Positions 1 through 64,000 of a DNA stretch of 64,000 nucleotides are shown in pieces; within the stretch, counting starts at the first letter, position 1; every line of letters begins with the position of its first letter. Position numbers and translations under genes: made by a program. This DNA is from Clostridiales bacterium Firm_04 (lineage in GTDB: Bacteria > Bacillota > Clostridia > Oscillospirales > Ruminococcaceae): contig LVAJ01000014.1 in assembly GCA_001603005.1 (NCBI GenBank), positions 124,001-188,000 of the forward strand, read 5' to 3'. Under the pieces are notes generated by a model. The model worked only from the letters and a program-made list of their open reading frames with translations, was not told the origin of the DNA and did not search any database.

Positions 1-455
1 AGATCGGTCAGCGCGGCAACCTGATAAAACGGTTTCCGGAATCTGTCCTGCCGCGCCTGATAATAATTCTGCATATGCGGGGTGGAAAGCTCCGTGTAGC
101 AGCAGCGGAGCGTGTCGTCCGGCACGCAGAAGACAAAGCCGTTGAAGCCGAACTGCCGGTAGAGCGCAACAACATCGCGGAACGCATCCGGCGCAATGCC
201 GGCGGCATCCGTAATGCGGTCGTGCACGGGATCGTGCAGCACCGAGCCGTTTTGCAGGATCAGCGGCAGCGTGAACGGCAGTCCCGCAAGCAGCGGCATG
301 ACGGTAAAAGAGGTTCTTGCGGTCGCGACGGTCAGCGGGAGACCTTCGGCGAGCAGTTCCGCGAGCATGCTGCGGGAACGCGCCGACACGGAAACATCCG
401 GCTGCAGCAGCGTGCCGTCAAGGTCGGTTACATAAAGTGTATCTGTATCAGTCAC
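1..455 (-). CDS. HAD-superfamily (Cof-type) phosphatase, 5' part only
   Basis: About 151 residues are visible before the gene runs off the left edge. HAD motif I, DLDGTLL, puts the nucleophile and acid/base aspartates at residues 11 and 13. A TVATAR segment fits motif II of Cof-type phosphatases, which usually dephosphorylate small sugar phosphates or FMN. The GTG start overlaps the end of the preceding glycosidase-like gene by 8 bases (GTGACTGA), so the two are probably translationally coupled. The cap domain and motifs III/IV lie outside the window, so the substrate cannot be judged. No signal peptide is seen; the product is expected in the cytoplasm. Confidence 0.8.
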   Translation of the reverse strand, partial: MTDTDTLYVTDLDGTLLQPDVSVSARSRSMLAELLAEGLPLTVATARTSFTVMPLLAGLPFTLPLILQNGSVLHDPVHDRITDAAGIAPDAFRDVVALYRQFGFNGFVFCVPDDTLRCCYTELSTPHMQNYYQARQDRFRKPFYQVAALTD

Positions 456-1893
456 GGCTCTCCTCCACAGGGGCATAGGCGATGCGGATTTCCGGCAGTC
501 TGCGGACGACCGTATAGCTGTTCAGCAGCCCGTCCGGCGCCGCGGTATCAGCGTTTCTGCCGGAAGCAGGCGGTGCAAAGAGCCGCAAGGTCAGATCGCA
601 GGGTGCCTGCAGCGGTTCTGCATAGAATGCCGGCATCAGATCGACAAACCGTGTGCGCGGCGCCTTATAAAACCAGCGTCCGTTCAGCTCCAGCATATAG
701 TTTCCGTCATCTGCAAACTGCAATTCACAGAAATGCGGATTGCCGTCAAAATGCAGCGGGATCGCAAGCCCCTCGGCATCCTCTGCGCCGCCCCAGCGCA
801 GCTTCACAGGGAGTGTCTGTGCACCGCAGTCGGAAAACTGCGGCTGAAAGAGCGGATCGCGGATCCATTTCCGGAAGGTATCCATGACAGGCTGCGGCAC
901 GCCGATCTCGGCATTCGAGGGATCCTCGGTTTCAAGTCCGAGCCTGCCGCGGTCGCGGAACTGATAGAAATTCAGCGCCGAGAGCCACGGTTCCGGATCT
1001 TCTTTCAGCAGCCGGAAGAACGCATCGACCGTGCTGCACTGTTCATACGGTCCGGTCACATCGCCGTCCGCATTGAACTCTGTCAGGTACATCGGCTTAG
1101 CGGTGCCGCCGTTGAGTTCGGTGAACCGCCGGAACGAGCGCTTGGTCAGTGCATAGGTATACGCGGCGCTGTCCCGTCTGTGGGAATGCCCGTCCGGCAG
1201 TGCCACATCGTAGGGCCAGCCCCAGTGCAGTGCAATGTACTGATCGACCGCCCAGATATCGGCAGCGGGAATCGTCGGGGCAAATTCCTGTTCCCGCATC
1301 ATTTCTTCCGCATCGGGATGCGCAGCACCGCCGATACAGATGACCGTCCGGACATTCGGTGCATGCGCGCGGATGACGTCGCCTGCATGCACGAAGAAGT
1401 CCGCGACTTCCTTGTAGGATGCGCGTTTATTGAAGGAGAACCAGTTTCCGGTCGCCTCATGATTGAGCCGCAGCATGATCCTGCCGTAGGGCTTCAGATC
1501 CTCTGCGATCGCGATGAGATGTTCGTCCGTCACATGCGGATCGCAGGTGAGCGTCAGCATCACATCCTGACCGTGCCGCCGGATATCCTGCATTTGCCGG
1601 AAGACCTCGCCGCTGCGGGAGCCGTTCAGTCCGCCGGTATACGGGAAATAGTCGTCATAGGGATAATCCCACTGGAACGAAACGGTCTGATCCGCAAACG
1701 CATATCTTGCGCGGGCGGGGAAGGTCTTGTCCAGCGGATAGTAGCAGTACATGAGATTGACAGCCCGCATCGGTCTGCCGAGCGTCCGCAGGATATAGTC
1801 CTGCGGGACATATTCGCCGCGTTCGCTGCCGTCCGTCAGGTCGATCGCGATCGGAGCGTGTGACATGCGGATGCGGTGCAAAGGGTGATCCAT
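448..1893 (-). CDS. Glycoside-hydrolase-like TIM-barrel protein
   Basis: 481 residues, no signal peptide, so a cytoplasmic protein. The layout resembles clan-A retaining glycosidases: LRLNHEATGNW (Glu146, candidate acid/base) and MYLTEFNADG (Glu272, candidate nucleophile) near barrel strand ends, followed by a beta-rich C-terminal part (about 370-480). The spacing recalls GH26/GH39/GH113-type enzymes, but the family cannot be assigned by eye. The start is ATG behind AGAAAGGAA. It lies 27 bases after pncB and overlaps the HAD gene, giving a pncB-glycosidase-HAD unit. A sugar released by this enzyme could feed the phosphatase, but that is inference. Confidence 0.65.
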   Translation of the reverse strand: MDHPLHRIRMSHAPIAIDLTDGSERGEYVPQDYILRTLGRPMRAVNLMYCYYPLDKTFPARARYAFADQTVSFQWDYPYDDYFPYTGGLNGSRSGEVFRQMQDIRRHGQDVMLTLTCDPHVTDEHLIAIAEDLKPYGRIMLRLNHEATGNWFSFNKRASYKEVADFFVHAGDVIRAHAPNVRTVICIGGAAHPDAEEMMREQEFAPTIPAADIWAVDQYIALHWGWPYDVALPDGHSHRRDSAAYTYALTKRSFRRFTELNGGTAKPMYLTEFNADGDVTGPYEQCSTVDAFFRLLKEDPEPWLSALNFYQFRDRGRLGLETEDPSNAEIGVPQPVMDTFRKWIRDPLFQPQFSDCGAQTLPVKLRWGGAEDAEGLAIPLHFDGNPHFCELQFADDGNYMLELNGRWFYKAPRTRFVDLMPAFYAEPLQAPCDLTLRLFAPPASGRNADTAAPDGLLNSYTVVRRLPEIRIAYAPVEESRD

Positions 1894-1920
1894 TGGTAAT
1901 TCCTTTCTAAAAGGAGCGGT

Positions 1921-3402
1921 TCAGTCTGCGAAATATTTGTCGAGCATCTCGCGTTTGAGCTTCCAGAGCGGCTCGGACAGATCGACATAATAGGCATGCG
2001 GATTCTCGAAGCGCTTGACCTCATCCCAGATCGTATCGAGCTGCTCTGCGCAGTAGGCGCGGATCTCGCCGATCGACGGGGATTCATACACGCATTTTCC
2101 TTTTTCAAACACAGGAACCTGCAGCTTTACCGCACGGAAATCGGTCAGCGTTTTGCGCTTGTACGTGAACTCCGGATCGAAGATGACATAGGGCTTGCTG
2201 TCGTCGATGACCTCGTCCGCGAGGGTGATGACGTCTGCAATCGCCATGCCGGTCTCACCGTCAAACAGTCTCCACGGCGTCTTGAACGCGGGATTTGTGA
2301 TCTTTGCGGCGTTTTCGGAGATCTTGATCTTCGGGACAAGCACATCCGGCTGCGCGGTCGTTCCGGCAGCAGCAAGCTTATAGACGCCGCCGAAGACCGG
2401 CTCGGAACGCGATGTGACAAGGCGCTCGCCGACGCCGAAGCTGTCGATCTGCGCACCCTGCACGAGCAGGTCGCGGATGATGTATTCGTCAAGCGAATTA
2501 GATGCCACGATCTTGACTTCCGGCAGCCCTGCTTCATCGAGCATGATGCGGGCTTTTTTGGAGAGATACGCGATGTCGCCGCTGTCGATGCGGATGCCCT
2601 GCGGGACGTGTCCGGCAGCCTTCAGCTCCTGAAAGACGGTGATCGCATTCGGAACGCCGGATTTCAGCACATGGTAGGTATCGACCAGCAGCGTGCAGGC
2701 ATCCGGATAGACCTTTGCATAGGCGCGGAACGCGTCCAACTCGGTCGGGAACATCTGCACCCAGCTGTGTGCCATCGTGCCGAGCGCCGGAACGCCGAAC
2801 TCTCTGTCGCAGATCGCACAAGCCGTACCGGCTGCACCCGCGATATAGGCGGCTCTTGCGCCATAGAGGGCACCGTCGCTGCCCTGCGCTCTGCGGGAGC
2901 CGAACTCCATGACCGGTCTGCCGTCAGCGGCGCGGACGATGCGGTTTGCCTTTGTCGCGATCAAAGACTGGTGATTGATCGAGAGCAGCAGCATCGTTTC
3001 GATGAACTGCGCCTGCATCGCCGGACCGCGCACGGTCAGCAGCGGTTCATTCGGGAAGATCGGTGTGCCTTCCGGAATCGCCCAGACATCGCAGGAAAAT
3101 GTAAAGTCAGCAAGATACTGCAGGAATGCCTCGGAAAAAATATGCTTTTCGCGCAGATATTCGATATCCGCATCGGTAAAGCGCAGATTTTTCAGGTATT
3201 CGATTGCCTGCTCAAGTCCTGCCATGATCGCATATCCGCCCTGATCGGGCACCTTGCGGAAGAACAGATCGAAGCATGCGGTGACATTCCCAAGGCCGTT
3301 TTCGAGAAAGCCGTTCGCCATTGTCAGCTCATAGAAATCGACCAGCATGGTCAGGTTTCTGGCTGCAAACAGGGACGCGGACTCCTTTTGCTCTGTGCAC
3401 AT
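1921..3402 (-). CDS. pncB: Nicotinate phosphoribosyltransferase
   Basis: 493 residues. It converts nicotinate, PRPP and ATP to nicotinate mononucleotide in NAD salvage (Preiss-Handler route). Family segments visible are LVDFYELTMANG near the N-terminus, EFGSRRAQGSDGA, the AHSWVQMFPTEL region carrying the phosphorylated histidine, and LLVDTYHVLKSG. The reading frame stays open about 77 codons further upstream, but homology begins at ATG 3402 and a GAGGG lies ten bases before it, so the short start is preferred. A sigma-A promoter sits at 3500-3528. It is the first gene of the unit running to the left edge. Confidence 0.93.
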   Translation of the reverse strand: MCTEQKESASLFAARNLTMLVDFYELTMANGFLENGLGNVTACFDLFFRKVPDQGGYAIMAGLEQAIEYLKNLRFTDADIEYLREKHIFSEAFLQYLADFTFSCDVWAIPEGTPIFPNEPLLTVRGPAMQAQFIETMLLLSINHQSLIATKANRIVRAADGRPVMEFGSRRAQGSDGALYGARAAYIAGAAGTACAICDREFGVPALGTMAHSWVQMFPTELDAFRAYAKVYPDACTLLVDTYHVLKSGVPNAITVFQELKAAGHVPQGIRIDSGDIAYLSKKARIMLDEAGLPEVKIVASNSLDEYIIRDLLVQGAQIDSFGVGERLVTSRSEPVFGGVYKLAAAGTTAQPDVLVPKIKISENAAKITNPAFKTPWRLFDGETGMAIADVITLADEVIDDSKPYVIFDPEFTYKRKTLTDFRAVKLQVPVFEKGKCVYESPSIGEIRAYCAEQLDTIWDEVKRFENPHAYYVDLSEPLWKLKREMLDKYFAD

Positions 3403-3499
3403 AGTATGCAAACCCTCATTTCGTTGAAAAGCATCGGACGGCGCTGCATAACTGTGCAGTGCCGCACGCATCCGGCAGAAAGCGCCGGTACTCTTGTAT

Positions 3500-3528
3500 A
3501 TTGTACTACAAAATGACGATTTCGTCAA
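3500..3528 (-). promoter_or_regulatory. Promoter for pncB
   Basis: TTGACG (3528-3523) and TACAAT (3505-3500) with a 17-base spacer on the minus strand, about 95 bases before the pncB start. Confidence 0.7.
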
Positions 3529-3577
3529 GTATTTCTTGCTGCCGTTGTGCCGGATTCGGAAATTCGGCGCAGAACAC

Positions 3578-3606
3578 TTGCAATTCCGCGCAAAATATGG
3601 TAAAAT
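3578..3606 (+). promoter_or_regulatory. Promoter for the ahcY operon
   Basis: TTGCAA, 17 bases, TAAAAT; about 43 bases before the ahcY start. No riboswitch fold was recognised in the short leader. Confidence 0.7.
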
Positions 3607-3648
3607 GATAGCGCAGGGTAACTGCAAGATCAAGGAGGTACAGTGTCT

Positions 3649-4905
3649 ATGAACAACACAAGTGAAATCCGTGACATCAATCTCTGGGAATCCGGAGAGC
3701 AGAAGATCGCATGGGTAAAGAATAACATGCCGCTTCTGCGGGGGATCGAAGCAGACTTTTCAGAAACAAAGCCGTTCGCAGGCAAGCGCATTGCGCTTTC
3801 GATCCATCTGGAGGCGAAAACCGCGTATCTCTGCCGCGTGCTGGCAGCCGGCGGTGCGGAAATGTACATCACCGGTTCCAACCCGCTCTCCACACAGGAC
3901 GATATTGCTGCAGCACTGGTACACGGCGGTCTGAATGTTTATGCGTGGCATGGCACGACACCTGAGGAATATGACAGACATACGCGCCGCGTCATCGAAG
4001 CAAAGCCGCATTTTATCATTGACGACGGCGGCGATCTTGTCACGCTGATCCACAATGAATATCCGGAGCTGCTCGAAAATGTCATCGGCGGCTGCGAGGA
4101 AACAACGACCGGTATCCTGCGGCTCAAGGCGATGAATGCTGCGGGTACGCTGAAATTCCCGATGATGCTGGTCAATGATGCGGACTGCAAGCATCTGTTC
4201 GATAACCGCTACGGCACCGGTCAGTCGGTCTGGGACGGCATCAACCGCACCACGAACCTGATCGTTGCGGGCAAGACCGTTGTGGTCGCCGGCTACGGCT
4301 GGTGCGGCAAGGGTACCGCGATGCGCGCGAAGGGACTCGGCGCAAAGGTCATTGTCACCGAGGTCGATCCGATCAAGGCGATCGAAGCGGTCATGGACGG
4401 CTTCACGGTCATGAAAATGGAGGATGCCGCAAAGATCGGCGATTTCTTCGTCACGGTGACCGGCTGCGAGCATGTCATCACGGAAAAGAGCTTCCTCAAT
4501 ATGCATGAGGGCGCGATCCTCTGCAATGCAGGGCATTTCGACGTCGAAGTCGATATGGAAGGGCTGCGCAAGCTGGCAGTGAAATCCTTCCCTGCGCGCA
4601 ATAATATCATGGGCTATACGCTGCCGAACGGCGTGACGATCTATGTCATCGCAGAGGGCAGACTGGTCAATCTGGCTGCCGGCGACGGACATCCGGCGGA
4701 GATCATGGACATGAGCTTTGCCATTCAGGCGCTCAGCGCAAAGTGGCTCATCGAGAACCGCGGAACGGTCGGCGCGATGCTGAACAATGTCCCGCGCGAG
4801 GTCGATGCAGCGGTCGCACGCCGCAAGCTCAGCAGCATGGATATTGAGATCGACACGCTGACGAAAGAGCAGCGGATCTATCTCTACGGAAGCGAAGCGG
4901 AGTAA
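3649..4905 (+). CDS. ahcY: Adenosylhomocysteinase family protein (possible S-inosylhomocysteine hydrolase)
   Basis: 418 residues, short prokaryotic form. SAHH enzymes use bound NAD to split S-adenosylhomocysteine into homocysteine and a nucleoside. Visible are NPLSTQDD, GGCEETTTG, the NDA-CKHLFDNRYGTGQS block with the catalytic Lys/Asp, the NAD loop VVAGYGWCGKG and the C-terminal GDGHPAEIMD. The substrate-base motif is H53-L-E55-A-K57, where canonical SAHHs have HxTxE or HxTxQ; the HxExK form is what I recall from Methanocaldococcus and Thermotoga relatives. ATG 3649 is chosen over GTG 3643 because AAGGAGGT sits about nine bases before it. First gene of an operon with nucleoside phosphorylase and SAH/MTA deaminase. 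Confidence 0.9.
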   Translation: MNNTSEIRDINLWESGEQKIAWVKNNMPLLRGIEADFSETKPFAGKRIALSIHLEAKTAYLCRVLAAGGAEMYITGSNPLSTQDDIAAALVHGGLNVYAWHGTTPEEYDRHTRRVIEAKPHFIIDDGGDLVTLIHNEYPELLENVIGGCEETTTGILRLKAMNAAGTLKFPMMLVNDADCKHLFDNRYGTGQSVWDGINRTTNLIVAGKTVVVAGYGWCGKGTAMRAKGLGAKVIVTEVDPIKAIEAVMDGFTVMKMEDAAKIGDFFVTVTGCEHVITEKSFLNMHEGAILCNAGHFDVEVDMEGLRKLAVKSFPARNNIMGYTLPNGVTIYVIAEGRLVNLAAGDGHPAEIMDMSFAIQALSAKWLIENRGTVGAMLNNVPREVDAAVARRKLSSMDIEIDTLTKEQRIYLYGSEAE

Positions 4906-4944
4906 TCTGCAAACAGAACATTTCACGGTAAAGGAGGGTTTTCA

Positions 4945-5649
4945 ATGAGTGAACAGGCAAATGCACTGGCAAAAATGCTGACCGATATGGACGCAAAGCT
5001 GAATGCGCTCGGCGAGCAGCAGAAGGCGCTTGATGCCAAGCTGGAACGCTATTCCGCATTCACGGTCAAGAAGCTGAATGATTCCGTTGATTCGCTCTGC
5101 AATATGCAGGCGGCGCAGTTAAAGCTGCTGACCGAGAGTCTCGAAAAAATGGGCAGACAGGTCGATGTCATGGAAAAGCAGGCCGCGGCGCGGCTGGATC
5201 CGGATGCTGCCGATGAAAAGGTGCTCGGTGCGCTTTCCGGCTATGCGGCGGACTTGCAGGATTCCGTGGACCGCTGCATGGATCTGGTCGGGCATCACTG
5301 CGGCATGATCGAGAAAAATCTCATGGACGAAATGAACCGGCTCAATGCGCTCATGGAAGCGGATCTGCGGCTGGAGCAGGATCACAGCGAGGCGCTCTCG
5401 CAGAAGATCTCGCTGGCGTTCATGCATCTCTACAGTGAGATCCTGAACGGGCAGGAGATGATTGAAAACCCCGATGCCGTGATCGAATCTGCGGACGCCG
5501 TGCCGGAAAATCCGGGTGCGGTGCCGGAGCAGCTCGATGCGGTTCCGGAAAATCCGGACGGCGTGCTGCTGAATCCGGAGATCGCAGTCTTTGAAAAGCC
5601 CGATGCGGTGATCGTCAACGGGAATGAAACGGAGGAAATCGTCAAATGA
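4945..5649 (+). CDS. Coiled-coil protein with Pro/Asn C-terminal repeats, unknown function
   Basis: 234 residues, not recognised. Residues 1-75 have heptad-like patterns and no membrane segment. The C-terminal 60 residues hold imperfect repeats of an ENPDAV/EQLDAV unit, about seven times. AAAGGAGGG precedes ATG 4945. It sits 39 bases after ahcY and overlaps the phosphorylase start by four bases (ATGA), so it is co-translated with the purine/SAH enzymes. A scaffold role is possible but unsupported. Confidence 0.8.
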   Translation: MSEQANALAKMLTDMDAKLNALGEQQKALDAKLERYSAFTVKKLNDSVDSLCNMQAAQLKLLTESLEKMGRQVDVMEKQAAARLDPDAADEKVLGALSGYAADLQDSVDRCMDLVGHHCGMIEKNLMDEMNRLNALMEADLRLEQDHSEALSQKISLAFMHLYSEILNGQEMIENPDAVIESADAVPENPGAVPEQLDAVPENPDGVLLNPEIAVFEKPDAVIVNGNETEEIVK

Positions 5650-6476
5650 CAGTCAAAGAACAACTGGACAGCTGCTTTGCATATGTCTCAGAGCGCATTC
5701 ATTTTCAGCCGGAGATTGCACTGATCCTCGGCTCCGGTCTCGGCGGATTTGCGGAGCAGATCAAAGTGGAGCAGACGCTCGATTATCATGATATCCCGCA
5801 TTTTCCGGTCTCGACCGTCGCGGGACATGCCGGCAGATTCGTATTCGGCACCTGTGACGGCGTCAAGGTTGCCGTCATGCAGGGCAGAGTGCATATGTAT
5901 GAGGGCTATACCGCGCAGGAAGCAGTGCTGCCGGTGCGTCTGCTGCATAAGCTCGGCGCAAAGGTACTGTTCCTGACCAACGCGGCAGGCGGCATTCAGG
6001 CAGGCATGAAGGCAGGCGAGTTCATGCTCATCACCGATCAGATCTCCAGCTTTGTGCCCTCTCCGCTGCGCGGCGCGAATGACGATGATCTCGGCGTGCG
6101 GTTCCCTGACATGAGCGGGATTTACAGCGAAAGACTGCGCAAAGCGATCCGGAAGATCGCGGTCAATGCGGATATCCCGCTGAAAGAGGGCGTCTATGTC
6201 CAGACGGCAGGTCCTGCATATGAATCGCCGGCAGAGATCCGGATGTTCCGGATGCTCGGTGCGGACGCAGTCGGCATGAGCACGGCGATCGAAGCGATCG
6301 CGGCGCGGCACTGCGGCATGGAGATCTGCGGTATTTCCTGCATCAGCAATCTGGCTGCGGGCATCTCGCCGCATCCGCTCTCGCATGAAGAAGTCAAGGA
6401 AGCGGCAGACAAAGCGGCACCGCAGTTTGAACAGCTGGTACGCGGTGCGATCAGTGAGATCCACAAGATCCTGTGA
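5646..6476 (+). CDS. punA: Purine-nucleoside phosphorylase, trimeric 6-oxopurine type
   Basis: 276 residues. It catalyses phosphorolysis of inosine and guanosine to base plus ribose-1-phosphate. Seen are the phosphate loop LGSGLGG, the STVAGHAGRF histidine segment, TNAAGGI, and the base-recognition residues Glu193 (AYESPAE) and Asn235 (CISNLAAG) that mark the trimeric class preferring 6-oxopurines over adenosine. MSTAIEA is the ribose segment. The specificity matters: placed between an SAHH-family enzyme and a deaminase, it would suit inosine rather than adenosine. ATGA overlap with the upstream gene. Confidence 0.92.
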   Translation: MTVKEQLDSCFAYVSERIHFQPEIALILGSGLGGFAEQIKVEQTLDYHDIPHFPVSTVAGHAGRFVFGTCDGVKVAVMQGRVHMYEGYTAQEAVLPVRLLHKLGAKVLFLTNAAGGIQAGMKAGEFMLITDQISSFVPSPLRGANDDDLGVRFPDMSGIYSERLRKAIRKIAVNADIPLKEGVYVQTAGPAYESPAEIRMFRMLGADAVGMSTAIEAIAARHCGMEICGISCISNLAAGISPHPLSHEEVKEAADKAAPQFEQLVRGAISEIHKIL

Positions 6477-6506
6477 GGATATGACAAAAAGAAAGGGGGC
6501 GGCTGT

Positions 6507-7115
6507 ATGCAGAAATATCCGAAAGAGGAAAAAGTGCTGAGACAGATCCTCGGCTGGGAGAAAAAGCATCTGCGCAGCCGCACGAAGGTCAATTATGCGC
6601 TGACGGCAGATCTGCTGAAGCATGACGGGCTGAACACCGATTTCCGGCGCTATCTCGTGACAAAAGAATATTCCTACCGCTCGGATACGTCCCGCACATT
6701 CGACCTCGGTCCCTACGGCGAGACCGTGCTCGGCTGGGCGAAGCGGGCGTGCCGGCAGATCGAGGTGTTCCACGAGCGGCATGCACTGCGCAGCAGACTC
6801 GACAAGGAACTGCGCGAGGACGGGCTCTATGAGAAAATGGAGCAGGTGTTCTATGCGATCATGGCGCAGTATCTGCATGTGGTCAGCTTTTTCCAGTATG
6901 ACCGCATTTTGAATGCAGCGTACCGCGATGCCTGCGTCCGGACGGTCGCGCGCATCCTCGACCGTGCCGATCAGCTGCTCGAATATTACGGCTCCTACCT
7001 GTCCTTGCAGGGTGCATCGGCATTCACGGAGCCGTTTGACGAGATCAGCGGGATTCAGGTCGCGGTGGAAGCAATGCAGGACGCGCTGCGTCAGACGCAT
7101 GATACAGATGATTAG
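6507..7115 (+). CDS. Hypothetical helical protein
   Basis: 202 residues, not recognised. Predominantly helical and charged, no signal peptide or clear membrane segment; central aromatic stretch QYLHVVSFFQYDRIL. GAAAGGGGG before the ATG is a good ribosome site. It is 30 bases after punA and 15 before the deaminase gene, so it belongs to the same operon, but nothing in the sequence shows an enzymatic motif. Confidence 0.75.
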   Translation: MQKYPKEEKVLRQILGWEKKHLRSRTKVNYALTADLLKHDGLNTDFRRYLVTKEYSYRSDTSRTFDLGPYGETVLGWAKRACRQIEVFHERHALRSRLDKELREDGLYEKMEQVFYAIMAQYLHVVSFFQYDRILNAAYRDACVRTVARILDRADQLLEYYGSYLSLQGASAFTEPFDEISGIQVAVEAMQDALRQTHDTDD

Positions 7116-7130
7116 AAGGAGCATGCAGGC

Positions 7131-8399
7131 ATGATTCGTTTTTACAATGCACGCATTATGACAATGGAGCAGGATTGTTCTGTCCGGCAGGGGGAGCTCT
7201 GGACGGACGGCGACAAGATCTGCTATATCGGTGAGACACCCGCAGAGCTGCCCGCATTTGAACGCGAGATCAATGCGGAAGGCAATCTGCTGATGCCGAG
7301 CTTCAAAAATGCACATACGCACTCGGCAATGACGTTCCTGCGTTCTTTTGCAGAGGATGTTCCGTTACAGACATGGCTGTTTGAGAAGGTATTTCCCTAT
7401 GAGGACAGACTGACGCCGGAAGACGTCTACGCCTTTGACCGCCTTGCGATTCTGGAATATCTTGCTGCCGGTACGACCGCATTTTTCGATATGTATTTCT
7501 ATCCGGACAGCACCGTGCAGGCGGCGATCGAGACCGGTATGCGCGCGATCCTCTGCGGCAGCATCAACGGCTCTGCAAAGGATGTGGACAGACTGAACGA
7601 CCAGTTTCAGAAATTCCGGCATATCCACCCGCGTATCGGCTACCGGCTCGGTTTCCATGCGGAATATACCAGTGATGAAAGCCTGCACCGCGGTGTCGCG
7701 GAGCTCGCACAGGCAGAGCATGAGCCGGTCTATACGCATATCAGTGAGACAAAAAAAGAGCAGGAAGAATGCATTGCGCGGCACGGCGCATCGCCTGCGC
7801 ATTATTTTGAGTCGATCGGTATGTGGGAATACGGCGGCGGCGGATTCCACGGCGTCTGGTTCGATGAAGCAGACCGCGCGGTATTCAGGCGCAACGGACT
7901 CTGGATGGTTTCCTGCCCGGCATCGAATGCCAAGCTTGCAAGCGGCATTGCGCCGCTGAAAGAAGCGGCTGCGGAAGGCGTCAATCTGGCGCTCGGCACA
8001 GACGGCGCTGCGTCCAACAATGCGCTGGATCCGTTCCGCGAGATGTATCTCGGAGCGGTGCTGCAAAAGCTTCGCAATATGGATGCAGCGGCGATCCCTG
8101 CGGCGTCCATGCTGCGAGCGGCGACGGTCGGCGGTGCGCGTGCAATGGGGCTGCATGACTGCGATGCGCTCGCAGAGGGCAAGCAGGCGGATCTCATCAT
8201 GATCGACCTGCATGCACCGAATCTCCAGCCGATCCACCACATCCCCGAAAGCCTTGTGCTGAACGGCGACCGCTGCAATGTCAGCCTGACCATGTGCGCC
8301 GGAAAGGTGCTTTACGAAAACGGGCAGTATTTCATCGGCGCATCGCCTGCGGAGATCCTTGCGGATACCGAAAAGCGGATCGCCCGTCTGACCGGCTGA
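7131..8399 (+). CDS. mtaD: SAH/MTA deaminase-like amidohydrolase
   Basis: 422 residues, amidohydrolase superfamily. This group deaminates 5'-methylthioadenosine, S-adenosylhomocysteine, 5'-deoxyadenosine or adenosine. Metal ligands visible: NAHTHS (His62, His64), GFHAEYTS, the YTHISE histidine and LGTDGAASNN (Asp). The SCPASNAKLASG segment is characteristic of the MtaD/SsnA branch. With an HxExK-type SAHH and a 6-oxopurine phosphorylase in the same operon, a SAH to S-inosylhomocysteine to inosine to hypoxanthine route is consistent. Last gene before a strong terminator. Narrow substrate unknown. Confidence 0.85.
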   Translation: MIRFYNARIMTMEQDCSVRQGELWTDGDKICYIGETPAELPAFEREINAEGNLLMPSFKNAHTHSAMTFLRSFAEDVPLQTWLFEKVFPYEDRLTPEDVYAFDRLAILEYLAAGTTAFFDMYFYPDSTVQAAIETGMRAILCGSINGSAKDVDRLNDQFQKFRHIHPRIGYRLGFHAEYTSDESLHRGVAELAQAEHEPVYTHISETKKEQEECIARHGASPAHYFESIGMWEYGGGGFHGVWFDEADRAVFRRNGLWMVSCPASNAKLASGIAPLKEAAAEGVNLALGTDGAASNNALDPFREMYLGAVLQKLRNMDAAAIPAASMLRAATVGGARAMGLHDCDALAEGKQADLIMIDLHAPNLQPIHHIPESLVLNGDRCNVSLTMCAGKVLYENGQYFIGASPAEILADTEKRIARLTG

Positions 8400-8415
8400 T
8401 CTGAATAAAAAGAAA

Positions 8416-8456
8416 GAGCATGTACACGCCGTCTGGAATGTACATGCTCATTTTTT
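8416..8456. terminator. Bidirectional terminator between mtaD and acyP
   Basis: Perfect 11-bp stem GAGCATGTACA (8416-8426) / TGTACATGCTC (8439-8449), then six T. The left flank is A-rich, so it also works for acyP on the other strand. Confidence 0.85.
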
Positions 8457-8724
8457 AACGGATCTCAAAGGAATGATCGTTGCAGACCGGAACCGTCGTG
8501 CAGCGGATGTCGTCGATCTGTGCCCATGTGTGCTTTTCGAGCGCGAGCAGCATGTCGTCGATGTCGCGCGGCAGTCCCTCTGCTTCCATTTCCACGGAGC
8601 CGTCGCTCAGATTGCGCACCCAGCCGGTGACGCCGTAATGCCTTGCACTGTAATATGCCTTGTACCGGAAGCCGACGCCCTGTACATAGCCGGAAAAAAG
8701 AATGTGTCTGCGGATCTTATCCAT
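8455..8724 (-). CDS. acyP: Acylphosphatase
   Basis: 89 residues, the usual acylphosphatase length. It hydrolyses acyl phosphates such as 1,3-bisphosphoglycerate and carbamoyl or acetyl phosphate in the cytoplasm. The VQGVGFR loop holds the catalytic Arg, and GWVRNLSDGSVE holds the catalytic Asn. A GAGGAG ribosome site supports ATG 8724 over an upstream ATG in the same frame. Monocistronic, between its promoter at 8760-8788 and the shared terminator. Confidence 0.92.
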   Translation of the reverse strand: MDKIRRHILFSGYVQGVGFRYKAYYSARHYGVTGWVRNLSDGSVEMEAEGLPRDIDDMLLALEKHTWAQIDDIRCTTVPVCNDHSFEIR

Positions 8725-8759
8725 AGCCGGTCTCCTCTGCAAAAATCGGTTTCGGTAGT

Positions 8760-8788
8760 ATTGTATCACAGACGCGGGGAAAAGTCAA
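8760..8788 (-). promoter_or_regulatory. Promoter for acyP
   Basis: TTGACT (8788-8783), 17 bases, TACAAT (8765-8760). It abuts the left direct repeat of the 8790-9066 element. Confidence 0.65.
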
Positions 8789-8789
8789 G

Positions 8790-9066
8790 CATGTGCTTTG
8801 AGAGGGGAGTGGCTGTTCAGGGATTTATTATTCGCATCCGGTGCGCACCAGTATTAAAGTTTTGATCGAACTTTTTCAAAAGTTCGCGGAGTCCAGAGGC
8901 AGAGCCTCTGGTCGCGATCCGCAGATCGCGAAACTCCCCAGCGTTCAAGAGCTTGGCGGGTTTGGGGACTTGCGATAGAAGTCCCCATTCTATAATAGCA
9001 TCCGCGAAGCGGATTCCTCTTTTTTTATGACTCCCTGTTTCGACCACTCCTCATGTGCTTTGAGAG
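8790..9066. mobile_element. MITE-like element with 15-bp direct repeats
   Basis: The identical 15-mer CATGTGCTTTGAGAG occurs at 8790-8804 and 9052-9066, flanking 247 bases. The inner ends are imperfect inverted repeats: GGAGTGG...CAGGGA on the left against the complement of TCCCTG...CCACTCC on the right. The interior is a run of short palindromes: GAACTTTTTCAAAAGTTC (8868-8885), CCAGAGGCAGAGCCTCTGG (8893-8911), CGCGATCCGCAGATCGCG (8913-8930), GGGGACTT...AAGTCCCC and ATCCGCGAAGCGGAT. An open frame crosses it on the minus strand (8817-9047) but has no ribosome site and only reflects the palindromes. No transposase is present, so movement would need one elsewhere. Whether other copies exist cannot be seen here. 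Confidence 0.6.
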
Positions 9067-9098
9067 CTTATGTTTCTATGAAGTTTTCTTGGAATATC

Positions 9099-9127
9099 TT
9101 GACAAATAAGACAAATTGATTTATAAT
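9099..9127 (+). promoter_or_regulatory. Promoter for the CARF-HEPN gene
   Basis: TTGACA, 17 bases, TATAAT: a full-consensus sigma-A promoter about 38 bases before the start codon. Confidence 0.8.
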
Positions 9128-9164
9128 AATACTATATTTTTTAGAATCGAGGTGCATTTTTCAC

Positions 9165-10658
9165 ATGAAAATATTGTTTTCTCCGGTCAGTATCAATGAT
9201 CCGTATTTTCCGTCCGCAGATCCCGAGGATCTGAAAGAAGGTCCGCTGCTGCGTCTTTGCAGACAGGAGCAGCCGGAATGCGTGTATCTCTATTTGTACG
9301 GCGAAGCGCTCGCGCAGGAGCAGGATTCCCGCAGCTGCCGCACGGCGCTGGAGCAGCTTGGGTTTGTGACGAATATCCGCGCGGTGATCCGGCAGAATGT
9401 GAATGACGATACGACTGCGGAAGAATTTCAGGATGATTTCCGCGGCGTGCTGAAAGATCTGCGCGCTGATTATCCCGATGCAGAGCTGATCGTCAATGTG
9501 TTCTCGGCGACAGAGCCGATGCAGGAAGCGTTCACGGCGCTGGCGGCGGAAGCAGAGAGTGCATCTGCGGATGCTGAACCGGAAATTCCGGCGGATGAAG
9601 CGGAAGATGCAGCGATCGCAGACAATGCGGATGACGCTGATATTGCCGAAGATCCCGCGCCGGATGAAGCGGAAACCGAAGATGAAATGCCGGTTTCGGA
9701 CGAAGATTTCACAGCGGACGACCTTGCTGCGGAAACCGATGCGCCGGCTGAACTGCCGGCAGCGGATGCAGCGGAAACACCGGATGCAGAGACCGCTGCA
9801 CCGGAAGCTGCTGAACCGGCTGCTGACACCGCAGAACCGGAAACTGCGCCCGAAGAAACCGCCGATCCGGTCTATGAGGAGCAGTGCAGACTGCTCTGCA
9901 AGCTGATCGACGCATACGAATACCGCGCGGCGCAGATCGTCTGCATGAACATGGAAAAGCAGCCGCCTGCAATGTTCTCTGCGCTGCTGGATGCGGCAGT
10001 GGTACGCAGCAGCGGCAAGTGGGCACAGGCACAGAAGCAGTTCTGCGATCTCGGACAGAGCACGGTGACTGCCGGTATCGTGCCGGCTGCCGAGTATTTC
10101 ATGCGGCAGAATATTCTTGCGGAAAAGGACGAATGCACTGCATTTTTCCGCGGTATGCCCGCGATCCTGACAGAGGTGTTCCTCGCGGCGATCCGCACGC
10201 AGTTCCACACGGATCTGACGCAGTACATGATCTATGCTTCGAGAAAATGGGACGAGAACAAGCTTGTCATCGCACAGATGACCGGCAAGTTCAGCGAGAC
10301 TTTCAAGTATCACACCAAGCCGAAGCCGATGAAGGTCGGCGGATTTGTCACCGCGGCGCATCTTTCCAATTTCATGGAAAATGCCTCGGATTCCAAAAAG
10401 CACGGTCAGATGATCCTTGATACGCTGAAGCTCCGGCAGGCGACCGAGGACAAGGTGCGGAACGTGACGACCTATTCGCTCTCCACATCCCGCGGCGAGG
10501 ATCTGCGCAGATTCAACCTGACCGCGCCGGATGAGCTGATGCTCCAGCTGCGCGATTATATCCGGAATTATACCGATATTGCGCTGACGGATGAGGTGCT
10601 GCAATCCTATCAGAAGATGAATGCGCTGTTGAAATCCAGTCTGAACGAAGAAGCATAA
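9165..10658 (+). CDS. Orphan Csm6-like CARF-HEPN protein with altered HEPN motif
   Basis: 497 residues. The N-terminus MKILFSPVSINDP...LLRLCRQEQPECVYLYLYGE and the INVxSxxxxM-like NVFSATEPMQ (111-120) match the CARF fold of Csm6, which senses cyclic oligoadenylate in type III CRISPR immunity. Residues about 130-238 are an Ala/Glu/Asp/Pro-rich acidic linker where Csm6 has the last CARF strand. CKLIDAYEYRAAQIV (244-258) resembles the linker before the Csm6 HEPN domain. The expected R-X4-H ribonuclease motif appears as R432-N-V-T-T-Y437: the catalytic His is Tyr. It has its own full-consensus promoter and a terminator. No cas gene or array is in the window. A catalytically dead sensor or a diverged nuclease are both possible. 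Confidence 0.6.
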   Translation: MKILFSPVSINDPYFPSADPEDLKEGPLLRLCRQEQPECVYLYLYGEALAQEQDSRSCRTALEQLGFVTNIRAVIRQNVNDDTTAEEFQDDFRGVLKDLRADYPDAELIVNVFSATEPMQEAFTALAAEAESASADAEPEIPADEAEDAAIADNADDADIAEDPAPDEAETEDEMPVSDEDFTADDLAAETDAPAELPAADAAETPDAETAAPEAAEPAADTAEPETAPEETADPVYEEQCRLLCKLIDAYEYRAAQIVCMNMEKQPPAMFSALLDAAVVRSSGKWAQAQKQFCDLGQSTVTAGIVPAAEYFMRQNILAEKDECTAFFRGMPAILTEVFLAAIRTQFHTDLTQYMIYASRKWDENKLVIAQMTGKFSETFKYHTKPKPMKVGGFVTAAHLSNFMENASDSKKHGQMILDTLKLRQATEDKVRNVTTYSLSTSRGEDLRRFNLTAPDELMLQLRDYIRNYTDIALTDEVLQSYQKMNALLKSSLNEEA

Positions 10659-10675
10659 TGCAAGAACAAAGCAAA

Positions 10676-10725
10676 ATCAGCGCCCGTTTGCAGAAAAATG
10701 CAGGCGGGCGCTGATCTTATTTGTG
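10676..10725. terminator. Bidirectional terminator
   Basis: 17-bp stem (10676-10692 with 10699-10715, one G-T pair) closes a short GAAAAA loop. It lies between the convergent CARF-HEPN and rRNA methyltransferase genes and overlaps the latter's stop codon. Confidence 0.8.
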
Positions 10726-11916
10726 CTTTTTTGCGGGAGCGGACTTCCGGTATTCGAGCAGGCAGACGGTCTCAATGCCGGTCGTGTGCGGGAACATATC
10801 GACCGGCTGGATCATTGTGACCTGATAGCCGGATTTTTTCAGCTGGAGCAGATCGCGTTCCAGCGTTTCGATTTTGCAGGAGACATAGACGATCTTTTTC
10901 GGGCGCAGGATCGCGGCACTGCGCAGAAATGCGGGACTTGCGCCTGCGCGCGGCGGATCCATGATGAGGACGTCGCAGTGCCCGCCCTCTGCCGCAAGCT
11001 GTTCCATGAATTTGCCGGCATCATCGCGGCAGAAGCGGATGCTGGAAAGGCGGTTGAGCTTTGCATTGGCGGCGGCATCGCGCACGGCATCGGGATTCTG
11101 CTCCACACCGATGACAGATGCGCCCTGCTTTGCGCAGATCATGCCGATCGTGCCGGTGCCGCAGTAGGCGTCAATGACCGTAACGCCTTCGCGGATGTCT
11201 GCGGCATCCACGGCACAGCGATAGAGCCGCTCTGTTTGGGCAGGATTCACCTGATAGAACGAGGCAGGGGAGATGCGGAAGCGGCAGCCGCAGAGTTCGT
11301 CGGTAATGGTGCCGCTGCCGAACAGCGTGATGCTGCGCGTGCCGAGGGTGAGCGGTCTGCCGTCCGGACAGATATTCTGCACGATCGTCGTGATCTCCGG
11401 ATGCGCCTTGCAGAGCGCTTTGACCAGATTATTCTTGGAAGGCAGCATTGCAGACGCCGTGACAAGCACGAGCATGACCTCGCCGGCGGACGCAGAGGTG
11501 CGGATCAGCGTGTGACGGAGCAGACCGGTTCCGGTGCGCAGATCATACGGCTGAATGCGGAGATCGTGCATCAGTTTTTTCAGGGTTCGGATGATCGGGG
11601 CGGCGCGTTCGTCTTCGAGCATGCAGTCGTCGGTCGCAACGAGCTTCTGACCGGTGGACTGGAAGATGCCGGAGATGATCCTGCCCTTGCCGTCCCTGCC
11701 GAACAGATTTTGCACTTTGTTGCGGTAATGATAGGGATGCTCCATGCCGAGAATCGGTCTGACCGGCGCGAATTTGGAGAGCATGCGCTCGGCTTTTTCC
11801 TGCTTGTATGTCAGCTGACCGGCGTAGGCTTCCTGTAACTGACAGCCGCCGCAGCGCTTGAAACAGCGGCAGACCGGCTCGCCGGTGGCAGGATCGGCGA
11901 TGATATGTTTGCTCAT
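10717..11916 (-). CDS. rlmD: 23S rRNA (uracil-5-)-methyltransferase, RlmD/RlmCD family
   Basis: 399 residues. It forms 5-methyluridine in 23S rRNA with SAM. The N-terminal CRCFKRCGGCQ block supplies [4Fe-4S] cysteines. VIDAYCGTGTIG is the SAM motif, IMDPPRAG motif IV, and VYVSCKIETLERDL holds the nucleophilic Cys. The TRAM domain often found at the N-terminus is absent; the frame extends 61 codons further upstream but GAAAGGGG directly before ATG 11916 fixes the start. Single-gene unit with a promoter at 11955-11983. Confidence 0.9.
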   Translation of the reverse strand: MSKHIIADPATGEPVCRCFKRCGGCQLQEAYAGQLTYKQEKAERMLSKFAPVRPILGMEHPYHYRNKVQNLFGRDGKGRIISGIFQSTGQKLVATDDCMLEDERAAPIIRTLKKLMHDLRIQPYDLRTGTGLLRHTLIRTSASAGEVMLVLVTASAMLPSKNNLVKALCKAHPEITTIVQNICPDGRPLTLGTRSITLFGSGTITDELCGCRFRISPASFYQVNPAQTERLYRCAVDAADIREGVTVIDAYCGTGTIGMICAKQGASVIGVEQNPDAVRDAAANAKLNRLSSIRFCRDDAGKFMEQLAAEGGHCDVLIMDPPRAGASPAFLRSAAILRPKKIVYVSCKIETLERDLLQLKKSGYQVTMIQPVDMFPHTTGIETVCLLEYRKSAPAKKHK

Positions 11917-11954
11917 AAGATGCCCCTTTCTGTACGGATCCGTGATACCAGAAC

Positions 11955-11983
11955 AGTATACCATAATTTCCGGAGATTTGCAA
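11955..11983 (-). promoter_or_regulatory. Promoter for rlmD
   Basis: TTGCAA (11983-11978), 17 bases, TATACT (11960-11955). Confidence 0.7.
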
Positions 11984-12032
11984 GGGTTGATGCAGCGGGG
12001 AATCGTAAACAAAAAAATTTTGCGCAAACCCA

Positions 12033-12061
12033 TTGCAAAAACAGACGAAATCTGATATAAT
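12033..12061 (+). promoter_or_regulatory. Promoter for the LCMT-type methyltransferase
   Basis: TTGCAA, 17 bases, TATAAT. The start site would fall just before or in the first operator-like repeat at 12070. Confidence 0.75.
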
Positions 12062-12069
12062 ACAGATGT

Positions 12070-12118
12070 GAGTTTGCTTATGCTAACATAATGTTGCATT
12101 GAGTTTACCTATGCTAAC
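12070..12118 (+). promoter_or_regulatory. Duplicated operator-like repeats
   Basis: GAGTTTGCTTATGCTAAC (12070-12087) recurs as GAGTTTACCTATGCTAAC (12101-12118), 16 of 18 bases identical and 31 bases apart, about three helical turns. Each copy is itself an imperfect dyad (GTTTGC-TTAT-GCTAAC). Placement just downstream of the -10 box fits repressor sites. The half-sites recall DtxR/MntR-family metalloregulator boxes, but that link is inference. Confidence 0.55.
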
Positions 12119-12185
12119 TCAAACGACATACGATCTGATACCGCATACACAGTACGATACTTTCAATTTTAAGGAGGATGAACCA

Positions 12186-12965
12186 ATGAAACTCAAATTC
12201 GGGGATATTCAGGAAACCGCGCTGATCCCGCTTGCGATCAAAGCGAGCGAAACAAGCCGTCCGAATGCCAGAATCAGGGATGTCAAGGCGAAAGAGATCA
12301 TCGACTCGCTCGGCGTGGACGTCAGCAAGTACGATCCGTTCCTGTCGCACGAGGGCGTTATCGCGCGCACGATCATGTTTCGGGATCAGCTGAAAGCACT
12401 GCTGAAAAAGTATCCGGATGCGCTCTGCGTCAATCTCGGATGCGGATTCGACGACAAATTCACGCAGGTCGATAACGGCAGGGTGCAGTGGTATGACGTT
12501 GATCTGCCCGATCAGATCGCAGTCAGAAGAAAGGTCTATTCCGATCGCGAGCGCTGCAAGATGCTCCCCGGCAGTGCGCTGGAATCGGAATGGACAAAGC
12601 AGCTCCCGAAGGCAAAAATGTATATTATTGTCATGGAAGGCGTGCTGGAATATTTCACGAAGGATCAGGTCAAGACCTGCCTGAACATGCTCTGCGACAG
12701 CTTTCCGCACGGCTATCTGGTCGGGGAACTGCATTCGCCGTTTCTGGAAAAGCACGGCAAGCATCATGACGCAGTCAAGCACACAAATGCGACATTCGGC
12801 TGGGGCACAAAGTCCGGCAGGGAGTATCTTGCGCTGGAACCGCGGATGAAGCTGCTCTCCGAACACAGCTTCAACGAGGAAATGAAAAAGTACACGCTGG
12901 GCGGCAAATTCTTTTCCGTGATCGGCAAAAACATCAACAACCGCATCGCCGTGTTCAAGTGGTGA
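12186..12965 (+). CDS. Leucine carboxyl methyltransferase-family SAM methyltransferase
   Basis: 259 residues. The N-terminal half holds the LCM-type start: a conserved R-D-x-KA-E segment (RDVKAKEIIDSL), then IARTIMFRDQL, SAM loop VNLGCGFDDKF, and YDVDLPDQIAVR with the acidic SAM-ribose ligand. IIVMEGVLEYF is the motif IV region. These enzymes resemble TcmP-type O-methyltransferases; the substrate is unknown. AAGGAGGATG precedes ATG 12186. Its promoter carries two operator-like repeats, so expression is probably controlled, perhaps by a metal-responsive repressor. Single gene with terminator. Confidence 0.85.
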   Translation: MKLKFGDIQETALIPLAIKASETSRPNARIRDVKAKEIIDSLGVDVSKYDPFLSHEGVIARTIMFRDQLKALLKKYPDALCVNLGCGFDDKFTQVDNGRVQWYDVDLPDQIAVRRKVYSDRERCKMLPGSALESEWTKQLPKAKMYIIVMEGVLEYFTKDQVKTCLNMLCDSFPHGYLVGELHSPFLEKHGKHHDAVKHTNATFGWGTKSGREYLALEPRMKLLSEHSFNEEMKKYTLGGKFFSVIGKNINNRIAVFKW

Positions 12966-12977
12966 GGATATACAGAA

Positions 12978-13015
12978 AGCAGGCAGATACTTTTGCGTAT
13001 CTGCCTGCTGTTTTT
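12978..13015. terminator. Bidirectional terminator
   Basis: 13-bp stem AGCAGGCAGATAC / GTATCTGCCTGCT with TTTTGC loop, then GTTTTT. It lies between convergent genes; its right end touches the stop codon of the DUF1667 gene. Confidence 0.85.
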
Positions 13016-13376
13016 ATACCTGCTCCATCGAGCGCGATGCGACGATATTGACGCCGGTGCCGAGGATATCCGGCACGATCACATCGCCGACCTGAACCGG
13101 CGCCTGCACCTGCACATGCCGGATGACTTTCATGGCATCCATGATGCGGTCGAGCGGCAATGCCTGCTCGGAGATCACGGGAAGGACGCGGTGCAGACCG
13201 TTTCCGATGCGGACGGTCGTGGTCAGGATGCGCTCCGGACGGATGCATTCGGTTTCTGCATAGGCTTTGCCGCGCGGACAGCTGTTGCCGGTGACTTCCG
13301 TCACAGTGTCGTTTTCGATCGTCACGGTCAGGCGGCATCCGACCGGACAGTTTACACAAATCAGTTCTTTTTTCAT
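13014..13376 (-). CDS. DUF1667 family cysteine-cluster protein
   Basis: 120 residues. LICVNCPVGCRL at the N-terminus and NSCPRGKAY shortly after give four cysteines likely to hold a metal or Fe-S site; the family is usually encoded beside GlpA-like and NAD/FAD oxidoreductase genes, as here. It probably forms the small electron-transfer or structural part of that complex. ATG 13376 lies four bases after the stop of the preceding oxidoreductase, whose end supplies the GAGGG ribosome site. Third gene of the operon starting at 16058. Confidence 0.85.
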   Translation of the reverse strand: MKKELICVNCPVGCRLTVTIENDTVTEVTGNSCPRGKAYAETECIRPERILTTTVRIGNGLHRVLPVISEQALPLDRIMDAMKVIRHVQVQAPVQVGDVIVPDILGTGVNIVASRSMEQV

Positions 13377-13380
13377 ATTA

Positions 13381-14634
13381 TCAGCCCTCAACGATTTCGA
13401 TTGTGAGATCATCCTTGAGATCGGTCATGTCCTTGCGCAGCAGCACTGCTTCTTCCATGACAGACGGCAGCAGCTTGCGCTTTTTGACCTTCCGGATGAC
13501 CTGATCGCCGCAGCGGATGACCAGTGTGCCGCTGTCCATCGGTGTGCGGACGCGGAAATAGACCGTCAGCTTTTCAACCGGATCCGCCGGATAGAATTTC
13601 GAGGGCACACAATAGCTGACCTGATTGCCGCTGACAATGCGGCGCGGTTCGCCCTGCGGCTTGCCGTTTTTCAGATAGGATGCAGCACCCTCTGCGGCAC
13701 GTGCAGCCTGCAGCGAAACATAATCCACGAGATCATGCACATGCAGTCCGTTTCCGCAGGCGAAAATGCCCTCTGCTTCGGTCATGTAGCGGTCATCGAC
13801 AAACGGTCCCTTTGTGCTAGGATCGAGCCGGACGCCTGCCTGCTCCGCAAGATGATTCTCCGGGATCAGTCCGCAGGAGAGCAGCAGGGTATCCACATCG
13901 AAATACTGCTCGCTGTCTGCGATCGGGTTCTTGTTTTCATCGACCGCGACGACCTCGATCTTTTCGAGTCTGTCCTTGCCGAATACCTTTGTGACCGTGT
14001 GCGAAAGATACAGCGGGATATCGAAATCCTCAAGACATTGCTTCATATTGCGCGGCAGACCGTTGGAATACGGCATGATCTCCGCCACGCCGACGACCTT
14101 TGCGCCTTCCAGCGTCATGCGTCTTGCCATGATGAGCCCGATATCGCCGGAGCCGAGAATGAACACGCGCTTGCCGACGAGATAGCCGTCGATATTCAGA
14201 TAGCGCTGCGCCTGTCCTGCGGTATAGACGCCGGCAGGACGGGTGCCGTTGATGTTGATGCCGCCGCGCGGACGTTCATAGCAGCCGACTGCCAGAATGA
14301 CCGCATCCGCCTGCACCTGCACGACGCCTTCCTCTGCGTTGACATATTCGACGATTTTGTCGGGCGTCAGCTTTGTGACGGTCGTGTTGCAGAGGATCTT
14401 CACGTTTTCTTCCTCTGCCATGCGCAGGAACCGTTCTGCATAGGCAGGACCGGAAAGCTGCTCTTTGAAGGTCTGCAGTCCGAAGCCGTTGTGAATGCAC
14501 TGCTCCAGAATGCCGCCCGGTTCCTCGTCCTTTTCAATGACGAGCACATCAGAGATGCCGTTCTTTTTCAATGTCACGGCGGCAGATAAGCCGGCGCTGC
14601 CGCCGCCGATGATGATAGCCTGTACTCTTTTCAT
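13381..14634 (-). CDS. NAD/FAD-dependent oxidoreductase, GlpB-like partner
   Basis: 417 residues. An FAD dinucleotide loop IIIGGGSAGLSAA starts the protein; a second Rossmann loop VFILGSGDIGLIMARR binds NAD(P). AVGCYERPRGG and IFACGNGLHVHD are typical of this pyridine nucleotide-disulfide-like family without a redox CxxC. The ATGA start overlaps the stop of the GlpA-like gene, implying a fixed subunit ratio. With the upstream dehydrogenase and DUF1667 protein it likely oxidises glycerol-3-phosphate or a related hydroxy-compound and passes electrons on. Exact acceptor unknown. Confidence 0.85.
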   Translation of the reverse strand: MKRVQAIIIGGGSAGLSAAVTLKKNGISDVLVIEKDEEPGGILEQCIHNGFGLQTFKEQLSGPAYAERFLRMAEEENVKILCNTTVTKLTPDKIVEYVNAEEGVVQVQADAVILAVGCYERPRGGININGTRPAGVYTAGQAQRYLNIDGYLVGKRVFILGSGDIGLIMARRMTLEGAKVVGVAEIMPYSNGLPRNMKQCLEDFDIPLYLSHTVTKVFGKDRLEKIEVVAVDENKNPIADSEQYFDVDTLLLSCGLIPENHLAEQAGVRLDPSTKGPFVDDRYMTEAEGIFACGNGLHVHDLVDYVSLQAARAAEGAASYLKNGKPQGEPRRIVSGNQVSYCVPSKFYPADPVEKLTVYFRVRTPMDSGTLVIRCGDQVIRKVKKRKLLPSVMEEAVLLRKDMTDLKDDLTIEIVEG

Positions 14635-16058
14635 ATCCGATTATCACTTTCCAGAATATTCGATTTGGGAGAATCGTAAACCACTTCCAGCGGAGAGATG
14701 CCGAGCTCGCGCGCAAGGATATGCACGACCTTCGGCTCGCAGAATCCGCCCTGACATCTGCCCATGCCCGGACGCACACGCTTCTTGACGCCCTTGACCG
14801 TCCGCGCACCGCACGGCTTGCGGATGCAGTCCACGATCTCGCCCTCGGAGATCTTTTCGCAGCGGCAGATGATCCTGCCGTATGCCGGATTTTCCGCGAT
14901 CAGCGCGGAGCGTTCTGCATCGGAAAGCGCAGCGAGCACGACCGGCGCCTTGCGCGTCATGACGGCATCGGGATTTTCAGTCAGCGTCAGCGATTCCGCG
15001 AGAATTGCGATGACCTTGTCCGCAATTGCCGGCGAGGACGCCAGACCGGGCGATTCGATCGAGACCGCATCAATGAAATGCGGCACATCCGGCAGCTCTG
15101 TGACGATGAAATCGGGACATGTCGTTGTCGGACGGATGCCGGCAAATGTGCGGATCGAGCGGTTCAGCGGGATGTTTTGCAGCGTCTTGCTGATGTTTGC
15201 GCGGACATAGGCAAGTCCGTCCACGGTCGTGCCGTTGTCGTCCGGATCATCCAGAAAATCGCTGTTCGGACCGATCAGCGTGTTGCCGTAGACGGTCGGG
15301 ATCGCGAGCACGCCCTTGCCCTTTTCTTTGGACGGCACAGGGAAGATGATATGCCGGATCGGCTGTGCGTCCTGATCGAGCACATAGTATTCGCCCTTGC
15401 GCGGCGTGGCATGCCAGTCCGCCTTTGCGACCATATTGTGGATCTGCTCGGCATGAACGCCGGCAGCATTGATGATATACCGTGTGCGGAAGCTGCCCGC
15501 AGGCGTTTCGACCGTGAAGCCGTCTGAATCCTTTGTGATGCCGCAGCAGGGTGCGTTGAGATAGAGCTTCGCGCCGTTTCCGCAGGCGGTTTCCATGCAG
15601 GCGTCCGCGACTTCCCACGGATAAATGACAGCAGTTGTGTAGAAATCGAGCACGCGCGTGACCTGTTCGGAGAGATTCGGTTCCTCTGCGATCGCTTCAT
15701 CGCGGCTGAGCATCCGGTAGGGGATGCCTCTTGCATCAGCTCTTGCGGCGAGCACTGCAAGCTGTTCTTCTTCCTCTGCGCCGCATGCCGCGATGTATGC
15801 GCCGACGGTTTTGTAGGCGCAGTGGAGCTGCGCACAGATCTGCTCATATTGCTGAGCGCCCTTGACGTTCAGCTCTGCCTTCAGGGTGCCGTCTTCCGGA
15901 TCATAGCCGGTGTGCACGATCGCGGAGTTTGCCATTGTCGCGCCCTCTGCGATGTCGTTTTCCTTTTCCAGCACCGCAATTTTCAGGCGGTAGCGGGAGA
16001 GCTTCCAGCTGAGCATTGCACCGGTGATGCCGGCGCCGATGATAACAATGTCATACAT
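14631..16058 (-). CDS. GlpA-like FAD-dependent glycerol-3-phosphate dehydrogenase
   Basis: 475 residues. N-terminal FAD loop VIIGAGITGAMLSWKLSR, then a DAO-fold dehydrogenase; the C-terminal 80 residues form a BFD-like [2Fe-2S] domain with IICRCEKISEGE and GMGRCQGGFCEP cysteines. This pairing is typical of anaerobic-type GlpA. ATG 16058 is chosen on the family start MYDIVIIGAG; an upstream in-frame ATG at 16082 would sit after no clear ribosome site. First gene of a three-gene operon. A promoter at 16212-16240 and a leader terminator at 16100-16122 suggest antitermination control like that known for glp genes in Bacillus. Confidence 0.85.
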   Translation of the reverse strand: MYDIVIIGAGITGAMLSWKLSRYRLKIAVLEKENDIAEGATMANSAIVHTGYDPEDGTLKAELNVKGAQQYEQICAQLHCAYKTVGAYIAACGAEEEEQLAVLAARADARGIPYRMLSRDEAIAEEPNLSEQVTRVLDFYTTAVIYPWEVADACMETACGNGAKLYLNAPCCGITKDSDGFTVETPAGSFRTRYIINAAGVHAEQIHNMVAKADWHATPRKGEYYVLDQDAQPIRHIIFPVPSKEKGKGVLAIPTVYGNTLIGPNSDFLDDPDDNGTTVDGLAYVRANISKTLQNIPLNRSIRTFAGIRPTTTCPDFIVTELPDVPHFIDAVSIESPGLASSPAIADKVIAILAESLTLTENPDAVMTRKAPVVLAALSDAERSALIAENPAYGRIICRCEKISEGEIVDCIRKPCGARTVKGVKKRVRPGMGRCQGGFCEPKVVHILARELGISPLEVVYDSPKSNILESDNRI

Positions 16059-16099
16059 AAGCATTTCTCTTTTCTGATTCATGCGCAGGATGCAGAATG

Positions 16100-16122
16100 A
16101 AAAAACGGGAACATTGTCCCCG
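16100..16122 (-). terminator. Leader terminator (attenuator) before the glp-like operon
   Basis: Read on the minus strand, CGGGGACAATGTTCCCG (16122-16106) forms an 8-bp stem followed by six T. It lies between the promoter (16240-16212) and the start codon at 16058, so it can stop transcription before the operon. Confidence 0.6.
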
Positions 16123-16211
16123 AATTGTCATTTTGGCATGTGGTTATCATTTGCCGATCCGCACGCATGCATACATGATTTGCTGCATTCCATTCGGAAT
16201 TGCATAAGAAT

Positions 16212-16240
16212 ATTATACAATTATATTCCTTTTTTGTCAA
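16212..16240 (-). promoter_or_regulatory. Promoter for the glp-like operon
   Basis: TTGACA (16240-16235), 17 bases, TATAAT (16217-16212): full consensus. The leader to the start codon is about 150 bases. The rest of the 421-base gap 16059-16479 holds the attenuator and the plus-strand promoter at 16396; nothing else was recognised. Confidence 0.8.
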
Positions 16241-16395
16241 GTGCTGAAAGAATTTCAGTGAAAATGTGCCGTCCAGGCAGTGGGGGATGCGGGCGGATCC
16301 GGTCGGGGCTGCGCGGAAAAGCGGTTCCGTTTCTGACTGTTTGCATAAATCCGGAACTGCTGTTTTGTAAATGTGAACGAAATATGAACAAAAGA

Positions 16396-16424
16396 TTGAC
16401 AAGATGTGAAATTTGTGCTATGAT
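16396..16424 (+). promoter_or_regulatory. Promoter for the hypothetical gene at 16480
   Basis: TTGACA, 17 bases, TATGAT. Confidence 0.75.
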
Positions 16425-16479
16425 AAAGACAGAAAAAGAGCAGGAACACCGCAAACGGGAATGGGAATGGAGTGAGATT

Positions 16480-17064
16480 ATGGAGTACAGAAGTCAGGAA
16501 GTCATGAATCAGATCATGCGCATGGAGTATTTTCTGCCGGAACAGAACGAGCTGACAGCGCTTCTGCGCGCGCGGAAGTTTGCGCCGGTACAGGTCGTGA
16601 CGCAGAAATTCGCCGATTTTGTGACGGGCAGCTTCGAGGAATATCTGCGCTTTCTGCGCGTCAGCAATGTCCGCGCCGTCATGTTCAGCTATGCCTACTA
16701 TTCGGAGAAGGAGCTGAACGATCTGTTTCGCTTAGAGGACGGCGACAAGGCGCTGTTTGTCCGGCGGGAAAACCGCGACCGCTATGAATCCTATGCGGTG
16801 CGCATGCGCAGGGAGCGCACGAAAACCGTTGAGGATTCCGATTACGCCGATTATTTGAAGTACAGTCAGTTTGTGCGCAGCAGCGTCGATCTGACGCATC
16901 CGAAGGAGCTGCGGCTCTATGCGCTGCATCAGGGCAGGATCATTGCATGTCAGCAGGCGGATGCGTGGCTGGAACGGCTTGATCTGCTCAACGGCAGCAG
17001 ACTCCGGCAGTATGCAATGGAGCAGAATCTCGGCGCGGGATGCCTGCCGTTTGTGTTCTGGTAA
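16480..17064 (+). CDS. Hypothetical protein
   Basis: 194 residues, not recognised. Soluble, rich in Arg, Tyr and Glu, no signal peptide. ATG 16480 follows GGAGTGAG at a normal distance and a consensus promoter. The frame is open upstream through the promoter, which argues against a longer product. The next gene has its own promoter at 17066. Confidence 0.7.
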   Translation: MEYRSQEVMNQIMRMEYFLPEQNELTALLRARKFAPVQVVTQKFADFVTGSFEEYLRFLRVSNVRAVMFSYAYYSEKELNDLFRLEDGDKALFVRRENRDRYESYAVRMRRERTKTVEDSDYADYLKYSQFVRSSVDLTHPKELRLYALHQGRIIACQQADAWLERLDLLNGSRLRQYAMEQNLGAGCLPFVFW

Positions 17065-17065
17065 C

Positions 17066-17094
17066 TTGCTTTTTTCCGCGGAATGTGGTATCAT
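17066..17094 (+). promoter_or_regulatory. Promoter for the lipoprotein gene at 17129
   Basis: TTGCTT, 17 bases, TATCAT, beginning two bases after the preceding stop codon. A perfect palindrome CCTGCATATGCAGG follows at 17102-17115. Confidence 0.6.
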
Positions 17095-17128
17095 ACAATT
17101 ACCTGCATATGCAGGAGAAATGAGGTGT

Positions 17129-17722
17129 ATGATGCAGACAAAACGATTTGCGCGGCGATTTGCAGGCGCGCTGCTGTGTGCTGTGCTGCTGACCGGCTGT
17201 GCAGCACAGGATCCGCCGGAGCATGCCGCGGATACACAGACGACTGCCGCAGAAACGACCGTGCTCCGGACGACCGCGCCGCAGACGACTGCCGCGCCGG
17301 AAACTGTAACCGCTGCGGAAACAGAGCCGATGCAGACAGGAATCCTTTCGGCGGCTGCGGACATTGCGCTGACCGATACGGACGGGCAGGGGACACATTA
17401 CCGTTTTTCCTACGGCGATGCAGAATATTCTGCGGTGTATACGCCGGACAACTGGAAGATCATAGATTCGTGGAAAATCACCGTTCAGGCGGATATCACG
17501 CTGATCTGCGAGGCACTTTCCGCGGAGCATCCGATCCACGGCGCGGACATGGTCTCATACCGCGATGCAGAGGATCTCGCCTTTGAGTGGGTGCAGCATA
17601 ATCTTGCCTATCAGCTGCTTGGGGATGATTCGCCGTGGAAGAAAAATGCCGCGGATGTCGATCTGAATCCGGCGGATCAGGGCAAGACGGTCTATGACCT
17701 TTACCGCGACAGGCTGGACTGA
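17129..17722 (+). CDS. Secreted lipoprotein with Thr-rich linker
   Basis: 197 residues. Basic N-terminus, hydrophobic core and lipobox LLTGC (Cys about 24) predict a lipid-anchored surface protein. Residues about 30-75 are a Thr/Ala/Glu/Pro linker with repeated TTA units. The C-terminal globular part (about 80-195) is not recognised; it has YRFSYGDAEYSAVYTPDNWKI-like beta segments. ATG 17129 or 17132 could both serve, with GAGGTG just before. Monocistronic, followed by a terminator. Confidence 0.75.
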   Translation: MMQTKRFARRFAGALLCAVLLTGCAAQDPPEHAADTQTTAAETTVLRTTAPQTTAAPETVTAAETEPMQTGILSAAADIALTDTDGQGTHYRFSYGDAEYSAVYTPDNWKIIDSWKITVQADITLICEALSAEHPIHGADMVSYRDAEDLAFEWVQHNLAYQLLGDDSPWKKNAADVDLNPADQGKTVYDLYRDRLD

Positions 17723-17732
17723 CGCAAACGAA

Positions 17733-17771
17733 AAAAGGAGAAAGCCGGCAGGGTACCGGTTTTCTCCTTTT
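17733..17771. terminator. Bidirectional terminator
   Basis: AAAAGGAGAAAGCCGG / CCGGTTTTCTCCTTTT hairpin between the convergent lipoprotein and GlsB-like genes; both flanks give a T-run in the sense direction. Confidence 0.8.
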
Positions 17772-17794
17772 GCTTTGGCTGTTTTTGCTGTGTG

Positions 17795-18037
17795 TTATTG
17801 TTTCATCTTGCCGACAACGAAAATGACAAGGCATGAGCCGACAACTGCCAGCACGAGTCCGGAAAGCCAGCCGCCGCCGACCTTCAGCAGATTGCCGATC
17901 AGTCCGCCGACGAAGCTGCCGACCACGCCGAGGATCAGATTGACCAGAAAGCCCTGCTTTTCCTTGCCCATGATCTTTCCGGCAAGCGAGCCGACTGCCG
18001 CACCGATGATGATTTCCACGATCAATTTGATAAGCAT
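17795..18037 (-). CDS. GlsB/YeaQ/YmgE-family small membrane protein
   Basis: 80 residues with three hydrophobic Gly-rich helices. The start MLIKLIVEIIIGAAVGSLAG and the GVVGSFVGGLIGNLL segment match the transglycosylase-associated (YmgE/GlsB) family, often stress-induced in Gram-positive bacteria. GGAGGGTGATCGT precedes the ATG. Single gene with promoter at 18092-18120. No biochemical role is established for most members. Confidence 0.85.
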   Translation of the reverse strand: MLIKLIVEIIIGAAVGSLAGKIMGKEKQGFLVNLILGVVGSFVGGLIGNLLKVGGGWLSGLVLAVVGSCLVIFVVGKMKQ

Positions 18038-18091
18038 ACGATCACCCTCCTGAAAATCCGTGAACCGCCGGATATGCGGCTCTGTAATGTT

Positions 18092-18120
18092 ATTATAGCA
18101 TGATTTTGTTAGAATTGCAA
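18092..18120 (-). promoter_or_regulatory. Promoter for the GlsB-like gene
   Basis: TTGCAA (18120-18115), 17 bases with TGC before the -10, TATAAT (18097-18092). Confidence 0.75.
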
Positions 18121-18170
18121 GCCTTTATGCATTTTTTTGCCGCTGTTTTATAAAAATATGCGGGATCATG

Positions 18171-18199
18171 TTGCAAATCACGAAAAAATATGCTATAAT
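18171..18199 (+). promoter_or_regulatory. Promoter for the phosphoribosyltransferase-like gene
   Basis: TTGCAA, 17 bases with extended TGC, TATAAT. Confidence 0.75.
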
Positions 18200-18249
18200 A
18201 AACCCGTAATCATTTGGCGGATATCCGCTGTCAGGAGGTTCATTATATT

Positions 18250-18879
18250 ATGGAAGACAGAATGCAAACGATTGCATCGAAGAAGAATACGCATATTTCG
18301 ATCGGCATTATCCCCGGACATTATGCGACAAACCATTCCCATGTCAACTACTATCTTGACATGACGTCGATCAAGACGAGCCTGAAAATGGCACATGACG
18401 CGGCACATGATCTCGGCAGTGAGCTTGCAAATGTGTATATCGACAGCATTATCTGTCTCGAAGGGACAGAAATGCTCGGCGCATTCCTCGCAGAGTATCT
18501 GTCCGGCAACGGCATCAACCTCGGCAAGGATCTCAACCTGATCACACCGGAGCTGAATGCGGTCAATCAGATGATCTTCCGCGACAATCTGCAAAAGAAG
18601 ATCTGGGGCAAGCGCGTGCTGATCCTCGTCAGCTCCGTTTCCACCGGCAAGACGGTCAACCGTGCGGTGGACTGCCTCCAGTATTACAGCGGCGAAATGG
18701 TCGCGATCGGTGCGATCTTCTCCGCAGTCGATGCGGTCAACGGTGTCGAGGTCAAGGCGCTGTTCCATGATACTGACCTGCCGCACTATGACAACTACGC
18801 ATCCGATGAGTGCCCGCTCTGCAAGCGCGGTATTAAGGTCGATGCGCTGATCAACAGCTTCGGCTATTCCAAGCTCTGA
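18250..18879 (+). CDS. Orotate phosphoribosyltransferase-like protein with altered PRPP loop
   Basis: 209 residues, type I phosphoribosyltransferase fold. The PRPP signature is present as VLILVSSVSTGKTV (123-136), but the two acidic residues that normally contact the ribose hydroxyls are Ser128 and Ser129. The segment ICLEGTEMLGAFLAEYL is an OPRT-like helix. A CPLC pair near the C-terminus (188-191) may bind metal. The loss of the acidic pair argues against a normal transferase; it could be a regulatory or ligand-binding relative. AGGAGG supports ATG 18250. Single gene between promoter and terminator; no pyrimidine genes nearby. Confidence 0.75.
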   Translation: MEDRMQTIASKKNTHISIGIIPGHYATNHSHVNYYLDMTSIKTSLKMAHDAAHDLGSELANVYIDSIICLEGTEMLGAFLAEYLSGNGINLGKDLNLITPELNAVNQMIFRDNLQKKIWGKRVLILVSSVSTGKTVNRAVDCLQYYSGEMVAIGAIFSAVDAVNGVEVKALFHDTDLPHYDNYASDECPLCKRGIKVDALINSFGYSKL

Positions 18880-18897
18880 TCCTGCAATGACAAAGCA

Positions 18898-18940
18898 AAA
18901 CCGGAATCCCGTTCTGACGCGGGGTTCCGGTTTGTTTTTT
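18898..18940. terminator. Bidirectional terminator
   Basis: 14-bp stem AAACCGGAATCCCG / CGGGGTTCCGGTTT, then TTTGTTTTTT. Confidence 0.85.
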
Positions 18941-19235
18941 ATGCATCCTCTGTCAGATCGTCCCATGACACAGAAAAGACGGTTTTGCCCATTGTGGATT
19001 CCACGCCGTCCGGCAGAGAGGTATCGACTTCGACGAACAGCGGCGTTTCCCGCAGCACTGTGCAGCGGATGACGCCGTCACCGGGGATCATCGGATCGGA
19101 TTCCGATGTGAACACCGGCAATTTATCCTCGAAAAAATGCGTCTGCCCCTCAAAATCCGTCAGAAAGCACTCCACCCGTTCGGGATAGGAGTCATTCTGT
19201 GTTACGCGCCGTATTCTGACCTTTAATCCGTACAT
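18939..19235 (-). CDS. Hypothetical small protein
   Basis: 98 residues, soluble, acidic, beta-rich by pattern, not recognised. AAAGGAGGAACATGC before ATG 19235 is a near-perfect ribosome site, and a promoter lies at 19267-19295, so it is very likely expressed. Convergent with the phosphoribosyltransferase-like gene; the stop codon overlaps its terminator T-run. Confidence 0.75.
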   Translation of the reverse strand: MYGLKVRIRRVTQNDSYPERVECFLTDFEGQTHFFEDKLPVFTSESDPMIPGDGVIRCTVLRETPLFVEVDTSLPDGVESTMGKTVFSVSWDDLTEDA

Positions 19236-19266
19236 GCATGTTCCTCCTTTGTACTTTGCTGTTCAC

Positions 19267-19295
19267 AGTATAGCACATTTTTGCGGAGAAATCAA
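19267..19295 (-). promoter_or_regulatory. Promoter for the hypothetical gene at 19235
   Basis: TTGATT (19295-19290), 17 bases, TATACT (19272-19267). Confidence 0.65.
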
Positions 19296-19305
19296 GTGTG
19301 CATGT

Positions 19306-22300
19306 TTATTCTGAATCCGTAACCGGAGCGGGCGGTTCGATCCGCTGCAGGATCGCCTGCACATCCATCATGTTGATGATGCCGTCCTGATTGCAGTCCG
19401 CAGCCTTCTGCTCGAATGCATTCAGCTCGACGCCTGCGCGCTCCGAGAGCCAGCACTGCAGGATATATGCATCCTGATAGGAGAGCTGTTCGTCGCCGGA
19501 AACATCGCCTTCAACTGTGGTTTCGCTGTCCGTCCGGATCACAAAATAGCCGAGGCGTTCGCATTCCGCATGCAGCAGATCCTGACTTTCTGTCAGAATG
19601 ATGAGCGAATCGGCATACGGTGCCAGCAGAACCGGATCCGGCATTTTGACAGGATAATTCCAGTCATCAAGATTGATCTTTTCGGGAAGCCGTAAAATAT
19701 TGTCTTCCGGATGCAGCTCTGTGATGACTGCCTGATTGCCGCGGATTCTGTATTTGAAGCCGTCTGCTTCATATTCCTGCAGCGATTCCGTTTTCGTGAT
19801 GCACAGTTTGCTGAGGTTCGTGTAGTCATGGATCGGATAATTGCGGATGAAGTTTCCGATGACAACGATCCGGATCTCCTGACCGTTTTTCAATTCGAGA
19901 TCTGCTTCTCCGGTATCCACAAGGATCGGCTCTGCTTCATCTGTATAGATCAGTATGGTCACATCCTTCTTATCGGGCTCCGGTGCAGTGAGATGATAGA
20001 TTCCGTCAGATTGCGCTGTGAACCGTAAGACCGCCGCTTCTCCGGGCAGAACCCCTTCCGGTATTTTCATATCTTGATCCGCGATCAGTTCTGTGTCCTG
20101 AATATCCATGCTTTCTTCGTCGAGATCCGGAAAATATGTCGGATCCGGTGAATAGAACACAAAGGTTTTCATAATATCGCCGACATATTTGCCGCTGCCC
20201 TGAATGTATGCAACGCCGAGACCGAGATGCTTCGGCGAATCCAGTGCGAGAATGCGGTAATCCGTATCCTGCACGAGTGCGGTGTCCCCGTCTTTGATTG
20301 TCACTTCGGGGGCTTTGCCGAGCTGATTCAGCTTCGGAATCTGAATATCGCAGTCATCCAGCAGCCTGAAATCGGACAGCAGCTCGAATGTGACCGGATT
20401 TGATTCCTCTGCATATTCATTTGAGACAGAGACCAGATAGGGCTTGCCCGCTTCGACATGCAGCGTCTGATACTGGTAGCCTGCGCCGCTGCAGCCGTCC
20501 ACATATGTACCGTCGGCAGTCTGCACGTTCAGCACACTGTTCGGCAGGCTCGTTTTGACCAGACAGTAATCCGTCTGATCCGGCACCCAGCTGAATACAG
20601 TTGCATGTCCGGCTTCCGGCTGAACCGTGTGCGTACCGACTGTCAGTGCGGTCTTGTCCGCTTCCGGTTTCGGCAGCACGCGGAAGGATGTCAGCACCTC
20701 GTCGAAATAAGCGCCGCAGCCGACGATCTTCAGACGGTAGATGCCGGCAGCCTTCGGTGCATCCTGATACTGCACTCTGTAATCTACGCCTTCTTCGAGC
20801 AGCTCGCCGCTGCATGTGACACGGTATTTCGGCACGATCTCCGCACCGGTCTCAATCGCATCCTCTGCAATGATCTCAGCATTCATGATCGAGCTCTGTT
20901 TTTCGACGAGCTGGAAGACCAGCGGCGTTTTGAATGCAGATGTGTTGTCCGCTGTCAGCAGTGTCAACTGACTGAACCCGCTCTCCAGATCTGCGAAGGA
21001 AGTCTCCGAGACCGGATAGCCGATCGGATAGTTGTACGAGCGGATGATACCAGTGATCTGCACGTTTTTGTTCAGCGCTTTCAGGCTGACTCTGCATTTA
21101 TGATCGGAATAGATGATGAATTTTCCGTTTCCCATTGCTTCGTCGAAATCCGCAATGGAACCGGGCGTCAGAACACGTTCCGTGTCAGTGCCCGTTGAAT
21201 CCGAAATATGATAGCCTGTCTGCGGTGCAGGCGTTTTCGGTTCATCCGTATGGATATCCGTGCCGACCGAAACGGTGACATCAGCGCTTGCTTTCAGCGC
21301 GCCGTCCTTCATGAGCTTTGCGCGGTATACATGCAGACCGGTTTCGGTCGGATGCTCCACGAGCACGCATTTGCTGAGATCGTACATTTTCGGGAGAATG
21401 GTGACCTTATCATCGCCGAATGCGATCTCTTTGCCGTCAACGACCTCACACCAGCTGATCTCGGTATCGGGATCCTGAATATAGGTCGCCTGCAGCAGGA
21501 GTGCCTGATTCTTTATGACACCGCGGGTGGTGTTTTCGATGGTCAGCGATTCCGGCGTATAGAACGGAATGCGGTATTCCGCTGCAAAGGATTCCGCGGC
21601 AGAATCAGCCGGTCCGATGAGATACTTCACGTTCTCGCTGTTGAGGATCTCCAGCGATTTCAGTTTTTCCGATACACGCAGACCGTTGAGCTCGGTGCTG
21701 ATGATCTTGACGGCTTCCGCATTCGGCAGCCAGATCAGATTTTCCGGACCGCCGAAGCAGTCCTCGAGGACTTCCGTGAGCTTGGGGAAGATCAGCGTTT
21801 CGCCTGTTGTGCCGAAGATCGAATCCGGTGAAATCTTTGTCAGAGAATCGAAGGAGACCGGCTCCGGAATATTGGAATAATAGAGTCCTGCGCCGCTCAT
21901 TTCCTCAATTTTGTCAAACGAAATCTGAATATCCATTTTGTCGTCTGCATCCGGATCGTTTGTCCAGCTTTCCAGCATCGGCAGTGCATGCAGCCCGATC
22001 TTCCTGAGCCCGTTTGCATGGAACTTCCGGACCTGCTGGCAGTAGCCGAACGCGTAATCCGGCAGTTCCGTTATGGTATCCGGAAGATAGACTTCCCGCA
22101 CAAAGGCGTCCGCAAACGCGGATTCACCGATCGACTGCAGGGAATCCAGATGAACCGTTTCCGGATAGCTGGCATTTTCAAAGGCATGGCTGCCGATCTT
22201 CGTGACCTTTTCCCAGTTGATGCTGTCCTGAATATCGCCTTCAAATCCTTTGAACAGATTATCCGGTATTTCCGTGAAGGAATCATCGAATTTCAGGTCG

Positions 22301-24456
22301 GGAAAACGGTGGCAGTATGCGAACGCACCGCTGCCGGCTTCTTTCAGCGGCTGGAACGATACGGAATACAGCTCGCTGCAATTCATGAAGGTCTGCCTGC
22401 CGACCGTGTTGACGCCGTCCCCGACGATAAATTGCAGAAGACTGTCCTTGAATGCGCGGTCGCCGATTTTTGTGATGGATTCCGGCAGGCGGAGCGTGAT
22501 AATATCCGTTCTGAAAAACGCTTCATCGGCAATTTCCGTGACCGGTTCCGGCGGCGGGTTTTTCAGCATATTGACGTCTGTTTTGACGCCTCTGTAGCCT
22601 TTCAGCACACCGTTCTCGATGATGTACGGATCTGCAACGTCGTCGTCACCGATCTGGAAGCGCAGCCGGCAGACAGGCGAAAGGCTGCCGTTTTTGCAGG
22701 CAATTGCCTGAACCACGGTGCTCTTTTCGATGAGAACCGGCTTTTCGCCGAGAAGTGTGCCGTTTTCCGGCGACGGTACTGTGTTATCGGTCGTATAGTA
22801 GATCTTTGCGTCATCCGCTTCGCAGCTGAAAGTGACGGTGACCGGCTCATCAAAATCATAACGCAGCCGTGAGGTCGTTATGTCGTTGACGCGGAATGTC
22901 AGCGCGGGCAGCTTTTCCGCAGCATCATGCACCTCGAAAATGTGATCCAGATTGATCAGACCGTTGCCGTACAATTCCTCCGCGGAGATTATAACGTTTT
23001 CCGGCTGCGGGAGCCGGATCGCATTGTTTTTCAGCAGATCGTAGATCTCCTGATTGGTGAGCTCCGGCTGATAGCAGAGCAGATCCGCACAGGCTGCCGT
23101 TGCAAACGGTGCAGCCATGCTTGTGCCGGACAAATCCTGAACCGCATTTTTGTTGCCGATAAAGGCACTGCTGATCATATCTCCGGGCGCTGTAAAATCA
23201 ACTGTACTGCCGAAATTGGAGAATGCTGCGATCTGATACCATGCGCTGACCGGGTAACCCTCGTTCTTATTCGCTTCAAGCAGAGACAGCGCCGAAACCG
23301 TGATGACTTCATCGTAGCAGGCAGGCGCATAGTACTTTGAAAACTCGCTGTCGTTGCCCGCCGCGACACAGCAGGTGATCTCGTCTTCGAGTGCTGTGTG
23401 CAGTGCTTCTTTGAGCAGCGGTCCCTCGCCGTCGCCGCCGAGGCTCATGTTGATGACGTCAGCCTTCTGCTCGACCGCATACAGAATGCCGCAGTATACG
23501 CTCATATCCGAGCCGTAGCCCTCATCGGAGAGCACCTTGACCGGAAGGATCTTGACGGAATCCGGTGTGTTCTGGCAGATGATGCCGGCGCAGTGCGTGC
23601 CGTGTCCCTGACCGTCGTTTGTCGAGGAAACGCTGCCCGGAGCGAGGTCAATGCCGCCCGCAGCGATTCTGCCGGTGAACCATTCATGTTCTGCGTAGAT
23701 GCCGGTGTCGAGCAGTGCGACCTTGATCTCCGGCAGCTCCGGCTTCACGCTGTCGAGCCAGCTGAGATAGCTTTCTGTTCCGATTGCTTCATAGCCCCAT
23801 GATTTGACCTGCGTTGTGCGGTCGTATTCTGCCGGCGGTTCTTCTGATACCGGTTCGGGATCCGCCTGATAATAGAGCCGGTCGGGCTGCACGAATGCGA
23901 TGCGGCTGTCATTCTGAAATGCGAGATAAGCAGAATATGCCTGCGCTGCGGTTTCATACTGAATGACATGCAGCCCGCGGAATCCCTCTGCCGCGATGCT
24001 GCCGCCGTGCAGATCCACTGCATGGTCACTGCGGACGATCAGTCTTGCTGTCTGGAAAGGGGAGCGGATGACCAGATCGCCGTCCCCGTTTTCGGTGATC
24101 TCGCATCCCATTGTCTTGACCGCCTGATCCGCGTTCAGCCCCGTATCCTGCTGAACGGATCCTCCGGACATTGCATCCGGAAACGTCAGTCTGCCGTCCG
24201 TGATCCGGAATCCCGCATATTCCGTGCCGACGGGTTTGCCGTCCCGATAGAGCATCCCTTTTTCCGCATCAAAGCGCAGTTCCTGAAAAGGCTCTGCGGT
24301 CGGCGCGGCAGATGTCCGGAGCGCATCAGAAAATTCCAGTGCTGTCCGGATATTTCCGGTTGCATGAATGACTTCGGACGGCATGATCCTGCCGTATGAA
24401 GCGGCAAAAACCAATGCTGTTGTGAATAAGGAAAACTGCTTTTTGAATTGCTGCAT
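19306..24456 (-). CDS. Giant secreted subtilisin (S8) with BspA-like LRRs and dockerin
   Basis: 1716 residues. The signal peptide (about 1-32) is followed by a prodomain, then an S8 protease with Asp250 (VALLDTGI), His285 (GQGHGTHCAG), oxyanion Asn (AAGND) and Ser446 (LSGTSMAAP). A chitobiase-type beta domain, a BspA-like leucine-rich repeat region (about 620-960, units like ITKIGDRAFKDS), several beta-sandwich modules and a C-terminal dockerin (about 1650-1710, loops GDVSGDEQLS and DCNQDGIINMMD) follow. A protease attached to the cellulosome is implied. CACAGGAGGTG fixes ATG 24456. It follows pta across a terminator; no separate promoter was recognised. Confidence 0.88.
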   Translation of the reverse strand: MQQFKKQFSLFTTALVFAASYGRIMPSEVIHATGNIRTALEFSDALRTSAAPTAEPFQELRFDAEKGMLYRDGKPVGTEYAGFRITDGRLTFPDAMSGGSVQQDTGLNADQAVKTMGCEITENGDGDLVIRSPFQTARLIVRSDHAVDLHGGSIAAEGFRGLHVIQYETAAQAYSAYLAFQNDSRIAFVQPDRLYYQADPEPVSEEPPAEYDRTTQVKSWGYEAIGTESYLSWLDSVKPELPEIKVALLDTGIYAEHEWFTGRIAAGGIDLAPGSVSSTNDGQGHGTHCAGIICQNTPDSVKILPVKVLSDEGYGSDMSVYCGILYAVEQKADVINMSLGGDGEGPLLKEALHTALEDEITCCVAAGNDSEFSKYYAPACYDEVITVSALSLLEANKNEGYPVSAWYQIAAFSNFGSTVDFTAPGDMISSAFIGNKNAVQDLSGTSMAAPFATAACADLLCYQPELTNQEIYDLLKNNAIRLPQPENVIISAEELYGNGLINLDHIFEVHDAAEKLPALTFRVNDITTSRLRYDFDEPVTVTFSCEADDAKIYYTTDNTVPSPENGTLLGEKPVLIEKSTVVQAIACKNGSLSPVCRLRFQIGDDDVADPYIIENGVLKGYRGVKTDVNMLKNPPPEPVTEIADEAFFRTDIITLRLPESITKIGDRAFKDSLLQFIVGDGVNTVGRQTFMNCSELYSVSFQPLKEAGSGAFAYCHRFPDLKFDDSFTEIPDNLFKGFEGDIQDSINWEKVTKIGSHAFENASYPETVHLDSLQSIGESAFADAFVREVYLPDTITELPDYAFGYCQQVRKFHANGLRKIGLHALPMLESWTNDPDADDKMDIQISFDKIEEMSGAGLYYSNIPEPVSFDSLTKISPDSIFGTTGETLIFPKLTEVLEDCFGGPENLIWLPNAEAVKIISTELNGLRVSEKLKSLEILNSENVKYLIGPADSAAESFAAEYRIPFYTPESLTIENTTRGVIKNQALLLQATYIQDPDTEISWCEVVDGKEIAFGDDKVTILPKMYDLSKCVLVEHPTETGLHVYRAKLMKDGALKASADVTVSVGTDIHTDEPKTPAPQTGYHISDSTGTDTERVLTPGSIADFDEAMGNGKFIIYSDHKCRVSLKALNKNVQITGIIRSYNYPIGYPVSETSFADLESGFSQLTLLTADNTSAFKTPLVFQLVEKQSSIMNAEIIAEDAIETGAEIVPKYRVTCSGELLEEGVDYRVQYQDAPKAAGIYRLKIVGCGAYFDEVLTSFRVLPKPEADKTALTVGTHTVQPEAGHATVFSWVPDQTDYCLVKTSLPNSVLNVQTADGTYVDGCSGAGYQYQTLHVEAGKPYLVSVSNEYAEESNPVTFELLSDFRLLDDCDIQIPKLNQLGKAPEVTIKDGDTALVQDTDYRILALDSPKHLGLGVAYIQGSGKYVGDIMKTFVFYSPDPTYFPDLDEESMDIQDTELIADQDMKIPEGVLPGEAAVLRFTAQSDGIYHLTAPEPDKKDVTILIYTDEAEPILVDTGEADLELKNGQEIRIVVIGNFIRNYPIHDYTNLSKLCITKTESLQEYEADGFKYRIRGNQAVITELHPEDNILRLPEKINLDDWNYPVKMPDPVLLAPYADSLIILTESQDLLHAECERLGYFVIRTDSETTVEGDVSGDEQLSYQDAYILQCWLSERAGVELNAFEQKAADCNQDGIINMMDVQAILQRIEPPAPVTDSE

Positions 24457-24519
24457 GTAATGCACCTCCTGTGGATGACGCTGTCCGCATGGGATCCCCG
24501 AATCCGGCGGAGCATCTGT

Positions 24520-24559
24520 AAAAAAATGCAGCCCGAGTTTGATCAGTAACACGGGCTGC
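24520..24559. terminator. Terminator after pta
   Basis: 8-bp GC stem GCAGCCCG / CGGGCTGC with 16-base loop; T-runs on both strands. On the minus strand it separates pta from the S8 protease gene. Confidence 0.75.
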
Positions 24560-24582
24560 TTTTTTACGGAATGTATTGGAAC

Positions 24583-25599
24583 TTATGCCATACCGGCGGT
24601 AATGATTGCCATTTTGTAGACTTCGTCTGCGTTGCAGCCGCGGGAGAGATCGTTGATCGGTGCGTTGAGTCCCTGCAGGATCGGGCCGTAAGCTTCAAAT
24701 CCGCCGAGACGCTGTGCGATCTTGTAGCCGATGTTGCCGGCTTCGATCAGCGGGAAGATGAAGGTGTTTGCCTGACCTGCGACCTTGGAATCCGGGCACT
24801 TGGTCTTTGCAACTTCCGGAGAAACTGCTGCATCGAACTGAAATTCGCCGTCGATAACGAGCTCCGGATCAATCTTTCTTGCTTCGATAACTGCATCGTG
24901 GCTCAGCTGAACAGTAGCGCCCTTGCCGGAGCCGTAGGTCGAGAAGCTCAGGACTGCGACCTTCGGATCAATGCCGAAGAATGCAGCGGTTCTTGCGGTC
25001 TCGACAGCGACCTCTGCGAGCTGCTGTGCAGCGGTGAGAACAACATTGCCCTCTTTGTCGGTTCTGTCGGAATAGCTGATGTTGATCGCGCAGTCGCCCA
25101 TTGCGATCTTCTCCTCTGCGCCGTCCTTTTCACGGAACAGGATGAACGAGGAGCTGACGAGGTTGGAGCCCTTCTTGGTCTTGATGATCTGCAGTGCCGG
25201 TCTGACGGTATCAGCAGTCGAATAGGTTGCGCCGCCGAGCAGTGCGTCAGCCTTGCCCGCCTTCACGAGCATGGTGCCGAAGTAATTGGACTTCTGGAGC
25301 GCAGTGCGGCACTCCTCCTCGGACATCTTGCCCTTGCGCAGCTCGACCATCTGTGCAACGAGTGCATCCATTTCCGGATAGGTCAGCGGATCGAGAACAG
25401 TTGCCTTTGCAACATCAAAGCCGCCCTGCTTTGCAGCTGCCGCGACTTCATCGGCATTGCCGCAGAGGATGACGCCCATGAGGTCTTCCTTCAGCAGTCT
25501 GTCTGCTGCGGAGAGGATTCTTGCGTCAGTGCCTTCGGTGAAAACGATCGTTTTTTTGCTTGCCTTGAGGTTGGCAAGCAGCTTGTCAAACATGCCCAT
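24583..25599 (-). CDS. pta: Phosphate acetyltransferase
   Basis: 338 residues, standard length. It interconverts acetyl-CoA and acetyl phosphate in acetate fermentation. The family features TEGTDARILSAADRL, LLGGATYSTADTVRPALQ and the C-terminal ANTFIFPLIEAGNIGYKIAQ and NAPINDLSRG blocks are present. GGAGG seven bases before ATG. No acetate kinase gene is adjacent, which differs from the common ackA-pta pairing. Strong promoter at 25659-25687 with a leader palindrome. Confidence 0.95.
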   Translation of the reverse strand: MGMFDKLLANLKASKKTIVFTEGTDARILSAADRLLKEDLMGVILCGNADEVAAAAKQGGFDVAKATVLDPLTYPEMDALVAQMVELRKGKMSEEECRTALQKSNYFGTMLVKAGKADALLGGATYSTADTVRPALQIIKTKKGSNLVSSSFILFREKDGAEEKIAMGDCAINISYSDRTDKEGNVVLTAAQQLAEVAVETARTAAFFGIDPKVAVLSFSTYGSGKGATVQLSHDAVIEARKIDPELVIDGEFQFDAAVSPEVAKTKCPDSKVAGQANTFIFPLIEAGNIGYKIAQRLGGFEAYGPILQGLNAPINDLSRGCNADEVYKMAIITAGMA

Positions 25600-25658
25600 A
25601 ATTAGCCTCCAGTTTTTTTGATACAGTTTCGTACAGTGTACGGGAAACGTCCTGTTCC

Positions 25659-25687
25659 ATTATATCACATTTCCGCTTTAATTGCAA
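25659..25687 (-). promoter_or_regulatory. Promoter for pta
   Basis: TTGCAA (25687-25682), 17 bases, TATAAT (25664-25659). The leader has an inverted repeat GTTTC...GAAAC at 25626-25648. Confidence 0.75.
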
Positions 25688-25759
25688 GTCATTTCCGCGG
25701 ATTGCAGCAATTTCACAGGATTATCATGTGAAAAACGAGCCGCCGCCGCGTTGATATGA

Positions 25760-27013
25760 TTACGGTTTGATCTCATATTCGGCAGCCTTTTTCTGCCGGC
25801 GCACATCGACCATGATATCGACGCGCGTGCCCTCTGCGGTAAACTCCTCGGAGAACAGTTTGCCTTCTTCGCGCAGAAGCTGCAAAAATCCGCCCTCAGA
25901 ATACGGAATGCAGAGCTGCATGCGCTTGGCGGTCTGCGGCAGCCGGAGCGAGACTGCCCGCAGCAGATCTTCAATGCCGGTGCCGTCTTTTGCGCTGATC
26001 CAGACTGTTTCGCTGTCATTCTGTTTGGAAAAATCGACGAGATCGGCTTTGTTCAGCACATGGATCTGCGGGATCTCCGCGCAGCCGAGGTCATTCAGAA
26101 GATCCTGCGTGATCTGCATGCGCTCGCGCAGATCCGGTTCGGACGCGTCCAGCACATGCAGGATCAGATCCGCCTGCGCCGTTTCTTCGAGTGTCGAGCG
26201 GAATGCTTCGACGAGATGATGCGGCAGGCGGCGGATCAGCCCGACCGTATCGGAAAGCAGAATACTCCTGCCGTCCGGCAGTTCGAGTGCGCGCGCCGTG
26301 ACGTCGAGCGTCGCAAACAGCTTGTTTTCGGTCAGTACGCCCGCATCCGTCAGCAGATTGAACAGCGTCGATTTACCGGCATTGGTATAGCCGACGATCG
26401 CAGCTGTGAGGACGCCGTCTTTTTTGCGGCGGCTGCCGATGAATTTGCGGTGCTTTTCCATTTCCCGCAGCGCATGCTCCAGCGACGCGATCCGCGTGCG
26501 GATATGCCGGCGGTCGGTTTCCAGCTTGGTCTCGCCGGGACCTCTTGTGCCGATGCCGCCGCCGAGTCGGGAGAGCGCCGTCCCGCTGCCGGTCAGGCGG
26601 CTCAGGCGGTATTTGTACTGTGCGAGCGAGACCTGCACCTTGCCCTCTGCGGTGCGTGCTCTGCTTGCAAAAATGTCGAGGATCAGCATGGTGCGGTCAA
26701 TGATTTTGCAGCCGGTCGCATCGGTCAGATTGCGCAGCTGAATGCCGGTCAGCTCGGTATCGAAAATGAGCATTTCCGCATCGAGTGCTTCCGCAAGCTC
26801 TGTGACTTCTTCGAGCTTTCCGCTGCCGATGCAGGTCGCGGCTTCGGGTGCGCTGCGCCCCTGAATGACCGTCCGGAGCACATTGCAGCCGGCTGTCTCC
26901 GCGAGCGCGCGCAGTTCGTCCATGGAGATCTGCGCGTCATATTCGCCGGTATCGAGCCCGACGAGGATCACATTCGGTGCAGAGATCTCCTGTATATTTT
27001 CGTGCATATGCAT
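25760..27013 (-). CDS. hflX: Ribosome-associated GTPase HflX
   Basis: 417 residues. An N-terminal HflX domain is followed by the Gly-rich linker RLGGGIGTRGPGETKLETDR (149-168), G1 loop GYTNAGKST (208-216), DTVG (255-258) and NKAD (321-324). The family splits stalled 70S ribosomes during stress. AAAGGCGGTG precedes ATG 27013. It begins 10 bases after the radical SAM gene and is probably co-transcribed with it and the Cys-rich peptide, an unusual neighbour for hflX. Confidence 0.93.
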   Translation of the reverse strand: MHMHENIQEISAPNVILVGLDTGEYDAQISMDELRALAETAGCNVLRTVIQGRSAPEAATCIGSGKLEEVTELAEALDAEMLIFDTELTGIQLRNLTDATGCKIIDRTMLILDIFASRARTAEGKVQVSLAQYKYRLSRLTGSGTALSRLGGGIGTRGPGETKLETDRRHIRTRIASLEHALREMEKHRKFIGSRRKKDGVLTAAIVGYTNAGKSTLFNLLTDAGVLTENKLFATLDVTARALELPDGRSILLSDTVGLIRRLPHHLVEAFRSTLEETAQADLILHVLDASEPDLRERMQITQDLLNDLGCAEIPQIHVLNKADLVDFSKQNDSETVWISAKDGTGIEDLLRAVSLRLPQTAKRMQLCIPYSEGGFLQLLREEGKLFSEEFTAEGTRVDIMVDVRRQKKAAEYEIKP

Positions 27014-27023
27014 TGCACCGCCT

Positions 27024-28232
27024 TTACGATAGTTCTTGTTCCTGTGTTCGGAGCAGCTCTGCGGCAAACTGTGCAGCGTCCGCCCATTCGCCGGTCTGCG
27101 GATCATATGTGCAGAAATACGGTTTTGTCAGCGGATCGCTTTGCAGGGAATCCGGCAGACAGGCAGGGCATGCGTAGCGAAATTCGCAGCATTTGCATGC
27201 CGGTATTTTATCGCGGTTCATATTGCAGATCTCCGGATCCAGCAGTTCTGTGAGCGGCGCTGTCCGCAGATTGCCGTGTGAAATGCGCCGCTCCATGACG
27301 CACGGATAGACCGTCAGATCCGCCGCAATATAGATCCTGCGGGAAAAGCAGGGATTGCCGCTGACCGCAGCAATCACGCGTTCCGGATCCGGCGGACGGC
27401 GGAATGTTTCTTTTGTGATCAGCTTATCCCGCAGCAGTTCTGCATCCAGCAGCCGGAGCGAACCTCTGCCCGACATCCGCACGATATCCGGCTTGTCGAG
27501 CCGGTAGGACTGCCCGCAGTGCGTGCCGGCTGCAATGCCCTTCATGCGGATCGCAGCCGTCCGGAACGGGACGCCGTGTGCCGAAAGCATTGCGATCGCC
27601 TGCTCCGTGCGCGTGTGCGAATCCGGTACGCCGGTCACGGCGTCGTGCATTTCCGGCAGATAGGAATAAACCGAAAGTGCTGTCCGGATGCCGTGCGCTT
27701 TCAGAAATGCGCACCATTCGTCCGTGATCTGCGTGCCGTTCGTGAACAGCTCCGTTTCGGCAAAGCAGGACGCCGCATGCAGCAGCATGTCCCGCAGCTG
27801 CGGATGACAGAACGGTTCCCCGCCGATGATCTGCACATGCTGAATACCCGCATGCATCAGCTCTGCACAGACATGCCGGAAATCGGAAAGCGGCATGGTG
27901 CATGCAGCTGCATGCCCGTTATAGCAGTGCATGCAGCGCAGATTGCAGACCGTTGTAATTTCGATCCATGCCTTTGTGATGTGTGCGGGCATTTTGTGCG
28001 TACAGAGCGTATGGATCGGTCCTGTACCGTGTTCGAGAATGCCGGCAGCGGTCAGCCGCTTGATGACTTCTTTTTCCGCATCGGAAAAGCATGTATCTGC
28101 ATCGGTGATGCATGTCCGGAGCAGCGCTGCGGTATCCTTGCCGATCTGCCAGAGCCGCCGCTGCTTCAGGTCGTAGATGCAGTCTTTTGCGGTGCCGCTG
28201 ACCGGATAGACCTGCTCACACAGTCTGTACAT
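27024..28232 (-). CDS. Radical SAM/SPASM peptide maturase
   Basis: 402 residues. Residues 1-70 look like a winged-helix peptide-recognition (RRE/PqqD-like) domain: CIYDLKQRRLWQIGKDTAALL with an RLTAAGIL helix. The radical SAM cluster motif is C96-NLR-C100-MH-C103, followed by IIGGEPFCHP. The C-terminal SPASM region has GNPC, VYPC, CKCC, CPAC and FC, enough cysteines for two auxiliary Fe-S clusters. Such enzymes install thioether or carbon-carbon links in ribosomal peptides. ATG 28232 overlaps the last 17 bases of the Cys-rich peptide gene, so the two are translationally coupled. Substrate is inferred to be that peptide. Confidence 0.85.
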   Translation of the reverse strand: MYRLCEQVYPVSGTAKDCIYDLKQRRLWQIGKDTAALLRTCITDADTCFSDAEKEVIKRLTAAGILEHGTGPIHTLCTHKMPAHITKAWIEITTVCNLRCMHCYNGHAAACTMPLSDFRHVCAELMHAGIQHVQIIGGEPFCHPQLRDMLLHAASCFAETELFTNGTQITDEWCAFLKAHGIRTALSVYSYLPEMHDAVTGVPDSHTRTEQAIAMLSAHGVPFRTAAIRMKGIAAGTHCGQSYRLDKPDIVRMSGRGSLRLLDAELLRDKLITKETFRRPPDPERVIAAVSGNPCFSRRIYIAADLTVYPCVMERRISHGNLRTAPLTELLDPEICNMNRDKIPACKCCEFRYACPACLPDSLQSDPLTKPYFCTYDPQTGEWADAAQFAAELLRTQEQELS

Positions 28233-28380
28233 CGTCCGGCGCCGGTTCGGAAGGCTCCGGCTCTGATACAAAATACGGCCAGCATTCATTTTCGCGCTGA
28301 TCCGGCTGACACGGACAGTCCGGCACACAGCTGCTGCGCTGCGATGCTGCGGCATCCGTGAGACATTCGAGTTCAAACAT
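28216..28380 (-). CDS. Candidate Cys-rich RiPP precursor peptide
   Basis: 54 residues with Cys at 6, 18, 22, 24 and 33; the middle core has CVPDCPCQPD and ends with ENECWPYF. The C-terminal 16 residues are Glu/Pro/Asp-rich (EPEPSEPAPDD). AAGAGGTGATCCCG before ATG 28380 is a strong ribosome site and a promoter lies at 28441-28469, giving a leader of about 54 bases. It sits directly before and overlaps the radical SAM/SPASM gene, the usual position of a ranthipeptide-type substrate. No leader-cleavage GG site is obvious, and no transporter or peptidase gene is next to it. Too short for routine gene calling. Confidence 0.7.
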   Translation of the reverse strand: MFELECLTDAAASQRSSCVPDCPCQPDQRENECWPYFVSEPEPSEPAPDDVQTV

Positions 28381-28440
28381 CGGGATCACCTCTTGTTTCA
28401 TGCGGATTGTTGCGGCAGAACCGCGGTTCCGCCTGCTGTA

Positions 28441-28469
28441 AGTATACCATATTCCGGCGGGAATTGCAA
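28441..28469 (-). promoter_or_regulatory. Promoter for the Cys-rich peptide operon
   Basis: TTGCAA (28469-28464), 17 bases, TATACT (28446-28441). Confidence 0.7.
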
Positions 28470-28520
28470 TGCATTTCCGGAAAGAAACGCGATGATCTGC
28501 CGGCAATGCAATTGCAATTC

Positions 28521-28549
28521 TTGACAAGCTTTCGTATTCGCATTATAAT
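28521..28549 (+). promoter_or_regulatory. Promoter for the membrane flavodoxin-fusion gene
   Basis: TTGACA, 17 bases, TATAAT: full consensus, divergent from the peptide promoter. Confidence 0.8.
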
Positions 28550-28595
28550 GAAGATATCCGGTTTGTGCGGAAATCAGAGAAATGCAGAGGTGCTT

Positions 28596-29708
28596 ATGGA
28601 GCAGAAACAACTGAAACAAACGGTCGGCAGGCTTGCGGATATCCTGATGTTTGCGATCCTGCTGATCCAGATTTTCTATGTCTTTATCGGGAATACGCTG
28701 CACGAACTGCTCGGCATTGCATTCTTTGTCTGCCTGACCGTGCATATTGTGTTAAAGCGGAGCTGGTTCCGCTCGCTGCGCGGATTTGCGAAGAAATCAG
28801 CACAGAACCGGTTCTTTGATATTGTAACGGTGCTGCTGATCGTCTGTATCGTGCTGATGATGCTGAGCAGCATGGGTGTCTCGCGCCTGCTGTTCCCGTG
28901 GTTCCGGCTGATGGGTAGTGCGGCGCTGCACCGGTATCTCGCGGCGGCAGTGCTCTCGCTTTCCGTGATACACGGCGGCATGCATATGCTGCGGCGGACG
29001 CAGAAAAAGAAGCGGACTGCGCTGCTGATCGCGGCAGGGGCGGCGGCATCCGTCGCACTGGTGCTCGCGCTTGTGCCGTATCTGAACCGGCATTTCAAGA
29101 CGGTGCGGATCAGCCGCAGCGATGCCGTTTCGGGGGATACCGTGCAGTGGAACGGGCAAAAGCCGCTCACGGTCTATTTCACGCGGCTCGGCAATACCGC
29201 GTTTGATGACGATGCGGATGCAGTATCCGGCGCATCGCTGCTGCTTGCGGACGGCGAACGCATGGGCAATACGAAGCTGCTTGCGGAGATGATCCGGAAC
29301 GCGACCGGCTGCGACACGGCAGCGATCACGCTGACCGGCACACTGTATCCTTCATCCTACGGCGATACGGTCAGCGTCGCGGGAAAAGAGCTGAAAGCGC
29401 AGGCAAGACCGGCGATCCAGCCGATCGACACATCTGCATATGATTCTGTGATTCTGGTCTATCCGATCTGGTGGGGGACGATCCCGATGCCGGTTGCATC
29501 ATTTCTTGAGCAGAGCGATCTGCGCGGCAAAAAGCTGTATCTGGTCGCAACGCAGGGCAGCAGCGGATTTGTCCAGAGCACGCAGGATATCCGGAAGCTT
29601 CTGCCGGAAACAGAAATCATTGAGGGCGTCAGTATTTACTGCGAGGATATCCCGTATGTGCGGGAGCAGCTCGGCAACTGGCTGAAAACTGCCGCACAGA
29701 ATCCGTAA
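28596..29708 (+). CDS. Membrane protein: DUF4405-like heme-type helices fused to flavodoxin
   Basis: 370 residues. Four hydrophobic helices cover about 10-165; helix-end histidines in TLHELLG, VHIVLK, LHRYLAAA and VIHGGMHML could ligate heme as in cytochrome b-like DUF4405 proteins. After a fifth helix (about 150-165) a flavodoxin-like domain follows: LTVYFTRLGNT, ERMGNTKLLAEMI and VILVYPIWWGTIPMPV. The fusion suggests electron flow between a membrane heme and FMN. GCAGAGGTG precedes ATG 28596. The flavin reductase gene downstream (79 bases) is probably in the same operon. Confidence 0.75.
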   Translation: MEQKQLKQTVGRLADILMFAILLIQIFYVFIGNTLHELLGIAFFVCLTVHIVLKRSWFRSLRGFAKKSAQNRFFDIVTVLLIVCIVLMMLSSMGVSRLLFPWFRLMGSAALHRYLAAAVLSLSVIHGGMHMLRRTQKKKRTALLIAAGAAASVALVLALVPYLNRHFKTVRISRSDAVSGDTVQWNGQKPLTVYFTRLGNTAFDDDADAVSGASLLLADGERMGNTKLLAEMIRNATGCDTAAITLTGTLYPSSYGDTVSVAGKELKAQARPAIQPIDTSAYDSVILVYPIWWGTIPMPVASFLEQSDLRGKKLYLVATQGSSGFVQSTQDIRKLLPETEIIEGVSIYCEDIPYVREQLGNWLKTAAQNP

Positions 29709-29786
29709 TACGGTACCGCAGCGGAGCATAATCCGTTTGCAGATACAGCAGGGGAGCACCTGCAAATTTCAAAAGGAGATGATCTT

Positions 29787-30419
29787 ATGGAACACAAGGT
29801 ATTGCTGATCAACGGCAGCCCGCATCTGAAGGGATGTACGGCGGCGGCATTGGCAGAGGTACAGAAAACGCTCGAACAGGAAGGCATTCGCACCGAGCTG
29901 ATCCAGATCGGCAGCAAGGAGATCCGCGGATGTATCGCATGCAATTCCTGTGCGAAAACAGGAAAATGCGTCTTTGATAAAGACCTCGTGAATGAGACTG
30001 CACAGAAACTGGAAGCGGCAGACGGCATTGTGATCGGCAGTCCGGTCTATTACGGATCGCCGAACGGCACGCTGCTTTCTTTCCTCGACCGGCTGTTTTA
30101 CAGCAGTTCGTTCTCCAAGCAGATGAAGGTCGGCGCGGCAGTCGTCAGCTGCCGGAGAGGCGGCAATACGGCGTCCTTTGATGTGCTGAACAAGTATTTC
30201 ACGATCAGCAGCATGCCGGTCGTTTCGAGCACCTACTGGAATCAGGTGCACGGCTTTTCGGCAGAGGATGTGCAGAAGGATGCCGAGGGCTTGCAGACGA
30301 TGCGGAATCTTGCGCGGAATATGGCGTTTCTGATCCGTGCGATCGCTGCTGCAAAGGAGCAGTACGGTCTGCCGGAAAATGAGCGCGGATGTTTCACGAG
30401 CTTTCCGGACGGAAAATAA
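29787..30419 (+). CDS. Flavodoxin-family NAD(P)H-dependent FMN reductase
   Basis: 210 residues. LLINGSPHLKGCTAAAL is the FMN phosphate loop, GIVIGSPVYYGSPNG the flavin-ring loop. GCIACNSCAKTGKC has the cysteine spacing of iron-sulfur flavoprotein relatives (C-x2-C-x5-C), so an Fe-S cluster is possible. VVSCRRGGN is a further family segment. AAAAGGAGATG precedes the ATG. Downstream of the flavodoxin-fusion protein and before a terminator; a small redox unit is implied. Confidence 0.85.
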   Translation: MEHKVLLINGSPHLKGCTAAALAEVQKTLEQEGIRTELIQIGSKEIRGCIACNSCAKTGKCVFDKDLVNETAQKLEAADGIVIGSPVYYGSPNGTLLSFLDRLFYSSSFSKQMKVGAAVVSCRRGGNTASFDVLNKYFTISSMPVVSSTYWNQVHGFSAEDVQKDAEGLQTMRNLARNMAFLIRAIAAAKEQYGLPENERGCFTSFPDGK

Positions 30420-30423
30420 AACG

Positions 30424-30465
30424 ATCCGCAGCACTGCCGGAGAACCGGTGATGCTGCGGATTTTT
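30424..30465. terminator. Bidirectional terminator
   Basis: 17-bp stem ATCCGCAGCACTGCCGG / CCGGTGATGCTGCGGAT with AGAA loop, then five T. Confidence 0.85.
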
Positions 30466-30487
30466 GTCTGCATATGGGATTCTGCGC

Positions 30488-31414
30488 TCATTTTTTGACG
30501 GCAAAGCGGAACATATCCGCACCGAGAATTTTGATCTGAACGGCATCGGCAGCCTGTTCCAGTTCCGCGATCTCCGCAGCGGAAAGCTGTGTGCCGGCAG
30601 CCGCTTGCAGCTGCGTGACCTGATACGGCTTGCGGCAGCCGCAGATCGGCAAGAATCCCTTTGACGCGACAAATGCCGTCGCGACCTGCGGAATGGTGAG
30701 GTGATGCTTTGCGCCGATCTCCTTCATTTTGCGGTAGAGCGGCACAAGGCGCTCGCGCTTTTTGCGGAAGATCATCTTCATGACAGAGCGCGATTCATCG
30801 CGCTTCGGCGGGACAAGCATGCCTTCCTCAAGCACTGCCCATGCCCAGAACGACACGCCGTTCTCGCGGCACCATGCCGTCAGACCGTTCTGCTCCCAGT
30901 CCCGCGCAAGCAGACTGTAATGATTCTGCACGCCGTAAAGCGGGATGCCGGAGCGGCTCAGGATGCGCTGTGCTGCTTTGCACTCGTTCAGATCAAAATT
31001 GGATATGCCGATGTGCCGGATCTTTCCTTCCCGATAAAGCGCTGCCATTTCCGTGAGATTCTGCTCGATGCAGTTCGGCAGATGCAGCCAGTAGACCTCG
31101 ACCGAATCGCGCCCGAAATCGCGCAGATCCATTTCGAGCGAGCGTCGCACCTGTCCGGACTGATAGCGCTTGCCGGGGGTATATTTTGCGGAGATCATCG
31201 TTTCCGCAGGACAGAGCGCGCCGATCAGCTTCTGCTCTTTGCCGAGCCCGTAATCCTGCGCGGTATCGAACATGAGCAGATCCGCTTTGACCGCCGTTCC
31301 GACCGTTTCCCGCAGTGTTTCCTCGCTGACCGCACTGCCGCGGAGCAGCCTGCCGTAGAGCCTGCTGCCCCATGAATTTGTGCCGATCACAGCTTTCATA
31401 TGTTCTATATTCAT
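30488..31414 (-). CDS. Aldo/keto reductase
   Basis: 308 residues, TIM-barrel NADPH-dependent oxidoreductase. The catalytic tetrad is visible: Asp in MFDTAQDYG, the following Tyr, Lys in ISAKYTPG and His in YWLHLPN. IRHIGISNFDL and the NADPH site near FLPICGCRKPYQV fit. Substrate unknown; relatives reduce small aldehydes or methylglyoxal. AAAGGATAAA precedes ATG 31414; a weaker promoter (TTGCGC, 17 bases, TATACT near 31463-31491) may drive it. Convergent with the flavin reductase. Confidence 0.9.
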   Translation of the reverse strand: MNIEHMKAVIGTNSWGSRLYGRLLRGSAVSEETLRETVGTAVKADLLMFDTAQDYGLGKEQKLIGALCPAETMISAKYTPGKRYQSGQVRRSLEMDLRDFGRDSVEVYWLHLPNCIEQNLTEMAALYREGKIRHIGISNFDLNECKAAQRILSRSGIPLYGVQNHYSLLARDWEQNGLTAWCRENGVSFWAWAVLEEGMLVPPKRDESRSVMKMIFRKKRERLVPLYRKMKEIGAKHHLTIPQVATAFVASKGFLPICGCRKPYQVTQLQAAAGTQLSAAEIAELEQAADAVQIKILGADMFRFAVKK

Positions 31415-31501
31415 GATACATTTATCCTTTCTGCATGCGGTATGCGTTTGCTAACCACATACAGTATACCACATGATCAGGAAAAGCGCAAGCGCCAGCC
31501 G

Positions 31502-31544
31502 GAAAAAAGAATCAGCATGCAGCCGGAGAAAGACTGCATGCTGA
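31502..31544 (-). terminator. Terminator after the permease
   Basis: 11-bp stem TCAGCATGCAG / CTGCATGCTGA followed on the minus strand by TTCTTTTTT. Confidence 0.8.
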
Positions 31545-31556
31545 TTTTGCCTGTGT

Positions 31557-32474
31557 TTACCGGAACATCAGATTGACAACGAATCCGCTCAGCAGGGAAA
31601 ATACGATGACAAATGCCAGATAGAGCAGAAAATTCCGGATGCCGAGCACGATTTTCAATGCGCCGAGATTCGTGATTTTCGTGGACGGGCCGGTCAGCAT
31701 GAAGCTTGCCGCCGATCCGATGCTCATGCCGGCGGAGAGCCATTGCTGCAGCAGCGGGATCGTGCCGCCGCCGCAGGCATAAAGCGGAACGCCGACTGTC
31801 GCCGCCATGAGCAGCCCGAAGCCCTCATGCTCTCTGCCGAACAGCGCCGCAAAGCGGTCTGCCGGCACATAGCGCTGAAACAGTGCGGAGAGCAGCACGC
31901 CGAGCAGAAAATACAGTCCGGTCGCCTTGAAATTCCGCAGGATGTTTTTCAGCAGCCGCAGCACCGGATTCGGATCCGTGTCGCGGCTTTTCCGTTCGGA
32001 GAAGCCCTCGAAATTGAAGAACGGTTTTCCTTTGCAGAAAATGCGCAGGATCACGCCTGCTGCGATCCCGCACAAAAAGCAGGTGATGATCCGCACGGCG
32101 AGCACTTCTTTGCCGAGCGCCATGCTGTAAATGATGAGCTGCGGGTTCAGCAGAATGGAGCTCATCATGAATGCCGCGAGCCAGTCATCCCGAATGCCCT
32201 TCCGCGAAAACGATGCCGCCAGCGGAATTGTGCCGTACATGCAGAGCGGGGACGCGATGCCCAGTACGCTTGCGATGACAATTCCGAACAGCCCGAATTT
32301 CCGCTTTCCCATGCCCGAAACAGCGTTGTGGATCCGCTCCTTGACAAAAACCGATATGACCGAGCCGAGCACCATGCCGAGCACCCAGTATGGCAGGATC
32401 TGCCGCAGCTGTTTCTCGAAATAATACCAGATATAGACGATCTCCCGCCAGACAGTTTGCAGGATATTACTCAT
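31557..32474 (-). CDS. YraQ/ArsP-type permease (DUF318)
   Basis: 305 residues with about eight membrane helices. GIASPLCMYGTIPLAASF and GVPLYACGGGTIPLLQQWL are the two repeated Cys/Gly/Pro motifs of the PF03773 permease family, which includes ArsP exporters of organoarsenicals and uncharacterised YraQ proteins. LTGPSTKITNLGAL is the conserved C-terminal loop. ATG overlaps the stop codon of the upstream DUF362 lipoprotein (ATGAGTAA), so the two proteins are made together. No ArsR gene is nearby; the solute is unknown. Confidence 0.85.
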   Translation of the reverse strand: MSNILQTVWREIVYIWYYFEKQLRQILPYWVLGMVLGSVISVFVKERIHNAVSGMGKRKFGLFGIVIASVLGIASPLCMYGTIPLAASFSRKGIRDDWLAAFMMSSILLNPQLIIYSMALGKEVLAVRIITCFLCGIAAGVILRIFCKGKPFFNFEGFSERKSRDTDPNPVLRLLKNILRNFKATGLYFLLGVLLSALFQRYVPADRFAALFGREHEGFGLLMAATVGVPLYACGGGTIPLLQQWLSAGMSIGSAASFMLTGPSTKITNLGALKIVLGIRNFLLYLAFVIVFSLLSGFVVNLMFR

Positions 32475-33633
32475 CCAGCATCACCAGACGGTAGGTGCGG
32501 CTGCCGAGCCCGATCTCCTCTGCATGCTCCAGCGTATGCAGACCGTTGCGGGATTCGATGCGCTTGATCATGGACGCATTGCCCTCTGCCTGCCAGATCA
32601 GGTCGATGCATGCCTGATCGAGCGCGACCGGATCCGACGAGGAGAGAATGCCGATATCGTGGATATCGGGTTCCGCGGGATTGCCGTCGCAGTCACAGTC
32701 GATGGAAAGCCGGTTCATGACGTTGACATAGGTGATCTTGTCGCCGAGCGCATCATTGACCGCCTTGCCGGCTTCTGCCATTGCCTCGCAGAACGGATCC
32801 TGCTTGCCCATGATCGAGCCGGATTTGCGGGTGCCGCCGGAATGGATCCAGACCTTGCCCTCTGCGGAGCCCAGTCCGATCGAGATATTCTTGATCGCAC
32901 CGCCGAAGCCTGCCATTGCATGCCCCTTGAAATGCGAGAGCACCAGATAGCTGTCATAATCCGAAAATGCCGCGCCGACAAAATCTTCTTTCAGCCTTGT
33001 GCCGCCTTCGACCGGCAGGGACATCGAGCCGTTTTCGTCGAGGATCTGGAAATCCGCGATTTTTGTGAATCCGTGGTCAGCGGCGACCTGATAATGCATT
33101 TCCGTGGAGGTTCTGCTGCCGCCGTATGCGGTGTTGCACTCCACGATCGTGCCGTTGACTTCCTTTACAACATCCTCGATCAGCTCCGGACGGAGATAGT
33201 TGCTTGCGGGCGGTTCGCCGGTGCTCAGCTTGACGGCGACCTTTCCCTCCGGCTGCCAGTTCAGCGCATGGTAGGCGTTCAGCAGCCCTTCCGGCGTGAT
33301 CTCCTTTGTCATGTAGACGATCGGGACGCCGTCTGCCTCATCCGGCAGAACAGCCTGCTTCATGAGCGTCAGATCTTCGGCATTCAGGATGCCGTCGCTG
33401 TTCAGGTCGTTGTCACCATCGAGTGTTGTCTGCTTCGTTGTCAGGTAATCGCGCAATGCCTGAATCTCTTGCAGAGAATAGGCGTGCTTGGAATCCGCTG
33501 CGGCAGCAGTGATCGAATGCGGCACAAAGCGCACATCTTTGTCTGCATCAGCCGTCTGATACGGATTGCTGCATCCTGTCAGTCCTGCGAGTGCAGCAGC
33601 ACAGCAGAGCAGCAGTGGATAACGGTACTTCAC
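32467..33633 (-). CDS. DUF362 lipoprotein with a half dockerin
   Basis: 388 residues. GTG 33633 is the start because AGAAAGGGG lies just before it. A signal with lipobox LTGC (Cys about 21) predicts membrane anchoring. Residues about 55-100 carry one intact dockerin loop (DLNSDGILNAEDLTLMKQAV) preceded by a helix but no first calcium loop. The rest is a DUF362 domain: TGEPPASNYLRPELI, HFKGHAMAGFGGAIKN, SIDCDCDGNPAEPDI and SSSDPVALDQACIDLI. DUF362 proteins often go with ferredoxin-like modules, but none is fused here. Function unknown; coupled to the permease gene. Confidence 0.8.
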   Translation of the reverse strand: MKYRYPLLLCCAAALAGLTGCSNPYQTADADKDVRFVPHSITAAAADSKHAYSLQEIQALRDYLTTKQTTLDGDNDLNSDGILNAEDLTLMKQAVLPDEADGVPIVYMTKEITPEGLLNAYHALNWQPEGKVAVKLSTGEPPASNYLRPELIEDVVKEVNGTIVECNTAYGGSRTSTEMHYQVAADHGFTKIADFQILDENGSMSLPVEGGTRLKEDFVGAAFSDYDSYLVLSHFKGHAMAGFGGAIKNISIGLGSAEGKVWIHSGGTRKSGSIMGKQDPFCEAMAEAGKAVNDALGDKITYVNVMNRLSIDCDCDGNPAEPDIHDIGILSSSDPVALDQACIDLIWQAEGNASMIKRIESRNGLHTLEHAEEIGLGSRTYRLVMLDE

Positions 33634-33664
33634 GGCAGATCGCCCCTTTCTGAAATTTGATTTC

Positions 33665-33693
33665 ATTATATCACGTTTGGCAGGAAAAAGCAA
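33665..33693 (-). promoter_or_regulatory. Promoter for the DUF362-permease operon
   Basis: TTGCTT (33693-33688), 17 bases, TATAAT (33670-33665). Confidence 0.7.
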
Positions 33694-33784
33694 TATATTT
33701 TGTTCGATTTGTGCAGCGTTTCGGACAAAATGGAATGCTCCGTGCCGGATACCGGATGTCGGAACGCGATTCTCATGAAATTCG

Positions 33785-33813
33785 TTGCAAATTCTGCCGG
33801 AATCTGATATAAT
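33785..33813 (+). promoter_or_regulatory. Promoter for the dockerin gene at 33878
   Basis: TTGCAA, 17 bases, TATAAT. Confidence 0.75.
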
Positions 33814-33877
33814 AAGTGCAAAGAACGCAGATTCTGCTGTCAGATCAGCAGCTGCGGAAAAATAAGGAGGGATAACC

Positions 33878-36292
33878 GTGAAACGAACGCATTTGAAGCA
33901 GACTGCCGCGGCATTGCTTGCCGTGCTGACCGGCGTATCCGGCGGGATGATTCCGCAGATGCGGCTGGATGCTTGCGCTGCGGCGCGAACCGATTCCGGC
34001 ATTGACTGCACCGAATGCACCGATACCGTTCTGAATCCGGGCATGGGCTATACCACGACGCTCTGGTACCGCTGTGCGCCGGGCAAGACCGCTGTGCAGA
34101 ATCCTGCCGGCAGCCTTGTCCTGATGTTCATTGACATCGGCGCATTTTCCAGCGGCGAGAACGGCACGAAACATGATGACGGCACCTATACGCCCGGAAC
34201 GGATTATCCGCTTGACGATACATTTTTTGCGGGATTGCGCGGTACCTTTGAGAACTGCCGGCAGAACGGCAGTACGATCGCGGTGCGGTTCCGATACGAT
34301 GACGACGGCACGCGTGATCCGGAGCCGGCGACATTTGACATGCTCAAATCGCATATCCGGCAGATCGCAGACAGTCATCTGCTGGACGATTACGCGGATA
34401 TTCTGATGTATGTGGAGAGCGGATTTGTCGGCTGCTACGGTGAGCAGTGGGGCGGCAAATACTGTTCGCTGGAGCAGAAGGCAGAGCTGCTCGACCTGAT
34501 GCTGGACGTTGTGCCGGATCCGGTTCCGGTGACGGTGCGCACGCCGAATATCTTTGCAAAATGGGCTGGCATTGAGCAGAAGGATCTCGCGGAATGGACT
34601 TCCGAAGCGGGGAGCCGTGCGGCGCGCGTCGGCATGTACGATGACGGTTACATGGGTTCGGACAGCGACCTCGGCACCTACTCGAACCGCGCGAATGAAA
34701 CAGCGTGGCTCGGCAGACAGGCGGTGACGGCATATTTCGGCGGCGAGTTTTCCGGCAATCTGGAATATGCACAGCAATTTGACACCTATCTGCCGGAAAA
34801 CGCAGTTCCGGAGATGTACAAAACGCATCTCAGCTATATCAACAGCAATATTTTCGGATTGTACAACGACTACACTTTCGGCAGCAAATACGATGTGCCG
34901 AATGCGGACAACAGCGCCTATTACGGGCAGACTGTGCGCAAATTCATCCGCGATCACCTCGGCTACCGCTTTGTGCTCCGCAAATCGGAGATGAACGAAA
35001 CCGCAGCGCAGGGCGGACTGCTCGATCTGCATTTTGCCGTCGAGAACACAGGGTTTGCAAATCCGATCCGGCAGCAGCGTGCAGAGCTTCTGCTCGAACG
35101 GAACGGCGATTACATGCGCACAGATCTCGACCTCGACAGCAGGACATGGTATTCCTGCACGACGTCGGAGATCGAACAGCAGATCCGGCTCCCCGGCGGG
35201 ATCGAACCGGGCGAATGGAAGGTCTATCTCAAGCTGTCGGTCGGGGATAACACGATTTCGCAGATGCATCAGCGTTCGGTGCGGTTTGCAAACAACGGCA
35301 TCTGGAATGCGGGGCTCGGCGCGAATTATCTTGGAAAGGTCAATGTTCAGGCGTCAGCGAATGTGGCGGACCGCGTGCGCGATCAGTTCGGCAAAAACGG
35401 AAACGGTACGCTGTACACGGTCAACAGTCTGCAATTGACGGACGGTGTGGAATCGAACCGTTCGGAGCTTTCTGCGGCGCGCCTTGCGGCGGAGTCGGTG
35501 TCCGGCAAGCTGTATCTCTATAACGATGAGCAGTATTTGTATCTGACGGCGGTTTACGACGCAGTCGGCGATGCTGAGGTACACAATATCCATTTCAAAA
35601 ATACTGCAAATGACACATCCTACTGGCTCTATTACGCGAGCAACGGCTTCATTTATTTCAACCACGGAACGCCGGACGGCTGCCTGCAAAAGCATACGCA
35701 GGGGCTTGTTGAATTTCGGATCCCGTTCGGGGCAGTCATGGGGCTGGAGCAGGACGTAAAGCTGGAAAATGTGCGCTATTTTATGCAGGACAGCGACAAT
35801 GAATGGGCTGTGCTCAGCGATGTGACCGCAAAGGAATACACGCTGACAGGTGATTTTCCGGTGTATACCGCTAAGCGCGGCATCGAGCTGGAAACGGGCG
35901 GCGGCACGGTGCTGTTCGTCCTTGACGGCGCCGCAGAGCCCGCGAAGTATCAGTGGTATCATGACGGCAAGGCGATCAGCGGTGCGACCGGCAGCAGCTA
36001 TCGCATTGCGGATGCAAAGAGCAGCACTGCCGGCACATACAGCGTGCAGATCACATCCGCGGCGGGTACCGTCAAGACGGCGGAGATCTGCGATGTGAAA
36101 ATGTCGGTTGTGCAGGCTAAGAACGGCGACGTCAATGCGGACGGCAGAACCGATTCAGCGGATGCTGCATTGCTTTTGCAGTATCTCCTGACAAAAACAA
36201 AGACGCTTCCGTCGCCGGATAACGCCGACATTGACGGCAACGGCATTCTGAATGCAGCCGATCTTTCGGCACTCAAACGACTGACAGCATAA
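33878..36292 (+). CDS. Secreted DUF4874/DUF4832-type glycosidase-like protein with dockerin
   Basis: 804 residues with GTG start behind AAGGAGGG. Signal peptide (about 1-33). NPGMGYTTTLWYR (about 52) begins a DUF4874-like TIM barrel with ILMYVESGFVGCYGEQWGG, and a DUF4832-like region follows (about 280-490). Then come a CBM-like beta domain (about 500-670), an Ig-like domain with YQWYHDGKAISGATG, and a C-terminal dockerin (about 748-804: GDVNADGRTD and DIDGNGILNAAD). The barrel resembles enzymes acting on polysaccharides, but activity is unproven. It would dock to a scaffoldin not encoded here. Confidence 0.82.
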   Translation: MKRTHLKQTAAALLAVLTGVSGGMIPQMRLDACAAARTDSGIDCTECTDTVLNPGMGYTTTLWYRCAPGKTAVQNPAGSLVLMFIDIGAFSSGENGTKHDDGTYTPGTDYPLDDTFFAGLRGTFENCRQNGSTIAVRFRYDDDGTRDPEPATFDMLKSHIRQIADSHLLDDYADILMYVESGFVGCYGEQWGGKYCSLEQKAELLDLMLDVVPDPVPVTVRTPNIFAKWAGIEQKDLAEWTSEAGSRAARVGMYDDGYMGSDSDLGTYSNRANETAWLGRQAVTAYFGGEFSGNLEYAQQFDTYLPENAVPEMYKTHLSYINSNIFGLYNDYTFGSKYDVPNADNSAYYGQTVRKFIRDHLGYRFVLRKSEMNETAAQGGLLDLHFAVENTGFANPIRQQRAELLLERNGDYMRTDLDLDSRTWYSCTTSEIEQQIRLPGGIEPGEWKVYLKLSVGDNTISQMHQRSVRFANNGIWNAGLGANYLGKVNVQASANVADRVRDQFGKNGNGTLYTVNSLQLTDGVESNRSELSAARLAAESVSGKLYLYNDEQYLYLTAVYDAVGDAEVHNIHFKNTANDTSYWLYYASNGFIYFNHGTPDGCLQKHTQGLVEFRIPFGAVMGLEQDVKLENVRYFMQDSDNEWAVLSDVTAKEYTLTGDFPVYTAKRGIELETGGGTVLFVLDGAAEPAKYQWYHDGKAISGATGSSYRIADAKSSTAGTYSVQITSAAGTVKTAEICDVKMSVVQAKNGDVNADGRTDSADAALLLQYLLTKTKTLPSPDNADIDGNGILNAADLSALKRLTA

Positions 36293-36310
36293 TTGATAAG
36301 GAGGACGAGA

Positions 36311-37405
36311 ATGAAGAAAGCGATCAAGATGACCGGGCAGATCTTGCTGATATTGCTGCTGTTACTTTTGCTGTTCACGCTGGTCACATTTCTCATTCAC
36401 AGAGTCAAGACAAACAGGGAAGTATCCCTGTTCAAAGAGAAAGGCTATTACAACCCCGTGTCAGTCGGTGACCGTTCGCTGAATGTTGCGAGATTCGGCA
36501 GCGAAAACGGCAGTCACACGATCGTGGCGCTTGCAGGTCTTGGTATGGGCGATTATTCTGTAGCCGAACGGCAGATGACGGATGCGCTTGAAAAGGACAA
36601 TACGGTCGTGTTTATTGACCGTGCAGGCTATGGTTTCAGCGATGACACCGATCAGGAGATGACACTTGAATTGATTGTAGAAGATTACCGCAAGGCACTG
36701 CTAAATGCCGGCATCGAGGGACCGTATATCCTCATGCCGCATTCGATCGGCGGAGCCTATGCGAACTGCTGGTCGAGCAAGTACCCCGATGAGATCGAAG
36801 CAGTCGTTTTTGTTGACGGCACGCAGCTCAGTGAACATGCATTTGATGACGAGCCTGAACGCACAGTCGGGTTCGGTGACAAAGCAGAGGTATTTCTGGC
36901 AAAGCTCGGTTTCAGCAGATATGTGCTCAGACAAAACTATTATCTTCTGCCGGACAATTATTCCGAGGAAGAACAGCGCTTATGTGATGCGCTTGAACTG
37001 ATGACAGAGGATTCGATCGCACCGAAATCAGAAAGCGCTCTGCTTCCGCAGAACGGTCTGGAAGCATGGAACGGCATTGTGACAAACGATATTCCAAAGC
37101 TGTATCTCTGTGCGAGCTGGGGATTTCAGACGAACGAGGAGTTCCGTGCGTGTTTGAAATGGTTCTCTGCGCTGAAAGAGAAGAATCATCTGAAAGCTCC
37201 TGAAAGTGCAGGAGTATCCGATGAAAAAATACAGGAACAGTTAGAAAAAACGGAAGAACTGCGGCAGGAGATCGTTTATCCCTATGCCGAAAAAATGGGA
37301 AACTGCGAAGTCGTCCTGCTGGGCGGCGATCATATGATCTATGAGCAGAAGCCGGAGGAATGCGGTGCGATCATCAAGTCATTTATTGACGGATTAGACA
37401 GCTGA
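36311..37405 (+). CDS. Membrane-anchored alpha/beta hydrolase
   Basis: 364 residues. One N-terminal membrane helix with a Leu run (about 8-27). VALAGLGMGD is the oxyanion strand, VVFIDRAGYGFS the following loop, MPHSIGGAYA holds the nucleophilic Ser, and GGDHMIYEQ the catalytic His. The lid is helical with a charged C-terminal coil (about 290-325). AAGGAGGACGAGA precedes ATG 36311, 18 bases after the dockerin gene. Codon choice is visibly more A/T-rich than neighbours (more TTA, GAA, AAA), hinting at separate origin. Substrate unknown. Confidence 0.85.
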   Translation: MKKAIKMTGQILLILLLLLLLFTLVTFLIHRVKTNREVSLFKEKGYYNPVSVGDRSLNVARFGSENGSHTIVALAGLGMGDYSVAERQMTDALEKDNTVVFIDRAGYGFSDDTDQEMTLELIVEDYRKALLNAGIEGPYILMPHSIGGAYANCWSSKYPDEIEAVVFVDGTQLSEHAFDDEPERTVGFGDKAEVFLAKLGFSRYVLRQNYYLLPDNYSEEEQRLCDALELMTEDSIAPKSESALLPQNGLEAWNGIVTNDIPKLYLCASWGFQTNEEFRACLKWFSALKEKNHLKAPESAGVSDEKIQEQLEKTEELRQEIVYPYAEKMGNCEVVLLGGDHMIYEQKPEECGAIIKSFIDGLDS

Positions 37406-37420
37406 ATCCTGATAAACAAT

Positions 37421-37454
37421 GCCCCGAAGCGCTTTGAAACGCTTCGGGGCAAAA
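37421..37454. terminator. Terminator
   Basis: 11-bp stem GCCCCGAAGCG / CGCTTCGGGGC followed by AAAAC; weak T-run on the plus strand, so partly inferred from position between convergent genes. Confidence 0.6.
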
Positions 37455-37504
37455 CTTCTATATCGGGATCTGTTTTATGACAGGATCGCTTTTGCTGTCT
37501 GATT

Positions 37505-38134
37505 TCAGATCGGATCCTTGCCGAGCTTTTGCAGCCCCTCATTGAAAGCGGCTGTGTAGTTTGTTTCGATGTCGCCGGCGCCGATCACCGGCTCGCAGAG
37601 CAGATTGCCTGCGCTGTCCACAAAAACAGTCGTCGGGGTGTACATCAGTTCATTGAGCAGTCCGCTGAGGTCGCCGTCGCCGGATGTCAGCGTGACGCCC
37701 GTGAAGCCGCATTCCGACAGAAAATCGCTGATCTGACCTGCATCCGGCGAATATTCCGCGTCGATGCACCATGTCATGATCCGCAGATTCTCCGGCAGGG
37801 AACCGGCAAATTCCGCAAGCTCCGGCATCTCCCGGATGCAGGGACCGCAGGTCGTGGACCAGATGTTGATCGCGGTGACATCCGCATCGGCAAAATCAGC
37901 TGCCGTAAAGCTGCCGCCGTCCAGCGTTTTTGCGGTGAAGCTGTTCAGATTCGGCAGAGAATAGGTTTCCGCCGGTTCAGAAGAAACTTCGGTGGTTTCT
38001 GCTGCCGGTTCCGTTTTTTCCGTTGTCTGCGGCGCAGAAGTCTCCTTGCTGCCGGATTCCGGGATGCTCGCCATGCTGCATGCGGACAGCAGACCGAGCC
38101 CGGTCAATACCATTGCAGTCATATGAAGTTTCAT
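37505..38134 (-). CDS. TlpA/ResA-like thioredoxin lipoprotein
   Basis: 209 residues. Lipobox LLSAC (Cys19), a Thr/Ser/Glu linker (about 25-60), then a redoxin domain with WSTTCGPCIREM as the active CxxC and MYTPTTVFVDSAGN as the cis-Pro segment. It likely handles thiol-disulfide exchange outside the membrane. AAAGGGG precedes ATG 38134. No cytochrome maturation genes are adjacent. Single gene, divergent from the promoter-repeat region. Confidence 0.88.
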   Translation of the reverse strand: MKLHMTAMVLTGLGLLSACSMASIPESGSKETSAPQTTEKTEPAAETTEVSSEPAETYSLPNLNSFTAKTLDGGSFTAADFADADVTAINIWSTTCGPCIREMPELAEFAGSLPENLRIMTWCIDAEYSPDAGQISDFLSECGFTGVTLTSGDGDLSGLLNELMYTPTTVFVDSAGNLLCEPVIGAGDIETNYTAAFNEGLQKLGKDPI

Positions 38135-38220
38135 GATAACGCCCCTTTCCGCTTTCATTTATATTATCATAGCATTTGATTGTGACAATTGTATGACAGA
38201 CAGATGCAATTCTCTGAAAG

Positions 38221-38508
38221 AGCGGGGAGCCCCCGCGGGCATGATAACGCCCATGATACGAAACCGCAATTTTTTGCCAGTTCTCCCATTGCACTTTTCA
38301 TCATAATATGCTATAAGCGGGGAGCCCCCGCGGGCATGATAGCACCCATGATACAAAATCGCAATTTTTTTTGCCTGTTCTCCCATTGTACTTTTTATCA
38401 TAATATGCTATAAGCGGGGAGCCCCCGTGGGCATGGTAGCACCCATGATACAAAACCGCAATTTTTTTGCCTGTTCTCCCATTGCACTTTTCATCATAAT
38501 ATGCTATA
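38221..38508 (+). repeat. Three tandem ~96-bp repeats carrying promoter elements
   Basis: Copies 38221-38315, 38316-38412 and 38413-38508 (95, 97 and 96 bases) differ at few positions. Each starts with a GC hairpin GCGGGGAGCCCCCGC, continues with GGGCATGAT..CCCATGATAC and a T-run, and ends with TTGCAC (TTGTAC in copy 2), 17 bases, then TATAAG in copies 1-2 and TATAAT in copy 3. There are no spacers between copies, so this is not CRISPR. The 462-base gap holds nothing else except this array. Confidence 0.85.
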
Positions 38509-38510
38509 AT
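38482..38510 (+). promoter_or_regulatory. Promoter in the third repeat copy
   Basis: TTGCAC, 17 bases with extended TGC, TATAAT, 87 bases before the phosphotransferase start. Copies 1 and 2 have TATAAG at the -10, probably weaker. Confidence 0.7.
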
Positions 38511-38596
38511 AGAAAAAATGATGTGCAGGCTTGCTGTTCCGCTTCGGAACATGCGGCTGCTGCGCGCGGAATAAGAACAGAAAGCGAGGGATTGCA

Positions 38597-39373
38597 GTGG
38601 ATCTGCCGGAATCGGTCAGCAGGCTTGTCGGAGATAAGCCTTATTATGAGGAAACGATCGGAATGTCGGATGCAAAGATCCGGATGTATCCCGACATGGT
38701 GCTGAAAATTGAACCGGACGGCGAAAAGGCTGCAAGGCATGCGGAGATTCTGCGGTGGGTGCATGGAAAGCTGCCGGTTCCGGCGATGCTTGTCTGCGAA
38801 TCGGTTGCCGGTACGCAGTATCTGCTCATGGAGCGCGTGCAGGGCGATGCCGCATGCTGTCCGTATTACATGGAGCATCCGGTACTGCAGGCAAAGCTGC
38901 TCGCAGAGGCGCTGCAAATGCTCTGGCAGACCGATATCTCGGACTGTCCGGTGCAGCGCACGACCGATGTGCTGCTTTCAGAGGCAGCAAAGCGCGTGGA
39001 GCAGTTTGCTGTCGATACTTCCGATCCGGAGATCTTCGGGCAGGACGGCTTTTACAGTCCTCTGAAGCTGCTGCACTGGCTGGAAGCGAACCGTCCGGAG
39101 CCGGAGCCTGTGTTCTCGCACGGGGATTTCTGTCTGCCGAATATCCTGCTGACGGGCGATGCGATCAGCGGAATGATCGACCTCGGCGATGCGGGCATCG
39201 GTGACAAATGGTATGATATATCCATGGTGCTGCGGAGTCTCAGCTGGAATTACAACGGACGCTTCGGCGGACCGGTTTACAGCGGGCTCGATCCGGATCT
39301 GCTGTTTGATGCGCTCGGCATTGCACCGGACTGGGACAAAATCCGCTATTTTGAGCTGCTCGATGCGCTCTGA
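38597..39373 (+). CDS. APH(3')-like aminoglycoside phosphotransferase
   Basis: 258 residues, close to the usual 260-270 of APH(3') enzymes, which phosphorylate the 3'-hydroxyl of kanamycin-type drugs with ATP. Seen are VLKIEP (ATP Lys), FSHGDFCLPNILL with catalytic Asp177 and Asn182, and GMIDLGDAGIGDKWYDI (Asp195). The GTG start at 38597 follows GCGAGGG. Divergence from well-known resistance genes cannot be measured here, so resistance versus a chromosomal kinase role is open. Preceded by a triple promoter repeat and followed by a terminator. Confidence 0.83.
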   Translation: MDLPESVSRLVGDKPYYEETIGMSDAKIRMYPDMVLKIEPDGEKAARHAEILRWVHGKLPVPAMLVCESVAGTQYLLMERVQGDAACCPYYMEHPVLQAKLLAEALQMLWQTDISDCPVQRTTDVLLSEAAKRVEQFAVDTSDPEIFGQDGFYSPLKLLHWLEANRPEPEPVFSHGDFCLPNILLTGDAISGMIDLGDAGIGDKWYDISMVLRSLSWNYNGRFGGPVYSGLDPDLLFDALGIAPDWDKIRYFELLDAL

Positions 39374-39407
39374 ACCGCATATCTGCGCATGCAAAATCGT
39401 GATATAA

Positions 39408-39446
39408 AAAGATTCCCGAAGGCAAACGCGTTCGGGAATCTTTTTG
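39408..39446. terminator. Bidirectional terminator
   Basis: 13-bp stem AAAGATTCCCGAA / TTCGGGAATCTTT then TT; both strands end in T-runs, between convergent genes. Confidence 0.8.
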
Positions 39447-39469
39447 CATGTAAATGCAGCGGCAGAACA

Positions 39470-39910
39470 TTATTTCTGCCAGTGACGGAGCGTCGGGAGC
39501 ATCGTTTCAAGATAGCTGCGCACCTGTTCGGGCGGTGTGCTGTCATTGGACATGTGCTGCACGAGAAAATCCGTCAGCTGCCCCATGTCGGTGTAGGCGA
39601 ACTGTCCGTCGGAATAGCACCATTTGCAGTATTCCTCATTGAATGCGCCGTCCGGCTCTGTGCTGATCGTGCTGTCATCGAGCGGCATGCCGCAGCACTG
39701 GCAGATCAAGGTCTGCGGGGAGCCGAGCAGCGTGTTGATCGACACGCGGAACAGCTTTGACAGCAGCTTGAGCGTTTCGGTGTTCGGGACGGTCTCGCCG
39801 GTTTCCCAGCGCGAGACAGCCTGCCGTGTGACGAATACCTGCTCTGCGAGCGCTTCCTGTGACAGCCCGTTTTCGGTACGCAGTTTTTGAATGATGTCTT
39901 TGGTTTCCAT
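39470..39910 (-). CDS. XRE-family regulator with C-terminal zinc ribbon
   Basis: 146 residues. The Cro/CI helix-turn-helix is at residues 5-60 (LSQEALAEQVFVTRQAVSRWETG). A ribbon with CQCCGM (about 70) and YCKWCYSDG (about 95) follows, a combination known in small zinc-ribbon regulators. GGTGAGAATT precedes ATG 39910; own promoter at 39929-39957. Target genes are unknown; the metalloprotease next to it has its own promoter. Confidence 0.88.
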   Translation of the reverse strand: METKDIIQKLRTENGLSQEALAEQVFVTRQAVSRWETGETVPNTETLKLLSKLFRVSINTLLGSPQTLICQCCGMPLDDSTISTEPDGAFNEEYCKWCYSDGQFAYTDMGQLTDFLVQHMSNDSTPPEQVRSYLETMLPTLRHWQK

Positions 39911-39928
39911 AATTCTCACCTCGGTTAC

Positions 39929-39957
39929 ATGATACCACGGAACCGGATGAAAGTCAA
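39929..39957 (-). promoter_or_regulatory. Promoter for the XRE regulator
   Basis: TTGACT (39957-39952), 17 bases, TATCAT (39934-39929). Confidence 0.65.
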
Positions 39958-39982
39958 GCAACCTGCTGTTGCGGGCAGGGGA

Positions 39983-42652
39983 TCAGCCGGCGCGCAGGAT
40001 CTGCTTGAGTGCGGAGAGATCTGCCGCGGTGATCTGCCGGCTGCCGTCGAGATCCGCAGCCGCATACTGTGCATCCGAGAACTGTTCCTGTGTGAGCAGG
40101 AATTTTTGCAGAAGCACGGCATCTGCACGCTCGACCTTGCCGTTCAGATCAACGTCACCGCGCAGCTGATCTGGCTCTGCGTCCTCGGAACCGCTGTACA
40201 CGACAGAGGGTTCCGCTGCGGGCTCACTGTACAGATACACATAGTCGATCGCACCGCGGAAACCGTTTCCGCTGCCGTCTGAGCCGACAAATGCGCGGTC
40301 TGCGGACGCTGCACTGAGGATTTTCTGCGGCGTAAGCGTGACAGCGCTTTCAGCCGCTTTTCTGCCGTCGAGCAGCAGCGTGCATTTGCCGTCAAAGAGC
40401 TGCACGCTGATCTTGTGCCATGTGCCTTTTTCCGGCGCGGTATCCGCACGCAGGATCTCCGTTGTGCTGCCGTCCGTGAGCGTCAGCGAGAGCCTGCCGC
40501 TTTCATCGGACGGGGTGAGCGACAGGTATGCCTTGTCATCGCCGATGTGCAGAAGCTGCTGACCGGATGCACCGCCCTTCCAGAGCGCACCGAGACTGAT
40601 CTGCATGCTGCCTGTGCGGAACAGTGCGTCTTCCAGTTCGATCTGTGCGGCGCCGTCGAGCGCGGCGACACCTTTTGCGGAAGTGCGCTCTGCCTGCCAT
40701 TCGATGCCGCTGAGCGCTGCCTGCGTCGAGGAATACCGCTCCGCTGCCCATGCGCTGCATGATTTGTCGAAATTATATCCTGCGAGCAGTGAGCCGGCTT
40801 CCTTTGGTTTGTAGCTGTCATCCAGCCAGCCGAAATGGACGCCGCTTGTCAGTGTTTCCTCATTGCAATAATCGCCGTCCAGAACGGCAGTACCGCTGTA
40901 ATTTCCTTTGCCGTAGAGATACGCCATGCCCTTGATGACTGCATTGCCGGAGACACTGACCGCCTCTGCGAGATAGGCTTTTTGCAGGATCTTCGCATTG
41001 CCGCCGACGGAGCAGTCCGCCGTGACAACCGCGCTGTCAGAGATGACAGCATTGCCGGAGACCGTGACAGAGCCCTGCTTCCAGCCGCCGTCCACATACA
41101 CCCAGCCGCCGCCGCTGACAACCGCATGCCCGCTGATGACAGCGTTGTCTGATGCGGTCACGGCATTTGCGACCACGGCACGGTCTTCGACACGGACATT
41201 TCCGGTCAGCTTTGCATTGCCGAGCACCATTGCGTCCGGCGCGACATAGACCGAATCCGCGACAGATGCGCTGTCAGCCACCCAGCCGCCGCCGTTCGGA
41301 TGCGCATGCCCTCTGCCCTTGCTGTAACCGCCGCTCTGCTGAACCGCAGCGCCGGAGAGCGTGAAGGCATAGGGGTATCTGCGCCGCTCGGAGCCGGTGC
41401 AGTAGGCAGAATCCTTTTCCTTGTGGAAGGCATTGACCTGTACGAATGTTTTCGGCACGGCAATGACGGTCAGATACGCCTGCTTTGCGCCGTTTGCGGG
41501 CATCTGCATTGTCTCGCCGCTGCTGAACAGATCCGAATACTGCGTATTGCCCTTTGCATCCGCTGTGACGATGCAGGCTTTCCAGTCGGCGTTCGGATCG
41601 TCCGATAAGCCCTGAAATGTCACGGAAACCGTATCTCCGCTGATTTGCAGCGGGATCACATTGATGCCGGACTGCATCGGGGCTTCTTCCTGCGGGACGC
41701 GGAATGTGCCGTCAACGGTCTGCTCCGGCACGGTGTAGAACAGATTCCAGTAGAACGGGGACTCTGCGAGTTTTTTCTGAAATTCCGCGCGATAGGCGTC
41801 CTTTGCAGCAAAATCGAAGGTCGCCATGCGCTTTGCATAATGTCCGAGTATGGTCTGTGCATCGACGCCGGAGAGTCTGGTCACCGTATCGAGCGGGTAT
41901 TCGGCGGGCTTTGCTTCGGAGATCATGCGCTTGACAAAATCAATTCCGAGCGTGCCGAGATGATCCGGATTGTACGAGAGATACACCAGAAACGGGAACG
42001 TTTCATAGTAGTTTCTGCCGTGCGGGATCGTGAGGCTCATGTTCCGGATATACGGCTCGAACCAGCAGGTTTTCGTGTCGCCCTTGTAATAATCGCTCAT
42101 GAGATACATCTCGCGGAACCAGTTTGCGAGCGGCTCCCACCATGCGCCGGTGATGTCCTGATCCACCCATGCTTTTTGCTGCAAGGTCACGACATGTCCA
42201 AATTCATGCGCGATCGTCAGCTCGTCGAGCATCGCTTTCGGGCTGATGATCTCGATGCCGTAGCCGTCCTCGGAGCTCATGAACGCCCAGCCTTCCTCAT
42301 AGGCAGGCAGTCCGGTATAGGTCAGATACACGTTTGTTTTGTATTTCTGCTGACTTTTTCCGTAGATATCAACATTCAGATTTTCCATTCCGAGATACTC
42401 GGTATAGCATTTCCAGAGCGTTTCGTAGTCGGCAAGATTGCGTTTGAGAAATGCCTCGTTGACTTCGCCGGTTGTATCTTTGTCACCGTAGAAGATCACG
42501 AAATGCTCGGATTCCGCGTAATGCGCAGTCTGGCAATATCCCCATTTATCGCGGATCAGATAAGTTTCGGCAGCAGAAGCGGGGATCTTCGGGAAAGCCT
42601 GCATACAGATGATACAGGCTGATACCGCTGCCGTCAGACGGTTTCGGTTCAT
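39983..42652 (-). CDS. Secreted DUF6055-like metalloprotease with beta-helix, LamG and dockerin
   Basis: 889 residues. Signal peptide (1-28). The N-terminal protease-like domain has IAHEFGHVV with His149, Glu150 and His153, and a nearby WWEPLANW (Glu173) as candidate third zinc ligand, as in gluzincins. A left-handed beta-helix region (about 470-600) has repeated V-x-x-x-A-V-I-S hexapeptide-like turns (NAVISGHAVVSG). A LamG/concanavalin-like domain (about 645-815) and a C-terminal dockerin (about 830-889: GDVDLNGKVE, DLDGSRQITAAD) follow. GGGAGGAAGCT precedes ATG 42652. Likely cellulosomal; substrate unknown. Confidence 0.8.
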   Translation of the reverse strand: MNRNRLTAAVSACIICMQAFPKIPASAAETYLIRDKWGYCQTAHYAESEHFVIFYGDKDTTGEVNEAFLKRNLADYETLWKCYTEYLGMENLNVDIYGKSQQKYKTNVYLTYTGLPAYEEGWAFMSSEDGYGIEIISPKAMLDELTIAHEFGHVVTLQQKAWVDQDITGAWWEPLANWFREMYLMSDYYKGDTKTCWFEPYIRNMSLTIPHGRNYYETFPFLVYLSYNPDHLGTLGIDFVKRMISEAKPAEYPLDTVTRLSGVDAQTILGHYAKRMATFDFAAKDAYRAEFQKKLAESPFYWNLFYTVPEQTVDGTFRVPQEEAPMQSGINVIPLQISGDTVSVTFQGLSDDPNADWKACIVTADAKGNTQYSDLFSSGETMQMPANGAKQAYLTVIAVPKTFVQVNAFHKEKDSAYCTGSERRRYPYAFTLSGAAVQQSGGYSKGRGHAHPNGGGWVADSASVADSVYVAPDAMVLGNAKLTGNVRVEDRAVVANAVTASDNAVISGHAVVSGGGWVYVDGGWKQGSVTVSGNAVISDSAVVTADCSVGGNAKILQKAYLAEAVSVSGNAVIKGMAYLYGKGNYSGTAVLDGDYCNEETLTSGVHFGWLDDSYKPKEAGSLLAGYNFDKSCSAWAAERYSSTQAALSGIEWQAERTSAKGVAALDGAAQIELEDALFRTGSMQISLGALWKGGASGQQLLHIGDDKAYLSLTPSDESGRLSLTLTDGSTTEILRADTAPEKGTWHKISVQLFDGKCTLLLDGRKAAESAVTLTPQKILSAASADRAFVGSDGSGNGFRGAIDYVYLYSEPAAEPSVVYSGSEDAEPDQLRGDVDLNGKVERADAVLLQKFLLTQEQFSDAQYAAADLDGSRQITAADLSALKQILRAG

Positions 42653-42715
42653 AGCTTCCTCCCATTCATTTTCATCGCATTTTCGGATCCGGCGCGGGCT
42701 ACCGGATCTGTTTTT

Positions 42716-42744
42716 ATTATATCGGACAGGCGCGGGAAAGTCAA
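42716..42744 (-). promoter_or_regulatory. Promoter for the metalloprotease gene
   Basis: TTGACT (42744-42739), 17 bases, TATAAT (42721-42716). Confidence 0.7.
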
Positions 42745-42788
42745 TTGCAATTGTTCATCTGGTCATCTTCCGTTAACAGAATGCGACG

Positions 42789-42820
42789 AAAAAACATCCC
42801 TGTACCGAAGTACAGGGATG
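42789..42820 (-). terminator. Terminator after the GGDEF sensor gene
   Basis: Perfect 11-bp stem CATCCCTGTAC / GTACAGGGATG with CGAA-type tetraloop, then T6 on the minus strand. Confidence 0.88.
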
Positions 42821-42843
42821 CCGGCGTATCGTATTTATGCAGA

Positions 42844-44388
42844 TCAGAATGCCTGCGCATCGAGATCGAGGTACTGAACCTGTCCGAAGACGGCATTGCC
42901 GTTCCGCTCGGTCAGATCCTTCAGCGAGGAGATGATCGAAGCATTGATGCCTTCGGATTTCTTTGCAACTGCGATCTTGTATTCCGCAGTGACCTGTCCC
43001 GCAGGTGTTTCGTGCGGCGAAAGCAGGATCGCGTGCGCGGTATTGACCGAGTTGATGATGTTGTTGTAGGCGTTTGTCGTGTCATCAGACGGCACAACGA
43101 TTACAAATTCATCCGATCCGGTGCGGTAGATCGTACCGTTCTGGAAGACTCTGCGCAGTGCATCAACGGTGGAGAGCAGAACCTGATCGCCCGCGTCGTT
43201 GCCGTACATGGAATTGATCTGGCTGAACTCGGAAATATTGACAAAGATGAAATAATAGCAGTTATCCGGAATGGATTCGAGCTTTTCCGCATCCATGGAG
43301 AAGGAAACACGGTTGTTCGCATCTGTCAGGATATCCTTGAACATTGCGGTCGTGAGGGACTGCTTTGTTTTTTCGGTCTTGACGATCTGCGAGGAGAGCT
43401 TTTTGTTGACGGCTTCCTGCTTCTTGTTGATGAAGTGGAAGACAGCGATCAGACCGATCAGCAGCAGACCGAACAGCGACAGGAAAATGCGCATGCTGTA
43501 TGCCATTTTGTAGACATCGTTCTTGGTGTCGTTGATCATCAGGAGCCAGTTATGCTTTTTGATATATGAATAGGAAGCGATATATTTCTTGTCGTTTTCG
43601 GTGTATTCAAAGTTGCCGGTGTTGACATCGTCATTGCTGCCGCCGCGGTTTGCAACGATCTGGTCGCAGACAGCAAGGATCTGTTCATTATCGGTTTCCT
43701 GCTGGATCATGTACTGATTGGTGTGGAAGATGATCTTGTGCGTATCCACATCGACCATCGAGTACTGCGAATTAGCAAGTTCACGGGTATTCAGCTCGTT
43801 GAGGTTTGCGATCAGACCGTCGGTGAAGATACCGATACCGACCAGACCGATCGGCGTGGTGCCGTTGTCGTCGTAGACCGCTTTATACATGGAAACGATC
43901 TGCTTGCCGCTGGCAGGGGAGATGATGATACCCGTGTCATACACACCGCTTCCGGCTGCGAGCATCGCATCCTGAAGCTGCTGGAGCAGCGCGGGATCGG
44001 TTCTTGTGGTCATGCCGACGATCTTGCTGTTCGTATGCGTGAGCACATGCGTGTTCCATTCACTGGCATAGATGCCTTCGAGGAACGGGATATCCTTTGA
44101 AAATTCCTCGGTATATTTCTGCGCAACCTTTTTGTTGACGGTGCTGGACGGATCCTTGAGCAGGTCGATGATCTGCGAAGCTCGGCTGTACGCCGTCAGT
44201 GTTTTTTCCGCATTGTCAACGTAGTTGCTGACGATCTGTGCACGGTCCTCTGTGACGGTCGCAAGATGATCCAAGGAATTGTTGCGTGTAGTGTAACTGA
44301 CAAATGTTGTGACGATCAGCATGATGATAATCATGATCACCAGCTGAATAATCAGGATCCGGTTGACTGCTGATTTTTGCTTTGCCAT
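42844..44388 (-). CDS. dCache membrane sensor with degenerate GGDEF domain
   Basis: 514 residues. Membrane helix 1 (about 11-31), an extracellular double-Cache-like domain (about 35-295: YASEWNTHVLTHT, MYKAVYDDNG, LGLVGIGIF-like strands), helix 2 (about 298-318) and a C-terminal GGDEF fold. The signature is TGSDEF rather than GGDEF, and the first metal Asp is Asn (FVNISEFSQINSMYG), so c-di-GMP synthesis is doubtful; binding or dimerisation may remain. It starts 41 bases after the deaminase-fold gene and shares its promoter. Extracellular ligand unknown. Confidence 0.82.
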   Translation of the reverse strand: MAKQKSAVNRILIIQLVIMIIIMLIVTTFVSYTTRNNSLDHLATVTEDRAQIVSNYVDNAEKTLTAYSRASQIIDLLKDPSSTVNKKVAQKYTEEFSKDIPFLEGIYASEWNTHVLTHTNSKIVGMTTRTDPALLQQLQDAMLAAGSGVYDTGIIISPASGKQIVSMYKAVYDDNGTTPIGLVGIGIFTDGLIANLNELNTRELANSQYSMVDVDTHKIIFHTNQYMIQQETDNEQILAVCDQIVANRGGSNDDVNTGNFEYTENDKKYIASYSYIKKHNWLLMINDTKNDVYKMAYSMRIFLSLFGLLLIGLIAVFHFINKKQEAVNKKLSSQIVKTEKTKQSLTTAMFKDILTDANNRVSFSMDAEKLESIPDNCYYFIFVNISEFSQINSMYGNDAGDQVLLSTVDALRRVFQNGTIYRTGSDEFVIVVPSDDTTNAYNNIINSVNTAHAILLSPHETPAGQVTAEYKIAVAKKSEGINASIISSLKDLTERNGNAVFGQVQYLDLDAQAF

Positions 44389-44429
44389 AGTGCTAATTAC
44401 TTCCTTTCAAGATTCTTGAGTCGGTTGGA

Positions 44430-45017
44430 TTATTTCTTTTTGAAGAGTCCGCCGAACCGTTTCTTTTTCTCTGGTTTTTTCTGCTTGGGATCGTCCTCAT
44501 CATCTTCGATGGAATCGAGCAGAGAATTGACGCGGCTTTTGATCAGATTCGCATCATTCGTCGCTTCGCGCACCTGAACGGAAACAGAAGAAACACTGGT
44601 GACAGAAGGTGATGTGACCGGTCTGCCGATCGGGCGGAGCTTGTCGATAAATTCCGCGATCGGGACAGCTCTGTCCATCATCATGATCTCGCAGCGGTTG
44701 TTTTCCGGATTGAGCGAAATGATGTTCAGCATACAATTTTCGCAGGGGAGCATCGGCATGCCGTTTGCAGTTGAGATGAGCAGCAATGTCCGGATCTGCG
44801 TTTCGCCGGTTGCCTTCATGTTGCGGATCGCTTCTATTTCCGCATGGATATTGAGAAGCGTACCGCCGGAATTTTCGCGCCGGTTCAGTCCGGTATAAAG
44901 CTTGCCGGAGCCCGTAGACAGAACGCAGACGGTGTCATCCGGCAGTACCGGTTCACCGCTGCGGATTCTTTGATTTGCGATCTCATGTGCTCTTTGGAAA
45001 ATCGCATCATAATTCAC
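44430..45017 (-). CDS. Cytidine-deaminase-fold protein with zinc site
   Basis: 195 residues from a GTG start behind AAAGGTGG. The zinc motif is complete: His58-Ala-Glu60 and Pro91-Cys92-Glu-Asn-Cys95, as in cytidine deaminases. Residues about 140-195 form an unstructured tail with SLLDSIEDDEDD and a Lys-rich end (KKKRFGGLFKKK). Substrate unknown; free or modified nucleosides are possible. The tail motif R-x-x-S-L-L-D recurs in the catalytically degenerate relative at 46465. Promoter at 45104-45132; first gene of an operon with the GGDEF sensor. Confidence 0.75.
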   Translation of the reverse strand: MNYDAIFQRAHEIANQRIRSGEPVLPDDTVCVLSTGSGKLYTGLNRRENSGGTLLNIHAEIEAIRNMKATGETQIRTLLLISTANGMPMLPCENCMLNIISLNPENNRCEIMMMDRAVPIAEFIDKLRPIGRPVTSPSVTSVSSVSVQVREATNDANLIKSRVNSLLDSIEDDEDDPKQKKPEKKKRFGGLFKKK

Positions 45018-45103
45018 GCCTGAAACCACCTTTCTGTGCGATGCTTTTGATCGAATTTTAGTACAAATGCTCAAAAAACAAAAAAGCAATATCCTTTTTT
45101 ATG

Positions 45104-45132
45104 ATTATAACACAAAACAGGCATGCTGTCAA
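45104..45132 (-). promoter_or_regulatory. Promoter for the deaminase-fold/GGDEF operon
   Basis: TTGACA (45132-45127), 17 bases, TATAAT (45109-45104): full consensus. Confidence 0.8.
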
Positions 45133-45619
45133 CCATTTTATAAGATTTTCACATGAAAATTAAAAATGTTATCTTACGTTCTGTTGTTTTTTTTCGTCAT
45201 TCTACAGTATGGAATATTTTGAGGAGACATGCAGAAAGCAGGGGATATCCGGTATATTTTTTCCGTGGAAGGATACGATTCTGCCCGAATCTGTGTCGAT
45301 ATGATAGAAATAAACGAATCAGCACGAAAAATAACAAACTGTATATTATCAGAATAAAATACATTTTGTAGTCAGATTTCTGATGTAAAATTGATTCGGG
45401 AACCACGGACATATTTAATTATCAGGATCTGCTAATAAAGAGCAATTTTGTTATGATAGATGACCGATAAAACAAATTAGAAACGAAATACTGTCAAATG
45501 AGTTATCTGAAAAGCACAAAAATAGGCTGATCTGACCTTTTTCCGCCGGATTATGGCTTGGAGTTTCCGAAAGAACAATTACAGGATATTTTTTATCAAG
45601 AAAAATTCTTGTTTACCTC

Positions 45620-45648
45620 TTGCTTTTTTTTCGATTATATGGTATAAT
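45620..45648 (+). promoter_or_regulatory. Promoter for the membrane protein at 45744
   Basis: TTGCTT, 17 bases, TATAAT. Confidence 0.65.
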
Positions 45649-45743
45649 ATACGATATACGGAGTGTATAACGAATTTCGCAGGAAGTTCTCATATTCGGG
45701 GCAGTTTGCTTCGGCCAAAAGTCGATAGAAGGGGTGCTTATAT

Positions 45744-46271
45744 ATGACCTATATGCTGAATGATATTGATGAAGCAATAGATCGCAAATTTCTCGTGACC
45801 AAGACGCTGAGCAATCAGGTGCAGGCAGGTACGATCGTGCACATTATGGATGCGCACAGCGAGAAGGACGGCAAAGTGACGGTCTATTATCGGATTACGT
45901 ATACCAAGCAGGATTATACGGTGAAGTTTGACAATGTCAAGCAGTTCTGCAAGTGGGCGCGTCCGGATAATTTCATTGCCCGCCACTATGAGAGCTTCAA
46001 TATCAAGGAGATTCAGCGATATGTCAAGCTGAAGGACAGAACCTTTACGTCTTTCTGTCTGCCGCTGATTCTGGTCGCCCTTCTGATCGTCTGGGCGGCA
46101 GTTTTGCTGCTGTTCGGCGGGAAACCGATCGGCATTATTCTGGGCGTTGTGATGTCCATTCTCGTAGCGGTGCTCATCACCATCACATACCGTTCCAGCC
46201 GGCAGAAGGAACTGGTCAAGCTGTACAGCAAGGTCAGTGCAAATTCCAACTGGCGCGTGAACTTTAAGTAA
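45744..46271 (+). CDS. Small two-helix membrane protein, unknown function
   Basis: 175 residues. A soluble N-terminal part (1-100) with an SH3-like beta pattern (VQAGTIVHIMDAH, VTVYYRITYTKQDYTVKF) precedes two adjacent membrane helices (about 103-125 and 128-148) and a basic tail. GAAGGGGTG precedes ATG 45744. It is the only plus-strand gene inside the minus-strand signalling operons, with its own promoter and terminator. No recognised family. Confidence 0.75.
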   Translation: MTYMLNDIDEAIDRKFLVTKTLSNQVQAGTIVHIMDAHSEKDGKVTVYYRITYTKQDYTVKFDNVKQFCKWARPDNFIARHYESFNIKEIQRYVKLKDRTFTSFCLPLILVALLIVWAAVLLLFGGKPIGIILGVVMSILVAVLITITYRSSRQKELVKLYSKVSANSNWRVNFK

Positions 46272-46350
46272 TCAGCGGGTTACTGCGCGAATCTGCAGAC
46301 AGATGCATCTGCATATGCAAAAAGATGAAAATTCAATCAGAAATGGAAAG

Positions 46351-46380
46351 AGCCGTACAGGATAACTGTGCGGCTTTTTT
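46351..46380 (+). terminator. Terminator
   Basis: 10-bp stem AGCCGTACAG / CTGTGCGGCT, then T6. Confidence 0.85.
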
Positions 46381-46419
46381 GATGCAGGGGCGTGCGGAAC
46401 CGATGCTGCGGATATAAGA

Positions 46420-46449
46420 AAGCCCGTATCTTTTCGGATACGGGCTTTT
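46420..46449 (-). terminator. Terminator after the kinase operon
   Basis: 11-bp stem AAGCCCGTATC / GATACGGGCTT between convergent genes; short T-runs on both sides. Confidence 0.75.
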
Positions 46450-46464
46450 GATCACACAGCTTTA

Positions 46465-47706
46465 TTATGAGTTTTTATTGAAATTGAAATTGTTCTTTGC
46501 GACCTTTTTGCGCTCCTTGGCATTGCGCAGCATTTCTTCCTTGGAAAGACCGGTTGCAGATTCTTCTGCTGCATCTGCTGCCGCTGCCGCCTCATCATCA
46601 AGCAGACTGGTCAGGCGCTTTCTGAACGCACCGCCGCCGCCTGCACCGAGATTCTGAGAGACCATTGTGCTCTGCGGAATGCCCTGTGCATGCACAGAGC
46701 CGGTTGCAGCCGCCGCCTGCGGATTGATATAGGAGCTCTGCTGCTGCGCGGGATAGCCGCCCTGCTGGGGATAACCGCCCTGCTGCGGGTAACCGCCCTG
46801 CTGCGGATAGCCGCCCTGCTGCGGATAACCGCCCTGCTGCGGGTAGCCGCCCTGCTGGGGATAACCGCCTTGCTGCGGGTAGCCGCCCTGCTGCGGGTAA
46901 CCAACCTGCTGCGGATAACCGCCTTGCTGGGGATAACCGCCCTGCTGGGGATAACCGCCCTGCTGCGGGTAGCCACCCTGCTGCGGATAACCGCCCATCT
47001 GCGGGTAACCGCCCATCTGCGGGTAACCGCCCATCTGCGGATAGCCGCCCTGTGCGCCGTTGAAGACCGGGAACTGGAAGCCGGGATGCTCTGTCTGCTG
47101 CTGTGCCGGATAAGGCTGCGCAGTCGGAACCGGTGCCGCTGCTTCCGGATCAATCGTTTTGACATCGTCGATCGCAGTATTCGGTGCTGCAAAGAACGGA
47201 TTGCTTTCATCAATTTCAATGGTGCCGACAGATTCGGATGCCGGTCCGAGCTTCTTCTTGGTCGGCGCAGGCGCGGATTCTGCATCATCAAATCCGCTCA
47301 GGAAATCGTTGACTTCCTCATGCGAAACCGGAATAATCGCAGAAACCTCTTTTGATTCGGTTTCCGAAACGGCAACGATACATGCTGCGTTTGCCATATT
47401 CGCCTTGATGAGCTGCTTGAGGCTTTCATCATCCGGCGCAGAAACAGTGCCGTCGGCGACCTTGACCGTTGCCATGGATACAGCGATCTTTGCGGCAGGA
47501 ATTGCCTGAATCGCCTGAATTTCCGACGCAGAAACAACTGCTGCGCCGTCATCGTATTTCACGCCGGTGGAACCGCTCACGATTCCGTCACGGTCAATCG
47601 CGATCAGCGTGACAGCAGCATCCGGCATCGCTGCAAAATCCGGAAATGATTCCTTCACCTTTGCAGCATACTCCTTTGCGGTGCTGAGGAGTGCGTTGAT
47701 TTCCAT
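46465..47706 (-). CDS. Degenerate cytidine-deaminase-fold protein with GGYPQQ repeats
   Basis: 413 residues. Residues 1-130 align by pattern with the active deaminase-fold protein at 44430, but HAE is ASE (Ser61) and PCxxC is PDDES (91-95), so the zinc site is lost. Residues about 218-330 are about 18 tandem six-residue units, mostly GGYPQQ with three GGYPQM units. The C-terminal tail holds [15 protein letters not shown], echoing the R-x-x-SLLD motif of the relative, then a basic end. Fifth and last gene of the operon starting at 52165. A partner or substrate of the kinase/phosphatase pair is plausible but inferred. Confidence 0.75.
46748..47050 (-). repeat. 18-bp tandem repeats encoding GGYPQQ
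   Basis: About 17-18 in-frame copies of an 18-base unit. Silent differences (GGG/GGT, CAG/CAA choice) between units show it is not a very recent expansion of one unit. Confidence 0.85.
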
Positions 47707-47774
47707 AAGAACACCAAACCTTCCCTTGAATATCTGATCCGGCTGTGCCGGAATCTGATTCCTCTAAACCGGTA

Positions 47775-48689
47775 TTAATCAGAATTTTTCAGCGCAGCCA
47801 GTCTCTTTGCCTTGCGTTCAGCAGCATGTGCTTTCTGATCTGCAACCTTTGCCTTCAATTCCGGCGCTTTTTCGGCGAGATAATCGCGGTCACAGATGCA
47901 GGCGAGAGAAATATCATCCTCTGTTCCGAAATGCGAACGCTTCATCAGATTCTTCTGAATGGACTTCTCAAAGGTTTCCAGATGATCAAGCTGACTGGTG
48001 ATGATCAGATGATACTCCAGAAAATCATCTTCATTGCTGAAAGAAGTATAAAGACCGTCTGTCGAAGCATACATCGCAATGACCTTTTCATGCTCGGTAT
48101 AAAAGCTGTTGAACATGGAAGCGGCATTGCTGTTGCACATGGACGCTGTCATATTTGCGGGGGCGGATTCGTCGTAATTCATCGGCATGACGGGGACGCC
48201 GTCCTCGAAAATCGCGACAAGGCTGCCGTCACCGATCTGCATGCCGAACTGGAATCCGTTTCCGCTGACCGCAACGATCAGTGTCGTGCCGTAATAGGAC
48301 TCTACGGGGATCGCCTTGAACTCATCCTTTGTAAATTTGTTCATCTCGGCGAGCTTCACTGGGTTCTGCTCCAGATGGCGCTGTACGCGGGCATTCCAGT
48401 TGACGATGATCTGCTTTTCGATATTCTTGATAATCAGCTTGTGGTTTGCAGGGAAACTCTGCTCAAAGCGCTCCGGATCCTTATAGAAATGCCGAACCGT
48501 TTCGAGTGCTGCTTCGACTGCAAACTGGGAACCGACATGGCTCCGGAAATATTTTTTGCTTCCGTGTCCGTCTGCACTGACTGCGATCGAATAATGCTCA
48601 TTGATCTCGAATGCAGAATGATCCTGACAGACAAGACCGGTTGCTTCGTGGCTCGCACCGATTACAGAATGGCTGAAACCGCCGAACAT
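47775..48689 (-). CDS. PP2C-type protein phosphatase of the triad
   Basis: 304 residues from ATG 48689 (a GTG lies one codon earlier; AAGGGGG serves either). PP2C motifs are visible: CQDHSAF and VSADGHGSKKYF (metal Asp, Gly), YGTTLIVAV, QIGDGSLV, YASTDGLY and EDDISLACI. The C-terminus (about 270-304) is a basic, Ala/Lys-rich helix. It should remove phosphate from Ser/Thr targets of the adjacent kinase. Kinase, VWA protein and PP2C in a row match the arrangement called the TerY-P triad. Confidence 0.88.
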   Translation of the reverse strand: MFGGFSHSVIGASHEATGLVCQDHSAFEINEHYSIAVSADGHGSKKYFRSHVGSQFAVEAALETVRHFYKDPERFEQSFPANHKLIIKNIEKQIIVNWNARVQRHLEQNPVKLAEMNKFTKDEFKAIPVESYYGTTLIVAVSGNGFQFGMQIGDGSLVAIFEDGVPVMPMNYDESAPANMTASMCNSNAASMFNSFYTEHEKVIAMYASTDGLYTSFSNEDDFLEYHLIITSQLDHLETFEKSIQKNLMKRSHFGTEDDISLACICDRDYLAEKAPELKAKVADQKAHAAERKAKRLAALKNSD

Positions 48690-48742
48690 CACAACAGTCC
48701 CCCTTGTGAGATAAAGATAGTATGAAAAATAGGTTCCGGTGA

Positions 48743-49675
48743 TTACCAGCCGGTATCCAGCGAGATCGCATCCGCATCGCCGAGATTCGTCATCGAATCC
48801 TGGATCTGCTGACCGAGCAGCTTCTGCTTTGCAGAGCGGACTTCCTCCTCGCTCAGTTCATGGTTGACGTCATCGGAGAGCGTCATACTCTTGCTGCCGA
48901 TCTGTGCAGAGGTGACCGCGATGATCTTGATCATCTGTGCGAGCTGACCGCCGGAGTAAGCATGCACGACGGTATCCTTGGAGCCGGTAAACTCCTCGAG
49001 CATTTCGTCGTTTGCTTCGCTGCCGATGCCGAGCGCAGCCTTCAGACCGAACTTATACCAGCTGTTCTGCTTGAGCTCCTCGAGTGCTTCCTTATAGTCA
49101 TCGGACGGATAGCCGTCTGTCATGAGGAAGATGACCGGAGCAAAGGACAGGGACGGGGAGTTGAGGAAGCTGTTGCGGGACATTCTCGAAGAAAGCTCAC
49201 GGAAAGCTTCACCCATGTTCGTCACGCCGTCCGCACGCAGACGGGACCATTCAAAGTCCTCGATCAGGATCGGCTCGGAGTACATCCAGCGAACCTGCGT
49301 GCCGAAGGTCAGAACCGCGATCTTGACATCCGTATCTGCCTCACCGACTCTGCGGATCTCAGGGATCAGCTCCTCCATAACGGTATTGAGCTCACCGATC
49401 TTCTTGCCGACCATCGAACGCGATGTGTCGATCAGGAAGAAGATGACCAGACTCTTTTTGGAAACGCCGGTCGCGCTCAGCGGATCGTCGTCATCGAAGT
49501 CAAAGAGGTCATCGTCTGCATCCGCAGCGGGTGCAGTTTTTGCTGCCGGATCAACAGCAGCTGCGAGATTCTGGAGCGCTTCTGCTGCATCCTGAGCAGT
49601 CTTTGCAGCCTCCTCCGCAGCTTTTTCAGCCGGTGTACCGGTTACCGGCTCTTTTTTCTGTTCGTTACTCATCAT
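48743..49675 (-). CDS. TerY-like von Willebrand A domain protein
   Basis: 310 residues. A charged N-terminus (about 1-70, with DDDLFDFDDDD) precedes a VWA domain with an intact metal site: D83-T-S85-R-S87, Thr in GVTNMGEAF and Asp in LMTDGYPSDD. The tail (about 270-310) is helical. TerY-type VWA proteins assemble with the kinase and phosphatase of stress-response cassettes. ATG 49675 follows AAGGAAG. Second of the triad members, 39 bases after the kinase gene. Confidence 0.87.
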   Translation of the reverse strand: MMSNEQKKEPVTGTPAEKAAEEAAKTAQDAAEALQNLAAAVDPAAKTAPAADADDDLFDFDDDDPLSATGVSKKSLVIFFLIDTSRSMVGKKIGELNTVMEELIPEIRRVGEADTDVKIAVLTFGTQVRWMYSEPILIEDFEWSRLRADGVTNMGEAFRELSSRMSRNSFLNSPSLSFAPVIFLMTDGYPSDDYKEALEELKQNSWYKFGLKAALGIGSEANDEMLEEFTGSKDTVVHAYSGGQLAQMIKIIAVTSAQIGSKSMTLSDDVNHELSEEEVRSAKQKLLGQQIQDSMTNLGDADAISLDTGW

Positions 49676-49714
49676 TCAGATACTTCCTTTCCAATATGCG
49701 AATGCATCAGGGCA

Positions 49715-51058
49715 TCAGAGCGATGCCGTCACTTCACCGAAATCAATCACAAGTCCCTGCCAGATCGGGAAGCCCTTTCCGGGCGGGATATCGTAGAAAT
49801 CGCCGTCGGGCATTTTTGCCCGCCAGACCTTATCCGACATATTTTTGAATCCGAGTACACCGGGCTTTAACTTGTTCTCCACAAGCTCGCCGGCAATGGT
49901 CTGGAAATCCTCGGAATCCGGATCAATCTCGCACTCATAGAAGACAGAGCCGAGATAGAGCGGCATGCGGTTTTTGCGGTTGCTGAATTTGAGTGTATCG
50001 AATATGGTGCCGCACTGCGGGCACTTATAGGATTTGAAATCCGGCTGTTTGAACATGGATGTGAAATTGGTTCTGCCGCAGGTGCACTGGATGATCTCGG
50101 AGCGCAGGCGAATGAAGATCTTCTGCCATTCGTTTTCGATGATGCGCTTATTGGGATCCGAGATGCCGAGCGTAAAGGAGCGGATGAACGCATCCTTGAC
50201 ATAATCCGGATAAATGCGCCAGAACTTGATGACGTTGTCATGGATCCCGCGGACGGGGCGGTTGCTCGCGTCATCCGGATCATAGATGAAGACGGCGTTC
50301 TGACCGTAATGCTTCAGTTCAGAGGATTCGGTCAGGCAGACGTCCTTGACGACCTTTTCGCCCTCCATCGGATCGCCGCGGAACAGCAGCTTAAAGAGGA
50401 CGACTGCAAGCGAATATTTATCCGTCTGCACATTCGGCTTCGCAACGCCGCGGACGACCTCCGGCGCCATATAGCCGGGCTTGCCGCCGATTCCGAAGTT
50501 GCTGCCGTCCGGTGCGATGTTATCGCAGTCGCAGACGAGCACGGCACCGGTATCCATGTTGATGAAGAAGCCGCCGTCGTTGAGATCCTGATAGCTCTTG
50601 CCGGCGCGGTGAAGCTGCCGGAATGCATTGACGATATTGATGACCGCTGTGACCATTGCAAAAAGGCTGGTAAAGCGGACAGGGGTTTTCGTGGAGCGTC
50701 CGGTCAGCGGATCGACCGAAAGCTTATAGGTATTCAGGATATCGACAAAGGAATCGAAGCTTTCGGGCTTCAGCTCCATGAGGTAGCCGAAGGTGCCGTC
50801 GGGATTCTCCTTGGTCAGATATTTTGGCCACAGGAACTTATTGCTCGGCGGTCCGTCGCTGATATTGTTCTGAATATTCTTGCGGAACGCCTTGGGGTTT
50901 TTCATCTTGTCGATGTCATACCATTTTAAAGCCCATTTCATTCCGTTGTAACGGACGAGGTACACAACGCCCTGTCCGCCGCTGCCGATCACACCGAGCA
51001 CCTGCGCTTTGCCGCCGTACTCCATTTCGACTTCCTGACCGATCGAAAGTTCAACCAT
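49715..51058 (-). CDS. Ser/Thr protein kinase with zinc ribbon (TerY-P-type)
   Basis: 447 residues. Gly loop GSGGQGVVY (25-33), Lys45 in WALKWYD, catalytic YQDLNDGGFF where HRDLKPEN is usual (Asp kept, Asn replaced by Gly), and CDCDNIAP in the DFG position. A zinc ribbon follows (about 328-355: CTCGR, CPQCG), then a C-terminal beta domain (about 365-447) of unknown role. It lacks membrane helices, so it is cytosolic, unlike PASTA kinases. GGGAGGACAG precedes the ATG. Activity is likely despite the Asn change, since the lysine and aspartates remain. Confidence 0.85.
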   Translation of the reverse strand: MVELSIGQEVEMEYGGKAQVLGVIGSGGQGVVYLVRYNGMKWALKWYDIDKMKNPKAFRKNIQNNISDGPPSNKFLWPKYLTKENPDGTFGYLMELKPESFDSFVDILNTYKLSVDPLTGRSTKTPVRFTSLFAMVTAVINIVNAFRQLHRAGKSYQDLNDGGFFINMDTGAVLVCDCDNIAPDGSNFGIGGKPGYMAPEVVRGVAKPNVQTDKYSLAVVLFKLLFRGDPMEGEKVVKDVCLTESSELKHYGQNAVFIYDPDDASNRPVRGIHDNVIKFWRIYPDYVKDAFIRSFTLGISDPNKRIIENEWQKIFIRLRSEIIQCTCGRTNFTSMFKQPDFKSYKCPQCGTIFDTLKFSNRKNRMPLYLGSVFYECEIDPDSEDFQTIAGELVENKLKPGVLGFKNMSDKVWRAKMPDGDFYDIPPGKGFPIWQGLVIDFGEVTASL

Positions 51059-51109
51059 ACGAATCTGTCCTCCCGTGAATGAAATTTAAGTCTGTACTCC
51101 GGAAACCGG

Positions 51110-52165
51110 TTAGCGGGATGCGGCGGGGAGATAGGTCTCCACGGGGATCGCATTGCCTAAACAGTACTTATAAACGTATGAATTTTCCACGCAGACAATG
51201 GTCAGGCGCGGGCAGTAAGCGAAGGCATTCTTGTCGATGAACTTTACGCTGCTCGGGAGCGTCAGCTTGCGCAGCTTTTCGCAGCCTGCGAACGCCTGCT
51301 CGCCGATGCTGCTGACGGTATCGGGGATCTCAACGACTTCCAGACTCTTGCAGAAAGAGAATGTACTGTCGGCGATCTCGAAGACGCCCTTCGGCAGATT
51401 GATGCTGACAAGCTTTTCGCACTGGCTGAAAGCTGCCTGACCGATCATGCGGAGCGAATCCGGCAGCTCGATCATGCGCAGATGCTTGCAGTTGGAAAAC
51501 GCATATTCACCGATCGCGAGCAGAGAAGACGGCAGCTGGACGGAGCGCAGATTGCTGTAACCGTCGAAGCTGAACTCCTCGATCTTCGTGCAGCCGTCCG
51601 GAATGACGACATTGCGCGAGAACACACGGTACTTCTGTGCGGCAGCACGCGTAAAGACATTGTCATTGACGCTGACCGGTCTGGTCTTCTCCTTCGGTTC
51701 CTCATCCTCGGCAGTCTTCTCCTTGACGCGCAGGGGCGATTCATATGTCCAGCCCAGCATATAGGTCAGACATGCGAGCACAAATTCGGCAGCATTTGCG
51801 GAGAGGAACTTTTCTCCGAGCATAATGCTTTTTGCCTTTGTGATCGCCATTTCATGATTGCCCTGCTCGGAGAGCAGCACGCCGAGAATATTGTCCTCGA
51901 CCATCGAACGCAGAAGCTTGCGCTCCTTGTCATATTCGGCAGTATAATCATTGAGGAGCGCAGTGAACCGCTTTCCGTCGAACAGCAGGGAACCGCCGCT
52001 CCGGATAAACAGATCGTTTGCATGCTCCTTGAGCATTGTTTTCAGCTGGAACTGAATAAGCTGGGTATTTTCAAAGCCCTCAATATTCTGTGGGGCAGGT
52101 GCTCCGCATTCCGGACAGGCAACACTGTTCGGGGGGAGCTCAGCATGGCATTTCTCACACTGCAT
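51110..52165 (-). CDS. Zinc-ribbon protein with BspA-like leucine-rich repeats
   Basis: 351 residues. The N-terminus has a zinc ribbon (CEKCH, CPECG), then a helical middle (about 35-150), then five or six BspA-type LRR units (about 200-345: LPSSLLAIGEYAFSNC, LPDSLRMIGQAAFSQC). There is no signal peptide, so unlike most BspA proteins it is probably cytoplasmic, a likely recognition module for the triad. CAGGAGAATT precedes ATG 52165. First gene of the operon; 51 bases before the kinase. Confidence 0.85.
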   Translation of the reverse strand: MQCEKCHAELPPNSVACPECGAPAPQNIEGFENTQLIQFQLKTMLKEHANDLFIRSGGSLLFDGKRFTALLNDYTAEYDKERKLLRSMVEDNILGVLLSEQGNHEMAITKAKSIMLGEKFLSANAAEFVLACLTYMLGWTYESPLRVKEKTAEDEEPKEKTRPVSVNDNVFTRAAAQKYRVFSRNVVIPDGCTKIEEFSFDGYSNLRSVQLPSSLLAIGEYAFSNCKHLRMIELPDSLRMIGQAAFSQCEKLVSINLPKGVFEIADSTFSFCKSLEVVEIPDTVSSIGEQAFAGCEKLRKLTLPSSVKFIDKNAFAYCPRLTIVCVENSYVYKYCLGNAIPVETYLPAASR

Positions 52166-52249
52166 AGTCAATTCTCCTGATTCAGTCTGGATATACCGTT
52201 GTACATGCAGTACGGTACAATACGCCCGTACCGGAATACTACTTATGAT

Positions 52250-52278
52250 ATTATAGCATGTTTTTAAGCTGTTGTCAA
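52250..52278 (-). promoter_or_regulatory. Promoter for the triad operon
   Basis: TTGACA (52278-52273), 17 bases with extended TGC, TATAAT (52255-52250): full consensus. Confidence 0.8.
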
Positions 52279-52491
52279 GTAACAGGACATGTTGATTTCG
52301 CGTATTCGCGAAGAAAAACATGCAGAATACGAAAAACGGCAAACATCAAAACAAAATGCATAAATAGTATGGAAATTCGTATATTTTCTATCAGTTTGCG
52401 ATTGGATAACAATTCATGGTTTTAGTTTATATTTATGCAAATTATATAAAAATGATAGAAAAAGATTGGTGCTCGTATATTTCAATTAGCC

Positions 52492-52520
52492 TTGAATTTT
52501 TTGCTTTTTTGTGCTATTAT
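52492..52520 (+). promoter_or_regulatory. Promoter for the binding-protein operon
   Basis: TTGAAT, 17 bases with extended TGC, TATTAT. Confidence 0.6.
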
Positions 52521-52603
52521 ATATAGAAAGAAGGGCAGACGGTGTCAGGACTGCCTGTCTGGATTTATTACGGGTTTCTATTTAAGTAATGGAGGAAGAT
52601 TAC

Positions 52604-53887
52604 ATGAAGGAAAGAGAAAGCAAGCTCCGAATCAAATCAATGCTATGCTGTCTGGCGATGCTTTCAGGTCTGATGACGACTGCATGCGCATCGCAGGGAG
52701 GCAATGCGGGTGCTTCGGAAAAGAAGATCTACGTCATCGGACAGACCGAGGGAATGCAGTTCTGGGACAATGTAAAACTCGGCGCGGAACAGGCAGCCGA
52801 GGAGTTTCACTATGACATGCATTTTTCATGCTCCAAGTCTGTTTCGGACATCGAAGGGCAGATCAAGCTGATGGAGGAGGCGATCAGCAGCCATGCAGAT
52901 GCGATCGTCATTGCACCGAACAACTCCGATGCGCTGGCGGACACTGTGAAAAAGGCGAAGGATGCAGGCATCGCGGTTGTTGCGATCGACGCTGATTTCA
53001 ACGATATGAGCATGCGTTCGTCCTATGTCGGAACGAACAACCTGACGAGCGGCAAGATCGCCGGACGTCATGCGACCGAGGCGTTTGAGGATATTCAGAA
53101 TGATAAGGTTCTGATCGTCACGCACTCTGAGACGGCAGCTTCTGCGCAGCAGCGTGTCGGCGGCTTCCAGAGCGTTGTCGGACCGTATTACGGCTCCCAG
53201 ATGCAGGCAATCGCCATGGCTGCAAGAGAGGATGCGATGAAGCAGGCAATGGCGCAGGCGCAGGCAGGCGGCAATAATGAGAACGGTGAAAATGCAGGCG
53301 GACCGCCCGAAGGCATCGGCGGACCTCCTGACGGCGCAGGCGGACCTCCTGACGGCGCAGGCGGACCTCCCGACGGCGCAGGCGGACCTCCCGAAGGTGT
53401 CGGCGGAGCGCCCGAAGGTGTCGGCGGATCTCCCAGCGGCGAGGGCGGTGCTCCGGAAGGCGCACAGGGCAGCCCGATCGCAGCGGTTCTGAACTGCGGC
53501 GGCGATGTCAATATCGCAAAGGCACAGACGATGGAACAGCTGAAACAAAATCCGGACATCAAAATCGTTTATGCGACAAACGAGACCTCGACGCTCGGCG
53601 TCTGCCAGGCAATTCAGGAAATGGAATACGATCCGGATGAACTGACCGTCATCGGCTTCAACTCCAATGAAGCAGAGATCCAGTATCTCCGCAACGGTGT
53701 GCTGGATGCGCTGATCATTCAGCATCCTTATAACATGGGCTACCTCGGCGTGCATTACGCCGGTCAGGTCAGCAGGGGCTCTTCTGTCTCCGCATTGGAG
53801 GATACAGGCTCCATGTATGTTACGATGGATAACCTTGAGAGCGAAGAAGTCCAACTGTTTTTGGATCCTGCCGGATTCACGAATTAA
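52604..53887 (+). CDS. Ligand-binding lipoprotein (Peripla_BP_4 type) with collagen-like insert
   Basis: 427 residues. Signal with TTAC lipobox (about Cys25). A periplasmic-binding fold of sugar type: YVIGQTEGMQFWDNVKLGAEQ, AIVIAPNNSDALADTV, SSYVGTNNLTSGKIAGRHA and, in the second lobe, TVIGFNSNEAEIQYLRNGVLDALIIQ. Between the lobes, residues about 225-290 are Gly/Pro-rich repeats of a GGPPDGA/GGPPEGV unit, not known to me in this family. No permease or ATPase gene follows, so it more likely senses a ligand than imports one. GGAGGAAG precedes ATG 52604; operon head. Confidence 0.82.
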   Translation: MKERESKLRIKSMLCCLAMLSGLMTTACASQGGNAGASEKKIYVIGQTEGMQFWDNVKLGAEQAAEEFHYDMHFSCSKSVSDIEGQIKLMEEAISSHADAIVIAPNNSDALADTVKKAKDAGIAVVAIDADFNDMSMRSSYVGTNNLTSGKIAGRHATEAFEDIQNDKVLIVTHSETAASAQQRVGGFQSVVGPYYGSQMQAIAMAAREDAMKQAMAQAQAGGNNENGENAGGPPEGIGGPPDGAGGPPDGAGGPPDGAGGPPEGVGGAPEGVGGSPSGEGGAPEGAQGSPIAAVLNCGGDVNIAKAQTMEQLKQNPDIKIVYATNETSTLGVCQAIQEMEYDPDELTVIGFNSNEAEIQYLRNGVLDALIIQHPYNMGYLGVHYAGQVSRGSSVSALEDTGSMYVTMDNLESEEVQLFLDPAGFTN

Positions 53888-53905
53888 GGAAGGGAGGATA
53901 CAAAA

Positions 53906-55144
53906 ATGGCTAATAATGCAAAGGAAAAGAAAAGCTCAGGCGGACTGGGTTATGCGATCCTTGCGGTCGTATTCGCTCTGGTCATGCTGCTGAACTTCGG
54001 ACTTCTGAACTGGACGTATAACCGTGCAATTCAGACCTTTAACCTGACATCCAATGAAAGCCGTACGCTGAACAGTGCAAACGGCATCCTGCAGAGTGTG
54101 AACGAGCAGTTCATGCAGATCGTTGCACAGCTCGGTATTCCGCAGCAGCATCTGGGCACGATTGCCGGAATGTTCCCTGCGGTCAAAAACGCAATGAACG
54201 AGTTTGAAAGCCTCGAAGGTCATGATGAGCTGGCTGAGCGCCGGTTCAAACATGCGCGTGCGTATGTCGATGCTTACGAGCAGAAGATGATCGAGTACCG
54301 CACACAGCTGACGAATCTGCTCGAAGCCGGTGACGAGGATGCGCTGAATGCGTTCTACGCACAGCTTCCGGATATTTACGAATCCGAGATCGCACCGATC
54401 CAGGCTGCTGCATCGCAGATGCTGACGGCAACGACCTCTATCATGGCTTCTGCGGCAAATGCCCGTACTGTCTCGCTGACGCGGATGATGAACGTTGTTC
54501 GCCTGATCATGCTCGGCATTCTGGTGCTCGGCGAGATCGCAATTCTCTTTGCTGCAAGATTCAGAAAGCGTGCGAACGAGGAAATTTCGAGAAAGACTGC
54601 GCAGTTTGCGGATGCTTCTACCAAGCTGATGCGCTCCCGCGAGAAGATGGAGGATATTGCGGTCATCAGCATCCTGACAGGTCTGAAGAACCGCTATGCG
54701 CTGGAACAGGATCTCGGCGACCGTCTTGCAGAGGAGCAGTTTAATATTGCGGTGTTCGATATGGACAATTTCCGCAGTATCAACGATACCTATGGCTATG
54801 AGTTTGGCGACGAGTATCTTGCACAGGTCGCAGAGCGCCTCAAGACCGAGTTCGATCAGTTTGCTGATATCTACAACATCACCGGCAATGAGTTCTGCTT
54901 CGTGTTCAAGAGAACCGTTTCCGATACACAGGCGATCCGCCTTGTGGACAGCATTGCCGCTGTCATGAGCAGCCCGTACACGATCTTCAATCTGACGGTT
55001 CAGCTTTCGGTCTCCGCAAGTACCTACCATTATCTTGCCGGCGACTGCCTGAATGTCAACTCGCTGCTTGTGAAGATGGACAATGTGCTCCGCAATGCAA
55101 AGAGAGCCGGCGGCGGACAGATTCTGCAGGTCGTCAATATCTGA
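53906..55144 (+). CDS. Membrane protein with degenerate GGDEF domain
   Basis: 412 residues. Helix 1 (about 14-34), an all-helical extracellular sensor (about 40-190, four-helix-bundle-like), helix 2 (about 193-215), a linker, and a GGDEF fold from about 250. The metal Asp region VFDMDNFRSINDTYGYEFGDEYL is intact, but the active loop is TGNEF instead of GGDEF. Diguanylate cyclase activity is therefore uncertain. AAGGGAGGAT precedes ATG 53906, 18 bases after the binding lipoprotein, which may be its ligand partner. Confidence 0.82.
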   Translation: MANNAKEKKSSGGLGYAILAVVFALVMLLNFGLLNWTYNRAIQTFNLTSNESRTLNSANGILQSVNEQFMQIVAQLGIPQQHLGTIAGMFPAVKNAMNEFESLEGHDELAERRFKHARAYVDAYEQKMIEYRTQLTNLLEAGDEDALNAFYAQLPDIYESEIAPIQAAASQMLTATTSIMASAANARTVSLTRMMNVVRLIMLGILVLGEIAILFAARFRKRANEEISRKTAQFADASTKLMRSREKMEDIAVISILTGLKNRYALEQDLGDRLAEEQFNIAVFDMDNFRSINDTYGYEFGDEYLAQVAERLKTEFDQFADIYNITGNEFCFVFKRTVSDTQAIRLVDSIAAVMSSPYTIFNLTVQLSVSASTYHYLAGDCLNVNSLLVKMDNVLRNAKRAGGGQILQVVNI

Positions 55145-55183
55145 TGCGCAGAATCCCGCATTTTGCACTTCTTTCATCAATCC

Positions 55184-55220
55184 GACAGCTGCCGAGAAAC
55201 CCACGGTAGCTGTCATTTTG
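55184..55220 (+). terminator. Terminator after the GGDEF gene
   Basis: 11-bp stem GACAGCTGCCG / CGGTAGCTGTC (one G-T), then ATTTTG. Confidence 0.6.
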
Positions 55221-55301
55221 TTATGTCTTGGAGTTGTATTTTTACAAAAAATTGCAATGTGTAAATTGGCATAAAAATATTTTATCAAGCGCAAAAAAAT
55301 A

Positions 55302-55330
55302 TTGACTTTTCATGAAATTCGTAGTATAAT
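55302..55330 (+). promoter_or_regulatory. Promoter for the coiled-coil/hydrogenase-like operon
   Basis: TTGACT, 17 bases, TATAAT. The 317-base gap also holds the terminator at 55184 and no gene. Confidence 0.7.
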
Positions 55331-55461
55331 AAAATATATATAAAGTTTCAGTTGGCAGATGTCTTCGGCATCTGCGATCGGAGTATCGTTTTCAGCAGAT
55401 ATCATTCAGACTGCCGGATCCGGATGCGGATCGCGTCAGTCCGATACAGGAGGTAAGGATT

Positions 55462-56700
55462 ATGTCTGATACGAGATTTATGCAGACTGTGCTGTTCGGC
55501 GGATACGAGCGATCTGCCGTTGAGAAACGCTTTGAATCTCTTTGCACACAGCTGTTTACGCTGAAAAATGAATTGCGTGAATCAAAGCTTCTCCTGACTG
55601 AACTGCGCAGCGGTTCGGAAGAATCCGCCGCGCTGGAAAAGATTCTCGCCGGCGAACGCGTCAAAATGGCGGAGGTGCAGGCGCAGAACGAAACGGTCTC
55701 CAAAAAGCTCCGTGCCGCGGATGACGATATTGCGGAGCGGGATCAGGAGATCGAAAAGCTGAAAGCGCAGATCACGGCGCTTCAGGATGAGCTGACGCAG
55801 AAAACCGAAAAGCTGACCTATCTCGAAGCCAATTCGGACGGAGAGGCGCTCAGCGCGGTCTTTATTGAAGCACAGAAGTCAGCAGATCTGCTCGTGAGTA
55901 TGGCAAAAAAGGATGCCGCAGCGCTGGAGACCAATTCCAAGCGGCTCGCGGACAATCTGGTCACCGAAGCGAATAATACCGCGAAAAAGCTGATCTATGA
56001 TGCGGAAGTGCGCAGCAGCGAGATGCTGACCGATGCAGAGAACCGCAGCACACAGCTGGAAACGGCATCCGAAAATCTGAAGGCGAGTGTGCTGGGCGAT
56101 GTCAGCCGTCTGATGACAGAGGTCGATGCACTGAAAGCGGCGTTCGGCAGATTTCAGGAGAACGGTCTCGGTGCGCTGTCCGAAGCGGAGCAGATGCTCA
56201 GTGAAACGGACACCAATCTGAAAATCGGCGGTGTTCCGGTGTTCCGTACACCTGTGCCGGTTGATCGCAAGCTGCCCGCGGAACCGGAACTCGAACCGGT
56301 CGAACATGCGTATTACACGGAAGCGGACGCAGCCGCCGCAGAAGCAAAGATCCAGCGCGAGGAGGAGTTAAAACGGCTCCGCGCAATGGCGAACTCTATT
56401 ACGGAAAAACACAGCGAGCCGGCAGCAGCGGATATGCAAAGTGCTGCGGATATCCTGCCGGAACCGGAGGATCTGCCTGAGCCGGAAGCCCCTGAGGAGG
56501 AAATCCTGCCGAAGCACGCGGAGCATTCCGCTCCGGAGCCCGCTGCGGTGACCGAACCGGATTCACCGCATGAACCGCCGGCATCCGAAACGGTCGGAAA
56601 GATCGTGCCGGATCTCGCCGCACTCGCGGCGCAGGCAGATGCGCTCAGCCAACAGGGTAAAAAAAAATACAAGTATCCGGGACGCAAAAAAATTGAATGA
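55462..56700 (+). CDS. DivIVA-like coiled-coil protein
   Basis: 412 residues. FGGYERSAVEKRFESL at the start resembles the DivIVA membrane-binding N-terminus; residues about 20-125 are long heptads, then an Ala/Lys helical region (about 130-215, AQKSADLLVSMAKKDA) typical of DivIVA/GpsB relatives. The C-terminal 150 residues are Pro/Glu/Ala-rich and disordered, ending in a basic KKKYKYPGRKK tail. It may act as a scaffold for the adjacent Fe-S protein; this is inference. AGGAGGTAAGG precedes ATG 55462. Confidence 0.75.
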   Translation: MSDTRFMQTVLFGGYERSAVEKRFESLCTQLFTLKNELRESKLLLTELRSGSEESAALEKILAGERVKMAEVQAQNETVSKKLRAADDDIAERDQEIEKLKAQITALQDELTQKTEKLTYLEANSDGEALSAVFIEAQKSADLLVSMAKKDAAALETNSKRLADNLVTEANNTAKKLIYDAEVRSSEMLTDAENRSTQLETASENLKASVLGDVSRLMTEVDALKAAFGRFQENGLGALSEAEQMLSETDTNLKIGGVPVFRTPVPVDRKLPAEPELEPVEHAYYTEADAAAAEAKIQREEELKRLRAMANSITEKHSEPAAADMQSAADILPEPEDLPEPEAPEEEILPKHAEHSAPEPAAVTEPDSPHEPPASETVGKIVPDLAALAAQADALSQQGKKKYKYPGRKKIE

Positions 56701-56736
56701 AACTGATTTGAAAAGGAATTGAGGAGTGTTTACGAA

Positions 56737-58416
56737 ATGAACGAGATTATTATTGTCAAGCCGGAAAAATGTGTCGGCTGCAATGCCTGCGTCAGAAGCT
56801 GCCCGGCGCCGGAAGCCAATATCACCAGAAAGCTTTCTGACGGCAGATTCATTACATCTGTGGATCCGGAACGATGTATTGCATGCGGCGCATGTATCAA
56901 CGCATGTTCGCACGGCGCCCGCGACTATATTGATGACACAGAGGACGCGATGAATGCGGTTCTCCGCGACGAGAAGCCGATCATTATGGTCATGCCGGAG
57001 ATCAAGGCGGCATATCCGACCAAATGGAAAGGGATCCTCGACTGGTTTCGCAGCAAAGGCTGCGTGCTCTACGACGTATCCTTCGGCGCAGATATCTGCA
57101 CATGGGCGCATCTCCGCGCGTTGGAAAATAATCAGATCGGCAACATCATCACACAGCCTTGCTCCGCGATCGTGCGCTATATCGAGCTGTATCAGCCGAA
57201 GCTTCTGACGAATCTTTCGCCGATCCACAGCCCTGTTTCTTGCTGTGTGAAGTACATCAAGGAGTATCAGCGCAGGGACAATCCGATCGCCGTGCTGTCG
57301 GCTTGTATCGCAAAAAAGACCGAATTTGCAGAGACCGGTCTGGTCGATTTCAGCATCACCTTCCGCAAGATGATGGAGTATTTTGACCGCAATGATATCC
57401 GCATTGCTGCGAATCCGGTTGACGATTATGAGTACAAGTTTGATGATGTGCAGGGCGCACTCGGCTCGATCTATTCCAGACCGGGCGGCATGCGGGATAA
57501 TCTGCTTGCACATGCGCCGGATCTTGCGATCGCGACCTCTGAGGGTACCCAGAAGGTCTACCGCGATCTGGAAATGTATGCGAAAATGCCGGAGCAGAAG
57601 CATCCGCAGGTTTATGATGTCATGTCCTGCGAATTTGGCTGCAATATGGGACCGGCATCGGATTCCGACCAGAATGCATTTGATATGATGCTTGTGATGC
57701 GGGATGTGGAGCAGGAGGCACGCGAGCGCCGCAAGACCTCGACGAGCATGTTCCGCGGCACCGAGGATAAGCTGTTCCGCCGCTTTGACGAGGAACTGAA
57801 TTTCAACGATTTCATCCGCAGCTATAAGCCCTGCAAGCCCTCTGTCGTACCGAGTGAAGCGCAGCTGGAACCAATCTTCCAGTCGCTCGGCAAGGAGACA
57901 GAAGCACAGCGCTGTCTCGACTGCAATGCCTGCGGCTATCACACCTGCCGCGAAATGGCAACAGCGATCTTCCGCGGTCTGAATACGCCGGACAATTGCC
58001 TTGTGCATGCAAAAACCGTTATGGCAAACGGCGGCGGTGCCGGATCCGCAGATTTCAGCGGCGTTGCAGGCGACTGCAAGCAGATCTCCGAGCAGCTCCA
58101 GCAGACAGCAGGGGAGATCTCCGAATCGCTTGAGTCGATCGAAGCATCTGCGTCCGCCACGGGCGAGCGTGCGGTCATGGTCAATGATCTGCTGCGCAAT
58201 GTCGTTGCGTTCTGCAACGGCAATCCGGTCATGGATGAGGACAGCGTCAAGCAGCTGACCGGCATTCTGGAGACCACGATCTCCGCGCTCGGCGCATTTG
58301 ACGAGAATGTTTCCGAAACGAACAAGTCTTCGGAAGTGATCGGTTCTTCGATCGAGCGGATGCGCGGGATGCTGGATTCGCTGAACGATTCGATCGCAAA
58401 GATCAGCGCGAAGTGA
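56737..58416 (+). CDS. Sensory [FeFe]-hydrogenase-like protein with chemoreceptor-like tail
   Basis: 559 residues. Two 4Fe-4S motifs (CVGCNACVRSCP, CIACGACINAC) lead into an H-cluster-type domain with Cys142 (ITQPCSA), Cys190 (LSACIAKKTE) and Cys298/Cys302 (MSCEFGCNMG), the four H-cluster ligands of [FeFe]-hydrogenases. An additional Fe-S domain follows (CLDCNACGYHTC, 393-404). The C-terminal 130 residues resemble a chemoreceptor-like signalling helix (IGSSIERMRGMLDSL). The first H-cluster motif departs from TSCCPxW, as in sensory (HydS-type) groups. ATG 56737 follows GAGGAG. Likely a redox or hydrogen sensor. Confidence 0.82.
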   Translation: MNEIIIVKPEKCVGCNACVRSCPAPEANITRKLSDGRFITSVDPERCIACGACINACSHGARDYIDDTEDAMNAVLRDEKPIIMVMPEIKAAYPTKWKGILDWFRSKGCVLYDVSFGADICTWAHLRALENNQIGNIITQPCSAIVRYIELYQPKLLTNLSPIHSPVSCCVKYIKEYQRRDNPIAVLSACIAKKTEFAETGLVDFSITFRKMMEYFDRNDIRIAANPVDDYEYKFDDVQGALGSIYSRPGGMRDNLLAHAPDLAIATSEGTQKVYRDLEMYAKMPEQKHPQVYDVMSCEFGCNMGPASDSDQNAFDMMLVMRDVEQEARERRKTSTSMFRGTEDKLFRRFDEELNFNDFIRSYKPCKPSVVPSEAQLEPIFQSLGKETEAQRCLDCNACGYHTCREMATAIFRGLNTPDNCLVHAKTVMANGGGAGSADFSGVAGDCKQISEQLQQTAGEISESLESIEASASATGERAVMVNDLLRNVVAFCNGNPVMDEDSVKQLTGILETTISALGAFDENVSETNKSSEVIGSSIERMRGMLDSLNDSIAKISAK

Positions 58417-58443
58417 CCGGTGCGAAATTTCAATGAATAGAAT

Positions 58444-58488
58444 CAGCCGCAGGATTTCCGAAATGCCGGAGATCCTGCGGCTGTTTTT
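58444..58488. terminator. Bidirectional terminator
   Basis: 12-bp stem CAGCCGCAGGAT / ATCCTGCGGCTG then T5, between convergent genes. Confidence 0.85.
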
Positions 58489-58494
58489 GTCAGA

Positions 58495-59295
58495 TTATGT
58501 TGCAGAGGGATCCGATGCCGGATTCGCTTCTGCGATCCCGTGCCGGCGCCAGTAATCCGGCGAGACGCCGATGCTCTTTTTGAACTGCCGCGAAAAATGC
58601 TCCGGACTGGAATAGCCGCAGCGAACGGCGATTTCCTCTGCATTCAGACCGGTGCTTTGCAGCAGATTTTTGGCGGCGTCGATCCGGCTGCGGATGACAT
58701 CCTGCGTCAGCGAGGTGTGAAAGGCTTCCTTGTAGATGCGGTGAAAATAGGACACGCTGATGTGCAGGGATTCTGCCAGCGCTTCCGCATGCCAGTCTTT
58801 TTGCGGCTGCGCGGCGATCTGCTGCCGGATCGCGACCAGCTCGCCGAAATAGGGGAGCGGTTTCTGCTGCATCAGCGGAACGACCGAAAAATCCGTTAGC
58901 ATTGCCGTGAACAGCGAATTGATGACGGTATCGCTGTTGAATCCGCGGAAAAATGCACTGCAGATCAGCGTGAAATAATATTCCGGATGCGTCCAGTCCG
59001 GAATCATGATCGGCTCATTCAGCGGGAGCCCGAACGATCGGATGATCTTCGGATCGCTCTCAAACTGCACCCAGTCATCCGTATACGGCACACCGTCCGC
59101 GGCATAATACTGCGGTACATTGACGTCGTACAGCACAAAGGTATTCGCCGGATAGGAGCGGATCTCATCGCCGCAGCGCATGCGGCACGGTGTCCGCACC
59201 AGCAGCGCGAGATAATGCGGATAGCCGTCCCGCCGGTCGATCTCAAAATCCGGCTCGTGGTCGTAGCCGATTCCCATGCAGACAATACGGAACAT
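58495..59295 (-). CDS. AraC-family transcriptional regulator
   Basis: 266 residues. Residues 1-140 form a cupin-like sensing domain (CGDEIRSYPANTFVLYD), and 165-260 hold two AraC helix-turn-helix units: LAESLHISVSYFHRIYKEAF and IAVRCGYSSPEHFSRQFKK. Such regulators usually respond to a sugar. It lies divergent from the GH26-esterase gene, which it may control; the shared gap of 291 bases has its promoter at 59390-59418. GGTGAGAAA precedes the ATG. Confidence 0.92.
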   Translation of the reverse strand: MFRIVCMGIGYDHEPDFEIDRRDGYPHYLALLVRTPCRMRCGDEIRSYPANTFVLYDVNVPQYYAADGVPYTDDWVQFESDPKIIRSFGLPLNEPIMIPDWTHPEYYFTLICSAFFRGFNSDTVINSLFTAMLTDFSVVPLMQQKPLPYFGELVAIRQQIAAQPQKDWHAEALAESLHISVSYFHRIYKEAFHTSLTQDVIRSRIDAAKNLLQSTGLNAEEIAVRCGYSSPEHFSRQFKKSIGVSPDYWRRHGIAEANPASDPSAT

Positions 59296-59389
59296 TTTCT
59301 CACCTCACGATTGTTCAAGATCAGGCATCAAATCCCGCATGAATATGCGGCGATTTGTAAAACTGTGTCAAAAAGATCAAGTTGTATTC

Positions 59390-59418
59390 ATTATACATCA
59401 TTCCGTTTTCGCTGTCAA
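59390..59418 (-). promoter_or_regulatory. Promoter for the AraC regulator
   Basis: TTGACA (59418-59413), 17 bases, TATAAT (59395-59390): full consensus; leader of about 90 bases. Confidence 0.75.
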
Positions 59419-59586
59419 GCAGTTATAATGAAATCAGGAATTGCGTGCGGACGCGGACAATTTTCTGCTCACCGCGCAGATTTCCGAATCCGAAAACAGC
59501 AGCATATGCTGCGAAAAACAGGGCGGATTTTACATACCCCTTCATGCAGGATCCGCTTTGTCAGACAGAAAACGGAGGGATAGTAA

Positions 59587-62085
59587 TTGAAAATGCGGAG
59601 AGGTTCCATATTTTTGCTGACCGGAATACTGGCTGCTTCGGGAGTGCAGCCGTTTTCCGCAGCAGCGGCAGATCCCTATGAATGGGAATCGGGTACGATC
59701 TATGACACCGGAACGGAAAAAACAGAGGTCGTCACGCTTTCGGGTGCAAGCGGCGGAAAAGCCGTCCGGCTGCTCGATGCCGGAGATTCCGTGACGCTGA
59801 ATGTCGAGGCGGCATCCGCCGGCACCTATACGCTCGGCATCCGGTACAGTCAGCCCTATGACGAGAACGGAAAGATGCAGAATGTGCTTATTAACGGCGA
59901 TTCCGCCGGCCCCGTATCCTGCGATTACACCGGCGACGGCGTATTCAAGACCGCAGATGTGATCGCGGTTCTGAAAGCAGGTACGAACAAAATTACAATT
60001 GAATCATCGTGGGGCTGGACGTATCTCGACAGTCTGACCGTCACGGCGCGCGAAGCAAGCAGCACAAAGATCAATGCAACGCTTTCCAATCCGAATGCGA
60101 CCGCTGAAACGAAATCGCTGTATGCATTTCTCTGCGATACCTACGGAAAGCATGTGATCTCCGGACAGCAGGAATCGACATGGATGGGCAGCGAGGACTA
60201 TGAGTTCAATATCATCAAAAATGCGAGCGGAAAACTGCCTGCTCTGCGCGGACTGGATTACATGGGGCAGGACTTCGCGGGCTGCAACCGCCGCGCGAAG
60301 GCTTGGGCGCAGAAGGGCGGCATCGTCACGATCTGCTGGCACTGCGGCGATGATTTCAAGGGCAGTCATACCGAAGCAATGAATGCGACGCCGGACTGGT
60401 CAAAGATCCTGACGCCCGGCACAAATGAATACAACAAGCTGATCTCCGGCATGGATCAGGGCGCAAAAGCGCTCAAGGAATTGCAGGATGCCGGCATTCC
60501 GGTCATCTGGCGTCCGTTCCATGAGTTCGACGGCGCATGGTTCTGGTGGGGCAAGGGCGGTGCAGAAAACTTCAAGAAGCTCTGGCGCCTGATGTATGAC
60601 CGCTACACGAATGAATTTGGACTGAACAATCTGATCTGGAGTCTCGGCTACTGCGGCGATGTTAAGGGCGGCTGGTATCCGGGTGACGAATATGTCGATA
60701 TCATCGGTGCGGATACCTACGTCAATCACACAAATTCGCTGGTCAGCTTGTATCAGCGGACGGCGGATGTCGCGCAGAAGCCGGTCTGTCTGCACGAAAA
60801 CGGTGCGATTCCGGATCCGGAGAAAATGAAGTCGGACGGTGCGAATTGGCTGTGGTTCATGACATGGCACACCTCGTTCATCGACAGCGATCCGATCAAT
60901 ACCGCATCGTATCTGAAACAGGTCTACAACACGGAGCATCTGCTTTCGCTCGATGAACTGCCGGATGTGTACCATTATGCATCTTCCGGCAAGCAGGATC
61001 CGAAAGACGATCCGAAGCCGGACGGCATCAAGGGCGATCTCAACGGCGACAGCAAAGTCGATCGTGCTGACATTGAACTGCTTCTGCAGCATCTTCTGAC
61101 GAAAAAGCAGCTTAGTCAGCAGCAGGCGGCGCTTGCAGATCCGGACGGAAACGGCGTGCTGAACGCTGCGGATTTTTCCGCTTTGAAGCAGCTTGTTCTG
61201 AAGCCGAAGCAGCCCGATACACCGAAGCAGCCGGAAACGCCGAAATCGACCTATCAGTTTGATCCGGCAAAGAAGTTTGCGGCATATCCTGCCAGCTATA
61301 AAAATGCGATCGCGCAGGCTGGTAAAGTCGTGAAGGAAACCTATACCGGTATCAACGGCGCAAATTCGCTGAATGTCTATCTCCCATACGGCTACGACAG
61401 CAGCAAGCAGTATAACGTGTTCTATTTCATGCACGGCATGGGCGACAATGAAAATTCGCTGCTCTATAATGACAACAGTGAGGCGCAGCATTTGTTCGAC
61501 AACATGATCGCGAACGGGGACATTGAACCGATGATCATTGTCACCCCGACATTCAACAAGGTCAGTTCGGATACGTTCTATAACGCAGAGAATTTCTACA
61601 AGGAGTTTCGCGCGAGTGTTGTCCCGTTTGTCGAGGAAAAGTATGCGACCTATGCAAAATCCACATCCGAAGCAGACCTCAAAGCATCGCGAATGCACCG
61701 TGCCTACGGCGGCTTCTCTATGGGCAGTGTCTCGACATGGGCAGTCTTTGAAAACTGCGTCGATATCGTTGCATATTTCATGCCGATGAGCGGTGCGCAT
61801 CACTGGGGCACCGGCAGTCCGGATGCGAACGCGCTCGCAAGAGCGGTTGACAAGGCGGGACTGCAAAAGAATGAATATTTCATCATGTCTGCGACCGGTA
61901 CCTCTGATTTTGCGATCGACATGCTCCGTCCGCAGATCGAGAGCATGAAGAAGCTGGATCAGTTTGTGTATACATCTGATTTTTCCAAGGGCAATCTGTG
62001 GTTTATTCTTGCGGACGGCGGCGGACATGACTGGTTCTATCTGCGGCAGTATGTGTATGACTGCCTGCCCTTCTTCTTCCGGTGA
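59587..62085 (+). CDS. Bifunctional GH26 mannanase-like / CE1-like esterase with internal dockerin
   Basis: 832 residues. TTG start: GGAGGG lies seven bases before TTG 59587 but 13 before the next ATG. Signal peptide (1-28), CBM35-like domain (about 30-155), GH26 domain (about 165-465) with acid/base Glu313 (WRPFHEFDGAWFW) and nucleophile Glu404 (PVCLHENGAI), dockerin (482-538: GDLNGDSKVD, DPDGNGVLNAAD), Pro/Lys linker, then a CE1/feruloyl-esterase-like domain (about 565-832) with Ser711 (GGFSMGS) and His814 (GGGHDW). It would remove esters and cleave beta-mannan on the same substrate. Dockerin between the two catalytic modules. Confidence 0.9.
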   Translation: MKMRRGSIFLLTGILAASGVQPFSAAAADPYEWESGTIYDTGTEKTEVVTLSGASGGKAVRLLDAGDSVTLNVEAASAGTYTLGIRYSQPYDENGKMQNVLINGDSAGPVSCDYTGDGVFKTADVIAVLKAGTNKITIESSWGWTYLDSLTVTAREASSTKINATLSNPNATAETKSLYAFLCDTYGKHVISGQQESTWMGSEDYEFNIIKNASGKLPALRGLDYMGQDFAGCNRRAKAWAQKGGIVTICWHCGDDFKGSHTEAMNATPDWSKILTPGTNEYNKLISGMDQGAKALKELQDAGIPVIWRPFHEFDGAWFWWGKGGAENFKKLWRLMYDRYTNEFGLNNLIWSLGYCGDVKGGWYPGDEYVDIIGADTYVNHTNSLVSLYQRTADVAQKPVCLHENGAIPDPEKMKSDGANWLWFMTWHTSFIDSDPINTASYLKQVYNTEHLLSLDELPDVYHYASSGKQDPKDDPKPDGIKGDLNGDSKVDRADIELLLQHLLTKKQLSQQQAALADPDGNGVLNAADFSALKQLVLKPKQPDTPKQPETPKSTYQFDPAKKFAAYPASYKNAIAQAGKVVKETYTGINGANSLNVYLPYGYDSSKQYNVFYFMHGMGDNENSLLYNDNSEAQHLFDNMIANGDIEPMIIVTPTFNKVSSDTFYNAENFYKEFRASVVPFVEEKYATYAKSTSEADLKASRMHRAYGGFSMGSVSTWAVFENCVDIVAYFMPMSGAHHWGTGSPDANALARAVDKAGLQKNEYFIMSATGTSDFAIDMLRPQIESMKKLDQFVYTSDFSKGNLWFILADGGGHDWFYLRQYVYDCLPFFFR

Positions 62086-62106
62086 TCCGGATTCTGTTTT
62101 GCATCA

Positions 62107-62141
62107 AACAGCCGTGCAGTGTGATCTGTGCGGCTGTTTTT
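62107..62141 (+). terminator. Terminator after the GH26-esterase gene
   Basis: 12-bp stem AACAGCCGTGCA / TGTGCGGCTGTT with two G-T pairs, then T5. Confidence 0.75.
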
Positions 62142-62164
62142 GATGACAGATATGCAGTTAGCAC

Positions 62165-62193
62165 TTGACAACTGCTGCAAGATGTGCTATAAT
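62165..62193 (+). promoter_or_regulatory. Promoter for the rib operon
   Basis: TTGACA, 17 bases with extended TGC, TATAAT: full consensus. Confidence 0.8.
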
Positions 62194-62200
62194 GATGCTA

Positions 62201-62310
62201 TCTTCAGGGCAGGGTGCAATTCCTGACCGGCAGTGATAGCCTGCGAGCCGCAATGCGGTTGATTCGGTGAAAATCCGAAGCCGACGGTATAGTCCGGATG
62301 AGAGAAGAAT
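62201..62310 (+). ncRNA. FMN riboswitch (RFN element)
   Basis: TCTTCAGGGCAGGGTG at 62201 and the later blocks CCTGACCGGC, GATTCGGTGAAAATCCGAA and GCCGACGGTATAGTCCGGAT are the conserved RFN segments closing on AGAGAAGAAT. When FMN binds, the terminator at 62363-62393 is expected to form and switch off ribD/ribE. Confidence 0.95.
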
Positions 62311-62362
62311 AATCAGGATATATCATGACCGCGCGGTCTTTCTGATATGTCGCAATTTTCAG

Positions 62363-62393
62363 CGCCCCGAAGTGTCAGGCTTCGGGGCGTTTT
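62363..62393 (+). terminator. Riboswitch expression-platform terminator
   Basis: 10-bp stem CGCCCCGAAG / CTTCGGGGCG, then TTTTC, between the riboswitch and ribD. Confidence 0.85.
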
Positions 62394-62404
62394 CTGTTCA
62401 GGGG

Positions 62405-63544
62405 GTGCTGAAAACGGAACAACATCTGCAATTCATGCGCCATGCGCTTGCACTGGCGGAAAAAGGCATGGGCTTTGTCAACCCGAATCCCATGGTCGGC
62501 GCGGTCATTGTGCGTGACGGCAGGATCATCGGAGAGGGCTGGCATCAGCAGTACGGCGGGCTCCATGCAGAGCGCAATGCCTTTGCATACTGCGACGAAC
62601 ACGGCATAGACTGCACCGGTGCGGATCTCTATGTGACGCTGGAGCCATGCTGCCATCACGGCAAGCAGCCGCCGTGCACCGATGCGATCATCGCACACGG
62701 CATCCGGCGCGTGTTCATCGGCTCGGCTGATCCGAATTTCTGTGTCAACGGCAGGGGCGTGCGGATTCTGCGGGAACACGGCATTGCGGTGACGGAACAT
62801 GTGCTGCGGGAAGAATGTGACGCGATCAATGCGATCTTCTTTCACTGGATCACGCAAAAGAGACCGTTTGTCACAGTCAAATATGCGATGACGCTGGACG
62901 GCAAGATCGGCACATACACCGGTGCGTCCAAGTGGATCACGGGCGAGGCAGCGAGAACGGACGTCCAGCGGGAAAGGCTAAGGCATTCCGCGGTCATGGT
63001 CGGGATCGGAACCGTGCTTGCGGATGATCCGCTGCTGACCTGCCGCCTTGAAAACGGAAGAAACCCGATCCGGATCATCTGCGATTCCAGCCTGCGGATT
63101 CCGCCCGACAGCAGGATCATACAGACTGCAAAGGATGTTCCGACGATCATCGCGACCACCAGTTATGACAAAAAGAACAATCATGCCAAAAACGAAAAAA
63201 GACATCTCCTGCAGGAGATGGGCTGTACGGTCATATCCACCGGCGCAGATCCCGATCCGCATCATGTGAATCTTGAGATTTTAATGAGAAAGCTGACGGA
63301 AATGCAGATCGACAGCATTCTTGCGGAAGGCGGCGGCACACTGATTGCGAGCCTGTTCCGCAAAAAATACGTCAATCAGGTCAGGGCTTACATCGCCCCG
63401 AAGATTTTCGGCGGACGCGACGCGAAAACGCCCGTTGAGGGGCTTGGTGTCCGCACGCCCGATGATGCATATATCATCGAACACGCGGAAACGAAACGGA
63501 TCGGCGATGATTTTGTCATTGCGGGAAGGGTGGCGTACAGGTAA
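62405..63544 (+). CDS. ribD: Bifunctional riboflavin deaminase/reductase
   Basis: 379 residues from GTG 62405. It performs the deamination and the reduction after GTP cyclohydrolase II in riboflavin synthesis. The deaminase has NPNPMVGAV, HAERNAF and PCCHHGKQPPC (zinc); the reductase has MTLDGKIGT, DDPLLTCR and ILAEGGGTL. The start is uncertain: GTG 62405 has GGGGG directly before it, and the next ATG (62435) has no clear ribosome site and would trim the helix before MRHALALAEKG. Directly after the riboswitch terminator; overlaps ribE by one base pair of TAATG. Confidence 0.92.
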   Translation: MLKTEQHLQFMRHALALAEKGMGFVNPNPMVGAVIVRDGRIIGEGWHQQYGGLHAERNAFAYCDEHGIDCTGADLYVTLEPCCHHGKQPPCTDAIIAHGIRRVFIGSADPNFCVNGRGVRILREHGIAVTEHVLREECDAINAIFFHWITQKRPFVTVKYAMTLDGKIGTYTGASKWITGEAARTDVQRERLRHSAVMVGIGTVLADDPLLTCRLENGRNPIRIICDSSLRIPPDSRIIQTAKDVPTIIATTSYDKKNNHAKNEKRHLLQEMGCTVISTGADPDPHHVNLEILMRKLTEMQIDSILAEGGGTLIASLFRKKYVNQVRAYIAPKIFGGRDAKTPVEGLGVRTPDDAYIIEHAETKRIGDDFVIAGRVAYR

Positions 63545-64000
63545 TGTTCACGGGCATCATCGAAGAAGTGGGAACGGTCAGAGCAGTGCAGCACAGCGGC
63601 AGTCATTCGTTCATCCGCATCGAAGCGAAAAGCGTTCTCGAAGACGTTCGCTGCGGCGACAGCATTGCCGTGAACGGCGTCTGTCTGACCGTCACGCAGT
63701 TTGACAGCATGTCATTTCAGGCGGATGTGATGAATGAAACGCTGCGCCGCTCCGCGCTCGGAAACCTCACAAACGGCAGTCATGTGAATCTCGAACGGGC
63801 GATGCCTGCAAACGGCAGATTCGGCGGGCATATTGTTTCGGGGCATATCGACGGCATCGGCACGGTCACCCGCATTGAACCGGACGGCATTGCAGTGCGC
63901 ATCACCGTTGCGGCTGCACCGGAGATCCTGCGCCTGATCGTGGAGAAAGGCTCTGTGACGATCGACGGCATCAGCCTGACGGTCGCTGCGGTATCGGACA
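63544..64000 (+). CDS. ribE: Riboflavin synthase alpha chain, 5' part
   Basis: 152 residues are visible before the right edge. It dismutates two 6,7-dimethyl-8-ribityllumazines to riboflavin. MFTGIIEEVGTV at the N-terminus and the first lumazine-binding repeat (CGDSIAVNGVCLTVT) are clear, and the second repeat begins with GGHIVSGHIDGIGTV and DGISLTV. The ATG overlaps the ribD stop codon (TAATG), so translation is coupled. ribBA and ribH are expected further right. Confidence 0.93.
   Translation, partial: MFTGIIEEVGTVRAVQHSGSHSFIRIEAKSVLEDVRCGDSIAVNGVCLTVTQFDSMSFQADVMNETLRRSALGNLTNGSHVNLERAMPANGRFGGHIVSGHIDGIGTVTRIEPDGIAVRITVAAAPEILRLIVEKGSVTIDGISLTVAAVSD

Follow-up and report, generated by a model that had tools for sequence, protein, structure and literature searches.

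A Ruminococcus operon of TerY-P type with a helical-domain LRR protein and a degenerate deaminase-like protein

The window is the whole stretch of DNA analysed here, 64,000 nucleotides from contig LVAJ01000014.1 of Clostridiales bacterium Firm_04. Positions 46465-52165 carry five genes on the minus strand, which encode an LRR protein, a Ser/Thr protein kinase, a VWA protein, a PP2C-type phosphatase and a protein with a GGYPQQ repeat tail (the GG protein). An earlier note, made from the letters alone, had described them as one operon; reading frames, strand and short gaps all agree with this. From the LRR gene through the kinase, VWA and PP2C genes to the GG gene the gaps measure 51, 39, 50 and 68 bp; each start is preceded by purine-rich sequence. 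Antisense frames reported by the ORF finder were disregarded. The operon and its neighbours comprise the following features:

42844..44388, minus strand: dCache-GGDEF protein, following the intact deaminase (GGDEF 5.8e-16; dCache 1.7e-7, under the cut-off)
44430..45089, minus strand: deaminase paralog, its HAE and PCENC motifs intact, with a basic tail (PF00383, 8e-7)
45744..46271, plus strand: small membrane-type protein, 175 aa, convergent with the operon here and downstream of it in 56 of 60 testable relatives
46419..46448, minus strand: 12-pair hairpin with a weak T run, a possible terminator just 3' of the last gene (-19.1 kcal/mol, z -5.9)
46465..47706, minus strand: GG protein, 413 aa, with a degenerate deaminase-like head, an NPF motif, the GGYPQQ tail and a basic C-terminus (alignment of relatives)
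46751..47056, minus strand: 18-nt tandem array, 17.1 copies, encoding the GGYPQQ repeats (repeat analysis)
47257..47706, minus strand: deaminase-like N-domain of the GG protein, zinc ligands gone (ASE, PDDES)
47775..48692, minus strand: PP2C-type phosphatase, 305 aa (PF13672, 2.6e-33; motifs ADGHG, GDG, DG and DD unchanged across 11 sequences)
48743..49675, minus strand: VWA protein, 310 aa (PF00092, 2.6e-10; MIDAS residues D83, S85, S87, T152 and D187 invariant in 11 sequences)
49715..51058, minus strand: Ser/Thr protein kinase, 447 aa (PF00069, 7.6e-11; K45, D158, D177 and four zinc-ribbon cysteines invariant in 15 diverse kinases)
49718..50128, minus strand: C-terminal part of the kinase, with a zinc ribbon and an FHA-like domain (AlphaFold2 pLDDT 89; Foldseek)
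51110..52165, minus strand: LRR protein, 351 aa, with zinc ribbon, helical adaptor domain and BspA-type LRR (PF13306, 4.3e-40; conserved in relatives)
51716..52108, minus strand: helical adaptor domain, residues 20-150 of the LRR protein (AlphaFold2 pLDDT 91, six helices; recurs beside TerY-P kinases)
52250..52278, minus strand: promoter, TTGACA-17 nt-TATAAT with a TG before the second hexamer (sigma-70-type consensus match 12/12)
52589..55144, plus strand: divergent pair, a periplasmic-binding protein and a GGDEF protein (Pfam)
55462..56700, plus strand: coiled-coil-type protein, weakly DivIVA-like (E 0.032)
56719..58416, plus strand: [FeFe]-hydrogenase-like iron-sulphur protein, a probable sensor (PF02906, 4.8e-24)

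The full-consensus promoter recognised in the earlier note is a conserved feature. The LRR gene has a promoter matching at 11 or more of 12 positions in 59 of 61 relatives, against a background of about 3% among 1220 random 250-nt windows from the same loci; the 61 are those of the 80 named relatives in which the script located the LRR start and upstream DNA. Conservation in relatives also rules out a chance origin of the five reading frames and their promoter. The hairpin at the other end of the operon is missing from the terminator-scan output.

Eighty Ruminococcus relatives were retrieved via exact kinase peptides, so the sample is biased toward conserved kinases. The LRR gene is present in 77 of them, and the remaining three loci are interrupted by contig ends. 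Under a strict distance rule the count is 67 of 74; the seven failures still carry the gene according to tblastn and the gene-order list, and the script's distance criterion is the sole reason that they fail. Every testable relative has the VWA gene (75/75), the PP2C gene (73/73) and the GG gene (65/65), the last placed after the PP2C gene or after a GGDEF gene, which lies within the operon in 12 of the 65. In the first five-gene comparison, the GG gene of L022 ends at a contig edge and that of L024 is frame-broken. The PP2C start used in relatives is the ATG at 48689. The genome-context survey that had been proposed thus finds the five genes conserved together in Ruminococcus relatives; failure to stay together was what the earlier note held would refute its reading. 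Median identity is 82% for the kinase and 81% for VWA, 63% for PP2C, 56% for LRR and 34% for the GG head. These rates agree with a core that stays fixed while the ends vary.

TerY-P triads consist of a TerY-like VWA protein, a PP2C phosphatase and a kinase with a C-terminal zinc ribbon (Anantharaman et al. 2012, as summarised in PMC11090510). By composition and homology the operon is such a triad, without TerD genes. Like the triads outlined there, it encodes VWA, PP2C and zinc-ribbon kinase together, and its kinase is homologous to a ter-cluster kinase; unlike them it has no TerD, its kinase gains an FHA-like domain, and an LRR adaptor and a degenerate-deaminase protein are added. The kinase aligns with that of an IncHI2 plasmid over residues 142-393 (26% identity, E 6e-14). 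The IncHI2 kinase closes a ter cluster that also contains TerD, PP2C and three VWA genes, and the VWA profile recovers the VWA genes of the ter cluster at 1e-40 to 1e-49. In Prevotella, a homologous kinase heads the gene order kinase-VWA-PP2C. YegI, YegK and YegL of E. coli are candidate homologs of the kinase, phosphatase and VWA protein. The profiles match few solved structures: one for VWA (8s05, 2.6e-5), none at 0.001 for PP2C and none at E up to 1e-6 for the kinase. Pfam domains, invariant motifs and kinase homology all uphold the TerY-P assignment made earlier, and the absence of ter genes extends to the genus: TerD occurs in none of 16 operon-positive genomes, and its sole occurrence among 30 is in the operon-negative genome G008. 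With LRR and GG proteins added and no TerD, this is the distinct version of the triad that the earlier note had supposed.

The zinc-ribbon ligands of the kinase, C325, C327, C346 and C349, are constant across 15 kinases. In Foldseek, FHA proteins make up most of the 50 matches listed for the kinase end (probability up to 1.00, best E 0.016), with no match significant at 0.001. The standard FHA phosphothreonine-binding residues are not evident there by eye. Kinase matches to lanthionine synthetase, MADS6 and PD-T4-6 were rejected as generic kinase-domain cross-matches; the NCBIfam ones are far below cut-offs. According to PMC11090510, the antiphage TerY-P systems reported by Gao et al. 2020 have kinases with a C-terminal OB-fold. 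These systems and the operon share the three protein types; unlike those kinases, the operon's kinase has an FHA-like end (by weak matches) and not an OB-fold. Actinobacterial GAP1-N2 systems carry a set described as kinase-ZnR-beta-rich, PP2C and vWA (Kaur et al. 2020, PMC7159879). The operon resembles this set in triad make-up, and the kinase architecture is probably shared. Among the loci read through by eye, no GTPase was noticed.

The N-terminal part of the LRR protein contains a zinc ribbon (weak Pfam match of 4.1e-5, under the cut-off) and a helical domain that matches no family in Pfam at E up to 1, DUF6179 at 0.18 being at chance level. A fold search of this domain against the PDB gave a best E of 0.17, with nothing significant, and its profile found one chance-level match among solved structures. 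The domain recurs at other triads. Near TerY-P kinases it is fused to Sel1, LRR, UvrD, DEAD, FGE, Tim44, Clp_N and zf-ClpX. Across a sample of 398 genomes of the phylum it is found in exactly four, the window's own included, and these are exactly the four with a full-length kinase; in each of them the whole triad is found within about 3 kb, and three of the four are independent of profile building. Ten genomes of this sample have a kinase match, and the six with the weaker matches lack the adaptor. In Methylomonas a triad is followed by five consecutive adaptor genes. Like the operon, triads of Prevotella, Methylomonas and other Bacillota are accompanied by a protein bearing the same helical N-domain; unlike it, their adaptors end in Sel1, FGE or helicase, and two of the triads are on plasmids. 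At order level there are exceptions in both directions: triad loci L136, L138 and L139 lack an adaptor, kinase-adaptor loci L130 and L131 have no nearby VWA or PP2C, and adaptor matches in G044, G051, G145 and G238:C51 do not adjoin a triad. The match in G095 is marginal, with stops in frame, and the VWA gene of L137 was found once all frames were searched. The adaptor domain, apparently not catalogued so far, tracks TerY-P kinases in unrelated bacteria.

Copies of this domain on several variable partners in neighbouring genes recall the effector-associated domains (EADs) treated in PMC7159879. Unlike EADs, the adaptor was never found fused to the core kinase, VWA or PP2C (no frame of 27 loci, searched in all frames, matches the adaptor profile together with one of these). 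The domain has no Pfam match, which would also be compatible with distant kinship to a described EAD family. The titles and abstract openings of the literature searched mention neither a helical adaptor domain beside TerY-P genes nor this operon in Ruminococcus; Anantharaman et al. 2012 might already describe the domain. Together with the FHA-like kinase end and the lost zinc site of the GG protein, the shared helical domain is a feature of the locus beyond those in the earlier note.

The GG protein of the window has no Pfam match. Some relatives at the same position retain HAE/PCxxC or CSE/PCxxC, and the zinc ligands range from 0 to 4 per relative, with all four in 5 of 74 and also in L141. 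Three of five homologs tested against PF00383 (L055, L067 and L141) match at 9e-5 to 1.7e-4, below the cut-off, and the other two (L101 and L084) do not match. Against solved structures, the head profile yields weak matches only, with blasticidin-S deaminase first (E 0.076). The deaminase fold attributed to this protein earlier thus holds by homology, through the zinc motifs and PF00383 matches of relatives, but not as an intact enzyme; the window copy has lost the ligands and its head is therefore called a degenerate deaminase. The series of heads is most simply read as the decay of a zinc-binding deaminase. A search of the Methylomonas and phylum-sample triad loci with the degenerate deaminase profile found none. 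The tail is YP-rich in 54 of 61 complete GG proteins; the other seven have fewer than three YP, so it is dispensable. The NPF motif is present in 61/61. These 61 come from 74. Of the 13 dropped, five are cut by contig ends, L079 has a run of N, L090 and probably L085 are frame-broken, and L089, L091, L099, L101 and L104 failed an over-strict tail regex.

The surroundings of the operon are also partly conserved. The intact deaminase paralog has its own 12/12 promoter at 45132-45104, and its pairing with the dCache-GGDEF gene recurs in L223, L224 and L225. The divergent binding-protein gene is present in 38 of 59 long relatives, and the hydrogenase-like gene lies on the stretches of 50 of them. 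Among 30 genus genomes, the membrane-type protein is found in 16/16 operon-positive and 1/14 operon-negative genomes, and a strong hydrogenase-like ortholog in 16/16 and 0/14 respectively; for five of the 30 (G323-G327), which the kinase search left out, operon status comes from the GG search only. The operon is patchy within the genus, with at least 5 changes on an rpoB tree of 24 of the 30 genomes (the other six have no usable rpoB locus). Over these 24, agreement with the operon is 23 for the membrane protein, 24 for the hydrogenase-like protein and 11 for a control gene. The two proteins nearly match the operon's distribution. Tree and control gene do not support a mere clade effect, though there are just 5 independent pairs, for which the sign test gives only p 0.0625. 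Because the operon and the hydrogenase-like gene are linked in most cases, the loss of a contig can look like joint loss of both.

What the five proteins do together can be outlined with about even confidence: the operon would be the TerY-P phosphorylation switch in a form particular to Ruminococcus, working in steps. The helical domain would dock the LRR protein onto the triad, and the LRR would read a cytoplasmic partner or a damaged protein. The VWA protein may keep the complex together via a metal ion. The kinase would phosphorylate the GG protein at its tail or linker and PP2C would remove the phosphate, toggling the tyrosine-rich tail between a free and a clustered form; the head, an enzyme no longer, may bind a nucleoside-like ligand or a partner. 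By its place in the operon the GG protein is a candidate substrate of the kinase. As a general description, the most likely is a phospho-switch of the cytoplasm whose adaptor can be exchanged. The sensor role suggested for the LRR protein in the earlier note is putative.

Anti-phage defence is a less likely alternative. The LRR protein would sense an invader protein and release the kinase, and phosphorylation of the GG protein or a host target would stop the cell. TerY-P systems are reported to act against T7-like phages (PMC7699616) and to protect P. aeruginosa PAO1 (PMC10889362), related triads lie near a TIR protein and helicases close to defence models, and plasmids commonly carry related kinases: 1731 of 72,556 plasmid records match, although only 4 matches span at least 80% of the query. 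The patchy genus distribution would suit an accessory or defence role as well. Against defence, ten flanking proteins have no defence-model match save HTH cross-matches of one, and the kinase is 79-98% identical across the 80 relatives, which is slow for a defence gene, although the sampling favoured conserved kinases; its zinc-ribbon and FHA-like end also departs from the OB-fold of the tested systems (PMC11090510). A mobile defence island is weakly disfavoured by the regular chromosomal neighbours, by a pattern-based IMG/VR scan with zero relatives and by phage records of which only two match, both weakly. The silence of PADLOC on VWA and PP2C, which might be taken to mean that they are no known defence genes, is uninformative, since the VWA, PP2C and kinase of the ter cluster, run as controls, gave nothing either. 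The defence or stress device of the earlier note is a candidate role, and cell-intrinsic regulation, perhaps tied to the hydrogen/redox and c-di-GMP sensing of the neighbours, is more likely than phage defence.

The stress half of that proposal, a metal or tellurite/oxidative relay like that of ter clusters, in which metal would be sensed by the zinc ribbons and the VWA protein, is improbable. The kinase homology to the IncHI2 ter cluster and the zinc ribbons of both LRR protein and kinase would suit it, but the 16 operon-positive genomes searched have no TerD. Least probable of all is that the GG protein is a mere structural or cell-surface repeat protein sharing the operon, with LRR and triad as the working unit. 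Such a bystander could have a fast-diverging head and a tail that is variable or missing, as here; its presence in all testable relatives and the universal NPF motif argue otherwise.

The accounts cited here present TerY-P triads as accessories of ter clusters and of defence systems and offer no general rule for their inputs or targets. A wider proposal, which we hold only tentatively and think somewhat doubtful, is that TerY-P triads of this class are general phospho-switches whose sensors and effectors are swapped through one apparently undescribed helical adaptor, comparable to EADs; in Ruminococcus the switch would control clustering of a nucleoside-binding pseudoenzyme with a prion-like tail, tied to hydrogen/redox and c-di-GMP sensing. 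If this is true, the partner-swapping helical domain would be a rule for triad inputs and targets, a handle for finding new TerY-P systems and the subject of a direct binding test. In the Ruminococcus operon, itself conserved, the GG heads also form a natural series that leads from a zinc-binding deaminase to a degenerate head, and cultured species of the genus exist (R. albus, R. flavefaciens).

The operon comprises five minus-strand genes, running from 52165 to 46465, in a genome of 3.54 Mb (53 contigs); its close relatives carry the names Ruminococcus and Oscillospiraceae. The genes encode an LRR protein, a kinase, a VWA protein, a PP2C phosphatase and the GG protein (a deaminase-like head with a GGYPQQ repeat tail), and are separated by 51, 39, 50 and 68 bp. 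A sigma-70-type promoter with a TG lies at 52278-52250 and matches at 12 of 12 positions; 11 or 12 of the 12 are kept in 59 of 61 relatives examined (of 80), versus ~3% of 1220 random windows. The five-gene operon with a full-consensus promoter described in the earlier note is confirmed. A 12-pair hairpin 3' of the last gene is absent from the terminator-scan output. Pfam recognises the LRR protein (PF13306, 4.3e-40, plus a weak zinc ribbon), the kinase (7.6e-11), the VWA protein (2.6e-10) and PP2C (2.6e-33); the same search gave zero matches for the GG protein.

The five genes are conserved together. The kinase is present in 12 of 25 genus genomes, its own included. Among the loci of the 11 relatives, all five genes are found in the 10 that are uncut before the LRR gene (one GG gene is cut by a contig end and one is frame-broken), and the remaining locus has all four testable genes. 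A survey of named genomes covered the best 80 of 113 loci, including cultured R. flavefaciens and R. albus strains. The LRR gene is present in 77 of the 80, the other three stretches beginning inside or at the kinase; where there is room on the contig, VWA is found in 75/75, PP2C in 73/73 and GG in 65/65. Compared with the window, the kinase has a median identity of 82%, VWA 81%, PP2C 63%, LRR 56% and the GG head 34%, which suggests a fixed core with fast-evolving ends; recovery of the loci through kinase peptides qualifies this reading.

In TerY-P systems, as described in PMC11090510, a TerY-like VWA is combined with a PP2C-like enzyme and with a kinase bearing a C-terminal zinc ribbon. All three components are found in the operon, with invariant metal and catalytic residues. 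The kinase matches one from an IncHI2 ter cluster (26% identity over residues 142-393) and is 39% identical to a Prevotella plasmid kinase, where the order is kinase-VWA-PP2C. It is matched in 1731 of 72,556 plasmid records, and in 4 of these the match covers 80% or more of the kinase. TerD was found in 0 of 16 operon-positive genus genomes. Both the TerY-P assignment and the absence of nearby ter genes, as first proposed, are borne out. One operon-less genome, G008, has six TerD matches (L145-L148, L187) and is the sole TerD genome of 30 in the genus. The C-terminal end of the kinase was modelled (pLDDT 89); the 50 Foldseek matches listed are mostly FHA proteins, among which we count TIFA, with probability up to 1.00 and E no better than 0.016. 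Actinobacterial kinases with a zinc ribbon and a beta-rich domain adjoin PP2C and vWA (Kaur et al. 2020, PMC7159879), and they probably share this architecture.

The GG head aligns with a deaminase paralog at 44430..45089 which carries HAE and PCENC; the window GG head has ASE and PDDES at the zinc-ligand sites. All four ligands are kept in 5 of 74 relatives (L055, L067, L087, L093, L100) and in a sister-genus locus, L141. An NPF motif occurs in 61/61 complete GG proteins, and a tail with at least three YP in 54/61. From these counts, the head is most simply read as a decayed deaminase, and the repeat is common, not essential. A GGDEF gene lies between PP2C and GG in 12 of 65 testable relatives; loci with such an inserted gene include L078 (11188-12144), L067 (11254-12279) and L141 (3237-4292). 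In 4/4 loci inspected, a deaminase paralog has directly downstream of it a gene related to the dCache-GGDEF gene of the window, and the two genes may form a deaminase/diguanylate-cyclase module.

Pairs of a deaminase (intact zinc ligands, basic tail) with dCache-GGDEF
Window 42844-45089: the window paralog
L223 5215-7498: a further paralog of the same genome
L224 5521-7794: pair in genome G008
L225 4824-7062: pair in genome G003

This pairing is a second link of the deaminase group to c-di-GMP-type proteins.

Of 60 testable relatives, 56 encode a 175-aa membrane-type protein downstream of the operon (same orientation in 36, opposite in 20). The operon is present in 16 of 30 genus genomes, as called by the kinase in 25 and by GG in all 30. 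All 16 have the membrane protein, in one case as a partial copy at a contig end, and so does one other genome; a [FeFe]-hydrogenase-like protein has a strong ortholog in exactly the 16. Mapped onto an rpoB tree (24 genomes), operon presence requires a minimum of 5 changes. Agreement with it is 24/24 for the hydrogenase-like gene, 23/24 for the membrane protein and 11/24 for an HflX-like control gene, identified by eye from its sequence. The sign test gives p 0.0625 from only 5 independent pairs, and gene linkage and incomplete assemblies can mimic joint loss. The hydrogenase-like protein (56719-58416) carries one further Fe-S domain and extends into a long C-terminal region, with cysteines that by eye we take to lie near the usual cluster places. 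Elsewhere in the window, a 21-nt tandem repeat (53294-53464) gives a GGPPDGA-like low-complexity insert in a periplasmic sugar-binding-type protein, and an FMN riboswitch lies at 62196-62313 (111 bits).

The main gain of the analysis is that the LRR protein contains, at residues 20-150, an adaptor domain that seems to be uncatalogued. It is modelled as six helices (pLDDT 91), with no significant fold match in the PDB (best E 0.17) and no meaningful match in Pfam. A literature search at the level of titles and abstract openings found no description of such a domain; its scope excludes the 2012 TerY-P paper, and novelty is limited to that extent. A Ruminococcus adaptor profile picks up further proteins encoded close to TerY-P kinases in the order (best non-LRR 1.2e-6, 3.5e-5 at first), and repeated rounds give 12 adaptor-domain proteins, the window's included. 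Their other halves are LRR, Sel1, UvrD helicase, DEAD helicase, DUF1292 and, by eye, membrane helices. A Prevotella triad (kinase, VWA and PP2C) has an FGE protein which scores only 0.0014 against the first profile; its strong later match is to a profile already containing it. On a Methylomonas plasmid (CP157007.1) the triad is followed by five consecutive adaptor genes (L258 9882-14418). In four of these the partner can be recognised (Sel1, Tim44, Clp_N and a ClpX zinc finger), and the last two look as though protease adaptors were served by the switch.

The domain occurs in 15 of 297 genomes of the order sample. Of the 13 genomes that the kinase matches strongly, 11 have it; most were profile seeds, and the phylum sample is the fair test. 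Of its 398 genomes, 4 have a full-length kinase (E <1e-140), and the adaptor domain (E up to 1e-5) is found in the same 4, three of them non-seeds, and in 0 of the other 394; six with a weaker kinase match are without it. At each of the three non-seed loci the triad is complete and is accompanied, at a distance of up to ~3 kb, by between one and three adaptor genes. One adaptor is joined to an FGE domain (a TIR-Sel1 gene lies 1.3 kb beyond) and one to a DEAD helicase. Among the strong-kinase loci of the order, an adaptor is missing from the stretch read at three triads (L136, L138, L139). The looser triads L142-L144 and the IncHI2 triad lack one too. Two order loci have a full-length kinase and a Sel1-adaptor protein without VWA or PP2C in the stretch read (L130 5880-9717, L131 6760-10862), and four adaptor hits of the order do not adjoin a triad (G044, G051, G145, G238:C51). 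The claim rests on the phylum test, which the adaptor-less and VWA/PP2C-less loci do not affect, and its likelihood is left unchanged by them. At L190 5076-9346 and L189 7240-11494 an adaptor protein with no triad nearby lies beside a protein of 963-964 aa, whose start is closely similar in both genomes. Effector-associated domains show a similar pattern; the adaptor domain is not classed with them because fusion to a core component was seen for none of its copies in 27 loci.

The earlier reading, which suggested a defence or stress device, is partly supported: the triad, the lack of ter genes and the conserved five-gene set stand. The operon may serve in defence, since other TerY-P systems are documented to protect against phage (PMC7699616, PMC10889362) and related adaptors carry defence-like helicases; the slow evolution of the kinase, absence from the pattern-based viral-contig scan (IMG/VR) and ordinary neighbour genes lean against it. 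Parts, residues, conservation and co-distribution are established; in the mechanism proposed on them, the LRR protein would supply the input via its adaptor domain, VWA would be a metal-dependent holder, the kinase and PP2C would act on GG, and the GG tail may cluster.
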